Shown one piece after another: positions 1 through 64,000 of a stretch of DNA of 64,000 nucleotides. The stretch is from Fibrobacter sp. (GTDB lineage Bacteria > Fibrobacterota > Fibrobacteria > Fibrobacterales > Fibrobacteraceae). The stretch is taken from the NCBI GenBank assembly GCA_024399035.1, contig JAKSID010000005.1, positions 1 to 64,000 of the forward strand. Direction: 5' to 3'. The notes beneath the pieces were generated by a model. That model searched no databases. It was not told the origin of the DNA and saw nothing but the letters and a program-made list of their open reading frames with translations. Numbering within the stretch: the stretch's first letter is position 1; each line of letters starts with the position of its first letter. Both the position numbers and the translations under genes were made by a program.

Positions 1-2055
1 GATAATGCCGTGGTTGATGCGCTTTGCATATTCCCAAGTCTGGGTCTTGAACTTCGGATTGTCGAGCATGTCGCCATCCCAAAGTGCAGCGTTGATACCG
101 AACAGGCCGCCGGAGATTTCCGGATTGAGAACGGTAGAGGTACCCTTAACTTCAACCTTCACGAGAGCCGGGCGTTCTGCAGCCTTGACTTCCTTCTGGT
201 TGGTCAGCTTGATGTTGTCGATTTCGAAGGAACCGTTAGAGCCTTCTCCACCCGGCTTGAAGTCGAGAGAAACAACACCCTTCAGGTCGAACACGCCGTT
301 TTCCTTAGCGGTAGGCGGCTGGTAGTACGGGAACTTGCTGAAGGTACGGAACGGAACGATCACAGTGGAACGACCGCGAGGTACACCAGTGTTGGAAACG
401 AAGAGTTCGTTACCAGCGTCGCCGATCTGGACGGTGATGGACTGCCATGCACGTTCAGAGTAGACGTCGAACATAATGCCCCAGTGGTTGGTCCAGTCAC
501 GAGCCTTAGCGTCGTGAGCAGCACCGTTCTTGGTGAAGTCGAGAACGAAGTCAACCCAGTCGGACATTTCGAAGTGCTTGATGAAGAGAGAGTTGCCATC
601 CAGCTTGGAAGTCTTGTACGGCATTTCAATTTCAGCCTTGGACTTCGGACCGAAGGACGGTTCCCACTTATCCTTGGCAAACTTGCCTTCGAAGTCGGAG
701 ATAACCATGTCCGGAGCCTTGGACTTCCAGTTGTCCCACTTGATATCCGGGTCAACCCAGTCGATGGTTTCGGTGAAGGTAATCTGGTCAACGAAGATGG
801 TCACAGGAGCCGGCTGACCCGGTTCGCCTGCGTTTTCACCCTTGCCGACAGAGAAGCGGAGTTCCTGGATCTTGTTCCACTGGATATCCTTAGCAACTTC
901 GGCCTGCTTGTTAGCGTCCCAAGCCTTACCCTTGTCGGTGAACTTCTTCAGAGGAATCTTAACGAGCTTCCAATCGGTGCCCACCTTGGCGCCTTCGATC
1001 CAGTCGTTGAGGCTAATCTTGGTCTGGCTCTTGATATCGTTGCCCTGGTTGTCCAGAATACCAACGTATACCTTTTCGCCACCGAGCTTACCCTTGATCC
1101 AGAAGTAGAGACCACCCTTGTTACGGACCTTGGACAAGTCAACATACTTGCCTTCGCCCAGAGAGTAGGTCACACCGGACCAGTCGTTGTTATCGATGTA
1201 AAGAGCGAGAACGTTCTTGTTGCCCGGGGTCTTGGAAACAGCTTCGCGCTGTGCGGAGAGGCCACCGTAGCTGTAGGAGAAGCCCTTGAGGCCGTCGGAG
1301 TAGAACACACCGTTGGCAACCGGCTTGACCTTACCGTCGAGCTTGGCAGCGTCCTTCGGGCCGTTGATTACGTCTTCGTTTTCATCCCAGTAGACAATCT
1401 TCTTCTTCGGAGCAGCCTTCTTGTTGCCCTTCACGATTTCGATATTGTCAACCCAGACTTCGAAATCCTTTTCGCCGCTCTTGTCGATGGAGAAACGGAT
1501 TTCAGCAATCTTGTCCCAGTCAATACGAGCCGGGAATTCGGACTTACGGGTGTTGTCCCAGTAGAGACCACGATCCGGGAAGTCAACGAGAGGAATAGAA
1601 ACCTTCTTCCAATCGGTGGTAACTGCACCACCCTGGATGTACTTATTCATGGGAAGAACAACCTGGGTCTTCTTGCCGTCGGTTACTTCTTCGTCGATGA
1701 GGCCGACCTTAACGGTTTCACCACCCTTCTTACCCTTGATCATGAATTCGAGCTTGGAGTCGAGCATGAACTTGTCGAGGTCGAAGGTTTCGTTGTACAA
1801 GCAGACAGAGGCACCGGAATATTCGCTGGGATCCAGCTTAATGTTCAAGGCAGACTTAGACTTATAGCCACCTTCCTTAGTAACGGTGATACCCTTGCTC
1901 TTGCCGCCGTATGCGTAGTCGAAGCCACCCGGACGATATGAATCGTCGAAGAACTTGTAAGGAACTACGCGGGGTGCTTTCGGCTGAGCCATTGTAGCTG
2001 TCACGCCAAAGCCGAGAACGGCGACGGCAGCAGCAGTCAATGTACGCTTCATCAT
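1..2055 (-). CDS. Multi-CBM glycoside hydrolase, 3' part missing
   Basis: The first 685 residues of a secreted polysaccharide-degrading enzyme; the gene runs off the left edge. An AAAGGATG ribosome site precedes the start at 2055. After a signal peptide (MMKRTLTAAAVAVLGFG) come three related beta-sandwich modules (about residues 25-220, 240-440 and 460-615), each with an ending like VWVDNIEIVKG or FEIDNIKLTNQ, typical of CBM11/CBM30-like cellulose-binding domains. A new domain then opens with SGGLFGINAALWDGDML, resembling the start of GH51- or GH44-type endoglucanases. By family knowledge, Fibrobacter has a Cel51A-type enzyme with such CBMs, so a cellulase is the best reading. The catalytic residues lie outside the window, so the GH family is inferred. 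Confidence 0.7.
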   Translation of the reverse strand, partial: MMKRTLTAAAVAVLGFGVTATMAQPKAPRVVPYKFFDDSYRPGGFDYAYGGKSKGITVTKEGGYKSKSALNIKLDPSEYSGASVCLYNETFDLDKFMLDSKLEFMIKGKKGGETVKVGLIDEEVTDGKKTQVVLPMNKYIQGGAVTTDWKKVSIPLVDFPDRGLYWDNTRKSEFPARIDWDKIAEIRFSIDKSGEKDFEVWVDNIEIVKGNKKAAPKKKIVYWDENEDVINGPKDAAKLDGKVKPVANGVFYSDGLKGFSYSYGGLSAQREAVSKTPGNKNVLALYIDNNDWSGVTYSLGEGKYVDLSKVRNKGGLYFWIKGKLGGEKVYVGILDNQGNDIKSQTKISLNDWIEGAKVGTDWKLVKIPLKKFTDKGKAWDANKQAEVAKDIQWNKIQELRFSVGKGENAGEPGQPAPVTIFVDQITFTETIDWVDPDIKWDNWKSKAPDMVISDFEGKFAKDKWEPSFGPKSKAEIEMPYKTSKLDGNSLFIKHFEMSDWVDFVLDFTKNGAAHDAKARDWTNHWGIMFDVYSERAWQSITVQIGDAGNELFVSNTGVPRGRSTVIVPFRTFSKFPYYQPPTAKENGVFDLKGVVSLDFKPGGEGSNGSFEIDNIKLTNQKEVKAAERPALVKVEVKGTSTVLNPEISGGLFGINAALWDGDMLDNPKFKTQTWEYAKRINHGII

Positions 2056-2111
2056 ATATCGCATCCTTTGTTTATGTTTAGTTTGAGTTTTAATTTAAAC
2101 TTTTTAGGTGT

Positions 2112-2143
2112 AAAAAATGCGTACGCGAAGTGCTTTCGCGTAC
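2112..2143 (-). terminator. Rho-independent terminator after dsbA-like gene
   Basis: A perfect 9-bp stem (GTACGCGAA at 2121-2129 with TTCGCGTAC at 2135-2143, 5-nt loop) is followed on the minus strand by a run of six T. It lies just past the stop of the DsbA-like gene and before the left-edge hydrolase gene, so the two are probably separate transcripts. Confidence 0.8.
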
Positions 2144-2157
2144 ACAGATCGAACCAA

Positions 2158-2892
2158 TTACTTGGATTCCTTCAGGAGCTTTTCAACCAGATCAGCGCTG
2201 AAACGGTCCTGACGCTTGCCGTTAATGTAGAAGTTCGGGGTGCCCTGAACGCCAACCTTGGCGCCGAGGTCGAAGTCCTTCTGGATACGAGCGTTCATAG
2301 CATCGTCCAGCACGCGGTCCTTGTTGAACTGGTCGATGTCGAGGCCAACCTGCTTTGCAACTTCAACATAGATGGAGTCGCTGAGGCGGCTGCTATGCGG
2401 AGCCAGAGCATAACGGTATTCCCAGAACTTGCCCTGCTTCTGAGCTGCGATTGCTGCAGCGGCTGCCGGACGGGCATTGGGGTGGAAGGACAGCGGGAAG
2501 TTCTTGTAGACGAACTTGATGTCGTTCGGGTACTTTTCCATGAGTTCCTTCACAACCGGTGCGATACGAGAGCAGTACGGGCACTGGAATTCGGTGAATT
2601 CAACGATGGTCATCTTTGCGTTTGCCGGGCCATAAACCGGGGAATCGTCGACGGGGATGTCCCAAACCTTGTTTGCTTCTTCCATTTCCTTCTTAGCATC
2701 TTCGATGGACATGCCAGCGCGCTTTTCGAGGATGTAAGCAACGGCTTCGACGTTGGATTCAAGTTCAGCAACCTTCTTTTCCAGTTGGTCGATACGAGCC
2801 TGCTGGTTAAAGGAACCACCGGCGGAAGCCTGGTTGCAAGCAACAAGGCCGGCAACGCAAATAGCCATAGCAGCAATAGAGAGACGTTTCAT
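2158..2892 (-). CDS. DsbA-family thioredoxin-fold lipoprotein
   Basis: A cell-envelope thiol-disulfide oxidoreductase. A lipoprotein signal (LVAC, lipid-modified Cys at residue 19) is followed by a short coiled coil (about 33-57) and a thioredoxin fold of the DsbA/BdbD (Thioredoxin_4) type with active site CPYC at 104-107 and the cis-proline motif QGTPNFYING near residue 213. The start at 2892 is preferred over an ATG two codons upstream because AAAGG lies at proper spacing only for 2892. The CPYC dipeptide and the membrane anchor fit an oxidase or isomerase for secreted proteins; the substrate is unknown. Confidence 0.85.
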   Translation of the reverse strand: MKRLSIAAMAICVAGLVACNQASAGGSFNQQARIDQLEKKVAELESNVEAVAYILEKRAGMSIEDAKKEMEEANKVWDIPVDDSPVYGPANAKMTIVEFTEFQCPYCSRIAPVVKELMEKYPNDIKFVYKNFPLSFHPNARPAAAAAIAAQKQGKFWEYRYALAPHSSRLSDSIYVEVAKQVGLDIDQFNKDRVLDDAMNARIQKDFDLGAKVGVQGTPNFYINGKRQDRFSADLVEKLLKESK

Positions 2893-2977
2893 GTTCATCC
2901 TTTGATGTTAAACCTGAGGGCGCAGTCGCCCCCTGGGATTAAGTTAGTTAGTTGAAATATATATAATAGACGTGAAA

Positions 2978-4543
2978 TTAACCCTGTGAGGTTTCTGCGA
3001 AAGTCAGGTTTTCGTAGTTTTTCATGGCCAAATTCAGTCGATATTCATTGGGGAACAGGCAAACCAGGTTTCGTTCCTTATCGAACATGCAATCCATGGC
3101 GTATTCCTCAGCGAACTTGCCCACATCCTTTTCGGGACCGTTCACCCAACGGATGCCGTGGGCCGGTACGCGATCCAGGGAAACGTCGGCGCCGTATTCG
3201 CTCTGGAGACGGAACTTCAGCACGTCGAACTGCAGCTCGCCCACCACGCCAATGACGGGAATTGCGGACTTCAGCGGTTCGTACAGCTGGGTTGCGCCCT
3301 CTTCGGAAAGTTCTGCCAGGCCCTTGGCCATCTGCTTAGACTTCAGCGGGTTCAAAAGGGTAACACGGGCAAAATGTTCCGGTGCGAAGTCGGGAATGCC
3401 GGTGTAATTCATCTTTTCACCATCGGTCAGGGTATCGCCAATGCGGAACAGGCCCGGGTCGTTAATACCCACGATATCGCCAGCCCAGGCGTGGTCGATG
3501 ACTTCCTTATCCTTGGCAAGGAATGCGGTAGGTGCCGCCAGGCGGATTTCACGGCCGGTACGCACATGGAAGACCTTTTCGCCACGGGTAAAGCTACCGG
3601 AACAGATACGCAGGAAGGCGGTACGGTCGCGGTGCTTGGGGTCCATGTTGGCCTGGATCTTGAAGACGAAGGCACTGAAGGGTTCTTCACCCGGGTCCAC
3701 GGGACGCTTGTCAGTATCACGAACCAGCGGCGGAGGGGCAAGGTTTGCAAAGGCGTTCAACAGCTGACGAACACCGAAGTTGTTCACGGCACTGCCGAAG
3801 AACACGGGGCACATCTCCCCCTTCAGGAACTTTTCGTGGTCGAAGGGGTCCATGGCGCCAGTGACCATTTCATATTCTTCCTTGAACTGTTCCACCCAGT
3901 TCTCGCCGCACATTTCCACCAGGCGGGGATCATCGGGGCCAGTCATCTGGATAAGCTGCTGCTCTCCTTCTTCCTTGTTGAAGGTGTGGAAGGTGTTGTC
4001 GGCAATGGAGTACACGCCCTTGAAGAGCTTACCCACACCGATGGGCAGAGTAAAGGGAGCCACCTTGATCTTCAGGATGTTTTCGATTTCGTCCAGAAGG
4101 TCCAGCACATGACGGCCATCAAGGTCCATCTTGTTAATGAAGGTAATGATTGGAGTGTGGCGCATACGGCAGACGTTCATCAAACGGATGGTCTGCTTTT
4201 CCACACCGTTCACGCTATCGATAAGCACCAGGGCGGCGTCCACTGCAGTCAGGGCGCGGTAGGTGTCTTCGCAGAAGTCCTGATGGCCCGGGGTATCCAC
4301 CAGGTTGAACATGCAGCCTTCGAAGGGGAAGTTCAGCACGGAACTGGAAACGGAAATACCACGCTGCTGTTCAATCTTCATCCAGTCGGAAACAGTGTAG
4401 CTGCGGTTGGACTTGGCACGGACATGGCCGGCTTCGCGAATCACGTTACCGTACCACAGGAACTTTTCAGTAATGGTAGTCTTACCAGCGTCAGGATGGC
4501 TGACAATAGCGAAGGTACGGCGTTTTTCAATTTCCGGATTCAT
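2978..4543 (-). CDS. prfC: Peptide chain release factor 3
   Basis: A translational GTPase that recycles RF1 and RF2 after termination. It is 521 residues long, close to the usual 529. The N-terminal G domain has the P-loop SHPDAGKTT, the switch region with RGISVSSSV, DTPGHQDF (G3) and NKMDLDGR (G4). The C-terminal part contains the RF3-type domain (GVVGELQFDVLKFRLQSEYGADV). The frame stays open to 4609, but those extra 22 codons are encoded by a degenerate repeat and look unlike protein, so the start MNPEIEKRRTFAIVSHP at 4543 is chosen. Confidence 0.95.
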   Translation of the reverse strand: MNPEIEKRRTFAIVSHPDAGKTTITEKFLWYGNVIREAGHVRAKSNRSYTVSDWMKIEQQRGISVSSSVLNFPFEGCMFNLVDTPGHQDFCEDTYRALTAVDAALVLIDSVNGVEKQTIRLMNVCRMRHTPIITFINKMDLDGRHVLDLLDEIENILKIKVAPFTLPIGVGKLFKGVYSIADNTFHTFNKEEGEQQLIQMTGPDDPRLVEMCGENWVEQFKEEYEMVTGAMDPFDHEKFLKGEMCPVFFGSAVNNFGVRQLLNAFANLAPPPLVRDTDKRPVDPGEEPFSAFVFKIQANMDPKHRDRTAFLRICSGSFTRGEKVFHVRTGREIRLAAPTAFLAKDKEVIDHAWAGDIVGINDPGLFRIGDTLTDGEKMNYTGIPDFAPEHFARVTLLNPLKSKQMAKGLAELSEEGATQLYEPLKSAIPVIGVVGELQFDVLKFRLQSEYGADVSLDRVPAHGIRWVNGPEKDVGKFAEEYAMDCMFDKERNLVCLFPNEYRLNLAMKNYENLTFAETSQG

Positions 4544-4544
4544 A

Positions 4545-4632
4545 TATAGGCTCCAGGTTCGAGGCACTAAGCTCGATGTTCTAAGTTCTAAGCTCCAGGT
4601 TCGAGGCACGAGGCTCGAGGTTCAAATTTCTC
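4545..4632. repeat. Degenerate tandem repeat upstream of prfC
   Basis: Imperfect units such as AGGTTCGAGGCAC and CTAAGCTCCAGGTTC recur about six times. They directly abut the prfC start and keep its frame open on the minus strand, which gives a false N-terminal extension. Confidence 0.75.
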
Positions 4633-4685
4633 GGGGCGAAAGATAGAAATTGTCTGGGGAAAACTTGAGAACGCAGACCAGATTG

Positions 4686-4923
4686 TTGACCCAAATGTTG
4701 ACCAGATTGTAGACCAACCAAAGATGGACTCTTAATTCAGCCTACAAAATTTCAGACCACAACCAAAATGAAAAAACTTTTAAATTCTTTTTTGTAGGTC
4801 AACTTTGTTCAAATTTTCGCTTTAGCCTACAAAACAAGTATTATCACAAAATAATACTTCACAAACAAATTAACTTTTTATAGGCTAAACAATTACTTAC
4901 CATTCAGTTAACCTACAAAATTT
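4686..4923. repeat. Array of inverted CCTACAAAA motifs
   Basis: This AT-rich spacer holds no gene. The motif (T)TNAGCCTACAAAA appears in alternating orientation: forward at 4736-4749, reverse at 4788-4802, forward at 4821-4835, reverse at 4875-4889, forward at 4908-4920. Copies 4821-4835 and 4875-4889 can pair, and between them a perfect 9-bp stem (AAGTATTAT at 4836-4844 with ATAATACTT at 4851-4859) is nested. Function unknown. Confidence 0.7.
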
Positions 4924-4950
4924 GCAATAATTTGCAATAAAATGTCATGT

Positions 4951-6066
4951 CTAGGGATTTTCCGGTTCATCCACGTAGATCTGGAAAGCGTTTCTACCCG
5001 AGCGTTTTACCTGGAGCAAGGCCTTGTCTGCACGGTCAAAGACCTTCTCAAAGTTCACTTCGTCTTCCTTAACGAATGCGGCACCTACAGACAGGGAGAG
5101 GAAATTGTACTTGGAATCGGACATGAACAATTCATCGGCCTTGGCAAACAGTTTGCTTATGCTGAGGGAGAGTTCGGAGAAGCTCTGTACATTGGGCAGA
5201 AGGATGACGAATTCATCGCCACCGAATCGGCAGATAGCGATATTGTCACTGATGAAAGTATCCTTCAAAGTGTTGCACAGGAGTTTCAGAATTTTATCAC
5301 CTTCAAGGTGGCCATAATCATCATTGATCTTCTTGAAGAAATCCAGGTCCACAACCATCATGGCGCCAAGGTTCTTCTGCACAACGATATACTTGTCGAA
5401 GGCCTTTTCCATGTAGTTTCGGTTCCAAAGGCCGGTCAAGGAATCCGTGTAAAGTTCAATTTCCTTCTTACTGATGGTCAGTTCGTTACTATACATCGTA
5501 TGCAGGCATTCCTGCATTACTTTGTTTATAAAAAGACCACTCATCATCATCACCAGGAATTCGATGGTTTCACCGCCAACGATACCGATGAACCAAGGAA
5601 TAGGTTCGATATCTGTACGCAGCCCCGCCATATAATCGGAAATCTGCCAGTTGCAAAGCAGCAAGACCAGGTAGGACGCGCCACACACCGTAAGAAAAGT
5701 ACGGCGACGGCAGTACAGCAAACTGGTCATGGGAACAAAGAAGTAAGACAAGTAGATGCCAATGTGGTCTATGCACATGGTATAGATGGTGATAAGTGTT
5801 CCAAAGAGGCCCACGTACTTGATTACATTGCTTTCGGGAATTTTTTTATAAAGAATCGCATGCCCACCTGCAAAAGTAAGTGCGATCAAGAGCGTTTGCA
5901 GACACGAGGACAACGTTACATCGGGAAACGCGCCGAGCAAGACTCCTACGGCAATGGCGGGACCCACAAGGCAGCAAAACCAAAGAACATACCCGAAGAA
6001 ATGGTTAACTCTTTTTTCGTGGTTTCTGAGAAAATACTCGAAGTGAAGATTGCTAATATTGTCCAT
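4951..6066 (-). CDS. Membrane diguanylate cyclase (GGDEF)
   Basis: Makes the second messenger c-di-GMP from two GTP. About 190 N-terminal residues form roughly six membrane segments with no recognised sensor domain. A GGDEF domain follows, opening with DSLTGLWNR and containing the intact RFGGDEF signature near residue 283. The usual inhibitory RxxD site five residues upstream is absent, so product inhibition through that site is not expected. The ATG at 6066 is taken as start; an in-frame TTG at 6075 is the alternative, and neither has a clear ribosome site. Confidence 0.9.
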   Translation of the reverse strand: MDNISNLHFEYFLRNHEKRVNHFFGYVLWFCCLVGPAIAVGVLLGAFPDVTLSSCLQTLLIALTFAGGHAILYKKIPESNVIKYVGLFGTLITIYTMCIDHIGIYLSYFFVPMTSLLYCRRRTFLTVCGASYLVLLLCNWQISDYMAGLRTDIEPIPWFIGIVGGETIEFLVMMMSGLFINKVMQECLHTMYSNELTISKKEIELYTDSLTGLWNRNYMEKAFDKYIVVQKNLGAMMVVDLDFFKKINDDYGHLEGDKILKLLCNTLKDTFISDNIAICRFGGDEFVILLPNVQSFSELSLSISKLFAKADELFMSDSKYNFLSLSVGAAFVKEDEVNFEKVFDRADKALLQVKRSGRNAFQIYVDEPENP

Positions 6067-6232
6067 ACGTTTCAAGTATAGATATTTTTTTTCGCAGCGT
6101 TCAAACTTTTTTAGCTGGAAAAACGATTGTGATTTTTATCAAAGCGAGCGTTTGTGCCTGCCAAATGAAACTAGCCCGAGTCTAGCTCTAGCTATGGTGA
6201 CGTTTGGGAAAGGAGGGTCTTAGGCTAATGAA

Positions 6233-6381
6233 CACTTAGGACTTTAGTCCTTAGTGAGAATTGTCCTCACAGAGGACAAGTCTTTGTAAGTGCTAAAGCA
6301 CTAACAAATGCTTCATCCACCCTGTGGACGACGGCGAAGCCTTCCCTAGTCTAAAACCGCCGTTAGCGTGAAGCTAGCGGT
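6233..6381. repeat. Run of five hairpin modules
   Basis: Between the diguanylate cyclase and rlmH, five inverted repeats lie end to end: 6233-6256 (11-bp arms, one mismatch), 6261-6279 (TTGTCCTC/GAGGACAA, perfect 8 bp), 6283-6308 (12-bp arms, one mismatch), 6310-6340 (GCTTC/GAAGC around TCCAC/GTGGA) and 6356-6381 (ACCGC..TAGC with GCTAGCGGT, overlapping the rlmH stop). No ORF in this spacer looks real. Confidence 0.7.
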
Positions 6382-6835
6382 GATGATAAGGATGGTTTTG
6401 CATCACCATCTGGACACGATACAATTGTTCCGCAGTAATAATGCGGGCGTGGTCATGGGTAAAAGTCAACGGGGAAAGCGAAAGCAGCATGTCTGCAGAC
6501 TTCTTCAGGTTCTCGTCGATACCATAGGCAGAACCAATCAAGAACACAACATTACCAGGAAAGCGGTCGCGAAGCGTGTCGGACAGTTTCACCGTATCCA
6601 TCAGTTTGCCTTCCTCGGACAGAATCACGCGCTTGAACTCCCCCTTGGGGAATTTCTTCTCGAAAAGAGCTGCTTCCTGGGCAAGGGACTGGACGCGATC
6701 ATCCAGCTTGGATTCCTTAAGTTCCACCACTTCCAGAGGGATGGCTCCCCCACGGAGGCGTTTGACGTACTTGTCCACCTCGTCGGCGATATAGGCGGAA
6801 CCAGCCTTACCAAAAACTGCGAGAACCCATTTCAT
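6374..6835 (-). CDS. rlmH: 23S rRNA pseudouridine-1915 N3-methyltransferase
   Basis: A SPOUT-class methyltransferase that modifies pseudouridine 1915 in helix 69 of 23S rRNA on the assembled ribosome. It is 153 residues, the family length. The knotted SAM-binding end is clear: VVFLIGSAYGID, then LSLSPLTFTHDHAR, and the C-terminal tail EQLYRVQMVMQNHPYHH with the conserved Tyr-His. The stop codon lies inside a hairpin of the downstream repeat. Confidence 0.93.
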   Translation of the reverse strand: MKWVLAVFGKAGSAYIADEVDKYVKRLRGGAIPLEVVELKESKLDDRVQSLAQEAALFEKKFPKGEFKRVILSEEGKLMDTVKLSDTLRDRFPGNVVFLIGSAYGIDENLKKSADMLLSLSPLTFTHDHARIITAEQLYRVQMVMQNHPYHHR

Positions 6836-6840
6836 GATAG

Positions 6841-6959
6841 TGATTAGTGGTTGGTGGTTAGTGATTAGTAAGAAGCAGGATTTGGGAAGTTTTTTCTATA
6901 GAGACGCGCTGGTGCGCGATATTTATACTGTCTACCAACCACTGTTTACGAACCACTCC
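6841..6959. repeat. Imperfect inverted repeat of GTGGTTAGTGATTAG type
   Basis: Direct units built from GTGATTAGTGGTT occupy 6841-6871, and the opposite orientation (CTGTCTACCAACCACTG) occupies 6927-6959. The same arrangement is seen at 25529-25650. There is no coding content. Confidence 0.65.
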
Positions 6960-6972
6960 TTTACATTGTTCG

Positions 6973-7701
6973 TTATCTTCCTACTGCAAGGCGGTCGATG
7001 AGGAAGTTCGGCATGTCGGCCTTGCGCATGCGTTCCTGGGTCTCGTAGACGTCGTAGTCTACACGGATCAGGCGGATGCACTTGGTCTCTGTATCCAGCA
7101 GGCACCAGCAGGAGCGGGGGTCGCGGTCGCGGGGCTGGCCCACGCTACCGACATTCACCAGCAGGCGTTCGGTGTCCTCGATGGTGTACTCGTACTCGTC
7201 AAGAATCTTGGGAATGGCCATGGGGCGGCTAGCCACGATGACGGGGCTGTGGGTATGGCCAACAAAGCAGTAACGACCGGTAAAGTGGTCGAAGGCGTCC
7301 AGGGCGTCCTCAAGTTCGGTCACGTAGACCCAGTCGGCAGGACTGAGGGGCGACGCATGGACAAAGCAAATATCGTTTTCTTCGTGAATATACGGCAGGG
7401 AACGCATAAAGTCCACGGATTCCTTGGACAAGTGATTCTGCGTCCATTCGATGGCCTGCTTGGCGTAGGGGTTGAAACCAGCACTGGATTCGTACTTGAT
7501 GGCCACACTGTCGTGGTTGCCAATAATACAAACATCCATATTCTCGCGAGCCAAACGGACACATTCATCCGGGTCCACACCATAACCAACTAAATCACCA
7601 AGGCAAATTTTCCTTTCCACGTTATTGTCTTTCATGGACTGCAAAACAGCCTCGAAAGCCACTGCATTGGAATGGATATCAGAGCAAATTCCGTATAACA
7701 T
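6973..7701 (-). CDS. Calcineurin-like metallophosphoesterase
   Basis: A 242-residue protein with the full set of metal-binding motifs of the family: CSDIHSN near the start, GDLVGYG, GNHD and GHTHSPV. It resembles the small bacterial phosphoesterases annotated as YfcE-like or diadenosine tetraphosphatase-like. The substrate cannot be told from sequence. It stands alone on this strand, with repeats on both sides. Confidence 0.85.
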   Translation of the reverse strand: MLYGICSDIHSNAVAFEAVLQSMKDNNVERKICLGDLVGYGVDPDECVRLARENMDVCIIGNHDSVAIKYESSAGFNPYAKQAIEWTQNHLSKESVDFMRSLPYIHEENDICFVHASPLSPADWVYVTELEDALDAFDHFTGRYCFVGHTHSPVIVASRPMAIPKILDEYEYTIEDTERLLVNVGSVGQPRDRDPRSCWCLLDTETKCIRLIRVDYDVYETQERMRKADMPNFLIDRLAVGR

Positions 7702-7720
7702 GGGCTTAATTTAAATAAAT

Positions 7721-7752
7721 AGACGAGAGACGAGAGACTAGAGACGAGAGAT
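7721..7752. repeat. AGACGAGAG short tandem repeat
   Basis: Four imperfect copies of AGACGAGAG, in the spacer between two divergent genes. A near-identical tract lies at 30451-30481 upstream of mdh. Confidence 0.75.
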
Positions 7753-7781
7753 TATTCAATTTTTTACTATCTTTTGGGGGT

Positions 7782-8447
7782 ATGGAAACGATTCAAGACA
7801 AGCTGAAAGTCAGCATTGCCTACACGCTCAAGGAAAAGACCGGAAGAATCCTGGAAGAAGTGCCAGCATCGCACCCTTTCACCTATATCCACGGTTTCAA
7901 CAACATCATTCCTGGACTGGAAGATGCCTTGTGCGGTCGCCACTTGAATGAATTTTTCTCTGTAGATATTCCCTGCATTCTCGGCTACGGTCCCTTCCGC
8001 GAAGACATGATCCTTGAAGTTCCCAAGGAGGAACTCAGCGACATCGGCGAAATCTGGCTGGGAATGGAACTGGAAATGACCCAGGACGACGACATCCGTG
8101 AATTCCAACTGCCCGACAACGCCGACGACTTCATCGCGGGACTGAACCTGGACAGCGACGATGGCGAAGACAACGCCAATGGAGAAGACGGAAATTCCGA
8201 TGGTATCTACATCATCAAGGAAATCAAGAAGGATACCGTCATTGTCGACGGCAACCACCCCTTTGCAGGCAAGGACCTCACTTTCGACGTGAAGGTCGTT
8301 GCCATCGAGGAACCGTCCTTCACCGAACTTGAGACAGGCTTCCCAGACAAGGGAGGCGATGAATTTGACGATCTTGAAGACGACGCCGACACCTTCGGCA
8401 GCGACTTCGGACACAATCCCGATAATTTCAACAGGAGATGGCACTAA
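7782..8447 (+). CDS. SlyD-like FKBP prolyl isomerase
   Basis: A cytoplasmic peptidyl-prolyl cis-trans isomerase and chaperone of the SlyD group. Residues 1-70 contain the first FKBP half (GFNNIIPGLEDALCG, then GYGPFREDMILEVPKE). The insert-in-flap region is followed by a strongly acidic stretch (about residues 106-145, with DDGEDNANGEDG) not usual in SlyD. The second half resumes with FAGKDLTFDVKVVAIEE. The C-terminus is acidic and lacks the His-rich metal tail of E. coli SlyD. The stop overlaps the rpiA start (TAATG), so the two genes are translationally coupled. Confidence 0.85.
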   Translation: METIQDKLKVSIAYTLKEKTGRILEEVPASHPFTYIHGFNNIIPGLEDALCGRHLNEFFSVDIPCILGYGPFREDMILEVPKEELSDIGEIWLGMELEMTQDDDIREFQLPDNADDFIAGLNLDSDDGEDNANGEDGNSDGIYIIKEIKKDTVIVDGNHPFAGKDLTFDVKVVAIEEPSFTELETGFPDKGGDEFDDLEDDADTFGSDFGHNPDNFNRRWH

Positions 8448-9136
8448 TGGCATCCATGGACGAACTGAAGAAGGCAGCTGGCGTTAAGGCCGCAGACATG
8501 ATCAAGGACGGCATGACCGTCGGTCTTGGAACAGGAAGCACCGCGGCCCACATGGTAAACCGCCTTGCCGAACGCATCAAGACCGAAGGTATCAAGGTGG
8601 TTGGCGTTTCTACCAGCTGGAGCACAACCTTGCAGTGCCGCGCTCTCGGTATTCCCCTGAAGGAAATGGGAGAAGTTTCTCATCTAGACATGGTCATCGA
8701 TGGCGCCGACGAAATCGACGACAACCGCAACCTCATCAAGGGCCGCGGTGCAGCACACCTACTTGAAAAGATCGTTGCCTCCATGACCGACAACTACGTG
8801 ATTATCGCAGACAGCGGCAAGAAAGTTGACGTTCTCGGCACCAAGTTCGCCGTACCTCTGGAAATCATCCCGGGCGCCATCGCCGTTGTTACCGAAAAGG
8901 TAAAGCAGCTGGGTGGCGAACTGAAGGTCCGTATGGGCGCTCCTGGCAAGGACGGTCCGGTGATTAGCGACTCCGGCAACCTCATTGCCGATGCAAAGTT
9001 CCCGCCCATCGCCGACGCAGACAAGCTGGCCCGCGACCTGGAACACATCGTGGGTATCGTTGGCCACGGTCTGTTCATCGGCATGGCCACCAAGGTGATC
9101 CTGGCCGACGCCGACAAGGGCCTGATCGAATTCTAA
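8447..9136 (+). CDS. rpiA: Ribose-5-phosphate isomerase A
   Basis: Interconverts ribose 5-phosphate and ribulose 5-phosphate in the non-oxidative pentose phosphate pathway. It is 229 residues, the normal length. Family motifs: VGLGTGSTAAHMV (phosphate loop), DGADEID, GRGAAHLLEKI, and the Lys-containing DSGKKV. The start at 8447 is chosen over 8438 because GGAG lies 9 nt before it and it overlaps the slyD stop as TAATG. Two terminators follow. Confidence 0.95.
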   Translation: MASMDELKKAAGVKAADMIKDGMTVGLGTGSTAAHMVNRLAERIKTEGIKVVGVSTSWSTTLQCRALGIPLKEMGEVSHLDMVIDGADEIDDNRNLIKGRGAAHLLEKIVASMTDNYVIIADSGKKVDVLGTKFAVPLEIIPGAIAVVTEKVKQLGGELKVRMGAPGKDGPVISDSGNLIADAKFPPIADADKLARDLEHIVGIVGHGLFIGMATKVILADADKGLIEF

Positions 9137-9150
9137 TTTAAAGAATAAAG

Positions 9151-9176
9151 GTCCCGGAACTAATCCGGGATTTTTT
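9151..9176 (+). terminator. Terminator after rpiA
   Basis: TCCCGG (9152-9157) pairs with CCGGGA (9165-9170) across a 7-nt loop and is followed by six T. Confidence 0.85.
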
Positions 9177-9201
9177 ATTTACTCAAGAAGTTCAAAAAAG
9201 A

Positions 9202-9235
9202 AACCCCGGTCCTTTCGGATCGGGGTTCTTTTTAA
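9202..9235. terminator. Bidirectional terminator between rpiA and 9273-9932
   Basis: An 11-bp stem (AACCCCGGTCC with GGATCGGGGTT, TTTC loop) is flanked by A-rich sequence on the left and a T run on the right, so it can end transcripts from both convergent genes. Confidence 0.85.
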
Positions 9236-9272
9236 GCTTTTAGCTTAGGCGCAAGCAAATTAGGCTTGCTAA

Positions 9273-9932
9273 TTATGCTTCTTCGTCGGAGAGTTCCGGA
9301 GCCTTCTTAATCACGTTGCGGCGGCCGTAGCGAACCTTGGACGGATCGAAGGTAGTTTCAACCGGAGCGATATCAGCTTCAGAGACAGCCGGAGCAACAG
9401 GTGCTGCGGGTGCCGGTGCTGCTGCGGGAGCTGCCGGAGTTTCAACCGGGATACGCGGAGCCAAGGGGCGACGTTCTGCGGCAGGTGCCGGAGCTTCGGC
9501 AGCAACAGGAGCTGCGGGAGCCGGTGCAGCAGGAGCGGCAGCGGGTGCTGCAGCCTGAGCTTCGGTGTTTTCACGACGAGGACGTTCAGGACGACCTTCG
9601 CGACGGTCGCGGCGGTTGCCACGATCCTGACGCTGTTCGTTGTTGCGATTTGCGGACTGCTGCTGAGCAGGAGCTGCCTTTTCGCGGTTTTCCTTTGCAG
9701 GACGGTCCTTACCGTTATTGTTCTGGCGATTTTCCTTGTTAGACTTTTCACCGCGCTGAGCCATTTCCTGTGCGCTGATCGGGCGGCGGGAGTTCGGCTT
9801 CAAGTTCATGTCCGGTGTGAGCTTCTTGAAAATCGGGGTACGAAGCATAGTAAGGAGCTTGTTAACCTTAGTAAGGATAACAAGGCACAGAATCACTGCT
9901 ACGAGAGACAGTGCGATTGCGATGTATTCCAT
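9273..9932 (-). CDS. Membrane-anchored Ala/Pro/Arg-rich protein
   Basis: Family not recognised. One N-terminal membrane helix (IAIALSLVAVILCLVILTKV) is followed by a basic, low-complexity cytoplasmic or periplasmic region: Asn/Arg/Glu-rich (about 60-125, with RGNRRDRREGRPERP) and Ala/Pro-rich (about 125-190). A short ordered end is DPSKVRYGRRNVIKKAPEL. The ATG at 9932 with GAGGTG upstream is preferred over GTG at 9941. It sits 40-250 nt downstream of a probable structured RNA on the same strand. Confidence 0.75.
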   Translation of the reverse strand: MEYIAIALSLVAVILCLVILTKVNKLLTMLRTPIFKKLTPDMNLKPNSRRPISAQEMAQRGEKSNKENRQNNNGKDRPAKENREKAAPAQQQSANRNNEQRQDRGNRRDRREGRPERPRRENTEAQAAAPAAAPAAPAPAAPVAAEAPAPAAERRPLAPRIPVETPAAPAAAPAPAAPVAPAVSEADIAPVETTFDPSKVRYGRRNVIKKAPELSDEEA

Positions 9933-9969
9933 TCGGGGCACCTCATAAGTAAGGGTTGACCGTGCGTAC

Positions 9970-10185
9970 AGGCTGGAAATAAACCCATAGGCCGGGTGAC
10001 TGTATTCTAGTTAGTTAAAGGGGCCATCTTAAACGTCTCCTGGGAGACTTACGCCTTCTAAAAGGCTTGACGGCCAGGGCTTCGGGCGGATGGAGAAATC
10101 GACATACGATAAATCTGCATACTAGGCCTGCGAAGCGGGTTTAAAGTCCTCGCCGGAGCGACGGACATTGCAGTCACGGGGCACA
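9970..10185 (-). ncRNA. Candidate structured RNA, or structured leader
   Basis: A gene-free spacer with nested pairing. A 7-bp closing helix joins 10171-10177 to 9996-10002. Inside it, 10121-10125 pairs with 10007-10011 and 10089-10093 with 10024-10028, enclosing perfect hairpins at 10053-10066 (GCCTT/AAGGC) and 10035-10048 (GTCTCC/GGAGAC). Near the 5' end is a hairpin at 10146-10166, whose minus-strand loop is a UCCG (UNCG class) tetraloop, and another at 10127-10139. A TATATT box lies a few bases upstream of the 5' edge on the minus strand. It could be a small RNA of about 200 nt or a leader of the 9273-9932 gene. It does not match tmRNA, RNase P RNA, SRP RNA or TPP riboswitch landmarks. 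Confidence 0.45.
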
Positions 10186-10300
10186 ATATAGATAATTTTC
10201 GGAGTTTAATCCCAAAGTTATTCACAAAAAATCCCCCAATTCAAAGGACTAGAGGTGGCGGTTTAAGTTTAATTCGTGAATTTTAGGTCATTTTGGCCGA

Positions 10301-10525
10301 TTATCGTCCCATATCCAATTTCTGCAGGGACTTTTTCACGGAGTCACCGTAGGCATTCAGGGAGTCCAGGGTATGCTGGAGAGATTCAATATTTTTCTGG
10401 AGGAGGGCGTTTTCCTGGGTCAGGCGACCAATCTCAGCCTCGGCCTCCTTGTCGGAACAAGCGGTAAAGGTGAAAACGGAAAACAGAGCGACGAGAATAA
10501 CCAAGGACAGGGAAAACTTCTTCAT
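10301..10525 (-). CDS. Small coiled-coil lipoprotein
   Basis: A 74-residue lipoprotein. The signal peptide ends in the lipobox FTAC (Cys at about 23). The rest is a continuous heptad-like coiled coil (IGRLTQENALLQKNIESLQ). In size and design it resembles the Lpp/OprI class, which tie the outer membrane to peptidoglycan. It lacks the C-terminal Lys used by Lpp for covalent attachment (it ends DMGR), so that role is uncertain. Confidence 0.8.
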   Translation of the reverse strand: MKKFSLSLVILVALFSVFTFTACSDKEAEAEIGRLTQENALLQKNIESLQHTLDSLNAYGDSVKKSLQKLDMGR

Positions 10526-10614
10526 GTCCCTAATTATAGAAATATGTTTATAACGATGTTCAGTTTTTTATCTTTGTTGACGAGAAAATCGTATTTCAAA
10601 AAAAGCGTGACGTC

Positions 10615-13275
10615 ATGAAGCAAGAACAAGAACTTTTGATGCCTGTGGGAACCTGGGACATGCTGGAAGCCGCCGTGAAGAACGGCGCCGACGCAGTATA
10701 CCTGGGAGTGCCTCACTGGAATGCCCGCGGCCGCACCGAGGACTTTTCTTTCGAAGACGTGGGTGCCATGATCCGCTACGCCCGTGCCCACGGGGTTCGC
10801 AGTTTCTTGGCCATGAACGTTCTTGTTTTTGAAAGAGAATTGCAGAGCCTGCCGGAATTCTTGGAGCAGGTTATCGCCCTGGAACCGGATGCATTCATTA
10901 TCCAGGACATTGGCCTTGCACGACTGATTCGTGCCATTTGCCCCAACCAAGAAATCCATGCCAGCACCCAGATGACCTTGGCCAGCGCCGAGGGCGTAAA
11001 CCTGGTGAAGCCTATTGGATTTAACCGTGCGGTTTTGAGCCGAGAACTTTCCGCCAAGCAGATCGCCGCAGTAAAGGCAGGCACCGACCTTGAAATTGAA
11101 GTTTTTGTTCACGGGGCCCTTTGCGTTTCCTATTCCGGACAATGCCTTACCAGCGAAAACTTTGGTGGACGCTCCGCAAACCGCGGCCAATGCGCCCAGA
11201 GCTGCCGCCTTCCCTACCGCATTTTCGTAGACGGAAAGGAATTTACCGAAACCAATGCGCAGTACCTGTTCAGCACCCGCGACTTGTGCGCACTGCCCAA
11301 GCTTGAAGAACTGGCAGAGATCGGCGTGGAATCCTTGAAGGTGGAAGGACGCCTGAAGAGCCCCGAATACGTTGCCGCGGTGACACGAGCCTACAAGAAG
11401 GCGCTGAACAATATCAGTAGCAACAGCAATTGGGAAAAGGACCGCCTGGGTCTCGAGGCGAAGGACATGGAACCGCTGGAAGTGTTGTTCTCCCGCGGGC
11501 TCTCCACGGGTTGGCTTGACGGCGACAACCATCAGGAACTTGTAAACGGAACCTTCAGCAATCACCACGGCATGTACCTGGGTAAAGTGGTAAAGGTAGA
11601 CCGCGGTTCTGTATTCGTGGCCATGGACGAAAAAGTCGTAGCCCTCCCCTGCAACGGCGACGGAATCTTGTTTGAAGATTACCGCTTTGGCGTTTCCACT
11701 GGAAGCCGCCTGTACGGCGCACAGATTGTGCACAACGCCCACAGCAAGCGTGGCGACGGTATGCGAGGCTTGGGCCCCCTGCTGCGCCTGGACTTTGGCC
11801 GCGATTTCGATATGCGAGACATCGGACGCAATATGGACGTTTTCCGCAATGACTCCCCCGCTCTTGAAAAAGAGCTGCGTAAGACTTTTACCGACCGCAA
11901 TCAAGAATCCAAGCGCGCGGTGAACATGGAGCTGTCCGGAAGCGTGGGCAAGCCCTTGACGTTGAAAGTCTGGCTGGCGGGAGCCACCCTGATGCAGGGT
12001 GCAGAGAAGGCCGCCACTGTGGAAAGCGAGAACATTCTGGAAGCGGCGAAGAATGCCGTGGAACCCGCGGCAATCGAGGCGCTGGCCCGCAAGGAGCTGG
12101 GCGGATTGTCGTCCACGCCTTACGAACTGGGAACGCTGATGGTCCGCGTGGACGGCGCACCTTTCGTTCCTGGAAAGGTGCTGCGCAACCTGCGCCAATC
12201 CGCCGTGCAGCAGCTTGAAGCATCCGCCCTCCAGTGGAAGGAACTGAACCCCAGCGCAAACGACGGCAAGCGCTTCCTGCAGAACATTTCCGCAAAGTTT
12301 GCCGTTGCCGCCAAGAAGGCCGCCGCGGCCCTAGATCCATCGACTTCGCTGCGCTCCGTTCAGGATGACACGCAAAAAGAATTCGGCATCATCCACAACG
12401 TGGCAAAGCCCGTTATTTCTGTTCTTGTCCGCAATCCCGAGCAGATTGCCGCCCTCAAGGGCCTTGCCATCGACAACGTCATTATGGATTTCGACTGGGG
12501 CGTCAAATACGACGAACCTCTGGAACAGATCCGCGCCCTGGGTTTCAAGGCGGGCATGGCCACCTTGCGCGTCCACAAGCCCGGCGAAAATCATTACCTG
12601 CGCAAGATCCTGGAACTTTGTCCCGACTTCGCTTTGGTCCGCAATTTGGGCGCTCTTTCCGTACTTAAGGACAGCGGCATTCCGCTGGTTGGCGACTACA
12701 GTTTGAACGCCGCCAACTCCGCCAGTTACGAATGGCTCCTGGACCAGGGTCTGCAAACGCTTCACCCTTCCTGGGACTTGAACAGCACCCAGCTTTTCGA
12801 CCTGCTGAAAAACATCGACGGCAGCCGCCTGGAACTGACCCTTCACCAGTACATGCCCGCCTTCCATTCGGAATATTGCGCTTTCGCCCGCAGCCTTACT
12901 ACAGGCCGCCGCTTCCCGGAATGCGGAAAAATCTGCACCCAGCACAAGGTGGAAATCCTGGACCACAAGGGAGAACGCCACTTCCTGCAATCCGACGCAG
13001 AATGCCGCAACACCCTCTTTGTGGGCCGTCCCCAGTCCGCACTAAAATTAATGCCCCAGCTCTGCGCCTCGGGCGTCAGCCACTTCCGTCTGGAAATGCT
13101 CAACGAAGACGCAGAAACCGTCCGCAAGAAGGTGCTGATCTACACCCAGGCCATCCGCGGCAAGGTCTCCATCGAAGACGCCATCCGCGAAGCTGGCATC
13201 CAGGAAAAATACGGTTTAAGCGAAGGCCAGCTCTTTAACGAGAGCACCTGGCAGAACCGCAAGAAATGCGATTAA
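10615..13275 (+). CDS. U32 family protein (RlhA/TrhP-like) with repeat insertion
   Basis: U32 'peptidase' family proteins are now linked to RNA hydroxylation (RlhA on 23S rRNA, TrhP on tRNA) rather than proteolysis. Residues 1-260 hold the U32 core with its cysteine signature (GALCVSYSGQC, then RGQCAQSC). A second Cys-containing block lies near the C-terminus (SEYCAFARS, FPECGKICTQH). At 886 residues it is longer than E. coli RlhA (about 650). Residues 574-585 (LDPSTSLRSVQDD) are encoded by an in-frame palindromic repeat element and are unlikely to be part of the original protein. The precise RNA target is not deducible. Confidence 0.85.
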   Translation: MKQEQELLMPVGTWDMLEAAVKNGADAVYLGVPHWNARGRTEDFSFEDVGAMIRYARAHGVRSFLAMNVLVFERELQSLPEFLEQVIALEPDAFIIQDIGLARLIRAICPNQEIHASTQMTLASAEGVNLVKPIGFNRAVLSRELSAKQIAAVKAGTDLEIEVFVHGALCVSYSGQCLTSENFGGRSANRGQCAQSCRLPYRIFVDGKEFTETNAQYLFSTRDLCALPKLEELAEIGVESLKVEGRLKSPEYVAAVTRAYKKALNNISSNSNWEKDRLGLEAKDMEPLEVLFSRGLSTGWLDGDNHQELVNGTFSNHHGMYLGKVVKVDRGSVFVAMDEKVVALPCNGDGILFEDYRFGVSTGSRLYGAQIVHNAHSKRGDGMRGLGPLLRLDFGRDFDMRDIGRNMDVFRNDSPALEKELRKTFTDRNQESKRAVNMELSGSVGKPLTLKVWLAGATLMQGAEKAATVESENILEAAKNAVEPAAIEALARKELGGLSSTPYELGTLMVRVDGAPFVPGKVLRNLRQSAVQQLEASALQWKELNPSANDGKRFLQNISAKFAVAAKKAAAALDPSTSLRSVQDDTQKEFGIIHNVAKPVISVLVRNPEQIAALKGLAIDNVIMDFDWGVKYDEPLEQIRALGFKAGMATLRVHKPGENHYLRKILELCPDFALVRNLGALSVLKDSGIPLVGDYSLNAANSASYEWLLDQGLQTLHPSWDLNSTQLFDLLKNIDGSRLELTLHQYMPAFHSEYCAFARSLTTGRRFPECGKICTQHKVEILDHKGERHFLQSDAECRNTLFVGRPQSALKLMPQLCASGVSHFRLEMLNEDAETVRKKVLIYTQAIRGKVSIEDAIREAGIQEKYGLSEGQLFNESTWQNRKKCD
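12334..12370 (+). repeat. Palindromic repeat inserted in coding sequence
   Basis: A 37-bp element starting GATCCATCGACTTCGCTGCG and ending CAGGATGACA, of the dispersed intergenic type, lies inside the U32 gene without breaking the frame. Confidence 0.8.
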
Positions 13276-13371
13276 AAAGGAGATCCTCCCCCTACGGGGA
13301 CCAGCCACACTAAGGAACAAGTTCCTAAGTGTGTTGCAGCCGGCTCGGGGGCCGAGATGACATTCAATAGA
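13276..13371. repeat. Composite palindromic repeat, copy 1
   Basis: Starts GGAGATCCTCCCCCTACGGG, continues with a 13-bp-arm hairpin (CACACTAAGGAAC with GTTCCTAAGTGTG) and ends with CCGGCTCGGGGGCCGAGATG-type sequence. An almost identical copy lies at 14619-14705 on the other side of the next gene. Confidence 0.85.
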
Positions 13372-13385
13372 TAGGGTTAGGAATC

Positions 13386-14618
13386 ATGAACTTTTACAAA
13401 AGTCTTTCATCTGTATTTCTTTTATTAGTATTTCTCGTTTCAAGCGCCAACGCCGCAAAGATTCAGGTCATTGAAGCCGACGGCAGTTCCAGTGACCGTA
13501 TAGAAAAAAAGCTCCGTGCCATGGCCACCGTCTATCTGGCAGAACTAGGGCACCAGCCGTCTCCAGACTTCGAAAGAATAGGAGTTTCTTTTTCAACAAC
13601 CGGACCAGGGAAAAACATTATCCGCATGGAAAAATTCACTTCCGATGGAATCATTGAACTTGATTCCACAGCAGTTGTAGACATGGATGACATGGACAAC
13701 GATCTGGAAACCTTGATTACAAAAAACTTCAGTTACGCCGATAAACCATATTCAAGAGACAGCATCACCGAAGTATTTTTTGGTGACCCGGAGTTCATTG
13801 ACGTCAGCGATAGTCTGGGAAGCATCGTCACCCGACTTACGGAAGCATCCATTGAAGACGACCTTGGAATGACTCTTTCCGAAAATAACCGTGGTGTCCA
13901 GCTCTACACCACCTTGATTAAATTGAAGAATTCCTACTGGCTGGGAATGCTTCGCCAAAAAGGATCAAAAGTCATCAAGGCATCCCACAAAAAAATTGCA
14001 AAAGACGAAGACCTCTATTATGCAATCTTATCATTGCTATACAGAGTCATGTCCCCCAATGAGCCTCCAAAAAACATGGACCCAGACGAAGCCGAGCCCA
14101 GTAAAGGCACCCACGCCGAACGTTGCCGAGTAGTGGAAGAAGCCGAGTCTCTCTCTGGAGCCGTAGGCGCTTTAGCATTTGACTTATTATGCTACGTTTC
14201 TGACTATACAGGATTAGAAACTTCCATCGGCGTAAAGGACCTTTATGGGGACTTTGCTCCCAACATACGTCTCGGGTTCACCTTTGGTTTTTCAGACACT
14301 CATTCCTGGATTTTCGGTGTAGATCTCGCAGGACCTACGCCCAATTCCGATTATAGATTGGCCGTTGAATCCACCCACAGATTTTCTCAGGATAAAGGAT
14401 TTTTTGCTGATATCATTTGGGGTTATGGATTCGATCGCTATAAAGAAGGCTGGTATATAGGAGCTGACATTGGATACAATCTGCTCGTATCTCATTCAAA
14501 AGACCATTGGCTGTCTTTAATGCTACGCTATGACGCTACTTTCGAAAGCGACTGGTTAGCGGATGGACGAATTTCGCTCAATCTGGTTTACAACCTTCGC
14601 GCATACTTCGACGATTAA
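13386..14618 (+). CDS. Secreted protein with outer-membrane barrel-like C-terminus
   Basis: Family not recognised; 410 residues. A signal peptide (LLLVFLVSSANAA) is followed by a soluble-looking region and, from about residue 275, alternating aromatic/hydrophobic strands (RLGFTFGFSDTHSWIFGVDL, FADIIWGYGFDRY, LSLMLRYDATFES) ending NLVYNLRAYFDD, as in small outer-membrane barrels. AGGA lies 4 nt before the start. It is bracketed by two copies of the same composite repeat, which could have moved or duplicated with it. Confidence 0.75.
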   Translation: MNFYKSLSSVFLLLVFLVSSANAAKIQVIEADGSSSDRIEKKLRAMATVYLAELGHQPSPDFERIGVSFSTTGPGKNIIRMEKFTSDGIIELDSTAVVDMDDMDNDLETLITKNFSYADKPYSRDSITEVFFGDPEFIDVSDSLGSIVTRLTEASIEDDLGMTLSENNRGVQLYTTLIKLKNSYWLGMLRQKGSKVIKASHKKIAKDEDLYYAILSLLYRVMSPNEPPKNMDPDEAEPSKGTHAERCRVVEEAESLSGAVGALAFDLLCYVSDYTGLETSIGVKDLYGDFAPNIRLGFTFGFSDTHSWIFGVDLAGPTPNSDYRLAVESTHRFSQDKGFFADIIWGYGFDRYKEGWYIGADIGYNLLVSHSKDHWLSLMLRYDATFESDWLADGRISLNLVYNLRAYFDD

Positions 14619-14787
14619 AGGAGATCCTCCCCCTACGGGGACCAGCCACACTAAGAAACAAGTTTCTAAGTGTGTTGCAGCCGGGTCGAGCCCGGGATGA
14701 CAAAGGATGAGCACGGGATGACAAAGGAAGAACCCGGGATGACAAAGGAAGTGCTCGGGATGACAAAAGAAGTGCCCGGGATATCAA
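14619..14787. repeat. Composite repeat copy 2 plus 21-bp tandem repeat
   Basis: 14619-14705 repeats the 13276-13371 element. From 14693 the end CGGGATGACAAAGGA is tandemly repeated with a 21-bp period (14693-14713, 14714-14734, 14735-14755, 14756-14776 and a partial copy) up to the rnhA stop region. Confidence 0.85.
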
Positions 14788-14788
14788 A

Positions 14789-15388
14789 TCAATCCGGAGA
14801 GGCCTTGGATTTTTTTCCAGCGGCAATGGCGTCCTTGGCCAGCTGATCCACCAGTTCGTTCCACTTGACACCCGTATGGGCGGCAACCTTCTCGAACTTG
14901 ACTCGATGCAGGTAGGGCTGAACAGCAGTCACATAGCGCTTGGCAATGTTGCTCTTTGCCTGCCATTCTCCCTTGGCCCAACGGGCAATACCTTCGTAGT
15001 CGTGGCAAATCACACCGTTCTTGTTATTGGCATCTAACCAGCGCATAGCCTGGTAGCTGGCCATGACTTCGCCATCGATGTTTCGGCTCTCGGCCTCAAA
15101 GGCGGTCAAACCATTTCCGCGGGCAATTTCCTTGTCATCTTCTGTCACAACAAAAGCCCATCCGGAATAAGGATAATCCGGAGAGAAGGATCCATCTACA
15201 AATACACGGATTCCACCAGGTGCAGGAGCGGCCATGCCCGTAATCCAGGCCTCGGCCTCGGCCTTGGTACCGAAGGATTTGAACAGCACACCCTTCACAC
15301 CATGGGTCAGTTTTTCACATTCATCCCATGTGGTAACGATTTTGCTTTCGGTAGGGGTCTTAATCGCGTAGAACTTTTGCTTGGCCAT
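14789..15388 (-). CDS. rnhA: Ribonuclease HI with hybrid-binding domain
   Basis: Degrades the RNA strand of RNA-DNA hybrids. Residues 1-50 form the RNase H1 N-terminal (caulimovirus VI-type) hybrid-binding domain (KFYAIKTPTESKIVTTWDEC, then GVLFKSFGTKAEAEAW). The catalytic domain follows from about 60, with acidic residues in RVFVDGSF, NIDGEVMAS, VICHDYEG and NELVDQLAK. It is 199 residues. Its 3' end lies within the tandem repeat zone but the reading frame is intact. Confidence 0.88.
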   Translation of the reverse strand: MAKQKFYAIKTPTESKIVTTWDECEKLTHGVKGVLFKSFGTKAEAEAWITGMAAPAPGGIRVFVDGSFSPDYPYSGWAFVVTEDDKEIARGNGLTAFEAESRNIDGEVMASYQAMRWLDANNKNGVICHDYEGIARWAKGEWQAKSNIAKRYVTAVQPYLHRVKFEKVAAHTGVKWNELVDQLAKDAIAAGKKSKASPD

Positions 15389-15433
15389 AACCCTAATTTA
15401 GTATATTTACCCCAATATTAGATAGGAATTCCT

Positions 15434-15982
15434 GTGAAGCCGTCACTGTATTTTACAGACCGTTTTAAATACTTTTTTAAGCGATTCAGCAAAGAAGAAT
15501 CGCTGTTCAAGTGGTTTGAAGAAAAAGCCGGTGGTGAATCCGGGGCATTCAGCTTCCCGGATGCATTAAAGGGTAACCCCAAGACTTTGGTGATCCTCCC
15601 CCGCGACATGGAACATACTGCAAAATTTTTGCACTCCATGCCCGATTCGTTTTTCAATAATTGCCTGCTTTTGGCCCACGAATCCCTCCAGGCTCTTATA
15701 AGCTCGAAGCGTGCCAAGGGCATTTACTTTAGCGACCTGGAATGCCGCTACGACGAGCCGGTGTTCTTGGAACTTGAACAGAAAATCAAGGATTATGCAC
15801 CTCAGGTGGTAATCTACCTGGGTGAAGCATTCTTGCCCAGGCTCTACCTGGCCAAGGTCAGCGGCGCCCCCTGCAGAATCGGATTCTGCACCGAAGCCTG
15901 CTATCCTTTCTTGAACATGAGCCTCCGACCGGAAAAGTCCTCCGAGGCAGCCCTCCTTAGCCAGTACTACGGAGTCAAGTAA
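15434..15982 (+). CDS. Conserved hypothetical protein upstream of PHP gene
   Basis: Not recognised. 182 residues with a GTG start preceded by AGGA. It contains segments such as KTLVILPRDMEHTAKFLHSM, QVVIYLGEAFLPRLYLAKVSG and ARIGF-like APCRIGFCTEACYP, loosely recalling the N-terminal Rossmann half of ADP-heptose-type (GT9) glycosyltransferases. That resemblance is weak. Its stop overlaps the next start (TAATG), so it is coupled to the PHP phosphoesterase. Confidence 0.75.
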   Translation: MKPSLYFTDRFKYFFKRFSKEESLFKWFEEKAGGESGAFSFPDALKGNPKTLVILPRDMEHTAKFLHSMPDSFFNNCLLLAHESLQALISSKRAKGIYFSDLECRYDEPVFLELEQKIKDYAPQVVIYLGEAFLPRLYLAKVSGAPCRIGFCTEACYPFLNMSLRPEKSSEAALLSQYYGVK

Positions 15983-16854
15983 TGCAAAAAGGTTTCTCCA
16001 CCATCATCACCGAAAACGGCGGTTATGCAGATTTGCATCTGCATACCAAGCTTTCTGATGGTAATCTGGAAGTGGAGGAACTGCTGACCCTTTGCAAGCG
16101 CAAGGGCCTCCGTTGCATTTCCATTACGGACCACGACAACCTGGACAGCTACAACCTGGCCGTGGAACCCGCCAAGGCATTGAACCTGGAAATCATTCCC
16201 GGTATCGAAATTTCCTCCGTTTGGCAGGGCAAGGACATCCACATTTTGGGTTACTACTGCGACCCCACCAACCTGGCCCTGAACATGGAACTCCAGGATT
16301 TTGCCAAGCAGCGCATTACCCGCGTGAAGGCAATTATCAAAAAGCTTAACGCCCTGGGCATCGACATCACCTTCGAAAAGGTGCTGAGCTACTGCAAGGG
16401 CAAGGTCATCGGGCGCCCCCACATCGCCATGTCCCTGGTGGACGAAGAATACATCGGAAGTTTCTCCGAGGCGTTCACCAAGTACCTTGGCGACGGCTGC
16501 GTAGCCTTCGTAGAAAAGAAGGGGCTCAACCCCCAGCAGACCATCCGTCTCATCGAAAACGCAGGTGGCATTGCAGTGCTTGCCCACCCCTACAAGTCCG
16601 GCGTCAGCGACGAGTTCATCGAGCAGATGGTGGAATGGGGCGTACAGGGCATGGAAATCTATACCCCGTCCCAGAAGGGCGCCGTGGGCCGCAAGTACAA
16701 GGAAATGGCTCAGCACTACGGTCTGGTTGGCACCGGCGGTTCCGACTTCCACACCGAGAGCGGCACCTATCCGCCCAACTGCACCAAAATGCCCTACACC
16801 GTGGTGCAGGCTTTGCGTGAACGTCGCGAAAAGTCCCGTGCCGAATGGTACTAA
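15982..16854 (+). CDS. PHP-domain phosphoesterase (RNase AM-like)
   Basis: A metal-dependent phosphoesterase of the PHP superfamily, close to YciV/RNase AM and TrpH, which trim RNA or nucleoside 3',5'-bisphosphates. Motifs: YADLHLHTKLSDG (motif I), SITDHDNL, PGIEIS, GRPHIA, LAHPYK and GTGGSDFH. It is 290 residues, typical for the group. It follows the unknown 15434 gene with a one-base overlap. Confidence 0.88.
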   Translation: MQKGFSTIITENGGYADLHLHTKLSDGNLEVEELLTLCKRKGLRCISITDHDNLDSYNLAVEPAKALNLEIIPGIEISSVWQGKDIHILGYYCDPTNLALNMELQDFAKQRITRVKAIIKKLNALGIDITFEKVLSYCKGKVIGRPHIAMSLVDEEYIGSFSEAFTKYLGDGCVAFVEKKGLNPQQTIRLIENAGGIAVLAHPYKSGVSDEFIEQMVEWGVQGMEIYTPSQKGAVGRKYKEMAQHYGLVGTGGSDFHTESGTYPPNCTKMPYTVVQALRERREKSRAEWY

Positions 16855-16860
16855 TTCTCA

Positions 16861-18858
16861 ATGGTTCAATCCGTCATGAGCGTCGGCATCCGCAAAATTC
16901 AATTGGCAGTTTTTGCAGCGATGGTCTTGTTGTTTGCAACAAGCTCCCTTGCAGACGTTATCAAACCTTTAAAAAGCAAGTTACCTGAGGTGCAGGACTC
17001 CGTCTATCTGTCGCCCCGTGCAATCGACCCAGCCCCTCGCGAAACCGATGCCGGCCGCTGGTCCATGCCCCTAACCGAAGTCATGCAGCGCACCTACGAT
17101 ATGTCCGGACAAAAGTCCGAATGGGTCTTGGGCATTTCTGTTCTAGGCAACCCGGAGCTGGCCCCTTACTCCATGGGAATGAGCGCCATTACCCGACGCT
17201 ATCCCAGCAAGCTGGCCGGGCTTTACACCACCCGCCTGGGCTACGATGGATCCACCCTGACCTTGAACGGCGAGAACGGTATTTTGTTCGAAGAGCCCAA
17301 GGGCGTGGCCGTAGATACTCCCGTGGTGGACGTGAACTGGGAACGATCCGCATTCAGCAGCAACGCATTGCGCCTTGATTTTCGCAGGTTGATTACCGAC
17401 TCTGTCACCTTGGACCTGGGCGTGTCCAGCCATTCCAATGTGAACTCCAAGGAATACAGCTACCAGAACGTGACCCACTCGCCTTTCTTTGCCTTGGGCC
17501 GCGACTCCACCCAGATTCCTTTTAGCGGTAGAAACATCGCCATGAACAGCATGCATATCCAGCCAATGCTGACCTGGCGATTCGGATTCGGTAAGGCTTA
17601 CGCCAAGATGAACTTTTTGAGTTTAAAGAACGCCGATGAGCCAAACGCAAAAGTAATCGTAGATACCCTAGACCTTTCCGTCCGTAGTTTCCAGAAGAAC
17701 TACTACACTACCGAAATCAAGACAAAGACCTACGGCGCAGGCGTCGAAATCTACCCCATCAAGAACTTGGTGGCCAGCGCAGACATCAGCTACGGCAATC
17801 ACCGAATCAAGGAAGATTCCCTGCCCAAATACGACAGCACCTTCCTGAATTCCAAGTCTAGAATCAACTACGAATCCATTCTGGGCAGCTTCGGAGTTGC
17901 CTACCACACCTTGTTCAATCCGGCCCTCAAGTTCAATTACGAATTCTTGAATACCGAGGTCTCCGGCGACAGCACCGCCAAAAAGAAATACTTCCAGGAC
18001 CGCGAAATCGGCTACGCCGAAGTTTCCGATACTTTGTTCGGAGCCTTGCTTTTCCGCGGCCAGGGCGGCATGCAGCGAAACAGTTCCCTGCTTGACATCG
18101 TGGAATTTGCGCCCGCAGCATCCATCGACGTTTTCGCCTTGCTCCCCCGCAATTTCCAGGTCACCGGTTCTTGGCGCCACGACAACAAGTTCCCGGATGT
18201 GGGCCAGCTGAAGATTAAGGAAACAGGCAGACTGGCATTCCCCAACGCAAATCTGGACTACGAAAAGCGAAACCGCACCACCATGAACTTGAACTGGCAA
18301 AAGCGAGACGTGTTCTACGGCTTGGGATTCCGATTCGAAAACGTTGAAAACCTGATCAAACCCAACTGGGTAAAAATGGGCGGCGTAGATTCCACCGCAA
18401 CCATCGAGGATGCCTTCAAATGGACCAACATCGGTGAAGTCAATTCCTTGGACTGGATGTTGCAAGTAGGATTCCGTCTGGGCAATTGGAAGTTCTATCT
18501 GGAACGCGGCCAAACATTGGATCGTAGCAGAAAACTCATCGACACGCCCACCCTCTATTACAAGGGCAGCATCCATTGGCAGAACCGATTTGTATTCGAC
18601 CGCCTTGGCGTAAGCGTACGCGTAGATTGGCAATGGTTCGGCGACCGCTACGACTGCACCGTTTACTACGGCAAGCCCGAACTCGAGCTAATGAAACACT
18701 ACCTGGCATTGGACTTCGAAGCCCGCATGCAGATTCTCCAATTCGAGCTATACACTCGAATCGAGAACTTCAACCACAGCATCTATATGCCTGAATCCGG
18801 CTACACTCCCGAAGGCATCCGTTTCGCCTACGGCATCGTGTGGACCTTCGGGAACTAA
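16861..18858 (+). CDS. Large outer-membrane beta-barrel-like protein
   Basis: Not assigned to a family. 665 residues with a signal peptide (about residues 10-31, AAMVLLFATSSLAD). After about residue 130 the sequence is an almost continuous series of amphipathic strands with aromatic girdles (YAKMNFLSLKNADEP, YYTTEIKTKTYGAGVEIYPI, KFYLERGQTLDRS). It ends RFAYGIVWTFGN, with the terminal aromatic pattern of barrel proteins (F two from the end). The short N-terminal region before the barrel is not clearly a TonB-dependent plug. The start could be the Met at 16876. Confidence 0.75.
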   Translation: MVQSVMSVGIRKIQLAVFAAMVLLFATSSLADVIKPLKSKLPEVQDSVYLSPRAIDPAPRETDAGRWSMPLTEVMQRTYDMSGQKSEWVLGISVLGNPELAPYSMGMSAITRRYPSKLAGLYTTRLGYDGSTLTLNGENGILFEEPKGVAVDTPVVDVNWERSAFSSNALRLDFRRLITDSVTLDLGVSSHSNVNSKEYSYQNVTHSPFFALGRDSTQIPFSGRNIAMNSMHIQPMLTWRFGFGKAYAKMNFLSLKNADEPNAKVIVDTLDLSVRSFQKNYYTTEIKTKTYGAGVEIYPIKNLVASADISYGNHRIKEDSLPKYDSTFLNSKSRINYESILGSFGVAYHTLFNPALKFNYEFLNTEVSGDSTAKKKYFQDREIGYAEVSDTLFGALLFRGQGGMQRNSSLLDIVEFAPAASIDVFALLPRNFQVTGSWRHDNKFPDVGQLKIKETGRLAFPNANLDYEKRNRTTMNLNWQKRDVFYGLGFRFENVENLIKPNWVKMGGVDSTATIEDAFKWTNIGEVNSLDWMLQVGFRLGNWKFYLERGQTLDRSRKLIDTPTLYYKGSIHWQNRFVFDRLGVSVRVDWQWFGDRYDCTVYYGKPELELMKHYLALDFEARMQILQFELYTRIENFNHSIYMPESGYTPEGIRFAYGIVWTFGN

Positions 18859-18896
18859 TCTGCCGCGGCTGTTTTAAAAACTAATTCGCCAATTTA

Positions 18897-19685
18897 TTAA
18901 TTCGCCAGCTTATAAATCCAGGGCCAGTACTTTCCGGTGACCCACAGGTTCTTGCCGTCGTAGGCGATGCCGTTCAGCACATCCATGTTAGGATACTTGC
19001 GGCGCAGTTCCGAAACCTTCTTGGAAAAGTCCAGATAACGGACTACGCGACCGCTGGGCAATGAAATTACCGCTATCAAATCGGTCTGCCAAATGTTGGC
19101 GTAGAGAGTGTCCCCCACCAGTTCCAACTCGTTCAGCATAGGCACCGCAGTGTTTCCATCGCGAACGGGAATGGCTCCCACCACATAAAAACCACCCGGA
19201 GCAATCTGCAATAGTTCGCTGCTGCCATTGCTCATCAAAAGAGCGCTTTTCCAATAAGTCAGGCCCCAGCCCTCCGTAGGAATGGAAAATTCACCCTTTC
19301 TTTTAAAAGAACGACGGTCGTAGATAAAGGCCTTCTTGGATTTCCAGGTCAAATAGAAAATATCGTCGCCCACCGCAATGGAACCTTCGCCAAAATAGCG
19401 GTCTTCCAAGCTGGTTGAACTCAAAACCTTAAGGGATTTGCCATCAAAAGAGTAACGATAAAGGCCCGAAGCCCCGTACATGCCCGTGGTTTCGATCAAA
19501 TCCTTGCCATCAAAGAACAAACCTTGGGTAAAATGGGTCTGATCATGGGGAATTGAGTCCAAAATCGTGGGCGTTTCGTGAGGTGCCTCGGCAAAAACAG
19601 GGGTCAAAAGGGCCAAAGACAGCCCGCAAACATACGCAAACAGGCGAGAAAAACTGACAAAAAACTTACAGGTCAAAACGTTCAT
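18897..19685 (-). CDS. Glutaminyl-peptide cyclotransferase (bacterial type)
   Basis: Converts N-terminal glutamine of secreted proteins to pyroglutamate. It belongs to the five-bladed beta-propeller (plant/bacterial) glutamine cyclotransferase family. After a signal peptide ending PVFAEA come family motifs: HDQTHFTQGLFFDG, TGMYGASGLYRY, YFGEGSIAVGDDIFYLTWKS, EGWGLTYW, and the C-terminal MDVLNGIAYDGKNLWVTGKYWPWIYKL. It is 262 residues, the family length. Confidence 0.9.
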   Translation of the reverse strand: MNVLTCKFFVSFSRLFAYVCGLSLALLTPVFAEAPHETPTILDSIPHDQTHFTQGLFFDGKDLIETTGMYGASGLYRYSFDGKSLKVLSSTSLEDRYFGEGSIAVGDDIFYLTWKSKKAFIYDRRSFKRKGEFSIPTEGWGLTYWKSALLMSNGSSELLQIAPGGFYVVGAIPVRDGNTAVPMLNELELVGDTLYANIWQTDLIAVISLPSGRVVRYLDFSKKVSELRRKYPNMDVLNGIAYDGKNLWVTGKYWPWIYKLAN

Positions 19686-19748
19686 AAATCGTTGAGTAAT
19701 TTAGAGTTACGTGTATCAAATTAGAAATTTTTATTTAAATTTGCACCC

Positions 19749-20363
19749 ATGGGCGAATTACGCACTCCAGCTAAAGTTAAAATCATTGTCGGTATCCTGG
19801 CAAAGGACGCTGACTCTGTTGAGGCTGTGCGCGCCACCCTTAAAAACCGCTTTGGGGAAGAAGACCTGAATCTCCCCCCGTTCCCCTTCACATTTACCAA
19901 CTACTACGTCGATGAAATCGGAGCCACCCCTGTGCGCGCCTTTTTCAGTTACGAGACTTTGGTGGACCGCGAACAAATCGTGGACATCAAGTTGTGGACC
20001 AACGACGTGGAACTGGAAATTGCTGAAGCCGCGGGCACCCCGGGACTTCGACCTGTGAACCTGGATCCGGGCTACATGACCCTGGGGCAGTTCTTCTTGG
20101 CAACTACCAAGGACCAGCGCCAGCGCGTGTACATGCAGCGAGGCATCTTCGTGGAGCCTACCCTGTATTTCCAGGACGGGCACTTTCACGCCTTCGACTG
20201 GACCTATCGGGACTACCAAAGCGAAACTTACGTGAATTATCTTGAACAAGTCCGAGCACGACTGGCTTACCAGCATAGCACGGGCCGTCCATATCGCCTC
20301 CGCAATGTCTTTGCGAGGAGCGAAGCGACGAGGCAACCGAAGCAGGACTTACTAAACGTTTAA
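19749..20363 (+). CDS. DUF4416 protein with repeat-encoded tail
   Basis: A member of the uncharacterised DUF4416 family, recognised from PAKVKIIVGILAKD, TNYYVDEIGA, LRPVNLDPGYMTLGQFFLATTKD and FHAFDWTYRDYQSE. The family part ends around residue 178. The remaining tail (LRNVFARSEATRQPKQD) is encoded by a dispersed palindromic repeat at 20304-20338 and is probably recent. No biochemical function is known for the family. Confidence 0.88.
   Translation: MGELRTPAKVKIIVGILAKDADSVEAVRATLKNRFGEEDLNLPPFPFTFTNYYVDEIGATPVRAFFSYETLVDREQIVDIKLWTNDVELEIAEAAGTPGLRPVNLDPGYMTLGQFFLATTKDQRQRVYMQRGIFVEPTLYFQDGHFHAFDWTYRDYQSETYVNYLEQVRARLAYQHSTGRPYRLRNVFARSEATRQPKQDLLNV
20304..20338 (-). repeat. Palindromic repeat forming a C-terminal tail
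   Basis: Reverse-orientation copy of the GATTGCTTCG..CGCAATGACATT element family (here AATGTCTTTGCGAGGAGCGA and onward) inside the 3' end of the DUF4416 gene. Confidence 0.75.
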
Positions 20364-20380
20364 TCATTCAATCAATTATT

Positions 20381-20752
20381 ATGCGCGCCGGAATTTTTAC
20401 AGTTTTACTTCTTTGTTGTTCCAACGTCTTTATGACTTTCGCCTGGTACGGCAACCTTAAGCTCAAGGAAATGCACATCAGCACCGACTGGCCCCTAATC
20501 CTGGTGATTCTCGCCAGCTGGGGTCTGGCGCTCCTTGAATACTGCTTTATGATTCCTGCCAACAACATTGGCAGCAAGATCAACGGCGGGCCCTTTAGTC
20601 TGATGCAGCTGAAGATTATCCAGGAAGCCATTTCCCTGACGGTCTTCACCACCATCGCCGTAACGGTTTTCCACACAGAAACCTTGCAGTGGAACCATAT
20701 CGTGGCCTTCATCCTGATTATCGCAGCGGTGTTCTTCGCCTTCTTGAAATAA
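20381..20752 (+). CDS. DUF486 family membrane protein (DMT-like)
   Basis: A 123-residue protein with four predicted membrane helices. It matches the DUF486 (DMT_6) family: FMTFAWYGNLK, LALLEYCFMIPANNIGS, FSLMQLKIIQEAI and VFTTIAVTVF. It is presumably a small four-helix transporter that works as a dimer; the substrate is unknown. Confidence 0.85.
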   Translation: MRAGIFTVLLLCCSNVFMTFAWYGNLKLKEMHISTDWPLILVILASWGLALLEYCFMIPANNIGSKINGGPFSLMQLKIIQEAISLTVFTTIAVTVFHTETLQWNHIVAFILIIAAVFFAFLK

Positions 20753-20784
20753 GGATCTAGCCTAGCGAAATTCAGAAATCATTT

Positions 20785-21921
20785 ATGAGATTGGTCGGGA
20801 AAAATAAGTGGAGTCATCTCCTCGTAGCAATTGTTGCGGCACTGTTGTGCTGTAGCAGTCCTGTGCTTGCCGCCCAACCCAAGGAAAAGCCCGCCAAGGA
20901 AAAAGTTACCAAGGATAAAACCGCCAAAGAAAAGACAACCAAGGCAAAGGCTAAGCCCAGCAAGGAAAAAGCCGAGGCAAAGAAAAAGGATTCCAAGAAG
21001 GACTCGGCAAAGAAAAAGAAAGACTCCAAGTCCAAAAAGCGCAATCCTAAATTAAAGGAAGTCCCATTCGAAGACACAGCCTCCGATGAACTTGATGTGG
21101 ATGAAGTGGCTCCGGCAAAAGAAAACGCCTCGCCCGCTCCCGCAGATTCCACTCCGAAAAAAGTAGTGATTACGACCAACGACCCCAAGGGTTTCACCAA
21201 GGCGCTCCTTTACGAAAAAGAAGGCATCGACGTTGAAATCGTGGACGTAAACAAGCTTAAGAAAACCGTTCCAAAAATCGGTTTTAACAAGGAAGATTTT
21301 TTCGACTTTTCTACGATGTTGATTCCTGTAACCCACGAAGCACGACTGGGCTCCCCCTACGGAATTCGCGACCACCGTTTGCACCGCGGTGTGGATATTC
21401 ACGTAGAAAAGGGCGAACCCATGCTGGCCGCTTATCCCGGAACAGTTTCTGTTTCTAAGTACAACAAGGGCGGCTACGGACACTACGTGGTTGTGGATCA
21501 CGAAGATGGCTTGCAGACTCTTTACGGACACTTGGCAGAACGACTGGTTCGCGTTGGCGACGTGGTTTTCCCCGGCGACATCGTAGGCTTGGCTGGTAAC
21601 ACCGGACGTTCTTCTGGCGCGCACCTGCATTTTGAAATTCGCTACAAGGACATCAACATCAATCCTGCCACGGTCATCAACTTCCCTAAATGGGAATTGC
21701 AACCCGGCGTAGAACATATGTCCAAGAAAAAGATTGTCTCCGCACACTACAACATGCAGAGCAAGCTGAGCAAAGAAAACTTCTACATCGTTAAGGCTGG
21801 CGATACGTTAAAAGACGTGGCCACCTACTTCTACATTTCCGAAGATGCTGTTTGCCGAATCAACGGATTGAAAAAAGACCAACCCTTGCGAGTTGGCCAA
21901 CGATTGAAAGGCAGTAAATAG
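20785..21921 (+). CDS. M23 metallopeptidase with LysM domain
   Basis: A peptidoglycan hydrolase or amidase activator in the envelope. A signal peptide (LLCCSSPVLAA) is followed by a very Lys-rich linker (about 33-92), then the LytM/M23 domain: SPYGIRDHRLHRGVDIHV (first metal-binding His and Asp), YGHLAE and AHLHFEIRYKD (the HxH motif). A C-terminal LysM repeat follows (FYIVKAGDTLKDVATYFYIS, 334-377). All catalytic residues are present, so it should be active rather than an EnvC-type activator. Confidence 0.9.
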   Translation: MRLVGKNKWSHLLVAIVAALLCCSSPVLAAQPKEKPAKEKVTKDKTAKEKTTKAKAKPSKEKAEAKKKDSKKDSAKKKKDSKSKKRNPKLKEVPFEDTASDELDVDEVAPAKENASPAPADSTPKKVVITTNDPKGFTKALLYEKEGIDVEIVDVNKLKKTVPKIGFNKEDFFDFSTMLIPVTHEARLGSPYGIRDHRLHRGVDIHVEKGEPMLAAYPGTVSVSKYNKGGYGHYVVVDHEDGLQTLYGHLAERLVRVGDVVFPGDIVGLAGNTGRSSGAHLHFEIRYKDININPATVINFPKWELQPGVEHMSKKKIVSAHYNMQSKLSKENFYIVKAGDTLKDVATYFYISEDAVCRINGLKKDQPLRVGQRLKGSK

Positions 21922-21966
21922 AGCCGCGGGGTTGAACCGCGCGAAGTTTATTGAACCGCGCGAAGT

Positions 21967-22590
21967 TTACAGCGCCAGGAACGCGGCCTTCAGCTCGCGA
22001 GTCGCTGCCTCAGGATCCGCGGACTTTTGAATAGCGGACACCGCGCAAATCCCCTTGATTCCAGAGCCAGCCAAAACATCAATGTTATCCTTGTTCAGGC
22101 CACCGATAGCATTGACGGGAATAGGTACGGCCTTCACGATTTCCTTCAAGGTATCAACGCTAGTGAGAATGGTAACGACCTTTGTTGTGGTCGGATAAAT
22201 GGCACCCACGCCGCAGTAGTCCGCACCCTGTTCGTAAGCTTCAAGAGCCTGGGGAACAGTCTTGGTGGTGGCACCCACAATTTTACCCGGACCCATAAGC
22301 TTTCGGGCTGTTGCCACCGGCATGTCGGTCTGGCCCACATGAACACCTTCGGCACCTATGGCAAGAGCAACGTCCACACGGTCATCGATAATGAGGGGAA
22401 CATTGTAACGGCTGGTGATTTCATGAACGGCGGCGGCCAACTCCATATATTCGCGGGTAGACTTGTTCTTTTCGCGAAGCTGGATGATGGTAGCGCCGCC
22501 CTTGCAGGCAGCCTCGATAGAAGGCAGGAACTGTTCTGCAGGAACCGTAGAACTGTCGGTAATAAAGTAGAGAGTGGTATCAAGATTCAT
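21967..22590 (-). CDS. thiE: Thiamine-phosphate synthase
   Basis: Joins HMP pyrophosphate and the thiazole phosphate to give thiamine phosphate. A (beta/alpha)8 enzyme with GATIIQLREKNKSTREY (pyrophosphate site), LIIDDRVDVALAIGAEGVHVGQTDMP, GATTKT and NAIGGLNKDNI. The ATG at 22590 is preferred over an in-frame TTG at 22602. The start overlaps the end of the upstream GGDEF gene by 11 nt, and it is the last gene of the thi operon. Confidence 0.93.
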   Translation of the reverse strand: MNLDTTLYFITDSSTVPAEQFLPSIEAACKGGATIIQLREKNKSTREYMELAAAVHEITSRYNVPLIIDDRVDVALAIGAEGVHVGQTDMPVATARKLMGPGKIVGATTKTVPQALEAYEQGADYCGVGAIYPTTTKVVTILTSVDTLKEIVKAVPIPVNAIGGLNKDNIDVLAGSGIKGICAVSAIQKSADPEAATRELKAAFLAL

Positions 22591-24142
22591 GGGCTGCGCC
22601 AATATCCTTTACGTACAAATACAAGGTCTGGTTTTCTGCGGTGTAATCATCGGAGGGAATCATTTCCATCATCACACGGCGGTAACCATCGGCAGAGAGT
22701 CGCCTATAGAAAATGCTCAGAGAGGTGTTACCCTTCGTAAAATAACTACGCAAGAATTCCAGGGAAGTTTTTTCCAGATAACCATCCAAGTCCTCAGCAT
22801 GAACCTGCCCAGACTTTCCAAAGCCATGAAGCCATTCGGAAATCTTATGGGAGAAGCCCTTCTGTTCCGTTTTCTCATCCTGGTTCATCTTGATGATTCC
22901 ATAGGAATCAGCCGTCAGGTTGACCTTCAAAATCTTGGTGTAGGAATTGCAGACGGCATCAAAGGCTTCGCGCTGTCCTCGGCGGTCTACGCCCTTGGAT
23001 TTGTAATACTGTTCCTTATCATGATACATCATCTGGTCAGCAGACTTTTTCAATTCCATCAGGCTGGCGTTAGGCATATCCCGTTTGGCGGCATAACCAA
23101 CAGAAAGAGACATGTCCTTTATTCTCTGGCCTTTCCACTGGTCAACTTCATTTTCAAGCCTGTCCTTATATTTCTTGCCGGATTCATCGGAATGTACAAC
23201 AACAATAAATTCATCGCCACCCACGCGATAAACCTTGCCGCTGCCGGAAAAAGCGTTGGTAATGCAAAGGCTGGCCCCCTGGATCAGTTCGTCGCCAGCA
23301 AGGTGACCTAGGGTATCATTAACCTGTTTTAAGCTATTCAAGTCCACAGAAAAAAGAATCAAGTCATCTTCTATGGGATGATCCTCGTATCGCTTAAGGT
23401 CTTCTTCGTAGGAACGTCGATTGTAAACCTGGGTCAGTTCATCGGTAGTAGACGCCAGCACCAGGCGATCGTTATGCTCCCTTGATGCAATGAATACGTG
23501 AATGATTGTACAGCCTACCGCATAGCCAACAGCATAGAAAGGTGCGTTGGGGAAGAAAAACTGGAATATGCCGCACAATATGGGAGCCAACACGAAAACA
23601 AAGACGGCGGCATATTGCTTACGGGTATCCCCCTTCTTACTTAAAGCAGAAATTGCAGTAATCAAGCCAATCAACACATAGATAAAGTACTGGTTAAAGA
23701 ACGCAACCTGCCTAAAGGCTTCGCATCGGTATTCGTTATTGGGACCAATGGTAAAGATGGTGGGAACGAAAATATTCCTTATTACCAAGGCTGTCTGAAA
23801 AACAACCGCCAAAAGAACCAGCGCACGGTAAAGCCTTTTGTGGTGAATTTCGCTGCCCAGATAAACCAGAACAAAATGAAGCCAGACGTACGCCGTGATT
23901 ACCGTAAAAATATGGAATCCGGTAGTGATCCCAAAAAGGAGCGACGGATGGCCAACTTCGGGCATGGCCGCAATTCCCCACAGGGCATCCTGCAAGCAAA
24001 AGAACACGCACCAGGAAACAAGAATTCGATAAGCCTTATCTACAGGCGAGGCTTCGTTCTTGTAGGTATAGGCATGCCACAAGAAAATCGCCAGAATTAT
24101 GGCGAAAGTCAAAGAAGCAATCCAGTAAAGCGCCTGTTCCAT
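22580..24142 (-). CDS. Membrane GGDEF protein inside the thi operon
   Basis: A diguanylate cyclase of 520 residues. The N-terminal 220 residues form about seven membrane helices. A GGDEF domain follows (DELTQVYNRRSYEED, then VYRVGGDEF with the signature at 308-312, all key residues kept). An extra C-terminal region (about 385-520) of unknown type contains SLEFLRSYFTKGNTSLSIFY. It is placed between thiH (50 nt gap) and thiE (11 nt overlap), so it is likely transcribed with thiamine genes and coupled to thiE translation. Confidence 0.9.
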   Translation of the reverse strand: MEQALYWIASLTFAIILAIFLWHAYTYKNEASPVDKAYRILVSWCVFFCLQDALWGIAAMPEVGHPSLLFGITTGFHIFTVITAYVWLHFVLVYLGSEIHHKRLYRALVLLAVVFQTALVIRNIFVPTIFTIGPNNEYRCEAFRQVAFFNQYFIYVLIGLITAISALSKKGDTRKQYAAVFVFVLAPILCGIFQFFFPNAPFYAVGYAVGCTIIHVFIASREHNDRLVLASTTDELTQVYNRRSYEEDLKRYEDHPIEDDLILFSVDLNSLKQVNDTLGHLAGDELIQGASLCITNAFSGSGKVYRVGGDEFIVVVHSDESGKKYKDRLENEVDQWKGQRIKDMSLSVGYAAKRDMPNASLMELKKSADQMMYHDKEQYYKSKGVDRRGQREAFDAVCNSYTKILKVNLTADSYGIIKMNQDEKTEQKGFSHKISEWLHGFGKSGQVHAEDLDGYLEKTSLEFLRSYFTKGNTSLSIFYRRLSADGYRRVMMEMIPSDDYTAENQTLYLYVKDIGAAHES

Positions 24143-24192
24143 CGCAAATAATCTAAATAAAAATCAAGTCGACGGCATCCCGATGGTTTAAA

Positions 24193-25524
24193 CTACACGT
24201 ACAAATAGTCATTGAGCACGGGCTGAAGGCCCTCACCGCTAATATCCTTGTACATGGTGTCGAAACTACGGGAGTCGTTGATTTCGAACTGTTCGTCGCC
24301 GCCGGCTTCCTCGGATTCCGTTGCAGCGGCGTTGCCACCGGTAACTGCTGCACGGGCGTTTTCCTCGGTGGTGCGGGGCTTGCATTCGTCCTTCTTGTAC
24401 TTTTCCTCGTGGTCGCCAACGCCTGTGGAAACACCTGCGGAAACCTTGGTGGCGGCAATCTTTACGATGCCGTTGCGGAATTCCTTGCTTTCGCGGCTGG
24501 AGACGGTAATGCCAACGAAAGGCATGAAGATGCGGTAGGCGCACAGCACCTGGCAAAGTTCCTTTTCGTGAACGTCCAGCGGATTGATTTTGTCATTATT
24601 CACGATGGGGCGAAGACGGGGGCAAGACAAGCTCATTTCTGCATGAGGATACTTCTTCTGCAGATAGAACACGTGGAGGGCGCTAGCCAGGGCATCCTTA
24701 CGGAAGTCGGAAAGGCCAAGCAATGCGGAAAAACCGCAGCCGCGCATGCCACCCATAAGGGCGCGTTCCTGGGAATCGAAGCGGTACGGATAAATTCTCT
24801 TGTGGCCCAGCAAATGGAGCTGTTCATAGCGAACCTTGTCGTAAGTTTCCTGGAACACCGTCACATAGTCCACCCCACATTCGTGAAGGTACTTGTACTC
24901 GTCGGTATTCATGGGGTAAACTTCAACGCCAACCATACGGAAGTACTTGTGGGCAATCTTGCAAGCTTCGCCGATGTATTCCACACTGCTCTTGGCGCGA
25001 GATTCGCCCGTCAGAATCAGTACTTCTTCCATGCCGCTGTCGGCGATAACCTTCATTTCGTGCTCAATCTGCTCCATGGTCAACTGCATACGCTTGATTT
25101 TGTTGTAGCAGTTGAAACCGCAATAGACGCAGTAGTTTTCGCAATAGTTGGCGATGTACAGCGGGGTAAAGAAATAAACCGTATTGCCAAAGTGCTTGCT
25201 GGTTTCCAGTTTTGCCCTCTGGGCCATCTTTTCCAAGTAGGGAGCGGCGGCCGGAGAAAGGAGCGCCTTGAAATCTTCTACAGTACAGGTGTGGTGATCC
25301 AGAGCGGCCAGCACATCGCGGGCGGTGTACTTGCTAAAGTCCACGGAATCCACATGGTTCATCACCTTGTCGTGAATGTCGGACTTGATGACTTCCATGC
25401 CCTTCATATACTCCATATGGTTGGAGCGCGCGGAAGGATCTGTTTCGATACGGTGCTTACGAGCCAAAGCCTCGGGAGACAAGGTATCGGAATCCACAAA
25501 ATATCGTTCGTCGTTGTAGTTCAT
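24193..25524 (-). CDS. thiH: 2-iminoacetate synthase (radical SAM)
   Basis: Cleaves tyrosine to dehydroglycine for thiazole formation, in partnership with ThiG. The radical SAM cluster motif is CENYCVYCGF near residue 130. Other family blocks: VLILTGESRAK, VGVEVYPMN, VTVFQETYD and CPRLRP. At 443 residues it is longer than usual (about 370). An Ala/Glu/Thr-rich insertion (about 375-412, TTEENARAAVTGGNAAATES) separates the SAGVSTGVGDHEE part from the conserved end GGDEQFEINDSRS. Confidence 0.93.
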   Translation of the reverse strand: MNYNDERYFVDSDTLSPEALARKHRIETDPSARSNHMEYMKGMEVIKSDIHDKVMNHVDSVDFSKYTARDVLAALDHHTCTVEDFKALLSPAAAPYLEKMAQRAKLETSKHFGNTVYFFTPLYIANYCENYCVYCGFNCYNKIKRMQLTMEQIEHEMKVIADSGMEEVLILTGESRAKSSVEYIGEACKIAHKYFRMVGVEVYPMNTDEYKYLHECGVDYVTVFQETYDKVRYEQLHLLGHKRIYPYRFDSQERALMGGMRGCGFSALLGLSDFRKDALASALHVFYLQKKYPHAEMSLSCPRLRPIVNNDKINPLDVHEKELCQVLCAYRIFMPFVGITVSSRESKEFRNGIVKIAATKVSAGVSTGVGDHEEKYKKDECKPRTTEENARAAVTGGNAAATESEEAGGDEQFEINDSRSFDTMYKDISGEGLQPVLNDYLYV

Positions 25525-25528
25525 AATA

Positions 25529-25650
25529 GTGGCTAGTGGTTAGTGGCTAGTGGTTAGAGATTTGTGATTGACGGTTAGTGATGTCGGAAACGTTCTTTAC
25601 CTGCATCCCCTGTTTACTAACCACTAATCACTGTCTACTAAAAACTAATC
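25529..25650. repeat. Imperfect inverted repeat of TAGTGGTTAGTGG type
   Basis: Direct TAGTGGTTAGTGGCTAG units at 25529-25580 and inverted CTAACCACTAATCACTGTCT units at 25617-25650, filling the thiG-thiH spacer. The same arrangement is at 6841-6959. Confidence 0.65.
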
Positions 25651-26415
25651 TCGCAGGAATCCTGTGAGGGGATCGCTGGCGGCGGCACCACGAACCAGGA
25701 CGCGGCCCATACCGGAGAGGTAAGCGTTGCGGCCAGCCTCAATGGCAGACTTGAAGGCAGCGGCCATACGCGGCAAGTCGCCAGCAGTAGCGAGAGCCGT
25801 ATTGGCCATCACAGCGGCTGCGCCCATTTCCATAGCTTCGCAAGCCTGGGACGGCTTACCGATACCAGCGTCTACGATAATGGGAAGTTCAATTTCATCA
25901 ATAAGAATCTGGATGAAATCCTTGGCAGAGAGACCGCGGTTAGAACCGATGGGAGCCGCCAAAGGCATTACGGCAGCGGCACCTGCGTTTACCAAGTCGC
26001 GGGCAACGTTCAGGTCGGCGTGCATGTAAGGTAGCACCACGAAACCTTCCTTGGCAAGAATCTCGGTAGCCTTGATGGTTTCGTAGTTATCCGGCAGCAA
26101 GTACTTGGAGTCGCGCATGATTTCGATCTTTACGAAATCGCCGCAGCCCAGTTCACGGGCAAGTCGAGCAATACGAACTGCTTCATCGGCATTGCGGGCG
26201 CCAGAAGTATTGGGCAGCAGGGTTGCACTCTTGGGAATGTAATCCAGGATGTTTTCGTGTTCCTTGGTATTGGCACGGCGGACAGCACAGGTAATGATTT
26301 CTGCACCGGCGTACTGCACCGCAGCTTCAATAAGCTTCAGGGAGTACTTGCCAGAACCGAGAATAAAGCGGGAGTTGAACTCATGACCGCCAAGAACCAG
26401 TTTATCGTTTTCCAT
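25645..26415 (-). CDS. thiG: Thiazole synthase
   Basis: Builds the thiazole phosphate of thiamine from deoxyxylulose 5-phosphate, ThiS-thiocarboxylate and dehydroglycine. It is 256 residues. Typical blocks: [12 protein letters not shown] (the family has SRLxLGTGKY), [51 protein letters not shown] and [14 protein letters not shown]. It lies between thiF and thiH. Confidence 0.94.
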
Positions 26416-26451
26416 TATTCAATCCTTCAATTTTTAAAACTCTTTATCCAA

Positions 26452-26485
26452 GTGCTTCGATTGCTTCACTACGTTCGCAATGACA
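26452..26485 (+). repeat. Dispersed GATTGCTTC..GCAATGACA element
   Basis: Short palindromic element (GTGCTTCGATTGCTTCACTA and onward to CGCAATGACA) in the thiF-thiG spacer. Confidence 0.75.
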
Positions 26486-26487
26486 GG

Positions 26488-27135
26488 TCAGGGTTCCAGC
26501 CCACAAATCAACCGCACTATTGTTTGTGCTTCATGAGCGGCGCAAGCCATAACGCGAGGGGCCACCAGCCCGATTCCAGCATTCACGTCGCTGACGCCAT
26601 CGCCGCACAAATAAAAATTCTTTGACACGCGGCGGGTCTGGATGGAATTTGCATCACCGAAGCCAGCCATCCCGGAGGCCGCCACCAGCACCTTGCAATT
26701 TTCCAAGGCGGCATTCACCAGCATAGCCTTGGCTTCTGCATTATCAAAAGCCTCGCAAACTACGTCGGCCTTCCCTACCAGTTCCATAACATTTTCTTCT
26801 GTCACGCGAACCTGATGGGATTCCAGTTCGATGTAGGGCGCAATCTCCCGTAGATTCTCAGGCAGCGCAACAGCCTTGGGCATTCCCACCTGGCAGGCCT
26901 TGTACTGCTGACGATGCAAGTTGGTCACGTCCACGCAGTCAAAATCCACAAGCACCAAGCGACCAACCCCAGCACGCGCCAAAGCGATAGCCACGTTGGA
27001 ACCGAGACCGCCCAAACCGCAGACCGCCACCGTGGCCGCCTGCAGCTTTTTGACATTCTCTTCACCCTGGCGAACAACCAATGCAGCCAGCATTTCTTCC
27101 CTGGTAGGGGCGCGCTGTACACAATCTGCGGACAT
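26488..27135 (-). CDS. thiF: ThiS adenylyltransferase
   Basis: An E1-like enzyme that adenylates the C-terminus of ThiS to prepare it for sulfur transfer. It is 215 residues. It has the nucleotide loop VCGLGGLGSNVAIALARAGV, then VLVDFDCVDVTNLHRQQY, and VCEAFDNAEAKAMLV. The Cys-rich zinc site of longer ThiF/MoeB proteins is missing; this is the short ThiF form found with ThiGH operons. The start overlaps the thiS stop (TAATG). Confidence 0.92.
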   Translation of the reverse strand: MSADCVQRAPTREEMLAALVVRQGEENVKKLQAATVAVCGLGGLGSNVAIALARAGVGRLVLVDFDCVDVTNLHRQQYKACQVGMPKAVALPENLREIAPYIELESHQVRVTEENVMELVGKADVVCEAFDNAEAKAMLVNAALENCKVLVAASGMAGFGDANSIQTRRVSKNFYLCGDGVSDVNAGIGLVAPRVMACAAHEAQTIVRLICGLEP

Positions 27136-27344
27136 TAACCACCCCCCACAAAGCTTACAACTTCAAGAGAATCCCCTTCGGCAAGCAGCGTTTCACCGTA
27201 CTTGGCCTTAGGCACAATATCGCCATTGCGTTCTACTGCAATGCGCTTACAGTCATAATTTGTGGTGGACAAATATTCTGCGACAGACTTACCCGCAAAA
27301 ATGGTTCCGTCGGCTTCGATGTCAATGCCATTGACTTTAATCAT
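27135..27344 (-). CDS. thiS: Sulfur carrier protein ThiS
   Basis: A 69-residue ubiquitin-fold protein that carries sulfur as a C-terminal thiocarboxylate. It ends VVSFVGGG, giving the required terminal Gly-Gly. The start MIKVNGIDIEADG at 27344 has GGAGGT upstream; the frame stays open further upstream, but that part is the riboswitch. It is first gene of thiS-thiF-thiG-thiH-GGDEF-thiE. Confidence 0.92.
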   Translation of the reverse strand: MIKVNGIDIEADGTIFAGKSVAEYLSTTNYDCKRIAVERNGDIVPKAKYGETLLAEGDSLEVVSFVGGG

Positions 27345-27346
27345 TA

Positions 27347-27448
27347 TACCTCCGTTGGCATTATCCAAATCAGGTGCGGTAAGCAATCAGAACCAGGTCA
27401 AAAAACAGTTCAATTGCACTCTCAGCCGGTTTAGCCAGCTCCCGTATG
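27347..27448 (-). promoter_or_regulatory. TPP riboswitch (THI element)
   Basis: On the minus strand the conserved thi-box parts appear in order: ACGGGAGCTGG, CCGGCTGAGAGTGC (CTGAGA core), GACCTGG, then CACCTGATTTGGATAATGCC and AACGGAGGT. The last part includes the thiS Shine-Dalgarno, 4 nt before the ATG. Ligand binding would therefore hide the ribosome site, so translational control of the thi operon is likely. No separate terminator hairpin with a T run is seen before thiS. Confidence 0.93.
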
Positions 27449-27504
27449 GCACAAAATTAAAAATTCTTGTTTTATTCGGCAACGATTTGCTCAAAAGCAT
27501 CCCC

Positions 27505-27832
27505 AAATAAGGACTTTTCCAAAAATAGAGGACTAAACGACAGAAAAACAAAATTTAGTCCTTTGATTTTCCGCTTTTTTTCAAAGAAAAACGTCTTTCA
27601 AAATACCACACACCCCAACCACATACAACACAAAGGACTAAACCAGGTAATTTGACCATTTGGTCCTTTATTTTTCCCATAACCCAAGCCCAACCTATTA
27701 ATTTGTTCTAAAAACAAAGGACTAAAATAAAACTTTTTTCTTTTTAATCCTTGGCGGCTTCACTTTTCAAAGGATCAAAACACATATTTTTTCTTTTTAG
27801 TCCTTGCTGCTCCACTTTTCAAAGGACAAAAG
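27505..27832. repeat. Array of inverted AAAGGACTAAA motifs
   Basis: A gene-free AT-rich spacer. AAAGGACTAAA-like motifs alternate in direction: forward 27528-27537, reverse 27554-27565, forward 27631-27644, reverse 27659-27670, forward 27714-27727, reverse 27741-27754, forward 27765-27780, reverse 27794-27805, forward 27818-27832. Neighbouring pairs can form four hairpins with loops of about 14-17 nt. The spacing and short arms rule out a CRISPR. Function unknown. Confidence 0.75.
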
Positions 27833-27833
27833 C

Positions 27834-27868
27834 AAAAAAAAGCGCCTGCAACGTTCTGTTGCAAGCAC
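27834..27868 (-). terminator. Terminator after DcuB-like gene
   Basis: Minus-strand stem GCTTGCAAC/GTTGCAGGC (5-nt loop, one mismatch) followed by eight T, 46 nt past the transporter stop. Confidence 0.85.
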
Positions 27869-27914
27869 CCTTTCTATCTCAAAGTTCTTGAGGAGGACTA
27901 TTTAACCCAATGAC

Positions 27915-29288
27915 CTAGAAGAACACCTTCACAATCATAGTACCCACGATAGTGGAAACGATAACGCTGGTAAGGCCCGGCAGCATAAAGCTGTGGTTCA
28001 GCAGGTACTTACCGATTACCGTAGTTCCTGAACGGTCGAAGTTCACCGTAGCAATGTCGGAAGGATAGTTGGGAATGAAGAAGTAGCCGTAAACGCTGGG
28101 GAGCACGCCCAGGAGCACAGCGCCTTCGATACCCAAGCTGTATGCCAGCGGAAGCATAGCCACTACCACGGCGCCCTGGGAGTTGATCAGCACAGACACA
28201 GCGAAGAAGGCAAAAGCAATTGCCCAGGGATAATGAGCAACAATGTCCTTCAGGCCACCCTGCATCACGTCCATGTAGTTTGCGAAGTAAGTATCAGCAA
28301 GCCATGCAATACCGTAAATAGCCACCACAGCCACCATGCCGGACTGCCAAACAGCGCCAGCCACAGCCTTCTTGGGTTCAGCCTTACAGAAGATAATCAT
28401 AAAGGCGGCAGCAGAAATCATCACAATCTGAATGATCAAGTTCATGCCCATGGGCTTCACCTGGGCTACACCATCCACAACCTTGCCGGTGGGGAAAGCG
28501 GGGCGAATGTCATGGCCAGCAATCTGGAACACAGAGAACATTACAATCACGGCAAGAGCAGCCAGGAAGATATAAACGGAACGCTTTGCTTCCTTGGAAA
28601 CTGCCTTGTCCAGCACAGAAGCGGTGTTGCCGTACATGTATTCACGCTGCTGGGGGTCCTTCAGCTTAGCCTGGAAAACCGGATCCTTGTCCAGATCGAG
28701 ACCGCGCTTATAACTAACGGCGGCAGCAGCCATCAAACCGCAAAGGCAAGCGGGAATGGTCACTGCAATTACCTGCAGGTTGTTGATTTCAAAACCGTTG
28801 GCGTTGGAAATCACCACAAAGGAAGCCACAGCGGCAGCAATGGGAGAACAGGTAATACCCACCTGAGATGCCACAGATGCCACGGCGCAAGGGCGTTCCG
28901 GACGGATGCCCTTTTTCAGGGAAATGTCGCAGATAATGGGCATGAGGGTGTAAACCACATGGCCGGTACCTACGAGAACCGTAAGGAAGAATGTGCAAAG
29001 CGGAGCCAGGAAGATAATCTGGTTGGGGTGCTTACGCAAAAGCCTTTCCGCCAGCTGGATTAGCCAATCCATACCGCCTGCAGCCTGCATAATGCCCGCG
29101 CAGGTCACAGCGGCAATGATGATGTAAATAACATCGGTAGGCGGCTTACCCGGAGCCATGCCAAAGCCAAGCACCAGAATGGCAAGGCCAATACCCGAAA
29201 TCGCACCCAAGGCTAGGCTACCATAACGTGAACCCACGTAAAGAGCAGCCAGCACAATCAGAAGCTGAATAATCATCACAGCTGTCAT
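27915..29288 (-). CDS. Anaerobic C4-dicarboxylate transporter, Dcu family
   Basis: A 457-residue membrane carrier of the DcuA/DcuB family, which exchange fumarate, malate, aspartate and succinate. About 12 hydrophobic segments; family blocks include GTGHVVYTLMPIICDI, KGIRPERPCAVASVASQVGI, SPIAAAVASFV and FFIPNYPSDIATVNFDRSGTT. Next to mdh, and in an organism that ferments to succinate, export of succinate is the likely role (DcuB-like), which is inference. Confidence 0.92.
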   Translation of the reverse strand: MTAVMIIQLLIVLAALYVGSRYGSLALGAISGIGLAILVLGFGMAPGKPPTDVIYIIIAAVTCAGIMQAAGGMDWLIQLAERLLRKHPNQIIFLAPLCTFFLTVLVGTGHVVYTLMPIICDISLKKGIRPERPCAVASVASQVGITCSPIAAAVASFVVISNANGFEINNLQVIAVTIPACLCGLMAAAAVSYKRGLDLDKDPVFQAKLKDPQQREYMYGNTASVLDKAVSKEAKRSVYIFLAALAVIVMFSVFQIAGHDIRPAFPTGKVVDGVAQVKPMGMNLIIQIVMISAAAFMIIFCKAEPKKAVAGAVWQSGMVAVVAIYGIAWLADTYFANYMDVMQGGLKDIVAHYPWAIAFAFFAVSVLINSQGAVVVAMLPLAYSLGIEGAVLLGVLPSVYGYFFIPNYPSDIATVNFDRSGTTVIGKYLLNHSFMLPGLTSVIVSTIVGTMIVKVFF

Positions 29289-29374
29289 AAGAACTCCTTT
29301 TTAGGGAAATCTATCTCAAGATTTTTGAAAAAGGAGAAAACCATAAAAAAATATGATGAATTTTTAATTACAAT

Positions 29375-29407
29375 AAAAAAAGCCCCCGATTCATCACCGA
29401 GGACTTT
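29375..29407 (-). terminator. Terminator after mdh
   Basis: Minus-strand stem AGTCCTCG/CGGGGGCT (8 bp with two G-T pairs) followed by seven T; it separates mdh from the Dcu gene. Confidence 0.85.
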
Positions 29408-29445
29408 TTAGAATCGCAAGAGCGATCTTCGCTTAATACTTTTAA

Positions 29446-30426
<981 letters not shown>

Positions 30427-30450
30427 TTACGCCCTAAATATAGCATTTTT

Positions 30451-30481
30451 AGACGAGAGACGAAAGACGAAAGACGAGAGA
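30451..30481. repeat. AGACGAGAG/AGACGAAAG short tandem repeat
   Basis: Four imperfect 9-10 bp units upstream of mdh, matching the tract at 7721-7752. Confidence 0.75.
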
Positions 30482-30556
30482 TTTGAACGAAAAAAGATAA
30501 AAATCACATCTTGACGAGAGGGAGCAGAGGGGCCGAACTGCCCCTGGAGGCTCAAT

Positions 30557-32953
30557 TTACTCATCCTTGACACATCGAATAGAGTAGCCATACTCCTTGA
30601 AACTTTCTACATCATAGAATGTGTCCGATTTGTAGGAGAAATACATTGTCATGGCTTTGGTCATATAGAGATCTTCATCCAACCAGAATTCAGCCTCATC
30701 ACCCTTGCCATTAAAGCCAGATGTATAGGAATAACCTATGGGGAATACACCAAAGCCCCAGCGGTCCTTGCCACCTTCGGTAGATGCGTTATAAGACCAT
30801 CCGTAGGTAGTTTTCAAAAGTGCCGCCGACGAACCATATTCCGAGAAACCACTCAAAAAATCACGAAGAGTTCCGAATTCATCCAGACTCGGCAAATGCC
30901 AACCAGAAGGGCAAGCACCCTTATACGGGCGTTTTATTTTACAACGACTCACCCCACAAATCGCTTCTGCAGTATCTAAAGCCTGCGCCCAGGTGTAAAG
31001 CTTTCCGTAAGAACTGTACTTGATAGAATCGTTGTCGTAGAATTTTCCATCTCCGTAAGCAAGGTTTTCCGCCATCCACACCTGGTCTCCCATGGTAACG
31101 AATTTATAGGCTCTGCCATCACGCTTGTCTATAAAGCACGTATTCTTGTCGGCCCAGAAGGCCTTAGCCTCAAACCACTTGGTCGAGGAAGCCAATCGAT
31201 TGGTGGAATAGGACGCACGAATAGTTTCCTTATCCTTCACAAAGACTTTCTTCTCGAAGTTTTCTTCTCTTACAACCTCGGGATCCTTCGTGAATTCAAC
31301 GTAACCGATACGTTCCGTGCCATCTCCACCAGGAATAGTATACATGTCAACCAACACGCCATAAAAATCTGATTCTGACGAAACCCGGATGGTCACCGCA
31401 TCGTTTTCGGTAAGGCTTTCATCCACCAGTTTCAAGACTGCCTTGTCAGTAACATCCATATACAGGGAATCACCAAAAGATACCGTTGCATAAAGAGCAA
31501 ATCCAGCCTTGGCCATATCCTTTGATACAGTCCCTAACGTTGCGTCTTTATACTGGATAAGAATGGTGTCCTTTTCATCAATGGCCAGAACACCATCATT
31601 CTTGAGGCCATTCATAAGGAATTCTCCATAGAAGTAATCCTTATATCTGTAAGCAACAGCGCTGATTTCATCGCCTTTTACCTTACTGGAGATCGTCACC
31701 TCTACGGAGTCCTTACCGCAACCTTCGTCATAGACATAGAAATGTCCCTTGGAAGCCTGGTTATATCGATCTGCATCAAACTCCACTCGGCTATCGGCAT
31801 TTTTCTTCCAGTAGACAGTCACGTTTTCAAATGTCTTTTTTTCATCTTTAAAGGTATATCGCACATCAACTGTCAAAATTTTCGCAGGATCGGAATAGAA
31901 GTAGTTATCGTGATTCTTGCCTTCATTCACAATAAAGAAACTTCCTTTATAAAGGCCACCTGCACCAGCAAGCTTGAGTTTGGCATCATAGGTACCGAAG
32001 CCACCCTCATTTTCTGTATAATGGCATTCATAGCCATCATTATAGCACAAAATCATAGATACCTGAATGGTATCCCCTTCGGCATTCTTATCGTTAACGG
32101 TAACAACCACTTCGGCGCTGTCCCCGTAATACCAAGGTTTATCCAGGGAGATAAAGTCTCTTTCACCCTTGGAAGCCAGGATAAATGCCACATTGCGTTT
32201 AATGACTCTTTCAGGGTTTTCATCCTTGTAGCTGACAACCACGTTATCCCCATCCTGCACCTTGATTGCCTGAGCGACAGAACTCTTTTCTGTGAAGAAC
32301 AGCGTGGTATAGTAGTAACCATCCCTGAGTTTTGCTGTCAGGACAATACCCTTAGAATCAGAGGTACTGGTTACCGAAACTTCAACGGTATCCTTTTTAG
32401 TCAGGATATCGTTATCGCTAATACGGATGAGCAGGGAATCGGAATAGCTCCATACGGTATCTCCAATTTCCACATATTCAGCCGTATTGAATTCAATATC
32501 CGCCGTGGTTCCGCCATTGCCACCGGACAGGCCATTGGACCCATTCATAATGGTTCCTACAAGTTTTCCTCCACAGTAAAGATTTATGCCGGAACTATCA
32601 GGCAGGTATTCCCCAGTACAGCTTGTACCGTCCTTACCGTCAACCCCGTCTTTCCCGTCAGAACCGTTGCTACCATCAATTCCATCCGCACCATCGCTGC
32701 CTTCGTAAACGGGAATGTCGCCTACGCCGTAGGCCTGCCATTCCTTATCCAGACAGAACATCAATTCGCCAGTACCTGTAATATAAGCGATGGCTCCTTC
32801 CTTGGACTTGTCACATTTTTTCAAGTCACTTTTAGAAGAAACCACTGTAAGAGTTGCATTTTCCTTAGCGCTAGAGGAGTCATCTCCGCAAGCGGTCATC
32901 AAAAGAGCACATGTGGAGAACAGGGCTACAAAAAACTTGCTGTATAATTTCAT
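30557..32953 (-). CDS. Lipoprotein with collagen-like stretch and FISUMP domain
   Basis: A 798-residue surface lipoprotein. The lipobox LMTAC (Cys about 22) is followed by a small N-terminal domain, then a collagen-like Gly-X-X run (about 84-113, GADGIDGSNGSDGKDGVDGK) and repeated Ig-like modules (each with a DTIxVSxxS pattern). From about 630 to the end is a Fibrobacter succinogenes major paralogous (FISUMP) domain: FIDKRDGRAYKFVTMGDQVW, MAENLAYG, YTWAQALDTA, CPSGWHLPSLDEF and YSIRCVKDE. Such proteins are abundant in Fibrobacter; a role in adhesion is often proposed but not shown here. Confidence 0.9.
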   Translation of the reverse strand: MKLYSKFFVALFSTCALLMTACGDDSSSAKENATLTVVSSKSDLKKCDKSKEGAIAYITGTGELMFCLDKEWQAYGVGDIPVYEGSDGADGIDGSNGSDGKDGVDGKDGTSCTGEYLPDSSGINLYCGGKLVGTIMNGSNGLSGGNGGTTADIEFNTAEYVEIGDTVWSYSDSLLIRISDNDILTKKDTVEVSVTSTSDSKGIVLTAKLRDGYYYTTLFFTEKSSVAQAIKVQDGDNVVVSYKDENPERVIKRNVAFILASKGERDFISLDKPWYYGDSAEVVVTVNDKNAEGDTIQVSMILCYNDGYECHYTENEGGFGTYDAKLKLAGAGGLYKGSFFIVNEGKNHDNYFYSDPAKILTVDVRYTFKDEKKTFENVTVYWKKNADSRVEFDADRYNQASKGHFYVYDEGCGKDSVEVTISSKVKGDEISAVAYRYKDYFYGEFLMNGLKNDGVLAIDEKDTILIQYKDATLGTVSKDMAKAGFALYATVSFGDSLYMDVTDKAVLKLVDESLTENDAVTIRVSSESDFYGVLVDMYTIPGGDGTERIGYVEFTKDPEVVREENFEKKVFVKDKETIRASYSTNRLASSTKWFEAKAFWADKNTCFIDKRDGRAYKFVTMGDQVWMAENLAYGDGKFYDNDSIKYSSYGKLYTWAQALDTAEAICGVSRCKIKRPYKGACPSGWHLPSLDEFGTLRDFLSGFSEYGSSAALLKTTYGWSYNASTEGGKDRWGFGVFPIGYSYTSGFNGKGDEAEFWLDEDLYMTKAMTMYFSYKSDTFYDVESFKEYGYSIRCVKDE

Positions 32954-33074
32954 TTTTCCCTCTTGAATTTATTCAATGTCAAGTATAACAAACAAAAGGA
33001 TACCGTTTGGAGGACGATTAGCTAAATTTGTGGTGCAAAGGGGTCCCGGCACGAATACCGAGATAACACAAGGA

Positions 33075-33804
33075 ATGGAATTTACAGTAATTGGCATACT
33101 TTTTGGAATGAGCTGCATGGGCAGTTTTATCCAGCGGGTCAGCGGATTCGGGTTCGGCATCTTTGTCATGACCGTTTTTCCCCACATTTTGCCTAGCTAC
33201 GGCGAAGCAACCGCCCTTTCGGGAATGCTGGCCTGCTCCATGTCCCTGGTGGTGGCCTACCGCATGCGAAAGTACATCGTCTGGAAGGAAGTCCTCCCCC
33301 CTCCTTGACATTTTCACCGTCGTGAGTTTCTTTGCCGTAGGTGCCGTGGCAAGTTTCGATGACAAGTTCCTGAAGCATATCCTTGGGGCAATCCTCATTG
33401 CCATCAGCATCTACTTCTTCTTTATCAGCGAAAAGATCAAGCTGAAACCAACCCTCCTTGCGCAGGTCGGGCTGGGAACATTGTCCGGCATCATGGGAGG
33501 GCTTTTCGCCATGCAGGGGCCGCCCTCGGTGCTCTACTTCTTGGCTTCCTGTGAAACCAAAGAGAAGTACATCGCCCACAGCCAGGTGTACTTCGCCCTA
33601 GGAAACCTGATGATGACATTCTTCAGGGCGGGAAACGGGTTTGTGACGCCAGCGGTCGGCATCGCCTACGGCTGCGGCATCGTTGGGGTAATCATCGGAA
33701 CGGCAATCGGCGGAAAGGTGTTCAAGAAGATTCTCCACAAGGTTCTCAAGAAAATCGTGTACGTGTACATGGCCATCAGCGGCGTCGTGGCGCTCTGCGC
33801 GTAA
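33075..33804 (+). pseudogene. TauE/SafE permease split by a frameshift
   Basis: Two adjoining frames together make a complete TauE/SafE (sulfite exporter-like) membrane protein of about 243 residues. The first part (MEFTVIGILFGMSCMGSFIQ to WKEVLPPP, stop at 33306-33308) and the second (DIFTVVSFFAVGAVASFDDK to SGVVALCA) join at a run of six C (33296-33301). Removing one C restores a continuous frame (VLPLLDIFTVV). It could be a real or phase-variable mutation, or a sequencing error. The start is taken at 33075; an in-frame Met at 32976 is less likely. Confidence 0.85.
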
Positions 33805-33820
33805 AATTTCTACAATTTCA

Positions 33821-33976
33821 ATGTCACTGCGAGACCTTTAGGTCGAAGCAGTCCAAGAAGAACCTTTCACACGTTCACAAGGTTTTGCTTTGATTGCTTC
33901 GTTTCCACAAAGTGGATAACTCCCACTAAGAGGCAAAGCCTCAAGTGTCGTATAACTACGTTCCTCGCAATGACAT
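33821..33976. repeat. 156-bp element with terminal inverted repeats
   Basis: ATGTCACTGCGAG at 33821-33833 and CTCGCAATGACAT at 33964-33976 are inverted copies with one mismatch. Inside are several hairpins, for example TCCAC/GTGGA and CACTAAGAGGC/GCCTCAAGTG. There is no ORF. It looks like an expanded form of the dispersed GATTGCTTCG..GCAATGACA element. Confidence 0.7.
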
Positions 33977-34002
33977 AAAAAAAATACTTCTTACAACATT
34001 CT

Positions 34003-34644
34003 ATGAGAGCTTTAATTCTTTCTGATATTCATGGTTCTGCAATCGCAGCACGACAGGCATTGACCTTCTTCGAAAAGTTCCACTGCGATAAAATCTTCCT
34101 GCTGGGAGACACCCTCTACCACGGCCCCCGTAATCCGCTTCCTGCGGGGCACGGTCCTATGGGCGTCGTAGAAGCTCTGCGCCCCTATGGAGACAAGATT
34201 GTGGCGGCCCGCGGCAACTGCGATGCCGATGTGGACCTGATGATGCTGGACTTCCCTATCGCCGACGAGTACGCCGTTGTGGAAGATGAACTGACGGACG
34301 CCGCGGGCAAGCAGAAGACCATCCGCCTCTTCTTAAGCCACGGTCACATCTTTATGCCGGAGTGTTTTCCTGCCAACGCCCTTTCCCAGCTGGAACCCGC
34401 CGCAGTCGACAACGACGGCAATAAAAGCGACCGCCCCATCGACGCCTACCTTTACGGCCACACCCACATTTACCAGTTGCAGAAAAATTTCAAGGGTGTT
34501 CTCATGGTGAACCCCGGTTCCACCAGCCTGCCCAAGGGCGGAAACCCACCCACCTTCGGCCTCTATGACAACGGCAAGTTCAGCATCCACCGTCTGGAAA
34601 CCGGCGAAGAACTTGCCTCCACAAGCCTGCGCGACAATCCTTAA
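34003..34644 (+). CDS. yfcE: YfcE-type phosphodiesterase
   Basis: A 213-residue metal-dependent phosphodiesterase. It matches YfcE through LILSDIHGSAIAA, LLGDTLYHGPRNPLPAGHGP, AARGNCDADVDLMMLDFPI, LSHGHIF and YGHTHIY. YfcE cleaves model phosphodiesters in vitro; its natural substrate is not known. An insertion (about 145-155, VDNDGNKSDR) is not typical. It follows a dispersed repeat element. Confidence 0.9.
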   Translation: MRALILSDIHGSAIAARQALTFFEKFHCDKIFLLGDTLYHGPRNPLPAGHGPMGVVEALRPYGDKIVAARGNCDADVDLMMLDFPIADEYAVVEDELTDAAGKQKTIRLFLSHGHIFMPECFPANALSQLEPAAVDNDGNKSDRPIDAYLYGHTHIYQLQKNFKGVLMVNPGSTSLPKGGNPPTFGLYDNGKFSIHRLETGEELASTSLRDNP

Positions 34645-34724
34645 ATGGAGCTCCCTGACGCGGCAATCTCTACAACTGCGTCCTTGAATTTTGACTTTTA
34701 GGCAAATGATTATATATTAGGGTT

Positions 34725-35609
34725 ATGCATTACACACCTTATCGCGATTTACTGCTTAAAGTTTTCCCCAACTACCTCAAGGTGCGCAAGCTGCCTTTGA
34801 ACGGTGGCATGAGCTGCCCCAACCTGGATGGAACCAAGGGTTTCTCCGGTTGCAGTTACTGCAACAACCGCAGTTTCAGCCCGGTGTACGACCTGGCAAA
34901 GGTCAGCATCCAGGAACAGCTGGAGCAGTTCGTTCCCAAGCTTCGCGACAAGTACCCCAATGCAGGAATCTTGGCTTACTTGCAGCCCTACACCAATACC
35001 CATGCGCCCTTGGAACATTTGATGGGGATCATCAATCCCATCATTAGGCACAAGGAAATCGCAGGCCTTGCCATTGGCACCCGCCCGGACTGCCTTGAAA
35101 GCGACAAGGTGGCATACCTTGGCGAAGTCAACCAGGAAAAGCCCGTGATTGTTGAAATTGGTTTGCAGACTGCAAACGACAAGACGTTGGCAGCCATTAA
35201 CCGCCGCCACACCCTGGCAGAATTCAAAGACGCCGTAAAGCGTTGCCAGTCCGTTGGCCTGACCGTTACCACCCATGTGATTGTGGGCCTCCCCGGCGAA
35301 ACCATGGAAGACTTCAAGCACACCGCCCAGGTGGTTTGCGACCTTCACTTAGCCGCCGTAAAAATTCACCCGCTGCACATTGTGTCCGGAACCGTCATGG
35401 CCCAGGACTACATTGCAGGCGAATTCAAGCTGTTGGAATTCGAGCAGTACTGCGAAGCCGTTGCCGAGATGATCAAAATCATCGGCCCGGAAACCGCCAT
35501 CGAGCGTTTCAGCGGCGAAAGCCCCAGCGACATGCTCATCGCCCCCGACTGGTGCGGCGAGCGGGACAAAATTATCGCTACAGTAGAAAAACTGCTGGGA
35601 AACGGCTAA
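34725..35609 (+). CDS. YhcC-like radical SAM protein (TIGR01212)
   Basis: A 294-residue radical SAM protein of the YhcC/YtqA family. The cluster-binding cysteines are in CPNLDGTKGFSGCSYCNN, and other blocks are LAYLQPYTNTHAPLE, GTRPDCL, VEIGLQTAN and THVIVGLPGETMEDF. Family function is not established; it is linked by context in other genomes to RNA modification. Confidence 0.9.
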   Translation: MHYTPYRDLLLKVFPNYLKVRKLPLNGGMSCPNLDGTKGFSGCSYCNNRSFSPVYDLAKVSIQEQLEQFVPKLRDKYPNAGILAYLQPYTNTHAPLEHLMGIINPIIRHKEIAGLAIGTRPDCLESDKVAYLGEVNQEKPVIVEIGLQTANDKTLAAINRRHTLAEFKDAVKRCQSVGLTVTTHVIVGLPGETMEDFKHTAQVVCDLHLAAVKIHPLHIVSGTVMAQDYIAGEFKLLEFEQYCEAVAEMIKIIGPETAIERFSGESPSDMLIAPDWCGERDKIIATVEKLLGNG

Positions 35610-35630
35610 GTTCTCCGCATTCTGCAGAAA

Positions 35631-35662
35631 AAAAAATCCTCCCTTACGGGGAGGAATTTTTT
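35631..35662. terminator. Bidirectional terminator
   Basis: TCCTCCC/GGGGAGGA hairpin with a 4-nt loop, A-rich on the left and six T on the right, directly after the radical SAM gene. Confidence 0.85.
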
Positions 35663-35670
35663 ATTCAAGA

Positions 35671-35770
35671 CAAATAATGCTTCGATTGCTTCGCTCCTGC
35701 GGAGCTCGCAATGACATTCCGCGCGAGAAGTTCGCAATGACATTCCGCGCGAGAAGTTCGCAATGACATC
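35671..35770. repeat. Dispersed palindromic element with 26-bp tandem copies
   Basis: ATGCTTCGATTGCTTCGCTC opens a standard element ending GCAATGACAT. Its right half (TCGCAATGACATTCCGCGCG and onward) is then repeated in tandem at 35706-35731 and 35732-35757, with a partial third copy. Confidence 0.8.
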
Positions 35771-35810
35771 CTTTGCTGTCGGGGCGAACCCCCTTTGCAT
35801 CATTATGATA

Positions 35811-36548
35811 TTACCTTCTGATAATTGTGGCGACTAAGCCGACAGACACACCGGACAAGTCGAATATTTCGTAGTCGTCGTAGTTGCTGTAATAGTAGCT
35901 GTCGTAGTCGTAATCATCAAAGAAATTATAGAACGACAGGAAGCCCTTAACACCAATACTCCAGCGGGGCGTCAAATCCCAGACGTTACCCAATTCCAGT
36001 TTGAAGTTAAAGTTTGCATCGTTGACAAACATATCATATTTAGAATTTTCAACTTCGGCTTCGAGACCGCCCCAGCCAATTTCAAAGCCAGCAAAGATGC
36101 CTTCCATGCCCGATACGTTTCTAAACGGGAATACCAGGGTACCTAAGCAAACACTGAAGTTGAAAAAGTCGACGTCGTCGATTTTATCACTTATTCTGTC
36201 AAAAGAGACATGACCCGAACCATTTGTGAAGTTGAATCCCAAGTAAGGTGTAGCCCATCTCTTGATGTTCAAGCCGAAATTAAAACCTGCATAAAGACCC
36301 TGACCGTCAAAAGCAGTGCCCTCGTGCTGGCCACTCAAATGTGTGTAACCCGAGGTAGAAACCGCACCAAGACCCAAGTTACCTTCCATAAAGAAGCTGT
36401 TGTGGGTAAGCTGGTAGTCGGAAATTTCCACCGTCTTAGGTTCCGGCGGATAATCATCCTCATCGTAGTCACCATTGTAAACGGTGGCGAACGCCGTCTG
36501 CGCCAGAGCGGCGCAAGTGAACAAAGATGCTAAAAAGATTTTTTTCAT
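35811..36548 (-). CDS. Outer-membrane barrel paralogue 4
   Basis: Last of four tandem paralogues. 245 residues: signal peptide (LFTCAALAQTAFA), acidic linker (DEDDYPPEP), then amphipathic strands with LGLGAVSTSGYTHL, LNIKRWATPYLGFNF, LVFPFRNVSGMEGIFAGFEI and LELGNVWDLTPRWSIGVKGF, ending VGLVATIIRR. The shared core is the xLVFPFRxVxG block plus a strand pattern expected for an 8-stranded barrel. Function unknown. Confidence 0.8.
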   Translation of the reverse strand: MKKIFLASLFTCAALAQTAFATVYNGDYDEDDYPPEPKTVEISDYQLTHNSFFMEGNLGLGAVSTSGYTHLSGQHEGTAFDGQGLYAGFNFGLNIKRWATPYLGFNFTNGSGHVSFDRISDKIDDVDFFNFSVCLGTLVFPFRNVSGMEGIFAGFEIGWGGLEAEVENSKYDMFVNDANFNFKLELGNVWDLTPRWSIGVKGFLSFYNFFDDYDYDSYYYSNYDDYEIFDLSGVSVGLVATIIRR

Positions 36549-36631
36549 ATAACCCCCTTTTTTAGCAAAAATTACATCCTAGCTGAAACTTACAAAAAGC
36601 TTTCCTCACAAACAAGCTTTTTGTCAAAAAA

Positions 36632-37251
36632 TCACCGTCTCATGACGCTAAACTTGATTCCAAAGGCTAAATTGCTAAAATTTCGGCATTCTTCATAGTG
36701 ATTTACGTTCACACCATCCATAAGATGAAGGGTAAAGAAGCCATTGACACTGGCAGTAAAACGATGGGCAAGATCCCACATAAAGCCAGCTTCCAACGTC
36801 AGATAGAAAAACACGTTTTTAACGATGGTTGGAGGTTCAGGTTTGTCTTCTAAGCTAAGACCGATTATATCCAAAAACGTTTCTGTGGAGTCGTTTTCAG
36901 AAACAAAGGTCATACCAAAGCCTGAGTTCACACCAAAGTTTAAATGTTTCAGCCCATCGATATCCCTAAAGGGGTACAACAAGGCTCCAACACCAAAGAG
37001 CATTCCCTCGGAATCACTGTCCCGGCAATAATCGCTATCTACGCAATAATCACCATCAAAGAATCTGAAGGTTAGATTGCCATAAAGGGCGAAAAGTCTT
37101 TTGAAATTAACACCAACGTCCAGCTCCGCGATAGGGCCCACACCGGTCAGTTCTCCGTGATACGACGTTTCGTACCCTTCTTTGTTGAAATAAAAATCAC
37201 CTGCGACACAGCCAGCAGGGCAAAAAGCAAAGCTAATGCGTTTTTTTTCAT
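36632..37251 (-). pseudogene. Broken outer-membrane barrel paralogue 3
   Basis: The second half (36632-37141) encodes the same barrel core as its neighbours (LDVGVNFKRLFALYG, ALLYPFRDIDG, LEAGFMWDLAHRFTASVNGF, ending FSVMRR) but has no signal peptide in frame. A good signal peptide start (MKKNALALLFALLAVSQ) with an AGGAG ribosome site begins at 37251 in another frame and stops at 37147. Compared with the neighbour at 37272-38024, about 45 residues between signal peptide and first strand are missing, so a deletion joined the two parts out of frame. Confidence 0.75.
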
Positions 37252-37271
37252 TCTCCTAACCCACGAGAAAG

Positions 37272-38024
37272 CTATCGGCGCATAACATTCAAAAGAATAC
37301 CAATGGAGTACGCATCAACGCTGGCATAGGTATCTTCGCCAAAGCAATCATCGTACTGGTCAGCCAAAGTAGCCAACAGATTGTATGTAAAGTTAAATTC
37401 CAAACCAAGGCTAACACGTTTGAAAACATCCCAGGAATAGCCCAGTTCAAACTTGAATGCGGCACCGGGATGGTACACAGCCATATCTGTTTCGTATTCA
37501 TACTCACGAGACTGAACGCTAAGGAACTCGCATTCAAAGCCTACACTTACACCGAAGTTAACTCCATTCAGTACAGGTACTTCTCTAAAGGGATAAACCA
37601 ACGAGCCGACGCCGATATCAAACTTGTAAAAATCGCCCTCAAGGCATTCTTCATCATTAGGGCAGTAATTTGCGTTACCGACAATGAAGTCCGTTGCAAA
37701 AAACACTGCGAAAAGACGCTTGAAATTTGCGCCCACTTGTACGGAAAGAGCCTCGCCATAGGCATTGAAATCAGCCCATTCTTTGCCTTTGTCACCATCC
37801 TTAAAAACGTTACCGTATTCCAGATTCAGACCGTCGGTGATTCGCCAAAAGAAACTGTTGCGGAACTCTGTAGGGGTTTCTACTGCGCTGTAAGCATTTT
37901 CGCGAGGCGTTTCGTAAACGGATTCTTCCTCCTCATCATCGTATTCATCACTGGAGTAAGCATTCGCAAAAACCTGCGGCACAGCCAGCAGGGCAAACAA
38001 AAGCGAAACAACAATTTTCTTCAT
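37272..38024 (-). CDS. Outer-membrane barrel paralogue 2
   Basis: 250 residues. Signal peptide (MKKIVVSLLFALLAVPQVFA), an acidic linker (DEYDDEEEESVYE), then the family core: LSVQVGANFKRLFAVFFATD, VGSLVYPFREVPVLNGVNFG, FKFELGYSWDVFKRVSLGLE, ending IGILLNVMRR. It is 20 nt from its neighbours on both sides, as in an operon. Confidence 0.82.
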   Translation of the reverse strand: MKKIVVSLLFALLAVPQVFANAYSSDEYDDEEEESVYETPRENAYSAVETPTEFRNSFFWRITDGLNLEYGNVFKDGDKGKEWADFNAYGEALSVQVGANFKRLFAVFFATDFIVGNANYCPNDEECLEGDFYKFDIGVGSLVYPFREVPVLNGVNFGVSVGFECEFLSVQSREYEYETDMAVYHPGAAFKFELGYSWDVFKRVSLGLEFNFTYNLLATLADQYDDCFGEDTYASVDAYSIGILLNVMRR

Positions 38025-38044
38025 ATTCCTCTCCCCGAAAAAAA

Positions 38045-38695
38045 TTAGCGGCGCATGACTGTAAAGGCAATACCCACAGATGTACCTGTCAAAGACTCTC
38101 CATCTTCACCAGCACCAGCAAGTAGAGCGACCTTTACATTAGAGACAACACCGAGACTTACTTTTCGGCCCACATTCCAAAGGTAACCCAGTTCAAATTT
38201 CCAAGTGAGCGTAAAATTGTCCACAGGTTGATTTTCATCATAATCAACATAATTAGCAAAAGTTCCACCAAAGCCAAAACCCGTGCCAAACATAGCGCCA
38301 CGCAGAACCGGCACGCTACGGAAGGGGTACAGGACAACACCAAGATCCATACCAAACTTGATAAGAGTTATGTCGTAATCGGAAGTATATTTGCTCGTAT
38401 TGTAAGAAATACTACCAGAACCAGAAGAGAAATCAGCGCCAACATAAAGTGCAAAAAGCCTTCTAATGCTAATGCCCAGGTCTAGTTCCAGATCTACGGT
38501 ATACGCATCTAAGCTCTCCGTACCTATGTAATACTCTTCTTCTATGCTAAAGGTGGAATAGCCCTGGGTCGCTCTCATAAAGAACGCGCTGCGATATTCT
38601 GTACCTTGAGTTGTAGCATCAGAACGGTAGCCTCGAGCAAAAACCTGCGGGGCTACAGCCAACACAAACAAAAGAGCAAAAATGATTTTTTTCAT
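38045..38695 (-). CDS. Outer-membrane barrel paralogue 1
   Basis: 216 residues from the AGGAAA-preceded ATG at 38695. Signal peptide (MKKIIFALLFVLAVAPQVFA), short linker, then the family core: LDLGISIRRLFALYVGADF, LGVVLYPFRSVPVLRGAMFG, WKFELGYLWNVGRKVSLGV, ending VGIAFTVMRR. It begins 25 nt after the apeR stop with no terminator, which suggests cotranscription with the aryl polyene genes. Confidence 0.82.
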   Translation of the reverse strand: MKKIIFALLFVLAVAPQVFARGYRSDATTQGTEYRSAFFMRATQGYSTFSIEEEYYIGTESLDAYTVDLELDLGISIRRLFALYVGADFSSGSGSISYNTSKYTSDYDITLIKFGMDLGVVLYPFRSVPVLRGAMFGTGFGFGGTFANYVDYDENQPVDNFTLTWKFELGYLWNVGRKVSLGVVSNVKVALLAGAGEDGESLTGTSVGIAFTVMRR

Positions 38696-38720
38696 TTTCC
38701 TAACCAACCTTTTTTAATGA

Positions 38721-39947
38721 TTAAACTTTCTTGAAAATTAGGGATGTATTCACGCCACCGAAAGCGAAGTTATTGGACATGATGTATTCCACATCCATTT
38801 CGCGGCCGGAGCCTGTAATGTAATCCAAAGGAGCGCATTCAGGGTCCACATTCTTCAAATTCAGATTGGGACTGAACCAGCCCTTGTTCATCATATTGAT
38901 GCCAAGCCAAGCTTCGATGCCACCGCAAGCGCCCAGGGTATGACCGATGTAGCTCTTGAGGCTAGACAGGGGAACAGAACGACCCTTCAAGGCATTGTAG
39001 GTTGCCCAGCTTTCGGCCTGGTCGCCCTGACGAGTGGCAGTACCGTGGCCATTGACGTAACCGATAGCTTCGGGAGCGATTCCTGCATCTCTCATGGCAA
39101 TTTCCAGAGCCTGCTGCATGGTTTCTTTCTTGGGCTGCGTAATATGGTCACCATCGGTATTGTTACCAAAGCCAACCAATTCTGCATAGATGTGTGCGCC
39201 ACGGGCCTTGGCATGTTCATACTCTTCAAGAACCAGAGTGCCGGCACCTTCGCCAATCACAAGGCCATCACGGTCCTTGTCATAAGAAGCCGGAGAAAGT
39301 TCCGGATGGTCATTCTTGGTGCTTGTAGCAAACAAAGTATCAAACACCGCGGATTCCGTGGGGTTCAGTTCTTCGGCACCGCCTGCAATCATCACGTCCT
39401 GCATGCCGTACTTGATGTTTTCATAAGCCTGACCGATAGAAAGGCTACCACTGGTACATGCAGTATTTGTGGTGATGATTCGACCCGTAAGGCCAAAGTA
39501 AACGCTAATATTCACTGCGCAAGTCTGGGGCATGGAACGGATATAGCTTGTTGCCGTAATGCCAGAGCAGTCGTAAGTCTTGAGCATGGAGAAGAAGTCC
39601 ACCAAGGCGTCAATGCTACCCATGCAGGAACCGTAAGCCACACCGACACGGCCGGACTTCAAGAGTTCCTTATCTTCGGCAAGGCCAGCCACCTGCATAG
39701 CCTTATCTGCGGAGGCCAAAGCCATAATGGCAACGCGACCACAGCCACGGATTTTCTTGCGGGGGTATTCCGGAAGCGGGTAAGTAATGGGGCCAGCAAG
39801 ACGAGTGTTCATCTGGGTGTACACATCCCATTCGTCCATACGGACAATCTTATTCTTCAGGGCTTTCAGGTTGTCGAAGCATTCATCGACTTCCTGGCCC
39901 AAGGAAGAAAGACAGGATCCACCAGTAACAACAACTCTACGGGTCAT
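38721..39947 (-). CDS. apeR: APE ketosynthase ApeR-like
   Basis: A beta-ketoacyl-ACP synthase of FabF type, 408 residues. The catalytic triad is complete: NTACTSGS (Cys), NGHGTATRQGD (His) and KSYIGHTLGACGG (His), and it ends NNFAFGGVNTSLIF. It is last in an O-P-Q-R gene order known from aryl polyene clusters, where this KS is the second, separate condensing enzyme. The start overlaps the KR stop by 4 nt (ATGA). Confidence 0.9.
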   Translation of the reverse strand: MTRRVVVTGGSCLSSLGQEVDECFDNLKALKNKIVRMDEWDVYTQMNTRLAGPITYPLPEYPRKKIRGCGRVAIMALASADKAMQVAGLAEDKELLKSGRVGVAYGSCMGSIDALVDFFSMLKTYDCSGITATSYIRSMPQTCAVNISVYFGLTGRIITTNTACTSGSLSIGQAYENIKYGMQDVMIAGGAEELNPTESAVFDTLFATSTKNDHPELSPASYDKDRDGLVIGEGAGTLVLEEYEHAKARGAHIYAELVGFGNNTDGDHITQPKKETMQQALEIAMRDAGIAPEAIGYVNGHGTATRQGDQAESWATYNALKGRSVPLSSLKSYIGHTLGACGGIEAWLGINMMNKGWFSPNLNLKNVDPECAPLDYITGSGREMDVEYIMSNNFAFGGVNTSLIFKKV

Positions 39948-40666
39948 GCGAGACCTCCATTTACAGAAATAACTTGGCGGGTAATGTAGGCCGCGCCATC
40001 AGACAGCAAGAATACAACAGTGGCAGCCACTTCTTCGGGCTTGCCCAAACGCTTCATGGGAATTGCAGGCAGGATCATGTCCAGGGGAGCATCCTTGACC
40101 ATTTCGGTATCGATGGCGCCGGGAGCAATGCTATTCACAGTAATGTTTCGGCTGGCAAGTTCAGTGGCCAAAGCCTTGGTTGCACCAATGAGGCCAGCCT
40201 TGGATGCGCTGTAGTTTACCTGGCCGCGGTTACCGATAACACCGGAAACAGAGGACATGGTAATAATACGGCCGCGCTTTTTACGGCACATGGGCATCAC
40301 AATAGGATAGACTACGTTATAGAAACCGTTCAGGTTTGTATCAATGACCTTGTCCCAATACTCTCCAGTCATGGCAGGGAAAGCCATATCAGCGCAGACA
40401 CCAGCATTTGTCACAACACCATAGTATACACCGTTTTCGGCAATGTCCTTTTCCAGGACTTCGCGGCACTGTTCACGGTCGCGGAGATTGAACTGCAAAG
40501 TACGGATGCTACCGCCGGCGGCACGGATTTCTTCGGCCAAAGCTTCCACGGGGGCAGCGTTCTTGTTATAGTGGGCAACGACGGTGTAACCTGCCTGGGC
40601 AACAGCCTTGGCAATAGCCTGGCCAATACCGCCACTAGCTCCAGTAATTAAAACCTGATTTTCCAT
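39944..40666 (-). CDS. apeQ: APE ketoreductase (FabG family)
   Basis: A 3-oxoacyl-ACP reductase of the short-chain dehydrogenase family, 240 residues. It has ITGASGGIGQAIAKAV (cofactor loop), TNAGVCADM, and the catalytic Ser-Tyr-Lys in SSVSGVIGNRGQVNYSASKA. It reduces the growing polyene chain after each condensation. It lies between the dehydratase and ApeR-like genes. Confidence 0.9.
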   Translation of the reverse strand: MENQVLITGASGGIGQAIAKAVAQAGYTVVAHYNKNAAPVEALAEEIRAAGGSIRTLQFNLRDREQCREVLEKDIAENGVYYGVVTNAGVCADMAFPAMTGEYWDKVIDTNLNGFYNVVYPIVMPMCRKKRGRIITMSSVSGVIGNRGQVNYSASKAGLIGATKALATELASRNITVNSIAPGAIDTEMVKDAPLDMILPAIPMKRLGKPEEVAATVVFLLSDGAAYITRQVISVNGGLA

Positions 40667-40692
40667 ATTGTTAAAATTTAGAAATAATCGCG

Positions 40693-41181
40693 TTACAGAC
40701 CGAGGGACTTTTGAGGATCGGGGACTTCTACCGTGTTCAAAACGCCGTCTGCAGCAAGAATTCCAGTTTCTGCGTCGCCAACGAAAGCCTTGCCTTCAAA
40801 GGTAACGGCAGCATCCATACGGATGGTCTGGTGAACCTTAAGTGTAATGACGTCGCCTTTCTTGAATACGGGCACGTGGGAATTGAAGCTAGAAACGCTC
40901 ATAATAAAGCCTACCTTAGGGGCCTCATCGTGGGCGCGGCCAAAGATTCCGGACATCAAGGAAATGCTCTGGGCCATATATTCAAAAGAAATCCAAACCG
41001 GGACACCGCCCAGATTTTCGTCGTAGAACAAGCAGTTTTCGTTAATGTCCACCTGGGTTTCGATGGTGATGGATTCCAGGTCGTATTTCTTGACGCGATC
41101 CAAAAGGAACATCTTGCCCTTATGGGGAACAAGCTGCTCGATGACGCTCTTTTTGCTCAAGTCCAAATCGATTTCTTTCAT
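40693..41181 (-). CDS. apeP: APE 3-hydroxyacyl-ACP dehydratase ApeP-like
   Basis: A hot-dog-fold protein of 162 residues (LVPHKGKMFLLDRVKKYD, VPVWISFEYMAQSISLMSGI, VFKKGDVITLKVHQTIR). This matches the ApeP/FabZ-like dehydratase partner in aryl polyene synthesis. The ATG at 41181 follows the KS stop by 1 nt and has GGAAAAG upstream; an in-frame start at 41199 would overlap the KS gene. Confidence 0.85.
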   Translation of the reverse strand: MKEIDLDLSKKSVIEQLVPHKGKMFLLDRVKKYDLESITIETQVDINENCLFYDENLGGVPVWISFEYMAQSISLMSGIFGRAHDEAPKVGFIMSVSSFNSHVPVFKKGDVITLKVHQTIRMDAAVTFEGKAFVGDAETGILAADGVLNTVEVPDPQKSLGL

Positions 41182-41182
41182 A

Positions 41183-42382
41183 TTACTTTTCCAAACCATT
41201 CGTAATCACTAAACTTGCATTGCAGCCGCCAAAGGCAAAGGAATTGCTGAGGCAGCGCTTTAGACGGGCCGGTTTTTCGCCCGGGGAAACCAGATGGACC
41301 TTGGGAATCTGCGGGTCCACCACACCATCGTTGAGATGTGCGGGCAGAATCTGATTTTTCAGGGCGAGGCAGCAGAACGCAGTTTCGAGGGCTCCCGAGG
41401 CGCCCAGCGTGTGGCCCGTCAGGGCCTTTGTAGAACTGATGGGAACATTTTCGCCCAGAAGTTTGTTGACGGCCAAGCCTTCCATGGCATCGTTCAGCTT
41501 TGTACCTGTACCGTGGAGGTTGACATAATCAATCTGAGTCGGGTCCAGTTCTGCATCCTCAAGGGCGGCCTTCATAGCCTGGTAGGCGCCTTCCCCATCG
41601 GCGCGGGGAGCGGTAATGTGGTCGGCGTCAGCACTTTCACCAAAGCCTTCCACCACAAGGCCCTTGCATTCTTCCTTGCACAGTTCTTCACAAGGTTCAC
41701 GAGTAATCACAAAGTAGGCGGCAGCGTCACCCAGAGTCAAGCCGGAGCGGTTTGCGCTAAAGGGATTGGTGGGTTTGTCGCTCATGGCTTCCAGAGAAGC
41801 AAAGCCAAGGATCACCGGCAGGGCGGCAATGTCTACGCCGCCAACGATTGCTGCGTCGCAGTTACCTGCATAAAGGTTATTGCGGGCAGAAACAAAAGCA
41901 CTCACACTGGAGGCGCAAGCCGTAGAGTGGACCTCCAGCATTCCGCGGATTCCGTAACGTTCCGCCAAGTACATAGCAGGGAATTCCACACTTTGATAAT
42001 CCAGAGCATAACCCTCCGGGAAAGAGCCTGTTTCCTTAAGGCATCTGAGAGCCTGCAAAGATGCCTCGGAGCCGTTGTCACAGGAACCAATAAAAATGCC
42101 TACGCGTTCAGAACCAAACTTCTCCACCATCTTACGGATGGAGTCATCAATATCCGTAAGGGCTGCATTGCTCAAGCGATTAATGCGATAGTCAAACTTA
42201 GGATCGCTTACCTTAGGCAAATCCTTGGTATCGATAATTGCCGCAGGGCGCATTACGCCATCCACATCAATCAGGCTAAACTCCCCACGTTCGCCGCGGG
42301 CAAGCTTTGTAAGCACAGCGTTCTTGTCGCCGCCTAAAATGCAATGGAAACCAAAGTCGTTAATGTACAAAGGGCGTTTCAT
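41183..42382 (-). CDS. apeO: APE ketosynthase ApeO-like
   Basis: A beta-ketoacyl-ACP synthase of 399 residues, main condensing enzyme by its place in the cluster. Active site HSTACASSVSAF (Cys), NLHGTGTKLND (His), KALTGHTLGASGA (His), end SNSFAFGGCNASLVI. In characterised aryl polyene systems ApeO works as a heterodimer with the chain-length factor ApeC, here encoded on the opposite arm at 52341-53015. Its ATG overlaps the upstream stop (TGATG). Confidence 0.9.
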   Translation of the reverse strand: MKRPLYINDFGFHCILGGDKNAVLTKLARGERGEFSLIDVDGVMRPAAIIDTKDLPKVSDPKFDYRINRLSNAALTDIDDSIRKMVEKFGSERVGIFIGSCDNGSEASLQALRCLKETGSFPEGYALDYQSVEFPAMYLAERYGIRGMLEVHSTACASSVSAFVSARNNLYAGNCDAAIVGGVDIAALPVILGFASLEAMSDKPTNPFSANRSGLTLGDAAAYFVITREPCEELCKEECKGLVVEGFGESADADHITAPRADGEGAYQAMKAALEDAELDPTQIDYVNLHGTGTKLNDAMEGLAVNKLLGENVPISSTKALTGHTLGASGALETAFCCLALKNQILPAHLNDGVVDPQIPKVHLVSPGEKPARLKRCLSNSFAFGGCNASLVITNGLEK

Positions 42383-42990
42383 CAATTGGATCCTAACGTA
42401 ATATGATACTTGTAATGGCGAAGTTCGTTGACCAGGTTAATTTCGGAACCTTTCTTCTCCACCTTCAAAATGGACTTTCCGTTTTCAGAGAGGGTTCTTA
42501 CAAAATCATCTCCATTCAACTCTTCGGAAAACTCAAAACCAGACTGTTCAAAATTTTCCTTAAGGGCTTCAAAAGGATAAAAGCAAACCTGCAAATCGGC
42601 CAGCACATACTCGGCCTTCATCTTTTTTACATCCATCACAGAACTTTCAAAGGACACGCTGTCGCCAACATAAGTAAGTTCTGCAAGAGTGGTTCCAAAG
42701 CCGCCGAACAAAATGACTGTCAAAATAGAATCATTGGCACGGACCCAGGTATCCCCATCAAAACTTGTCTCGGAACCGTCCTCTTTTATAAACGTGCCTT
42801 CCAAGTGCTGAGGCATGTCTATAGGAATTTTCATGGCAGTCGTAGGCAAAAGGCCTACAGAACGTGAATCGGAATAGAAAACTGGAGCCGAACCCGGTTT
42901 TACCATGGACTTATGGCAACCAACCATAAACACGCTTACACAAAGGCAAGCCAGCAGGGTAAAATAAAATCCAAGGGAACGTTTTCTCAC
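42382..42990 (-). CDS. apeN: DUF3261-like lipoprotein
   Basis: A 202-residue lipoprotein: signal with lipobox MVGC (Cys about 25) and a beta-rich domain (HLEGTFIKEDGSETSFDG, LTVILFGGFGTTLAELTYVG, LADLQVCFYPFEAL). By position between the MMPL exporter and the KS it corresponds to the DUF3261 (ApeN) lipoprotein of aryl polyene clusters, thought to help place the pigment in the outer membrane together with the LolA-like protein. Confidence 0.8.
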   Translation of the reverse strand: MRKRSLGFYFTLLACLCVSVFMVGCHKSMVKPGSAPVFYSDSRSVGLLPTTAMKIPIDMPQHLEGTFIKEDGSETSFDGDTWVRANDSILTVILFGGFGTTLAELTYVGDSVSFESSVMDVKKMKAEYVLADLQVCFYPFEALKENFEQSGFEFSEELNGDDFVRTLSENGKSILKVEKKGSEINLVNELRHYKYHITLGSN

Positions 42991-43008
42991 AAATACAAAG
43001 TTAGAAAA

Positions 43009-45414
43009 TTAATCACGATCTTTTTTTGCGGAAGTGGCAGAAAGGGGCGATAAAGCAAAGCAACAAAGGATTCCCAAAAGGGTTGCAAGGCCAAATGTAG
43101 CCACCGGGGTAAAGCTGCTAAAGGAAAGGCTGCCAAAGGAAATCACGGTAGTTGTTGCAGAAAGCATCACCGCAAGGGCCGTAGACAGATTCTTTCGGCC
43201 ACCTTCGTTAAAGAAAAGTGCATAGTCAATGCCAATGCCGAGAGTCAAGATTATACCCACGATAGCAAAGAAATTGAAGGTGATGCCCGCGTAGCCAAAT
43301 ACAGAAGCCAGGAACAAGCATGCGATTACAGGGGCTCGGATAATTTTTACAGCGGCCTTAAATTTATAGACCAGCACAAGAATCACAAAGACAATCACGT
43401 AGGCGATGGCCACAAGCATCAACGCAACGCGGGAAAGATTTGTCAGGGTTTCGTTGATGTTACCCATCTTGTTGACTGCGTGAACTTGGGCAGAGCCGGC
43501 CGCAATCTTTGAAATGTCGAAATCCTTGGATACGTGCAGCGGCAAGACTGCGCTATAGAACTTGCCATTGACTTCGCCAATCCAGAGCATATTCAAAAGA
43601 GTCTTAAAGGACTGGGGAACATTGGCAGCTGGCGTCAAATATACAGGTTCCGACTTCAAGGAGTTTGCAAACGCAGAATCATTGGTAATGCCAATGCTTT
43701 CAAGGTATGGCTGCATTGCACCAGAGACTGCGAAATCCTTCGAAGGCAAGACTGCGCGGCGCAGGGATTCGTAGTTTTCGCGCTGAGTATTTTCAGAAGG
43801 AATGATGGAACTTGTTGCCAGGAAGTTCTTGATCAAGGAATCTTGTTTTGCAACATTGAGACGCTTTACCAGATCTTCTTCGGTGCGCAGGACTTCTTCG
43901 GCAGAAGCGCCTTCAACAATAAAGTAGTTGGCAGAAACGCCCAAGTTATTGAGCCTTGCGCTAAGCACTTCGGAGGCTTTCAGCTCGTCGCTCATAGTGT
44001 AAAGCGTACGCATATCGGTCTGCACGTTAAGCAGGTAAAGGCCCGGAATCAGAGCAAGCAACAGAACAACTTTTACAATAGAAGCAATCCATTTTCGCGG
44101 TGTTGTCTGAACGAGATTCGCGCCCTGGGTCGACGGCTTTACATCATACAGCGAAATAAATTTCTGAGGAATAATGGTGGGCAGTGCGCCAGCCTTTTTA
44201 TTATGGGGCAAGCAAGGGAACAACAGAAGAATTGTGGCAAAGGAACTTGCAAGGCCCGCAATAGAGAACACCGCCATCTGCTTCAGCAGCGGGAAATCCG
44301 CAAAGGTCAGGGCGATATAACTCAGTTCCGTGGTCATAAAGCCAAGGAGAAGTCCCTTTAGAATATGACTGCGAACATCAAAACCAGAGCAGCCCTTTTT
44401 CCAATCCGTAAAGAAATGAATAGCGTAGTCGATGCTGACGCCAATAACGCTTGTGCCAAAGACAAAGGTAAAGATGTGGATGCTACCGAAAAGGAGCCAA
44501 GTTGTTGCCAAGGCCGCAGCTGCAGCAACACCGATGGAGCCCACCGTGCAAAGGATCGGCAGCGGCGAGCGATAAACCGTAAGCAGCAAAATCAGAATCA
44601 GCACAATGGAAATTCCAGAAATCCAGGCAATTTCGCTTTGTGCATTTTTGGAACTTTCGTAGCTGTGAAAGGGCACGCCGGACTTTGCAATTTTCAGGCC
44701 CGGTTCTGCGGTACGCAACGAATCTAGAGTTTTGTACAGGCGGCCAAGAACGTGGCCGTCATTAGCCATAGCCGACGTGCTGTTAGACATGACAGCACTC
44801 CACATCACATAGGTGACGTTGGAATCGGTTGCAACAAGCACCCCATCGTGGAGCGAAAACTTTCCGCTCATCAAAGGCGATTCAAGCGTGTAATAGTCAA
44901 AGTTCTGTTCCCCAAGCAACAGCGGATCCGATTCAAGATTGTTCAGATCGGCCATGCTGAAGGCGCCATAAATCTTTTGAACCGAAGCGTCCTGCAAGCT
45001 GGACAAGTCCCCATTTTTCAAGGCCTCACGAACAGAAGGGCTCTGCAGCACATAGCGATTTTCAAAAAGGAAATCTCGCATTTCCTTCATGGTATTGGCA
45101 TCTACGTGCAGGCGGGTTTCTTCAAAACCTGCGTCCTTGGAAAAGATCTGTTCAACGGTTTCTGCGGCATTCTTTGCTACTTCAAAATTCTCGTGGCCCA
45201 GCAGTACAGAAACATTTCGCATGGAGCGGGCGCTTAAAGCCTTTTCCGCTTCGCTCACATTCTTGAACTCGCTGGAGTCGGGCAGCACCGAGTACAGATC
45301 CGTTTCTACGTTCCACGGGCTAAGCACACCAAGCACAAAAAGGATGGCGTGAAGTGCCACCCAGATTGCAATGCAGAAAGGTTTCTGCTTAATGGCTGTG
45401 GTTAGTGAATTCAT
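43009..45414 (-). CDS. apeM: MMPL/RND-type exporter
   Basis: About 800 residues with the MMPL layout: TM1, a large periplasmic loop, five TMs (ISIVLILILLLTVYRSPLPI, GTSVIGVSIDYAIHFFTDWK), a repeat of loop plus TMs (GIILTLGIGIDYALFFNEGG, LSATTTVISFGSLSFS). It probably moves the aryl polyene-lipid across the inner membrane. The frame is open to 45441; the Met at 45414 (MNSLTTAIKQKPF) is used here, and both overlap the LolA-like gene. Confidence 0.88.
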   Translation of the reverse strand: MNSLTTAIKQKPFCIAIWVALHAILFVLGVLSPWNVETDLYSVLPDSSEFKNVSEAEKALSARSMRNVSVLLGHENFEVAKNAAETVEQIFSKDAGFEETRLHVDANTMKEMRDFLFENRYVLQSPSVREALKNGDLSSLQDASVQKIYGAFSMADLNNLESDPLLLGEQNFDYYTLESPLMSGKFSLHDGVLVATDSNVTYVMWSAVMSNSTSAMANDGHVLGRLYKTLDSLRTAEPGLKIAKSGVPFHSYESSKNAQSEIAWISGISIVLILILLLTVYRSPLPILCTVGSIGVAAAAALATTWLLFGSIHIFTFVFGTSVIGVSIDYAIHFFTDWKKGCSGFDVRSHILKGLLLGFMTTELSYIALTFADFPLLKQMAVFSIAGLASSFATILLLFPCLPHNKKAGALPTIIPQKFISLYDVKPSTQGANLVQTTPRKWIASIVKVVLLLALIPGLYLLNVQTDMRTLYTMSDELKASEVLSARLNNLGVSANYFIVEGASAEEVLRTEEDLVKRLNVAKQDSLIKNFLATSSIIPSENTQRENYESLRRAVLPSKDFAVSGAMQPYLESIGITNDSAFANSLKSEPVYLTPAANVPQSFKTLLNMLWIGEVNGKFYSAVLPLHVSKDFDISKIAAGSAQVHAVNKMGNINETLTNLSRVALMLVAIAYVIVFVILVLVYKFKAAVKIIRAPVIACLFLASVFGYAGITFNFFAIVGIILTLGIGIDYALFFNEGGRKNLSTALAVMLSATTTVISFGSLSFSSFTPVATFGLATLLGILCCFALSPLSATSAKKDRD

Positions 45415-45970
45415 AAACCGTGGTATTGCCTTCCCCATCAATCAAAGAAACCTTGTCCAGTTCTGCGGAGGCTTCAAGCACCATGCTTGCGATTACGGAA
45501 CGGACCGCAGCTTCGCGCGGCACAAGATTTACCACATAGCTTTTGCCGGACTTCTTGAAAGAAACTTCGAAATGCTTTTCAAGTTCATCTACCTTGCCCG
45601 AGAATACAGACTGGATAGTCTTGGAAAATTCTGCGAAGACCGCATTGTCCTTGGCAGCCATTTCCGTTTTCTTACCGTTGGCAGATTCCTGGACCATCTT
45701 GTCGCCAGAAATGGTAAGCTTGCTTGCAAATGGCTTTTCAACGTTCCACAAGATGCCTTCGCCGTTTGTGATGGTAAATGTGCCTGTAGAAATAAATTCG
45801 CGGTTCAGCTTTTTAATAGTCTTAATTTGTTTGAAATCACCCTGAGTTACCTTGTGGGCGGTCATGGCAGACATGGCATTGACCAGGTCAGCCTTGGAGC
45901 CAGCGGGTGCAGCAATGCTCACGGCGGCAAAGACACTCACCAGTGCAATCAAAAAGAACTTATTGAGCAT
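45389..45970 (-). CDS. apeL: LolA-like periplasmic carrier
   Basis: A LolA-type outer-membrane lipoprotein carrier fold, 193 residues from the Met at 45970 (GAGG upstream). Signal peptide MLNKFFLIALVSVFAAVSIA, then TQGDFKQIKTIKKLNREFIS (LolA-like first strands) and GEGILWNVEKPFASKLTISG. In aryl polyene clusters this protein is proposed to carry the lipid across the periplasm. It overlaps both neighbours. Confidence 0.85.
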   Translation of the reverse strand: MLNKFFLIALVSVFAAVSIAAPAGSKADLVNAMSAMTAHKVTQGDFKQIKTIKKLNREFISTGTFTITNGEGILWNVEKPFASKLTISGDKMVQESANGKKTEMAAKDNAVFAEFSKTIQSVFSGKVDELEKHFEVSFKKSGKSYVVNLVPREAAVRSVIASMVLEASAELDKVSLIDGEGNTTVYEFTNHSH

Positions 45971-46385
45971 TTTCACGGGCCTCACATGCGCGGACACGTT
46001 CTACAAAACATTTGGGACTGCCAAAAAGAGATTCCTTTTTGGCCATATCGAATGCCATCTGGGTGCTTTCTGCCTTGGTAAGTACCTTGCCTGTTTCTGC
46101 ATCCATAAACTTATAGGAAAGTTTCATGCCGATTTCGTACTCTACCAAAGTGACTTCGCAACGAATCTTCTGCAGAAAAGTCATGGGGCGCATGTACTTG
46201 ATGTGCAAATCCACCACGGGCCAAGCATAACCGCTCTTTTCCATTTCGTAATAATCGTAATTGATCTTACGAAGAAGTGCGCAGCGGGCCACTTCCATAA
46301 ACTTCACGTAATTTCCGTGCCAGGCGACCTGCATGGAATCTACATCGTAAAATTCAACCTGAAATTCAACGCTTTCTTTAACCAT
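45960..46385 (-). CDS. apeK: Acyl-ACP/CoA thioesterase, 4HBT-like
   Basis: A 141-residue hot-dog thioesterase of the YbgC/4-hydroxybenzoyl-CoA type: EFYDVDSMQVAWHGNYVKFM with the catalytic Asp, then the long helix VARCALLRKINYDY. It probably releases or edits polyene-acyl intermediates. Confidence 0.87.
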   Translation of the reverse strand: MVKESVEFQVEFYDVDSMQVAWHGNYVKFMEVARCALLRKINYDYYEMEKSGYAWPVVDLHIKYMRPMTFLQKIRCEVTLVEYEIGMKLSYKFMDAETGKVLTKAESTQMAFDMAKKESLFGSPKCFVERVRACEARENAQ

Positions 46386-46397
46386 AATCTCGCCTAA

Positions 46398-47360
46398 CTA
46401 CCGTTCTGCAGACTTTTCCCAAAAATTATAGAAGTTATACCACTGGTACGGATGGCGCAGGCAATGCTTTTCCAACAAGTTGGTGTATTCCTGCAACAGC
46501 ATTTTGATTTTTGCGGGGCGCTCCTTGCGGGGGCCGCCAAGTTCCGTACTCGCACGGACAACGTGCATCTCGTAAGGCGACTGAATATCAAAATCATTCT
46601 TACGGATGGCGAAAACAAAATAGATAGGAGCGTTCAGCACGCCCGCCAAAGTAAAGGAACCTTCCGGGAAGTTTGCAGTTTCGCCAAGGAATTCCGTTTC
46701 TACATTTCGGTTACGAGAATTGGCAGAAGTGCGGTCGCCGGCGATCACCACCAGGTTACCTTCGGCAATGCGTTCTTTCATCCATACGGCGGAATCCACA
46801 CCGATGGAATTGGCGTCTATCACCTGGTTCATTAATTCTGGATTCAGCTCGCGGAGCAACGCGTTAAACTTGGATGTGCCCGAAAAATCCACCACCGGGA
46901 AAACCTTGAAATCATTCTTGGTATGCTTTTCGCCGTAACCCGTCAGGGAGCGAAGCATTTCCATATTGCCCAGATGGGAGCAAAGGAGGAATGCGCCTTC
47001 CCCATTCTCGAGCTGCTTGACCAGCATATCCAAGTCATCGTTCTGGGTTTCCAGCTGTTGCAATTTAATTGCACCTTGGAATCCGCGGAGCTTTTCCATC
47101 ATGGAAAGTGCAAAGGCAAGAACGTGCTTGTAGGGGCCCCAGAAAGAAGGCTTTTCGCCCTTGACCTGAGCCACATGGTTCAGGTAATTTCGGGAACGTT
47201 CACGAATGGGCTTTGCGCCCAAGTAAAAAAAGAAAACAACAACTGCGGTGCAGACTTCTACGAGGAACAAGGGCAGATGACAGACGATCCAAAGCATGAA
47301 TCGGAACTGCCACTGACTGCGGCCTACTTCCTGAACTTCTGACCAGTGCTGTTCCGCCAT
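46398..47360 (-). CDS. LpxL/HtrB-like lysophospholipid acyltransferase
   Basis: A 320-residue membrane-anchored acyltransferase of the lipid A acyltransferase family. An N-terminal helix (MLWIVCHLPLFLVEVCTAVV) is followed by LCSHLGNMEMLRSL, where the usual HxxxxE motif is intact (H-L-G-N-M-E), and VVIAGDRTSAN and FPEGSFTLAGVLNAP. In E. coli-type clusters this domain is fused behind a glycosyltransferase (ApeJ); here they are two genes 8 nt apart. Probable role: building the lipid anchor of the pigment. Confidence 0.85.
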   Translation of the reverse strand: MAEQHWSEVQEVGRSQWQFRFMLWIVCHLPLFLVEVCTAVVVFFFYLGAKPIRERSRNYLNHVAQVKGEKPSFWGPYKHVLAFALSMMEKLRGFQGAIKLQQLETQNDDLDMLVKQLENGEGAFLLCSHLGNMEMLRSLTGYGEKHTKNDFKVFPVVDFSGTSKFNALLRELNPELMNQVIDANSIGVDSAVWMKERIAEGNLVVIAGDRTSANSRNRNVETEFLGETANFPEGSFTLAGVLNAPIYFVFAIRKNDFDIQSPYEMHVVRASTELGGPRKERPAKIKMLLQEYTNLLEKHCLRHPYQWYNFYNFWEKSAER

Positions 47361-47367
47361 TCAAGAC

Positions 47368-48120
47368 CTACTTATGCTTCAGCTTTCTGAAGAGGAGAAT
47401 GGGCAAACGCACAATCATGCCCAAGCAAAGCTTGGTGTGGGTTGCAGAAATGGCAATATTATCGTGCAGGGCTCGGAAATTGGAAACGCCGTCTTCCGGA
47501 TAGGTCACGTGAATCGGATAGAAATTCATCTTGATTCCAGCCCAAGACATGCGGACCATAATTTCGATATCAAAGCCCATGCGCAAATTGGTCATCTTCC
47601 TTGCAATAGGAACAACCTTTTCCAAGGGATAGACTCGGCAGCCGCACATGGTGTCGGGAATGGACATGGACAACGTTTCGATGCAAACCCAGAAATTGGT
47701 AATCTTGCGCCCCTGTTCACGAGCCTTGGGCACGGTACCATCGTACTGCGGGAAAGCAGAAATCAGATTCTGGGGATGCTTTTTGGAAGCCTTGATAAAG
47801 AAGGGAATGGCATTTACATCGTGCTGGCCGTCGGCATCGATTTGCAGGGCGTGAGTAAATCCCAGACGTTGAGCTTCAATCAAGCCAGATACCACAGCAC
47901 CGCCCTTTCCTTTGTTCACTTCGTGAGTGACCAAGTAGGTGTTCGGAACTTCCTTGGCGATGGTTTCCAGAATGGCATGGCCTTCGGGAGCATTGCCGTC
48001 GTCCACCAGAATCACAGCCAGGCCTTCCTTGGAAAGGGCCTCGGCTACATGGCGAGAAGCAGCCTCGTGACGGTACACGGGAACTACGGCGCAAAACTTT
48101 TGTTCAATGATATTTTCCAT
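47368..48120 (-). CDS. Family 2 glycosyltransferase
   Basis: A 250-residue cytosolic GT2 enzyme of the DPM1-like type: CAVVPVYRHEAASRHVAEAL, ILVDDGNAPEG, the metal-binding ALQIDADGQHDV, and MRMSWAGIKMNFYPIHVTYP. It corresponds to the N-terminal half of ApeJ-like fusions. Its start and ribosome site lie right beside a palindromic repeat at 48125-48155, so the upstream gene now ends in repeat sequence only 18 nt before it. Confidence 0.87.
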   Translation of the reverse strand: MENIIEQKFCAVVPVYRHEAASRHVAEALSKEGLAVILVDDGNAPEGHAILETIAKEVPNTYLVTHEVNKGKGGAVVSGLIEAQRLGFTHALQIDADGQHDVNAIPFFIKASKKHPQNLISAFPQYDGTVPKAREQGRKITNFWVCIETLSMSIPDTMCGCRVYPLEKVVPIARKMTNLRMGFDIEIMVRMSWAGIKMNFYPIHVTYPEDGVSNFRALHDNIAISATHTKLCLGMIVRLPILLFRKLKHK

Positions 48121-48138
48121 ATTCAGGGAGATCCCGGA

Positions 48139-50529
48139 TCAAGTCCGGGATGACATGTTAGAGTCGGATGTCCGGGATGACATGTTAGAGTCGGATGTCC
48201 GGGATGACATGTTAGAGTCGGATGTCCGGGATGACATGTTAGAAAGTTTCATAACGATGGAGCCGGAGGAAAGTGCCTTTTCGCCAGATTCATCTGTAAA
48301 GCTAAAGGTCAGTTTGCCCTTTTCGTCATCGTAGTTAATCTTGAGAACAGCCGGCACATCCGGGAAAATGGGATTGGTAAACTTGGTACGATTGATCTTG
48401 ACGATTTCCTTGGGCGCATTCAAGAACGTACGTGCCAGCAAGAGAACCATGTTCACCTGGGCCACAGCGGGCAGCAGCTTGAATTCCGGGAAATGACCAT
48501 CGTAGTAGTCACTGGTAGCCGGGAACACCAGTTTGGCAGTAAATGCGCTGACTTCCCTCTGCATCTTCAATATCTTGAAGTTGGGGCTTTCAGGCAGGCT
48601 AAAGAGGTCCTGGATATCTCTCATCTTGATTTTTCCCATAAGATCCTGGGGCAGCTCCTCCAGATAGCGCCACTTCTTAGGCGTTACTGTATTTTCCAGA
48701 TACTGACACAGGAAATTCCTAAAGAATTCATTGATTTTTAATTTTGCGCAGCCGGCAAATTTTTCGCGGCCGGCCTCGTTCAACACGATAGCTGCGGCCA
48801 GGAACTGGCGCTTGCTTACCATGGGAACCACACGGACATCGTGTACAAGGCCTGTGAATTTCAAACGCATTTCCACTTCGGGCAAGGAAATTCGCTTTTC
48901 CTCGATTTTCACAATGGAATCGGCTCGGCCCTGCAGCACAAAACGGCCATCATCTGAAAATTCCACCAAGTCGCCAGAGGTGAAACCTTCGGGCTCAAGG
49001 ACGGCCGGGGACTTGATGTTCAGGCAACCGTTTTCAGCAAGGCTCAACTTGCAAAATTCAAAGGGAGTCCATGCGGCACCAGTACCGCTCACCCTGTGGG
49101 CGATAATGCCGGTTTCGGAACTTCCATAGATTTCATGGGTCCAGCTCTGGGTCAAGTCATGAGTCTTCTGGGCCACATCCTCGGGCAATACGCCACCTGC
49201 CGAAAGGAAAAAGGGCGTCGTCTTGAACACAAGCGGCCTATCCAGATCCACCACCAAACGCTTCAGGAATGCGGGGCTAGAAACGATCACAGCCTTCTTG
49301 TCTGTAATGTTTGTCAATTCCGAAGGGAAATCGAAACGGCGTCTGCGGAAAGGAATGCCTGCAGCCAGCGGGAAAATCACTGCGAAAGGCAGGCCGAACA
49401 TATGATGGTGATTGACGGTGCTATAAATCTCACGAGTCATCCATTCGTCACCAAACACCTTGGCCTGCTGCTGGACTTCGTTTTCCAGCTGGGAGAACAT
49501 CTTGAACACAGCCTTGGGCTTGCCGGTGGTACCGGAGGTGTACACCACCATTTCGGCCTTGCTCAAATCAAATTTACCGAATCGGATTTCGTCCGTTTCC
49601 TGCTTAAGCAAATCCTGAATCAGAGTTGCGCCACCGGGAGCGAAAGGTTCGTCGGTAATGAACCCGCAGTTTTCCTTCTGGATTTCCTTGATAAAGGCAT
49701 CCTGACGGTTGGCCGTTACCAAAGCCTTGCGACCGCTCTGCAAAGTGGCCACCAGAGCAACCAAGAAGAAATAAACGTCATCGCAATGGACAATCCAGGG
49801 AATGTTCTCCTTGGATTCCAAAAAGATTCGAACCTTGGAAACGTCGGTAACAAAATCCTTCCAAGTGGTTGTGGAGGAATCATCAAAGCAAAACTTCGCG
49901 CCATCGGGGCGGGAATCACGTTCCAATTCACTTACAGGCACATAGGAATTCAACTTACTCTGCATCACTTTTCGAACCACAAATTCTACAGCAAAAAATA
50001 AACCGATTAAAATGTAGGAAATTAAGCCGTTGTACAAGGACCAGAGTCTGTCAGAACCCACAAACACAGTGGCTGCGGCAACGCTTGCATTGAAAATAAA
50101 GAAAATGCACCAGCCCAGAGTCACCTTGTCGCAGTATTTTTCAACGTAATTACGGCTGGGAGAATCCTTAATCGTCTTGTCCCCAAGATTTGCCATGCGA
50201 AAAACAAAGCTGGGCTTTTTCCAGAGGGTAACGCCAAAGAACAAAAGCAGGCTCAAGTTCACAAGAACCGGATAGAACTTTAGGAAAAGCAAATTATCGG
50301 CAAAGAAAGCCACGGAGCCGCAAAGCAACATCAGAACGACCAAGGCACCGTTCTTTGCCTTGCTTCCGTCGTTTTGCTTTGAGCGAGTAAAGTTCAGGAA
50401 CTGATAAAAAGCAAGCGCCAAAAGCAGAATGCTCAGGCGCCTAGGCGACAGTCCCCAATAAGTGAGACCGCAGTAAACAAGAACCGGGTAAAGTACGCTC
50501 AGAGCGGCAAAGACAATCTTTCCCGCCAT
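48139..50529 (-). CDS. ApeG-ApeH-ApeI-like fusion: membrane, AMP-ligase, dehydratase
   Basis: A 796-residue protein that unites three functions. Residues 1-190: about six TM helices, like the separate ApeG membrane protein. Residues 200-640: acyl/aryl-AMP ligase with VVYTSGTTGKPKAVFK, HHHMFGLPFAVIFPLAAG, HEIYGSSETG, SGDLVEF and GRADSIVKIEEKRISLPEVE, which would activate the aryl starter acid. Residues 655-765: FabZ/ApeI-like hot-dog dehydratase (DYYDGHFPEFKLLPAVAQ). Residues 766-796 are a tail of nine-residue repeats (NMSSRTSDS) encoded by a 27-bp tandem repeat. Keeping the ligase beside the membrane would fit synthesis at the inner membrane. Confidence 0.88.
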   Translation of the reverse strand: MAGKIVFAALSVLYPVLVYCGLTYWGLSPRRLSILLLALAFYQFLNFTRSKQNDGSKAKNGALVVLMLLCGSVAFFADNLLFLKFYPVLVNLSLLLFFGVTLWKKPSFVFRMANLGDKTIKDSPSRNYVEKYCDKVTLGWCIFFIFNASVAAATVFVGSDRLWSLYNGLISYILIGLFFAVEFVVRKVMQSKLNSYVPVSELERDSRPDGAKFCFDDSSTTTWKDFVTDVSKVRIFLESKENIPWIVHCDDVYFFLVALVATLQSGRKALVTANRQDAFIKEIQKENCGFITDEPFAPGGATLIQDLLKQETDEIRFGKFDLSKAEMVVYTSGTTGKPKAVFKMFSQLENEVQQQAKVFGDEWMTREIYSTVNHHHMFGLPFAVIFPLAAGIPFRRRRFDFPSELTNITDKKAVIVSSPAFLKRLVVDLDRPLVFKTTPFFLSAGGVLPEDVAQKTHDLTQSWTHEIYGSSETGIIAHRVSGTGAAWTPFEFCKLSLAENGCLNIKSPAVLEPEGFTSGDLVEFSDDGRFVLQGRADSIVKIEEKRISLPEVEMRLKFTGLVHDVRVVPMVSKRQFLAAAIVLNEAGREKFAGCAKLKINEFFRNFLCQYLENTVTPKKWRYLEELPQDLMGKIKMRDIQDLFSLPESPNFKILKMQREVSAFTAKLVFPATSDYYDGHFPEFKLLPAVAQVNMVLLLARTFLNAPKEIVKINRTKFTNPIFPDVPAVLKINYDDEKGKLTFSFTDESGEKALSSGSIVMKLSNMSSRTSDSNMSSRTSDSNMSSRTSDSNMSSRT
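48143..48242. repeat. 27-bp tandem repeat within 3' end of ApeGHI gene
   Basis: Units 48143-48169, 48170-48196, 48197-48223 and partial 48224-48242, each containing GTCCGGGATGACATG. They derive from the GGAGATCCCGGATCAAGTCC element that starts at 48128. The period is a multiple of three, so the frame is kept. Confidence 0.85.
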
Positions 50530-50536
50530 AAGACTA

Positions 50537-50794
50537 TTACTTGGATTCCGAATCCTGGATGAGGTTGTAGATAGCGTCTACCACGTCCTGCATGGTGCGC
50601 ACGGTCTTGAAAACCTCAGGATCAATGTTACGAGGAAGAATAGACTTGAGCTTGACAATCAGGTCAACTGCATCGATGCTATCCAGTTCCAGATCTTCGT
50701 AAAGACGTGCTTCGGGAGTGATCTTAGCTTCGTCCATTTCAAAGTCTTCCACCAGGGCAGACTTCATCTTTTCAAAAATTTGCTGTTTATCCAT
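50537..50794 (-). CDS. apeF: Acyl carrier protein (second)
   Basis: An 85-residue ACP with the phosphopantetheine serine in LELDSIDAVDLIVKLK. It lies 7 nt before the ApeGHI-like fusion gene. Aryl polyene clusters usually have two ACPs, for starter/elongation steps. Confidence 0.9.
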   Translation of the reverse strand: MDKQQIFEKMKSALVEDFEMDEAKITPEARLYEDLELDSIDAVDLIVKLKSILPRNIDPEVFKTVRTMQDVVDAIYNLIQDSESK

Positions 50795-50817
50795 GGTAAT
50801 GTTCCAAATAACTTGAT

Positions 50818-51090
50818 TTACTTTTGATTTGCAGAAACGTATGCAGCAAGTGCGCTGACAGAAGCAAAGTGCTTCTTGGTTTCTTCGTTCTGAACTGCAA
50901 AGGAAACACCGAAAGCGTCCTTAATGGCAATGCCCAGTTCCAAAGCGTCGATAGAATCAAGGCCAAGGCCTTCACCCTTTTCGTTTACGCCAAAAATGGG
51001 AGCATCGTCAATGATGTCGGCGGGAGTGATATCTTCCAGTTCCAAGGACTTAATCAAAAGTTCTTTAATCTTGTTATTCATTTCGGACAT
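50818..51090 (-). CDS. apeE: Acyl carrier protein (first)
   Basis: A 90-residue ACP with the attachment serine in GLGLDSIDALELGIAIK. First gene of the minus-strand arm of the aryl polyene cluster, 131 nt from the divergent methyltransferase gene. Confidence 0.9.
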   Translation of the reverse strand: MSEMNNKIKELLIKSLELEDITPADIIDDAPIFGVNEKGEGLGLDSIDALELGIAIKDAFGVSFAVQNEETKKHFASVSALAAYVSANQK

Positions 51091-51139
51091 ATTTACCTTC
51101 TAAACCGTAATTTTTTCAAAAATAACAAAAAGCACAACT

Positions 51140-51194
51140 ATTGTAAAGTAATCTTTAAATTCTTTTTGAATTGATATCCATAAAAAACTATATT
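51140..51194. promoter_or_regulatory. Divergent promoters of the aryl polyene cluster
   Basis: Plus strand: TTGAAT at 51166-51171, 17-bp spacer, TATATT at 51189-51194, 28 nt before the methyltransferase ATG; a good sigma-70-like match. Minus strand: TACAAT at 51145-51140 with a weaker TTCAAA-like -35 about 19 bp upstream. The two overlap back to back, so one regulator could control both arms; no clear operator palindrome is seen. Confidence 0.55.
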
Positions 51195-51221
51195 TCTTGC
51201 AAAATTTAACCAGAGACACAC

Positions 51222-52313
51222 ATGTTCGACTTTTATATCAACGACAACATTTCTGCTATTGACGCAAAATTCGAAGCCCAGAAAATCGCCTTTGCCCCCC
51301 TCAGTTTCCAGGCCGCCCGCGCTCTCCGCGACATGGGCATTCTTGAACTGATCAGCGATTCTCGCAAAAAGGGCATTACGATCTCTGAAATTTCCAAGAA
51401 ATTGAACATTTCCCTGTACGGCGTGGGCGTGCTTACTGAAATGGGTCTTGGTATGGGCGCTCTCAAGGTTCATCCGGATTCTGCCGAAGACGATCTTCGT
51501 TTGACTCTTGGCAAGGTGGGCTTTTTCCTGCTTAAGGACGAAATGACCCAGGTCAACATGGACTTTTCCCAGGACATTTGCTACCGCGGTGCCGAAAATC
51601 TTGAAGAATCTATCCGCGAAGGCAAGCCTGCAGGTCTCCCCCACTTGGGCAACTGGAAGACCGTTTATCAGGGTCTGTCCCAGCTCACCGACCAGCAGAA
51701 GAAGAGTTGGTTCGGCTTTGACCATTTCTACTCCGACCTTGCTTTCCCCGAAGCATTGCCTATTGTTTTTGAAAAGCCCGTAGGCCGCCTGTTCGATATT
51801 GGCGGTAACACTGCCAAGTGGGCAATCGCCTGCTGCAAGTTCAATCCCGATGTTAAGGTCTCTATCATTGACCTGCCGGGCCAGACCGCCATGGCCGAAA
51901 AGAACGCTGCCGCCGCAGGTTTCGCAGACCGCATCAATACCCTGCCCTGCAACGTGCTGGATGACGTGACCGCATTCCCCGAAGGTGCAAACGCAGTCTG
52001 GATGAGCCAGTTCCTGGATTGCTTCTCTCTGGAAGAAATCACCAAGATCCTCACCAAGATTCACAAGGCAGCAAGCCCCGAAACCGACGTGTACGTACTT
52101 GAACCGCTTTGGGACAAGCAGCGCTTTGAAGCCGCCGCCTACTCCCTGCAAGCAACCTCCCTGTACTTCACCTGCATTGCCAACGGCAACAGCAAGATGT
52201 ACCGTTTCGAGGAACTGAAGAAGGCTATCGAAGTCGCAGGTTTCGAACTGAAGGAAGCCCACCATAGCGTAGGCATCAACAGCTATTCCCTGCTCCGTTT
52301 CCGCATCAAGTAA
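51222..52313 (+). CDS. apeB: SAM-dependent methyltransferase
   Basis: A 363-residue methyltransferase of the plant O-methyltransferase-like layout: N-terminal winged-helix dimerisation region (FQAARALRDMGILELI, ITISEISKKLNIS), then the SAM domain with LFDIGGNTAKWAIACC, VSIIDLPGQTAMAEKNA and VWMSQFLDCFSLEEI. In aryl polyenes it methylates the aryl head group. First gene of the plus-strand arm. Confidence 0.88.
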   Translation: MFDFYINDNISAIDAKFEAQKIAFAPLSFQAARALRDMGILELISDSRKKGITISEISKKLNISLYGVGVLTEMGLGMGALKVHPDSAEDDLRLTLGKVGFFLLKDEMTQVNMDFSQDICYRGAENLEESIREGKPAGLPHLGNWKTVYQGLSQLTDQQKKSWFGFDHFYSDLAFPEALPIVFEKPVGRLFDIGGNTAKWAIACCKFNPDVKVSIIDLPGQTAMAEKNAAAAGFADRINTLPCNVLDDVTAFPEGANAVWMSQFLDCFSLEEITKILTKIHKAASPETDVYVLEPLWDKQRFEAAAYSLQATSLYFTCIANGNSKMYRFEELKKAIEVAGFELKEAHHSVGINSYSLLRFRIK

Positions 52314-52340
52314 GCTTGTCCTAGAGATTTCGCTCGAATC

Positions 52341-53015
52341 ATGACAAAAGTCTACATTGAACGATTTGCAAGTTTCGTACCGACCGAGGCCATGCCCAAG
52401 CCGGACGTGTCCTTTGTCCCTATGCTTACCCGCAGGCGCTTGAGCAATCTTTCTCGCATGGTAGTCTATACCAGCGACCAGATTTCCAAGGACGAAAGCG
52501 GAAATATGCTGCCGCCTTGCAAGGTTACCTTCGCCTCCCAGTATGGCGAAATCACCCAGCAGTTGAAGATTGCAGAAATCTTGATTGATACAGGCAAGGT
52601 TTCTCCCTCACACTTTAGCTCCTCGGTATTCAACACTCCGGTGGCAAACGCAACCATTCTCGAGAAGAATACTGCGGGCTACTCCGCCGTCTACGGGGGC
52701 AAGAACGCCTTTTCCGACGGCCTTACTGACTGCCTCGCCGCCATGGAGATTGAGCCTGCAGAAGACCGCAGCTTTATCTTTGCCGAAGAACTTATCCCGG
52801 AGACATACGCGCCAATCGCTGGTGTACCCTACCCCAACGTTGTCTGCGCCATCGCCCTCCGCCTGACCAAGGACGAGTCCAAGGCAGATAAGCGCTTTAA
52901 GAACTTCGACCTGAACCTGGCCCTGCAGAACCTCAAGTTCCTTAAGGGTAACTTTAGCACCGCGTCCGAAGAAGCCTTGGCTTACATCAACACCATTCAG
53001 CTCCAATGCTTATAG
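52341..53015 (+). CDS. apeC: Ketosynthase-like chain-length factor
   Basis: A 224-residue truncated ketosynthase (Ketoacyl-synt_2 type): MVVYTSDQIS, CKVTFASQYGEITQQLKIAE, SPSHFSSSVFNTPVANATIL and NTAGYSAVYGGKNAFSDGL. The usual catalytic Cys position is replaced (TAGYSAVYGG), so it cannot condense alone; it fits the ApeC partner of ApeO. Its 3' end overlaps the next gene by 10 nt. Confidence 0.85.
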   Translation: MTKVYIERFASFVPTEAMPKPDVSFVPMLTRRRLSNLSRMVVYTSDQISKDESGNMLPPCKVTFASQYGEITQQLKIAEILIDTGKVSPSHFSSSVFNTPVANATILEKNTAGYSAVYGGKNAFSDGLTDCLAAMEIEPAEDRSFIFAEELIPETYAPIAGVPYPNVVCAIALRLTKDESKADKRFKNFDLNLALQNLKFLKGNFSTASEEALAYINTIQLQCL

Positions 53016-53785
53016 CCAAGATCAAGTATTTCATCCGTTTGACATCGAAGCTTAGTTCCTTCGCTGTTTTCGGCATCGGAAGCCTTATTCTTGGTACGTC
53101 CATCTTTCCCCTGCTCCACTTACTTTCTGGATTTTCGGGGCGTCGTTTTCGCAAGATGGCCCGTTACTTTATCTCAAAGACCTTCGTACTCTTTGTAAAG
53201 TACATCGAGATCACGGGAAGCATGCGACTGTCCGTAGAGCACCGCGAACTTCTTAAAGGTGCAAAGTCCAAGGTTATTATTGCAAACCACCCTTCCCTTT
53301 TAGACGTGGTGATTCTGATTTCCTTGGTCCCTAACGCCGACTGCATTGTCAAGGGCGCCCTGATTGAGAACAAATTCATCTCTATCATCATACGCAACCT
53401 TTACATTCCCAACACGCTGCCTTTTGAAGAACAATTGGAAAGGGCAGCAAAGTCTATGGCCGAGGGAAACAACCTGATTATCTTCCCCGAGGGTACCCGC
53501 ACAAGATGCGGAGAACCCTGGGTATTTAAGAAAGGCGCGGCACGTTTCGCAATTTATTCGAAAAACGATATTATTCCGGTGTATTTTGGCGGAAACGAGA
53601 AAATTGGTCTGCGTAAGTACGACAAGATGCTTTCTCACAATCCCACAGAACGATATTTTTACAATCTTGAGGTTTTGCCCCAGATTCCTGTGGCCCCGTA
53701 CCTGGATATGCCAACATCCAAAAGCGCCATTTTATTGACGGACGCCATGAAAAGCGTTCTTGAACAGAAACACACTAATAATTAA
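53006..53785 (+). CDS. apeD: PlsC-type acyltransferase
   Basis: A 259-residue 1-acylglycerol-3-phosphate acyltransferase-like enzyme. One N-terminal helix (SSFAVFGIGSLILGTSIFPLL), then IIANHPSLLDVVIL (the NHxxxxD motif) and LIIFPEGTRTRCGEPWVFKKG. It matches ApeD of aryl polyene clusters and probably adds a fatty acid to the lipid part. Confidence 0.87.
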   Translation: MLIAKIKYFIRLTSKLSSFAVFGIGSLILGTSIFPLLHLLSGFSGRRFRKMARYFISKTFVLFVKYIEITGSMRLSVEHRELLKGAKSKVIIANHPSLLDVVILISLVPNADCIVKGALIENKFISIIIRNLYIPNTLPFEEQLERAAKSMAEGNNLIIFPEGTRTRCGEPWVFKKGAARFAIYSKNDIIPVYFGGNEKIGLRKYDKMLSHNPTERYFYNLEVLPQIPVAPYLDMPTSKSAILLTDAMKSVLEQKHTNN

Positions 53786-53794
53786 ATTAAGAAT

Positions 53795-54178
53795 ATGAAA
53801 AAGACACTTATTCTCGTTGCAATTTCCCTCGTTGCCGCACTGTTCACCTCCTGCAGCAGCTATAACAACTTCCAGACCACAGAACAGATGAGCCAGCCCT
53901 TTATCTGCACCGGCCTTCATTTGAAGAACGCCCAGTGGAATTTCGTTGACGACTATGGTGTAAAGATTCACGTTGACGGTCGCTGCCACGCTGGTCGCAG
54001 ACATGGTCAGTTCAATTTCTTCGAAGGTAATCGAATGCTCGCCAAGACCAAGTTCTCCAAGGACAAGGAAATCAAGACCGCTTGCATTCTCCCTGCCGGC
54101 CAGATGCCTACCACTCTTGAAGAATGCATGAACATCCATGCAAATGCCAGAAACAAGGCTCAAAACAAAAAGGATTAA
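53795..54178 (+). CDS. Small lipoprotein at the end of the ape plus arm
   Basis: Not recognised. 127 residues with lipobox FTSC (Cys about 20). A short beta-rich domain (AQWNFVDDYGVKIHVDGRCH, GQFNFFEGNRMLAKTKFSK) resembles MORN-type phrases (HGQFNFFEGN). It begins 9 nt after the acyltransferase stop, so it is probably cotranscribed with it. Confidence 0.75.
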   Translation: MKKTLILVAISLVAALFTSCSSYNNFQTTEQMSQPFICTGLHLKNAQWNFVDDYGVKIHVDGRCHAGRRHGQFNFFEGNRMLAKTKFSKDKEIKTACILPAGQMPTTLEECMNIHANARNKAQNKKD

Positions 54179-54211
54179 TTCCAAGAAACCCGGCCCAGAA
54201 AGGGGACAATC

Positions 54212-55630
54212 ATGCTGGAAAAATTATTTAAGCTCACCGAAAATAAGACCAACATCCGCACCGAAATGGTGGCTGGCCTTACCACCTTCATGACCATGGC
54301 CTACATCCTGGCTGTGAACCCGGGCATTCTTTCTGCCTCCGGCATGCCTAAGGGCGGCATCTTCTTGGCAACCGTGATTGCAGCGGCTCTCGGTTCCATT
54401 TTGATGGCATTCTTCAGCAACTACCCCTTTGTGCTGGCTCCGGGCCTGGGCCTTAACGCCTTCTTCAGCTACACTGTGGTTCTTACCATGGGTTACAGCT
54501 GGCAGTTCGCCTTGCTGGCGGTCTTTGCCGAAGGCCTGTTGTTCCTGGCACTTTCCCTGACCCCGGTCCGTAAGGCGATCTTCAACAGTATTCCTATTTC
54601 GTTGAAAACAGCTGTGGCCGTAGGTATCGGCTTGTTCATTACCTTTATCGCACTGCAGGGTGCAAAGGTGGTAGTGAACAACGACGCTACCTTGGTGGGC
54701 ATGGTCAGTTTCCATAACGCAGACATCCACACCACTGGCATCTGGGCTTTGCTTGCTTTGGTTGGCACCATCATTACTGCAATCATGGTTGTCCGACAGG
54801 TAAAGGCTGCAATCCTGCTGGGAATTTTCGCCACCTGGTTCCTGGGCATCATCTGCGAACTGGTGGGCATCTACGTTCCCAATCCCGCAGAAGGATTCTT
54901 CTCCATCGTCCCCCAGTTCTCCAGCTACTTTAACGACCTGGGTAAGACTTTCTGTGAATTCGGAGCAACCTTCGGCGCACTGTTCAATTCCAGTTCCTGG
55001 ACCCACACCCAGGGCGACGCCATCGTTGGCCAGGGCTGGTCCTTGATTACTTCCCTGGACTTCTTCGTGGTGATGTTCGCTTTCTTCTTTGTGGACCTTT
55101 TCGACACCCTGGGCACTTTGATCGGGGTTTCCATGAAGGGCGGTTTCTTGAAGGATGGCAAGCTCTCCCGCATTAACGGAGCCCTCTACGCAGACTCCAT
55201 TGCTACTGCAGCGGGCGCAGTTCTCGGCACATCCACCACCACCACTTACGTGGAAAGCGCTTCTGGCGTTGCCGCCGGCGGCCGCACCGGTTTGACTGCA
55301 ATTTCTGCCGCAGGCCTGTTCCTGGCATCCATCCTTTTGGCACCAATCTTCCTGGCTATTCCCAGCTTTGCAACGGCACCGGCCTTGATGATCGTGGGCT
55401 TCTACATGGTAAGCTCTGTGGTCAAGATCAACTTCAGCAGCTACGGCGAAGCCATTCCGGCATTCATCTGTATCGCCGCCATGCCCCTCACCTACTCCAT
55501 CTCCGACGGTGTGATGTTCGGCATCGTAAGCTACACCCTCATCAATATGTGCACTGGCAAGGCAAAGCGAGTCCACTGGGTCATGGTGGTACTTACTGCT
55601 CTGTTTATTCTGAAATACGCATTGATGTAA
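54212..55630 (+). CDS. NCS2 family purine permease (AzgA/PbuG-like)
   Basis: A 472-residue membrane protein with about 12-14 helices. The AzgA subfamily is recognised from NIRTEMVAGLTTFMTMAYIL, LAPGLGLNAFFSYTVV, FVDLFDTLGTLIGVSMKGGF and LGTSTTTTYVESASGVAAGG. Members carry adenine, guanine or hypoxanthine with protons; which one is not clear. GGGG-type ribosome site (AAAGGGG) 8 nt before the start. Confidence 0.92.
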   Translation: MLEKLFKLTENKTNIRTEMVAGLTTFMTMAYILAVNPGILSASGMPKGGIFLATVIAAALGSILMAFFSNYPFVLAPGLGLNAFFSYTVVLTMGYSWQFALLAVFAEGLLFLALSLTPVRKAIFNSIPISLKTAVAVGIGLFITFIALQGAKVVVNNDATLVGMVSFHNADIHTTGIWALLALVGTIITAIMVVRQVKAAILLGIFATWFLGIICELVGIYVPNPAEGFFSIVPQFSSYFNDLGKTFCEFGATFGALFNSSSWTHTQGDAIVGQGWSLITSLDFFVVMFAFFFVDLFDTLGTLIGVSMKGGFLKDGKLSRINGALYADSIATAAGAVLGTSTTTTYVESASGVAAGGRTGLTAISAAGLFLASILLAPIFLAIPSFATAPALMIVGFYMVSSVVKINFSSYGEAIPAFICIAAMPLTYSISDGVMFGIVSYTLINMCTGKAKRVHWVMVVLTALFILKYALM

Positions 55631-55679
55631 TTCTATATTTGACCCGTAAAATTTTTAGACCTTTCGCAAAGGAATTTAT

Positions 55680-57110
55680 ATGGCAAAGAAAGAAACCAAG
55701 AAGGGAACCCAGACCAACATGTGGACCGGCCGCTTCGCTAGCGGTATGGCCCAGTCCATGGTGGACCTGTCCTTCAGCCTCCACTTCGACGCAGAACTGA
55801 TTGAAGAAGATATCGAAGGCAGCATCGGTCACGGCAAAGGCCTGGTAGAATCCGGCGTGCTGACCAAGGCTGAATACAAGAAGATTTGCGACGGCCTCAA
55901 GACTATTCTGGACGATTACCATGCAGGCAAGAACCTGTGGCAGCCTTCCGACGAAGACATCCACATGGCAGTGGAACGCGTGCTTACCGAACGCATCGGT
56001 GCCCTCGGCAAGAAGATTCACACCGGCCGTAGCCGCAATGACCAGGTCTGCACCGACTTCAAACTTTACATGCGTCACCGCGCTGCAGAAATCCGCGCTC
56101 TGGAAATCGAATTGATGGACGTTGTGTTGGATCTTTCCAAGAAGTATTTCGGCAAGCTGATGCCGGGCTACACTCACCTGCAGCAGGCTCAGCCCATTTA
56201 CTTCAGCCATTACCTGATGAGCATGTTCTTCGCAGTTAGCCGCGATGTAAAGCGCTTGGACAACTTCCTGGAATTGCATTCTCAGCTGCCCCTGGGTAGC
56301 GGCGCCATGGCTGGTTCCGCATTCCCCTACCACCGCGCTCTCGTGGCTGCAGAACTTGGTTTCAAGGATGTTAGCCCCAACTCCATCGACGCTGTTAGCC
56401 ATCGCGACATGATGCTTGAATTCAATGCTGATCTTGCTATCATCGCTAACACCATGAGCCGTTACGCCGAAGATTTCGTGAACTGGAGCACCAGCGAATT
56501 CGGTTTCCTCACATTGCACGATGCATTCAGCAGCGGCTCCTCCATGATGCCCCAGAAGAAGAACCCCGACTCCATGGAACTGATCCGCGGCAAGTCTGGC
56601 CGTATGCTGGGCAACTTCACCGCCATGTACACTCTTGCTAAGGGCGCTCCGCTTTCTTACAGTCGCGATTTGCAAGAAGACAAGGAACCCGTATTCGACA
56701 GCGTTCACAACGTGAAGGTGATCCTCCGCGTGATGAAGGAAGCTCTTGAAACCGCACGCTTTAACTTCGACAAGATGGAAGCCAAGATGCTGCCGGCGCT
56801 GCTGGCTACCGACTTGGCAGACCTCCTGGTGGAAGCAGGCGTTCCCTTCCGCGACGCACATCACGTGGTCGGTAGCCTGGTCGGCGAAGCCGCCCGCCAG
56901 GGTAAGGAATTTACGGACCTGTCCGACGAATCCTGGGCAGCCGCCGGCGTGCCTGACGTCGCCAAGATGAAGAAGACCCTCACCTTCGAATACAGCGTAA
57001 GCCGCCGTAACATCGAAGGCGGTACCGGTCCTAAGTCTGTAAAGCAGCAGTTCACCAAGGCAGAAGCATTGCTGAAGAAGTTCAAGGCGAGCGTAGCAAA
57101 GAAGCACTAG
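55680..57110 (+). CDS. argH: Argininosuccinate lyase
   Basis: Last step of arginine synthesis: argininosuccinate to arginine and fumarate. It is 476 residues. Family blocks: MWTGRFASGMAQSM, KIHTGRSRNDQVCTDF, PGYTHLQQAQPI, LGSGAMAGSAFP, and the superfamily signature SSMMPQKKNPDSMELIRGKS. The AAGGA-like site lies 6 nt before the ATG. Confidence 0.95.
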   Translation: MAKKETKKGTQTNMWTGRFASGMAQSMVDLSFSLHFDAELIEEDIEGSIGHGKGLVESGVLTKAEYKKICDGLKTILDDYHAGKNLWQPSDEDIHMAVERVLTERIGALGKKIHTGRSRNDQVCTDFKLYMRHRAAEIRALEIELMDVVLDLSKKYFGKLMPGYTHLQQAQPIYFSHYLMSMFFAVSRDVKRLDNFLELHSQLPLGSGAMAGSAFPYHRALVAAELGFKDVSPNSIDAVSHRDMMLEFNADLAIIANTMSRYAEDFVNWSTSEFGFLTLHDAFSSGSSMMPQKKNPDSMELIRGKSGRMLGNFTAMYTLAKGAPLSYSRDLQEDKEPVFDSVHNVKVILRVMKEALETARFNFDKMEAKMLPALLATDLADLLVEAGVPFRDAHHVVGSLVGEAARQGKEFTDLSDESWAAAGVPDVAKMKKTLTFEYSVSRRNIEGGTGPKSVKQQFTKAEALLKKFKASVAKKH

Positions 57111-57179
57111 TGCTTCTTTATTACCGAGCCGCCAACTTCTGCACTGCGAAGCAGTGACAGAAGTTCAAGAAGGGTTAAT

Positions 57180-57207
57180 GGAGATCCCGGCCTTCGCCGG
57201 GATGACT
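57180..57207 (+). repeat. GGAGATCCCGG..CCGGGATGAC element
   Basis: Short palindrome GGAGATCCCGGCCTTCGCCG followed by GGATGACT, of the dispersed type. Confidence 0.75.
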
Positions 57208-57235
57208 CTAGGGCGACAACGTCCAAACCTGCATT

Positions 57236-57271
57236 AAAAAACCGCGGCTGAAAAGTCGCGGTTCTTTTTTT
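57236..57271. terminator. Bidirectional terminator between argH and the permease gene
   Basis: ACCGCG/CGCGGT stem with a 10-nt loop, six A on the left and seven T on the right, between convergent genes. Confidence 0.88.
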
Positions 57272-57305
57272 CTCTTTGAAGAGTCTTTTGATAGAAAACG
57301 CAGAA

Positions 57306-58499
57306 CTATTTCTTTAGTTTTGCGGCAAAAGACAGCGCTGCAGAAACTGCAACAGCCAAGATGGTGGGGCCAATCCAATCCACGCCGATGTTCACGGCGA
57401 TTTCGTAAACGGCAAAGCCCACGGCCCAAGAAATCAAGTTCCAAATCCAGAAGCCCTTCTGGTCCAGGTGTTCCTTCACAAAGAAGTAAGAAACCAGAAG
57501 TACGGCGGCCATGGGAGCGAATACGGCGGCAATGAGGTAGAGGAAGCTGATGTAGTGATCCACAATGCCCCAGATGGCAAGAATTGTGCTCAAGACGCAA
57601 ACCACAACGCCACCCACCTTGGGATTTAATTTGTTGTAAATCGCCTTGGCAGATTCGCCCGCAGAGTTTGCAGCCAGGAAGTTGGTTGTCACCGTAGAAA
57701 GGGTCACGATAATGATTCCCGGGATACCGATGCCAGCCAGGAGAATAGACTGGGCAATACCGTTTTCCACACCCAAGCCCAAACCTGCAATCTGCAAGCC
57801 AACGAAGTACATCCAAAGGCTGGCCAAAGTGTAGGCGACAGCAGAAGCGATGGTTGCCGGAACAGGCTTTTCCACATCCTTGGTGTAGTCAGAAATCACC
57901 GGCAGCCAGGAAAGAGGCATAGCAATGGAAATTTCGAAGATAGTCCAGAAACCAAGCTGATGACTTGCGTTGTGGGTCGCGCCGGCGGTTTGTGTGGCCG
58001 CAGCAGCATCCACGCCGAAAAGCTTCGCCGTAAGCACCACCAAGAGAACCGCCAACAGGCCCATGACCACAGTAGTAATCTTCGCAGTCTTGCGCAGGCC
58101 AACAAAGACCCATGCAGCAATAAGAACAGCCAGAATCACACAAGTCACAGGGAACGAAATGGGAAGATTCAAGCCTGCCAAGGCCATGGCGCCCTGAGCA
58201 TTCAGTACGGCAATCCAGCCAATAAGTTGCGTGAGGTTCAAAATGGCAAAGAACTTGGAACCGTACTTACCGAAAGTGGAAGCAGTGGTTTCCATGGCGT
58301 TCACACGAACGCGGGCACCAATCAGGCCCACAAAGTACAGCATGATGCCGCCCAGAACGTGGCCCAGCACCAGCGGGAACCAAATATCGCTCAGCTTGGC
58401 AGCCTCACCGATTTCAATACCGCAAACGATTTCAGAGACGGAAATGGCAACGCCAAACCAGATGATAGCGTTGGAGAAAATGCTAGTACGTTTTTCCAT
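57306..58499 (-). CDS. NCS1-type permease (CytX/cytosine permease-like)
   Basis: A 397-residue carrier with about 12 helices. The start (IIWFGVAISVSEIVCGIEIG, then LGHVLGGIMLYFVGLIGARV) and LSWLPVISDYTKDVEKPV match the cytosine/purine/thiamine precursor permeases; the short length is near that of CytX, a proposed hydroxymethylpyrimidine importer. No thiamine riboswitch precedes it. It is 6 nt behind the 58506 gene, so it closes the minus-strand run. Confidence 0.8.
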   Translation of the reverse strand: MEKRTSIFSNAIIWFGVAISVSEIVCGIEIGEAAKLSDIWFPLVLGHVLGGIMLYFVGLIGARVRVNAMETTASTFGKYGSKFFAILNLTQLIGWIAVLNAQGAMALAGLNLPISFPVTCVILAVLIAAWVFVGLRKTAKITTVVMGLLAVLLVVLTAKLFGVDAAAATQTAGATHNASHQLGFWTIFEISIAMPLSWLPVISDYTKDVEKPVPATIASAVAYTLASLWMYFVGLQIAGLGLGVENGIAQSILLAGIGIPGIIIVTLSTVTTNFLAANSAGESAKAIYNKLNPKVGGVVVCVLSTILAIWGIVDHYISFLYLIAAVFAPMAAVLLVSYFFVKEHLDQKGFWIWNLISWAVGFAVYEIAVNIGVDWIGPTILAVAVSAALSFAAKLKK

Positions 58500-58505
58500 G
58501 ATGTA

Positions 58506-59162
58506 TTATTTCTTATCCTGTGGCACCAGGCGTTCCACGATGCGGAACAGGTCATTATAGATTTCAAGGAAGTCTTCGATCCAGATGGGGTCGCGTTCGC
58601 CCACCACATGGAAAGTTTCTTCCAGAGTATGGCGAGCATTGTACGGGCCCACCAAGGCGCCTTCGGGCTGAGAAACGCCCTGCTGGTATGCTGCCACAAC
58701 GGCCTGGCGAGCGCGGTAACTACGGCGGAGTCGAGCAATCAAGGCGCCACGCAAAGAAAGCAGTTCTTCGTGGGCATTAATGAACTCGCCGGCCTTGATC
58801 CAATTTTCCACAACGTTCAAGCGACGCAAAATGGTATCCCTTTCGGTATTGGGAATCAGCATGCGCTTGTCGTTCAAAGTCTTTTTAATCTGTTCAGAAA
58901 TGCCACCCAGAATCTGGTCGTTCCAGAATACCATGGGGTTTTCGGAGAAACGGCTAACGTCGTCGGCCTTGGGCTTGTGAGTGGAAACCCAACGATCAAG
59001 CTTGTCGGCTACCATTCCGGCTTCGGGGAGGCGGTCCACTGCCACATATTCACCGGCACGGTTCAGCAGGTTATCTGCATAGACCATACGCCAATGCGGG
59101 AGCTTTCCGCTCTTGCGGATAGCATCGATTTCCTGGCGAAGTGTTTCTAAACGTTCCTGCAT
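58506..59162 (-). CDS. Conserved hypothetical helical protein
   Basis: Not recognised. 218 residues, no signal peptide or membrane segment. Mostly helical with a coiled-coil-like start (RLETLRQEIDAIRKSGKL) and conserved-looking parts such as LPHWRMVYADNLLNRAGEYV, IPNTERDTILRRLNVVENWI and LRGALIARLRRSYRARQAVV. It lies between the MotB-like gene and the permease, separated from the former by a palindromic repeat. Confidence 0.72.
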   Translation of the reverse strand: MQERLETLRQEIDAIRKSGKLPHWRMVYADNLLNRAGEYVAVDRLPEAGMVADKLDRWVSTHKPKADDVSRFSENPMVFWNDQILGGISEQIKKTLNDKRMLIPNTERDTILRRLNVVENWIKAGEFINAHEELLSLRGALIARLRRSYRARQAVVAAYQQGVSQPEGALVGPYNARHTLEETFHVVGERDPIWIEDFLEIYNDLFRIVERLVPQDKK

Positions 59163-59187
59163 TTTTTAGACCTTCAATTTAACACTG

Positions 59188-59219
59188 CTTCGATTGCTTC
59201 GCTTCGCTCGCAATGACTG
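59188..59219 (+). repeat. Dispersed GATTGCTTCG..GCAATGAC element
   Basis: GCTTCGATTGCTTCGCTTCG followed by CTCGCAATGAC, in the spacer before the MotB-like stop. Confidence 0.8.
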
Positions 59220-59221
59220 CG

Positions 59222-59857
59222 TCACTTCTTATCCATCATCTGGAGCGGGGTTACACCGATTTCCACGCGACGGTTCAAACGACGATGTTCTTCGCTGTCG
59301 TTAGGATACTTGGGCTGGTGTTCACCGAAGCCTGCGGCAAACAAGCGTTCCGGCGGAAAGCCTTCCTTAATCAAGGTCTTCACCACGTTCACAGCACGTT
59401 CCGTAGAAAGATTCCAGTTGGTGTAAGTCTTGGACTTCACCGGAGTATCGTCAGTAAAACCGCTGACCATGATTACGTCGGTAGAATCCAGAGCTTCCAA
59501 AAGGCCCTTGCTAATGCCACGGATAACGCCCACGCCTTCCTGAGTCAAGTCTGCACCGTTAATAGGGAAAAGGAAACTTGCCTGAATCTGAATCTTGCCA
59601 TCTTCAAGAGCGATAAGGCCGGCCTCGATAGAGGTCTGCAGGCTCTTGGATAGGAGCGCATTACGTTCGGCAGCAATCTTGCGCATTTCTTCCTGGCAGC
59701 TAAGCACTTCTTCTTCGGTACGGGTAAGGTCTTCGGCTTTCTGTTCCTTCAAAGTCGCCATCGCTACGAAAGCCAAGATGAACAATGACACCAGCGCGAT
59801 GCCAAGGTCCGTATAGGCCATCCAGGGATTGCTGTTTTCGTCCTTGCGGAAACGCAT
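59222..59857 (-). CDS. MotB/ZorB-like protein with OmpA domain
   Basis: 211 residues. One N-terminal membrane helix carries an acidic residue (MAYTDLGIALVSLFILAFVA, Asp 17), as needed for ion flow in MotB, ExbD and ZorB. A short coiled coil (about 38-75) leads to an OmpA-like peptidoglycan-binding domain (VIMVSGFTDDTPV, NWNLSTERAVNVVKTLI, RLNRRVEIGVTP). It starts 3 nt after the MotA-like gene, so the two surely form one complex. Confidence 0.85.
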   Translation of the reverse strand: MRFRKDENSNPWMAYTDLGIALVSLFILAFVAMATLKEQKAEDLTRTEEEVLSCQEEMRKIAAERNALLSKSLQTSIEAGLIALEDGKIQIQASFLFPINGADLTQEGVGVIRGISKGLLEALDSTDVIMVSGFTDDTPVKSKTYTNWNLSTERAVNVVKTLIKEGFPPERLFAAGFGEHQPKYPNDSEEHRRLNRRVEIGVTPLQMMDKK

Positions 59858-59860
59858 GGA

Positions 59861-61648
59861 TTATTCCTCCACCTTGGTTTCTGCGGAAGCGGCGGGAGCC
59901 ATGGTGGCTGCGGAGCGCTGAGTCTGTTCCAAGACTTCCAGGAGGATTTCCTGAGTCTTGACGGCGTTTTCCATAAGGACTTCGCTGGCGCGTTCGTGGA
60001 AGGCTTCCAGAGACTGGTTGAGGTGTTCCACAAAGTTTTCTTCTTCTTCGTGCTCTGCGGTATCGCCGCTGAGTTTTTCCAGAATAGTTTCCAGACCGGC
60101 GCGGAGCATTTCCAAGTTTGCGCTGAGTTCGGACTGGTTCACACGCATCAGTTCTGCGGTCTGTACAATGTTTCCGCCCAGGGCATCGGTTGCTTCCTTT
60201 TCCTTCACAACGCGGTTGTCAATGCTTTCAGTGAGAGCCTTCTGGGCTTCAAGCAGCACGGCAGAAGTTTCGGAAAGTTTCTGGAAGGCAGCCAGAATAT
60301 CGTTGGAGAGGGTACCAAGCTTTTCGGAAACAGAAGCAGAAAGTTCTGCGGAACCGGCCTGGGCCTTTTCTGCCACCTGGAGGGCAACGTTCTTGAGAGT
60401 TTCCAGACCGTCGCGCTGTGCATCCACGTTGGCGTTGGTGCGGTCTTCCAGGCGCTGCATAAATTCATTCCACTGGGCGTTGGACTGCTTGACCTGTTCT
60501 GCAACAGAAGCGCCGATAGATTCGGTAGAACCAGACATTGCAGCAGCAGAAGCTGTAGCCACGCCATCCAGGGCGGTCTTCACATCAGTTGCGACCTTGG
60601 CCAGAGCGTTTTCAACGTTACCGGAAACGCCTTCAAGGCCAGCCTTCACGCCGCCTGCGATATTGCCGAGGCCTGCATCCAAGGCGCCGGAAAGGCCATT
60701 CAGTTTGTCGTCCAACTTAGCCGGGATAGATTCCACAGAAAGAGACAAAGCCTTTACGCTGGATTCCATGGGTGCAAATGCAGAAGAAACAGAAGTGCTA
60801 ACAGAACTGCCAAGATCCTTCACTGCAGCGTTCACGCCGTTCATAGCAGAGCTGAAGGATTCATTCATGGACTTCACAGAAGCAGCCATGTCCTCGCCCA
60901 CCTGAGCCACAACACCGCTAAGGCCCTGCTGAACAGCAGTGGTAATTTCCTTAAGGTTAGCTTCCACAGCATCGAACAAGCGTTCAAGTTCATCCTTGCT
61001 CTGTTCCACTTCAGAAGAAGCACCCTGCATATTCAAGGTCACTGCATCCAGGCGAGCCATAAAGCCTTCGTGAGCAGAGCTCAGCATGGTGCGGGAAGCA
61101 TTCAAAATCAAGGCTGCAAACAAACCGCAAAGAGAAGTTCCGAAGATGCCTTTCATGCCCTGGAACAAGAGCTGGATGGTATCCAGAGTTCCCTGGGTAG
61201 TAGAGTTATCAATAGCGCCACCGGCTGTTGCAACGGAGTACATCAAGCCGAAGAAGGTACCCATAAGGCCCAGCAGGATCACAGAACCGCCAGCGCTTCG
61301 GGGAACAGAGATTCCCGTATTGCTATTCAGAACTTCGTAGGCAATGGGAGAATCCAAGCGAATCTTCTTGGAAAGCAGCTGACGAGCAAGTTCAATTCGC
61401 TTCGCCACAATGCCATCGCCAGACACGCTATAAGAACCGCGGCTTTCGCAGGTTTCCAGGATTGCTGTTTCTGCAGAGATCTGCTTCAACTTCTTGAGTG
61501 CCACAGCCTGTTCGAAAAGGAACACCGCAAAGATGGCGCACAGAATCACCCAGCCGAAAAGCGGAGCACCAAAGTAAACGGCGCCGGCCACAAGGACCAG
61601 GAAACCTACGATGGTGAGCAACAAAGTGGTCGTGAAAGCATTTTTCAT
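59861..61648 (-). CDS. MotA/ZorA-like stator with long cytoplasmic tail
   Basis: 595 residues. Two N-terminal helices (FTTTLLLTIVGFLVLVAGAV, GWVILCAIFAVFLFEQAVAL), then the proton-channel pair typical of MotA/TolQ/ExbB/ZorA: SVILLGLMGTFFGLMYSVAT and GIFGTSLCGLFAALILNASR. From about residue 200 on is a very long, Ala/Ser-rich helical tail (about 390 residues) with repeating patterns such as SVKSMNESFSSAMNGVNAAV. MotA and ExbB lack such a tail; ZorA of the Zorya defence system has one. No ZorC or ZorD partner is present here, so a defence role is not supported. Confidence 0.85.
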   Translation of the reverse strand: MKNAFTTTLLLTIVGFLVLVAGAVYFGAPLFGWVILCAIFAVFLFEQAVALKKLKQISAETAILETCESRGSYSVSGDGIVAKRIELARQLLSKKIRLDSPIAYEVLNSNTGISVPRSAGGSVILLGLMGTFFGLMYSVATAGGAIDNSTTQGTLDTIQLLFQGMKGIFGTSLCGLFAALILNASRTMLSSAHEGFMARLDAVTLNMQGASSEVEQSKDELERLFDAVEANLKEITTAVQQGLSGVVAQVGEDMAASVKSMNESFSSAMNGVNAAVKDLGSSVSTSVSSAFAPMESSVKALSLSVESIPAKLDDKLNGLSGALDAGLGNIAGGVKAGLEGVSGNVENALAKVATDVKTALDGVATASAAAMSGSTESIGASVAEQVKQSNAQWNEFMQRLEDRTNANVDAQRDGLETLKNVALQVAEKAQAGSAELSASVSEKLGTLSNDILAAFQKLSETSAVLLEAQKALTESIDNRVVKEKEATDALGGNIVQTAELMRVNQSELSANLEMLRAGLETILEKLSGDTAEHEEEENFVEHLNQSLEAFHERASEVLMENAVKTQEILLEVLEQTQRSAATMAPAASAETKVEE

Positions 61649-61665
61649 TTTATACCTGTTTTATT

Positions 61666-62577
61666 TTAAGCCTTATAGGAGGCCGTGGTTTCAAACAAAT
61701 TCAACTGACCGCGAGAGAACCCGCGAAGGAACAAAGCCCACTTGCTCTGGTACCATTCAATAATCTGAATAGTTAAGCCGCGGGCGTAATCACAAAAATC
61801 ATCGGTAAAGGCCAAAAAGCCGTTTTCGTATGCGTAGTGCGGATTCCAGTAACGGCCTACATTGCGGGCACAACTGCTAGCAGTAGTGTAGTAACGGGCC
61901 GGAGCCTTGGTTGCGAACGCAGCGGCAAAACGTTTTTTTGCAAGAGCATTCAAGGAGCTGCGGAGCGAAACGACCATTGCGTTCTCCTTGTCGCGGAGAG
62001 AGGCTTCCAGACTAGGGAGCAACTTGGACACGGCGTCCACCGCACTCTCGGAGTGCCAGTACTTGCACAACTTTTCCTGCAGTTGCATCACGCGGCCATT
62101 CATACGAACGAACAAAGGTTCTGCATCGCTAACAAGCAAATGGATGGTTGCAGAATAGAACGCATTGATATCCTGCTTGTTGTTCTTCACATTCAGGACC
62201 CATCCCTTTTCTTCGTCGTGCTGCATAAACTCGCCGCTTTCCAACAGCAGGCGCATCACTTCGTCGGTAGAAAAACGCTGCATCCACTTGGCGCGGAACT
62301 CGTCGTACAGCTTGTTGGCGTCGGCGATAATCTGGGGGAAACTTACATCGGCAAGTTTCCAGGCTGTCTCGCTATAGGAAATCAATTCCGAGGAGCCCAC
62401 GTTCACAGAAGGGTCGTTCAGCATAGCGTCCAAATGTTCGTAAAGAACAATGGACCAGGTGACCATCATGGACTGGGACAAATTCGCCACCATGGACGAC
62501 CTGTTGGGTCGCACCGAGAGACGGACACTGTTGCCCGTCATCTTACGAATGGATCTGCGAAAATTCTCTTGCACCAA
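61666..62577 (-). CDS. Conserved hypothetical protein upstream of stator pair
   Basis: Not recognised. 303 residues, no signal peptide, no clear membrane helix. Mostly helical, with blocks SVRLSVRPNRSSMVANLSQS, AWKLADVSFPQIIADANKLY and RYWNPHYAYENGFLAFTDDF. It is 17 nt before the MotA-like gene and probably a cytoplasmic partner of the stator. Confidence 0.72.
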   Translation of the reverse strand: MVQENFRRSIRKMTGNSVRLSVRPNRSSMVANLSQSMMVTWSIVLYEHLDAMLNDPSVNVGSSELISYSETAWKLADVSFPQIIADANKLYDEFRAKWMQRFSTDEVMRLLLESGEFMQHDEEKGWVLNVKNNKQDINAFYSATIHLLVSDAEPLFVRMNGRVMQLQEKLCKYWHSESAVDAVSKLLPSLEASLRDKENAMVVSLRSSLNALAKKRFAAAFATKAPARYYTTASSCARNVGRYWNPHYAYENGFLAFTDDFCDYARGLTIQIIEWYQSKWALFLRGFSRGQLNLFETTASYKA

Positions 62578-62592
62578 AACCTCTAGATGTTC

Positions 62593-63312
62593 TTAGAAAC
62601 CTGTTTCAATACGCTGCCAAATGCTTCGGGACACGCGCTTGCCGCTCTTGGACAAGTCGTCGGATTCCTTGCGGACATCGGCTTCAAGATTGTTGTTGAT
62701 CAAGCTCTGGTCGCCTTCGTAATTGCCACCAGCTTCCAGATACAAGCCGTAGACGTTGTTGGAAATCTTGGTGTCGGCAGAAAGGACGCGGCCAGCACGT
62801 ACAGACAGGGCAAAGCGGTTACGGACGAATTCGCAACGAGAAAGGAAAATCTCGGGGACGTCGTCCACCCAAAGTCCGTAGTAGTTGTTGATGAACTTTA
62901 CGTTTTCGAAGATACCCTTGGAACGGAAAACCGTATTGCGGAAAGCGTTCTCCACCACCAGGTTCTTGATTTCAAAGGGGCGGTTGGAGGACACGAAATG
63001 CAAGCCGTTCCAGCTACCGGTGGAATCAGCACTGCGGAAAACCACAGGCTTTGCCTCAGAACCAACGATCTTTACAGAGCCGCGGAACATCAACTTGGCG
63101 TGTTCACCCATAAGCACCGTAACGCCCGGTTCAACCACCAAGGTATCCGTAGCAGAAAAGACCATACCCTGTTCCAGGATATAGGGGCTTTCTGCTTCAA
63201 CAAGCATGGCCTTGCCGTTCTCAATTGCCGGGAAAGGCATTTCGGCAGCCACCGCAGAACCTGCCAGCGCCGCAACAGCCAAGGCAACAATGTTACGAAC
63301 TTTCACCAACAT
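62593..63312 (-). CDS. Secreted beta-helix-like protein
   Basis: 239 residues. Signal peptide (VALAVAALAGSAVAAEM), then repeated rungs of a right-handed parallel beta-helix (TLVVEPGVTVLMGEHAKLMF, FEIKNLVVENAFRNTVFRSK, FENVKFINNYYGLWV, LSADTKISNNVYGLYLE). It is similar in layout to surface or periplasmic right-handed helix proteins. Enzyme activity is not evident. Its start overlaps the stop of the upstream gene by one base. Confidence 0.8.
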   Translation of the reverse strand: MLVKVRNIVALAVAALAGSAVAAEMPFPAIENGKAMLVEAESPYILEQGMVFSATDTLVVEPGVTVLMGEHAKLMFRGSVKIVGSEAKPVVFRSADSTGSWNGLHFVSSNRPFEIKNLVVENAFRNTVFRSKGIFENVKFINNYYGLWVDDVPEIFLSRCEFVRNRFALSVRAGRVLSADTKISNNVYGLYLEAGGNYEGDQSLINNNLEADVRKESDDLSKSGKRVSRSIWQRIETGF

Positions 63313-64000
63313 TAAATTTCACCTTTCAACTTGATCTTCTGGATAACGTGCATATCCGGAACGACCGTATTGGCAACAACATCATTAACCTTAAGGTCGC
63401 CAGTGATTTCCATGTTTGCGCTAGAGATAACGCCATGGGTCATATCGAACAGGATAACGCCGGAACCTACGATAAAGCCATTGCTTTCCATGCGCAGGTC
63501 AGAAGATTCGTCGCCGGCTTCCTTGTACTTGATGTTCATGCCGATCTTTGCCATCTGGGCGCCATCGTGAACGTACTGGTCCTGCAGGGTAAAGGACTTG
63601 TAGACAACCGTGTTACCGCTAGTGCCAGGAATTTCCACGGAGCGTTCCCAGGTTTCACCCAGGGAGACTGCCTTACCCGGCAACATGGGCTGAATCTTCA
63701 AGAAAAGGCGAACCAAGTCCAGGGCCTCGGTACCCAGCATCACGGAATCTTCCATAACGGGGTCGCTAACCACGCCGTCCTTGGCCATCTTGAACTGGAA
63801 ATGTTCAGTAGCCATATAGCGTTCCATACTGCGGAATTCTTCCACGGAGCGTTTGTCGGACTTGTAGTCCACAGAGTCAATCTTCATTTCGAACTTAGCC
63901 GTACCATTGTCATAGGCGGTCAACAGGGAGTTGGTGGCACGAACAAAAAGGCGGGTGTTCATTGCCTCGGGGGTTCCGTTAACAGAATCCATAGGCAAAA
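63312..64000 (-). CDS. Hypothetical protein, 5' end outside window
   Basis: At least 229 residues, continuing past the right edge. A beta-rich protein (YDNGTAKFEMKIDSVDYKSD, LGETWERSVEIPGTSGNTVV, SNGFIVGSGVILFDMTHGVI), reminiscent of DUF6263-like lipoproteins that measure as repeated antiparallel strands. The only in-frame start within the window is a TTG at 63998, so the true start is probably further right. Confidence 0.7.
   Translation of the reverse strand, partial: LPMDSVNGTPEAMNTRLFVRATNSLLTAYDNGTAKFEMKIDSVDYKSDKRSVEEFRSMERYMATEHFQFKMAKDGVVSDPVMEDSVMLGTEALDLVRLFLKIQPMLPGKAVSLGETWERSVEIPGTSGNTVVYKSFTLQDQYVHDGAQMAKIGMNIKYKEAGDESSDLRMESNGFIVGSGVILFDMTHGVISSANMEITGDLKVNDVVANTVVPDMHVIQKIKLKGEI

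What the first reader, a model, noticed from the sequence alone, without database searches (positions are those of the whole stretch)
59222..64000. ZorA/ZorB-like stator pair in an unknown envelope operon
A proton-channel pair with a 390-residue helical tail on the MotA-like subunit resembles ZorAB of the Zorya phage-defence system, but the usual nuclease and helicase partners are missing. Instead the genes upstream are a beta-rich protein, a beta-helix protein and a helical cytoplasmic protein, and downstream a helical protein and a permease. All are on one strand with gaps of 3-17 nt, or 60 nt at the repeat. This looks like a new ion-driven envelope machine, perhaps for surface attachment or movement on cellulose.
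Basis: partly seen in the sequence, partly recalled or inferred. Interest (0 to 1): 0.7.

Follow-up and report, generated by a model that had tools for sequence, protein, structure and literature searches.

The report
Zorya-III-like motor operon with clamp-binding partner
In Fibrobacter bacteria a proton-driven membrane motor resembling the type III Zorya phage-defence system is a standard part of the genome, and one of its partner proteins ends in a short signal that in other bacteria docks proteins onto the DNA-replication ring, so the motor (or, in related bacteria that lack the motor, a simple membrane anchor) probably ties DNA replication to the cell envelope.

Summary
The ZorA/ZorB-like pair is real. 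The operon order lipoprotein – beta-helix – helical 303-aa – ZorA – ZorB – helical 218-aa is kept across the family. It is not an unknown kind of envelope machine. ZorA and ZorB match PADLOC's type III Zorya models best, the order is that of type III (DUF3348 – ZorA/DUF802 – ZorB – DUF2894), the 218-aa protein is a remote DUF2894 relative, and the 303-aa protein is at best a very remote DUF3348 relative. No ZorC/D/E or other defence gene is nearby.

Two things are new. First, the locus is core and vertically inherited throughout class Fibrobacteria, yet termite Fibrimonas and three other families keep only the cytoplasmic half: 303-aa protein, a 1–2-TM coiled coil with the conserved ZorA tail tip, and 218-aa protein, with no channel and no ZorB. 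Second, the 303-aa protein ends in a peptide (QLNLF here; QLDLF, QIDLF, QLSLF, QQSMF, QNLLPL, QHSLPL elsewhere) that follows both known forms of the DNA sliding-clamp binding motif (105 of 112 sequences; 0.4% base rate for the pentapeptide form). I propose a membrane-tethered sliding-clamp docking complex, proton-driven in Fibrobacter, housekeeping more likely than dedicated defence. The cellulose/motility reading has no support.

The parts
63312..64000 (-). DUF6263-like lipoprotein, C-terminal part (gene continues to about C45:64139)
   Evidence: Pfam DUF6263 E=1.5e-5; lipobox LLCAC in the full ORF; conserved upstream of the unit in the family and in stator-less f4 genomes
62593..63312 (-). 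secreted right-handed beta-helix protein, 239 aa
   Evidence: Pfam Beta_helix E=2e-5, signal peptide-like start; present in stator-bearing genera except g2
61666..62577 (-). helical 303-aa cytoplasmic protein (ZorF position); likely start GTG at 62574
   Evidence: 60 of 61 family genomes, single copy; class-wide; AF2 pLDDT 81.8, pTM 0.77
61693..61707 (-). C-terminal sliding-clamp-binding motif QLNLF of the 303-aa protein
   Evidence: 105 of 112 homologue tails match QxxLF/QxxLxL forms; base rate 4/914 for the pentapeptide; at start of the low-confidence C-terminal tail
61049..61648 (-). ZorA/MotA-like channel region (residues 1-200)
   Evidence: hhalign to DUF802 N-termini E=4e-9; invariant GTFxGLM and IFGxS
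60164..61048 (-). variable coiled-coil tail of ZorA-like protein
   Evidence: total protein length varies 522-644 aa among orthologues
59930..60163 (-). conserved ZorA tail tip (residues 496-573)
   Evidence: kept in stator-less relatives; tip-to-tip hhalign E=4.8e-24 with f4/f3 proteins
59222..59857 (-). ZorB/MotB-like protein: TM helix with invariant Asp17 and OmpA peptidoglycan-binding domain
   Evidence: PADLOC ZorB3 E=1.2e-43; Pfam OmpA E=9e-16; alignment
58506..59162 (-). helical 218-aa protein (ZorG/DUF2894 position) with C-terminal GPYNx...DPIWxEDFLExY module
   Evidence: hhalign to DUF2894 E=1.6e-4, all controls 0.05 or worse; conserved class-wide

Best explanation
The core is a Zorya-type-III-like inner-membrane complex. 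ZorA (presumably five copies) and ZorB (two copies), anchored to peptidoglycan by the OmpA domain, form a proton-driven rotary stator whose ZorA tails bundle into a long cytoplasmic rod. The conserved rod tip holds the 303-aa and 218-aa proteins. The 303-aa protein carries at its flexible C-terminus a peptide that binds the DNA sliding clamp (DnaN), so the complex docks clamp-loaded, i.e. replicating, DNA or clamp-bound repair proteins at the envelope; proton flow would rotate or strain this tether. In stator-less relatives the same module is a passive membrane anchor. Function: a housekeeping link between envelope/growth state and replication or repair, more likely than dedicated phage defence. 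Shown by sequence: homology, order, conservation, the stator-less forms, the motif and its variants. Inferred: 5:2 assembly, tip binding, clamp binding, direction of force, physiological role.
For: Order and vertical inheritance: 60/61 family genomes; 51 of 79 named loci show the full tadA-to-218-aa order and most of the rest are cut by contig ends or are stator-less; distances follow tadA, Mantel r 0.61-0.79. Tail tip, 303-aa and 218-aa proteins persist without channel and ZorB in Fibrimonas (g5), g8 and families f3, f4, f5; no stator domain elsewhere in those genomes, and in the four examined the ZorB-like hits are flagellar MotB next to MotA. Motif: 105/112 tails, 4/914 other tails have the pentapeptide form and none the strict form; it changes between QLDLF-, QQSMF- and QxxLPL-type forms at one fixed position, the two known clamp-motif forms (PMC12309361, PMC3836487). 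In the own genome only two other real genes end in QL(S/D)LF, one a DNA-repair radical SAM protein, and its DnaE carries QISLF at the usual place.
Against: No physical interaction was tested. The motif is short and is absent in g15, f3, f5 and one g14 genome although the operon persists, so clamp binding cannot be the only function. Burkholderiales DUF3348 proteins lack it. If homology to type III Zorya is accepted, one such system reduced phage plating when expressed in E. coli (PMC8565338). No fold match was found for either helical protein.
Confidence: 0.4

Rival explanations
1. It is a type III Zorya-like anti-phage system that became fixed in the class: ZorAB senses envelope disturbance by phage, and the tail tip activates the 303/218-aa proteins, which the clamp motif would aim at replicating phage DNA.
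For: ZorA3/ZorB3 best PADLOC hits, same four-gene order, DUF2894 similarity; a type III system reduced phage plating in E. coli (PMC8565338); types I and II need ion flow, peptidoglycan binding and the tail (PMC11890865).
Against: Single copy in nearly every genome, syntenic beside tadA, distances follow a housekeeping gene; no defence genes around; stator lost or lacking in several lineages while the cytoplasmic proteins persist; no recognisable nuclease or helicase domain.
Confidence: 0.3
2. The C-terminal motif is coincidental or binds another partner; the unit is an envelope-maintenance motor (Tol/Gld-like) whose cytoplasmic proteins are structural caps or regulators of the tail.
For: Operon includes a lipoprotein and a secreted beta-helix protein; ZorB has an OmpA domain; the motif is missing in some clades.
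Against: Motif base rate is 0.4% and it switches between the two known clamp forms at one position; lipoprotein and beta-helix genes are absent from several lineages that keep the cytoplasmic set.
Confidence: 0.18
3. One reading: an ion-driven machine for surface attachment or movement on cellulose.
For: Family is cellulolytic and surface-attached (general knowledge); envelope proteins in the operon.
Against: Nothing links the helical partners to the outer surface; stator-less forms occur in termite-gut and other relatives; the part conserved furthest is cytoplasmic.
Confidence: 0.06

Closest known systems
Zorya type III (ZorF/DUF3348 - ZorA/DUF802 - ZorB/OmpA - ZorG/DUF2894)
   Same: Gene order, ZorA channel region, ZorB, a DUF2894-like downstream protein, no ZorC/D/E.
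   Different: The upstream 303-aa protein is at best remotely DUF3348-like and carries a clamp motif absent from the DUF3348 proteins examined; extra lipoprotein and beta-helix genes; core, not patchy; stator-less relatives exist.
Zorya types I and II
   Same: ZorAB stator with long cytoplasmic tail and peptidoglycan-binding ZorB.
   Different: No ZorC, ZorD or ZorE.
MotAB / TolQR / ExbBD / GldLM stators
   Same: MotA/MotB-type proton-channel architecture.
   Different: Long tail with conserved tip; cytoplasmic partners; no flagellar, TonB or Tol partners in the operon.
Sliding-clamp clients (DnaE, Hda, Pol IV, MutL)
   Same: Short Q-x-x-L-F or QLSLPL-type peptide in a flexible end.
   Different: I know of no client anchored to a membrane stator; no catalytic domain recognised here.

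Membership tests
Zorya type III | ZorA with MotA-like channel and long tail, type III-like | tested here: met
   Best PADLOC hit ZorA3 E=1.8e-14; channel region versus DUF802 E=4e-9
Zorya type III | ZorB, type III-like | tested here: met
   PADLOC ZorB3 E=1.2e-43, far ahead of ZorB1/ZorB2
Zorya type III | DUF2894 protein (ZorG) downstream | tested here: inconclusive
   No Pfam/PADLOC hit; hhalign to DUF2894 E=1.6e-4, score 34.5 versus about 19 or less for controls, shared GPxN...DP/SP...FL motif. Probable remote homologue
Zorya type III | DUF3348 protein (ZorF) upstream | tested here: inconclusive
   No PF11828 match in the genome; hhalign E=0.0056 at the N-terminus, score 27 versus about 19 or less for controls
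Zorya type III | Gene order F-A-B-G | tested here: met
   against annotated loci
Zorya type III | Anti-phage activity | not testable with these tools
   Needs phage challenge
Zorya type I or II | ZorC and ZorD, or ZorE | tested here: not met
   None among operon proteins or neighbours on both sides
Bacterial sliding-clamp client | Q-x-x-L/M-F or QLSLPL-type peptide in an accessible region | tested here: met
Bacterial sliding-clamp client | Direct binding to DnaN dependent on the motif | not testable with these tools
   Needs peptide binding or co-purification

The most novel reading that the evidence does not exclude
A membrane-anchored DNA sliding-clamp docking complex, powered by a Zorya-like proton stator in Fibrobacterales and unpowered in sister lineages, couples the envelope to DNA replication as a housekeeping function, and type III 'Zorya' descends from or shares ancestry with it rather than being primarily a defence system.
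Probability: 0.3. Interest if true: 0.9.

Novelty: new variant of a known kind. Interest (0 to 1): 0.68.

Why it matters
If true, an ion-driven motor family known from phage defence has a core role in an entire bacterial class and is connected through a defined peptide to the replication clamp. The stator-less relatives offer a natural experiment that separates motor from effector function. It gives a testable hypothesis for what the poorly understood type III Zorya partner proteins do.

Tried and rejected
Direct family searches of the 303- and 218-aa proteins against Pfam, NCBIfam and PADLOC gave no usable hits. Foldseek against the PDB with AF2 models found nothing significant. DUF3348 in the own genome: none. 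Relatives in viral contigs (ZorB query) and phage records (303-aa query): none. Permease as a part of the system: rejected. The apparent ZorB in the four stator-less or neighbouring genomes examined is flagellar MotB. Tail-tip homology to DUF802 C-termini is only weak (E=0.0096) and is not claimed; likewise homology of the N-terminal TM hairpin of f4 proteins to TM1-2 of ZorA (E=0.006). PF01618 did not detect the ZorA-like protein. Rfam: no RNA in 52-64 kb.

Full report
Observation. The minus-strand genes are present as described. The 595-aa protein has a MotA/ZorA-like channel region (residues 1-200) and a roughly 390-residue coiled-coil tail; the 211-aa protein has one TM helix with a conserved Asp and an OmpA domain. 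The contig continues to 93 kb. Upstream come the rest of a lipoprotein gene, tadA and a glutamate-synthase-like small subunit gene, then metabolic and housekeeping-type genes. The neighbours tested in PADLOC include no defence gene; the two hits, to tadA and the gltD-like protein, cover only short shared enzyme stretches.

Conservation. The 303-aa protein is found in 60 of 61 genomes of the family, always once. In the 16 stator-bearing family loci examined the order (tadA) – lipoprotein – beta-helix – 303-aa – ZorA – ZorB – 218-aa is kept with few exceptions, and 51 of 79 named loci from GTDB genomes (Fibrobacter of rumen and horse, F. intestinalis and others) show it complete; most others are cut by contig ends or are stator-less. 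Pairwise distances of each component follow those of the adjacent tadA (Mantel r 0.61-0.79), which indicates vertical descent. cytX lies downstream in only 1 of 79 loci. This is the pattern of a core system, unlike the usual patchy defence island.

Relation to Zorya. PADLOC places ZorB and ZorA closest to the type III models. Payne et al. (PMC8565338) describe type III as ZorA/ZorB flanked by DUF3348 (ZorF) and DUF2894 (ZorG) proteins. Annotated Burkholderiales and Azoarcus loci have the order DUF3348 – DUF802 – OmpA – DUF2894, the same layout as here. The ZorA channel region aligns to DUF802 N-termini at E=4e-9. The 218-aa family aligns to DUF2894 at E=1.6e-4 while unrelated and reversed controls reach only 0.05 or worse, and the shared C-terminal motif is visible by eye. 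The 303-aa family reaches only E=0.0056 against DUF3348 at its N-terminus, better than controls but not proof. I therefore call it type-III-like and not a proven member.

Stator-less relatives. A profile of the 303-aa protein finds it in families f1 to f5 of the class and in none of the genomes of other classes of the phylum that were searched (these family labels are anonymous handles). In the termite genus Fibrimonas (g5), in g8, and in f3, f4 and f5 the locus is 303-aa – short membrane-anchored coiled coil – 218-aa. The middle protein has one or two N-terminal TM helices by inspection, a coiled-coil or PKIE-repeat spacer, and the same tip (hhalign E=4.8e-24 between main-family and f4/f3 tips; f5 tip match weaker). 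The stator domain is found nowhere else in those genomes, and the ZorB-like hits examined in four genomes are flagellar MotB beside MotA. The most widely retained unit is thus cytoplasmic, and the conserved tip is the natural docking site for the two helical proteins. Whether the stator was lost or gained is not settled; its presence in the type III loci of Pseudomonadota favours loss.

Clamp motif. Every main-family 303-aa protein aligned ends RG(F/Y)S(R/A)GQL(N/D/E)LF (one has N for S) plus a short variable tail. Elsewhere the same position holds QIDLF (f2), QLSLF, QLSIF, QQSMF, QQTLVL and QQSLAL (g14), and QNLLPL, QNILPL, QNQIPL, QNNLPL and QHSLPL (g5/g8); it is missing in g15, f3, f5 and one g14 genome. 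The published clamp-binding consensus is QL[S/D]LF or QxxLF, and the hexapeptide form is QLSLPL in Hda and QFKLPL in Caulobacter HdaA (PMC12309361, PMC3836487). In total 105 of 112 tails match, against 4 of 914 other C-terminal tails from the same loci for the pentapeptide, 16 of 914 for the looser hexapeptide, and none for the strict form. Shuffling single tails gives 2-9% matches; sequences within a clade are not independent, so the weight lies in the repeated change between forms at one position. In the window's genome only two other genuine genes end in the strict form, a DNA-repair radical SAM protein and a small HTH-like protein, and DnaE has QISLF at the usual place. AF2 folds the 303-aa protein confidently and leaves residues 293-303 at low confidence, with the motif at 291-295.

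Mechanism. In Zorya I and II, ion flow, peptidoglycan binding and the ZorA tail are all needed (PMC11890865). By analogy ZorAB here would be a peptidoglycan-anchored proton motor whose tail tip presents the 303- and 218-aa proteins. The clamp peptide would then bring DnaN, and with it replicating or repaired DNA, to the tip. In stator-less lineages the same complex would be a static tether. The lipoprotein and beta-helix protein may report on the envelope. Housekeeping is favoured by universality, synteny and vertical descent; defence by relationship to type III Zorya. All functional steps are inference.

Verdict. No paper in the held library mentions both Zorya and the sliding clamp.

Noticed in passing
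window 57306-58499: CytX/NCS1-type permease 6 nt downstream of the operon; found downstream in only 1 of 79 related loci, so probably a recent neighbour.
   Followed up: yes
window 59163-59221: Gap between the 218-aa and ZorB genes contains GCGAGCGAAGCGAAGCAATC, a palindrome-rich sequence that looks like an interspersed repeat (from memory); once in the window, not found exactly in 79 related loci.
   Followed up: partly
L054, L055, L056, L057: Fibrimonas and g8 short anchor proteins have long (PKIE)n-type repeats in place of the coiled-coil tail; the gene before the unit encodes a secreted thioredoxin/TlpA-like protein.
   Followed up: partly
L106:1114-1128 and L100:1501-1515: A DNA-repair radical SAM protein (TIGR03916) ends in QLDLF plus 10 residues and a small HTH-like protein ends exactly in QLSLF: likely further clamp clients in this genome.
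   Followed up: partly
L085:2492-2926: In sister family f2 a response-regulator gene lies upstream of the 303-aa gene in place of the lipoprotein/beta-helix genes.
   Followed up: no
L205, L206, L207, L208: Genus g15 genomes keep the three-gene unit but the 303-aa protein stops at or shortly after the RG(F/L) position, so the clamp motif is lost there.
   Followed up: partly
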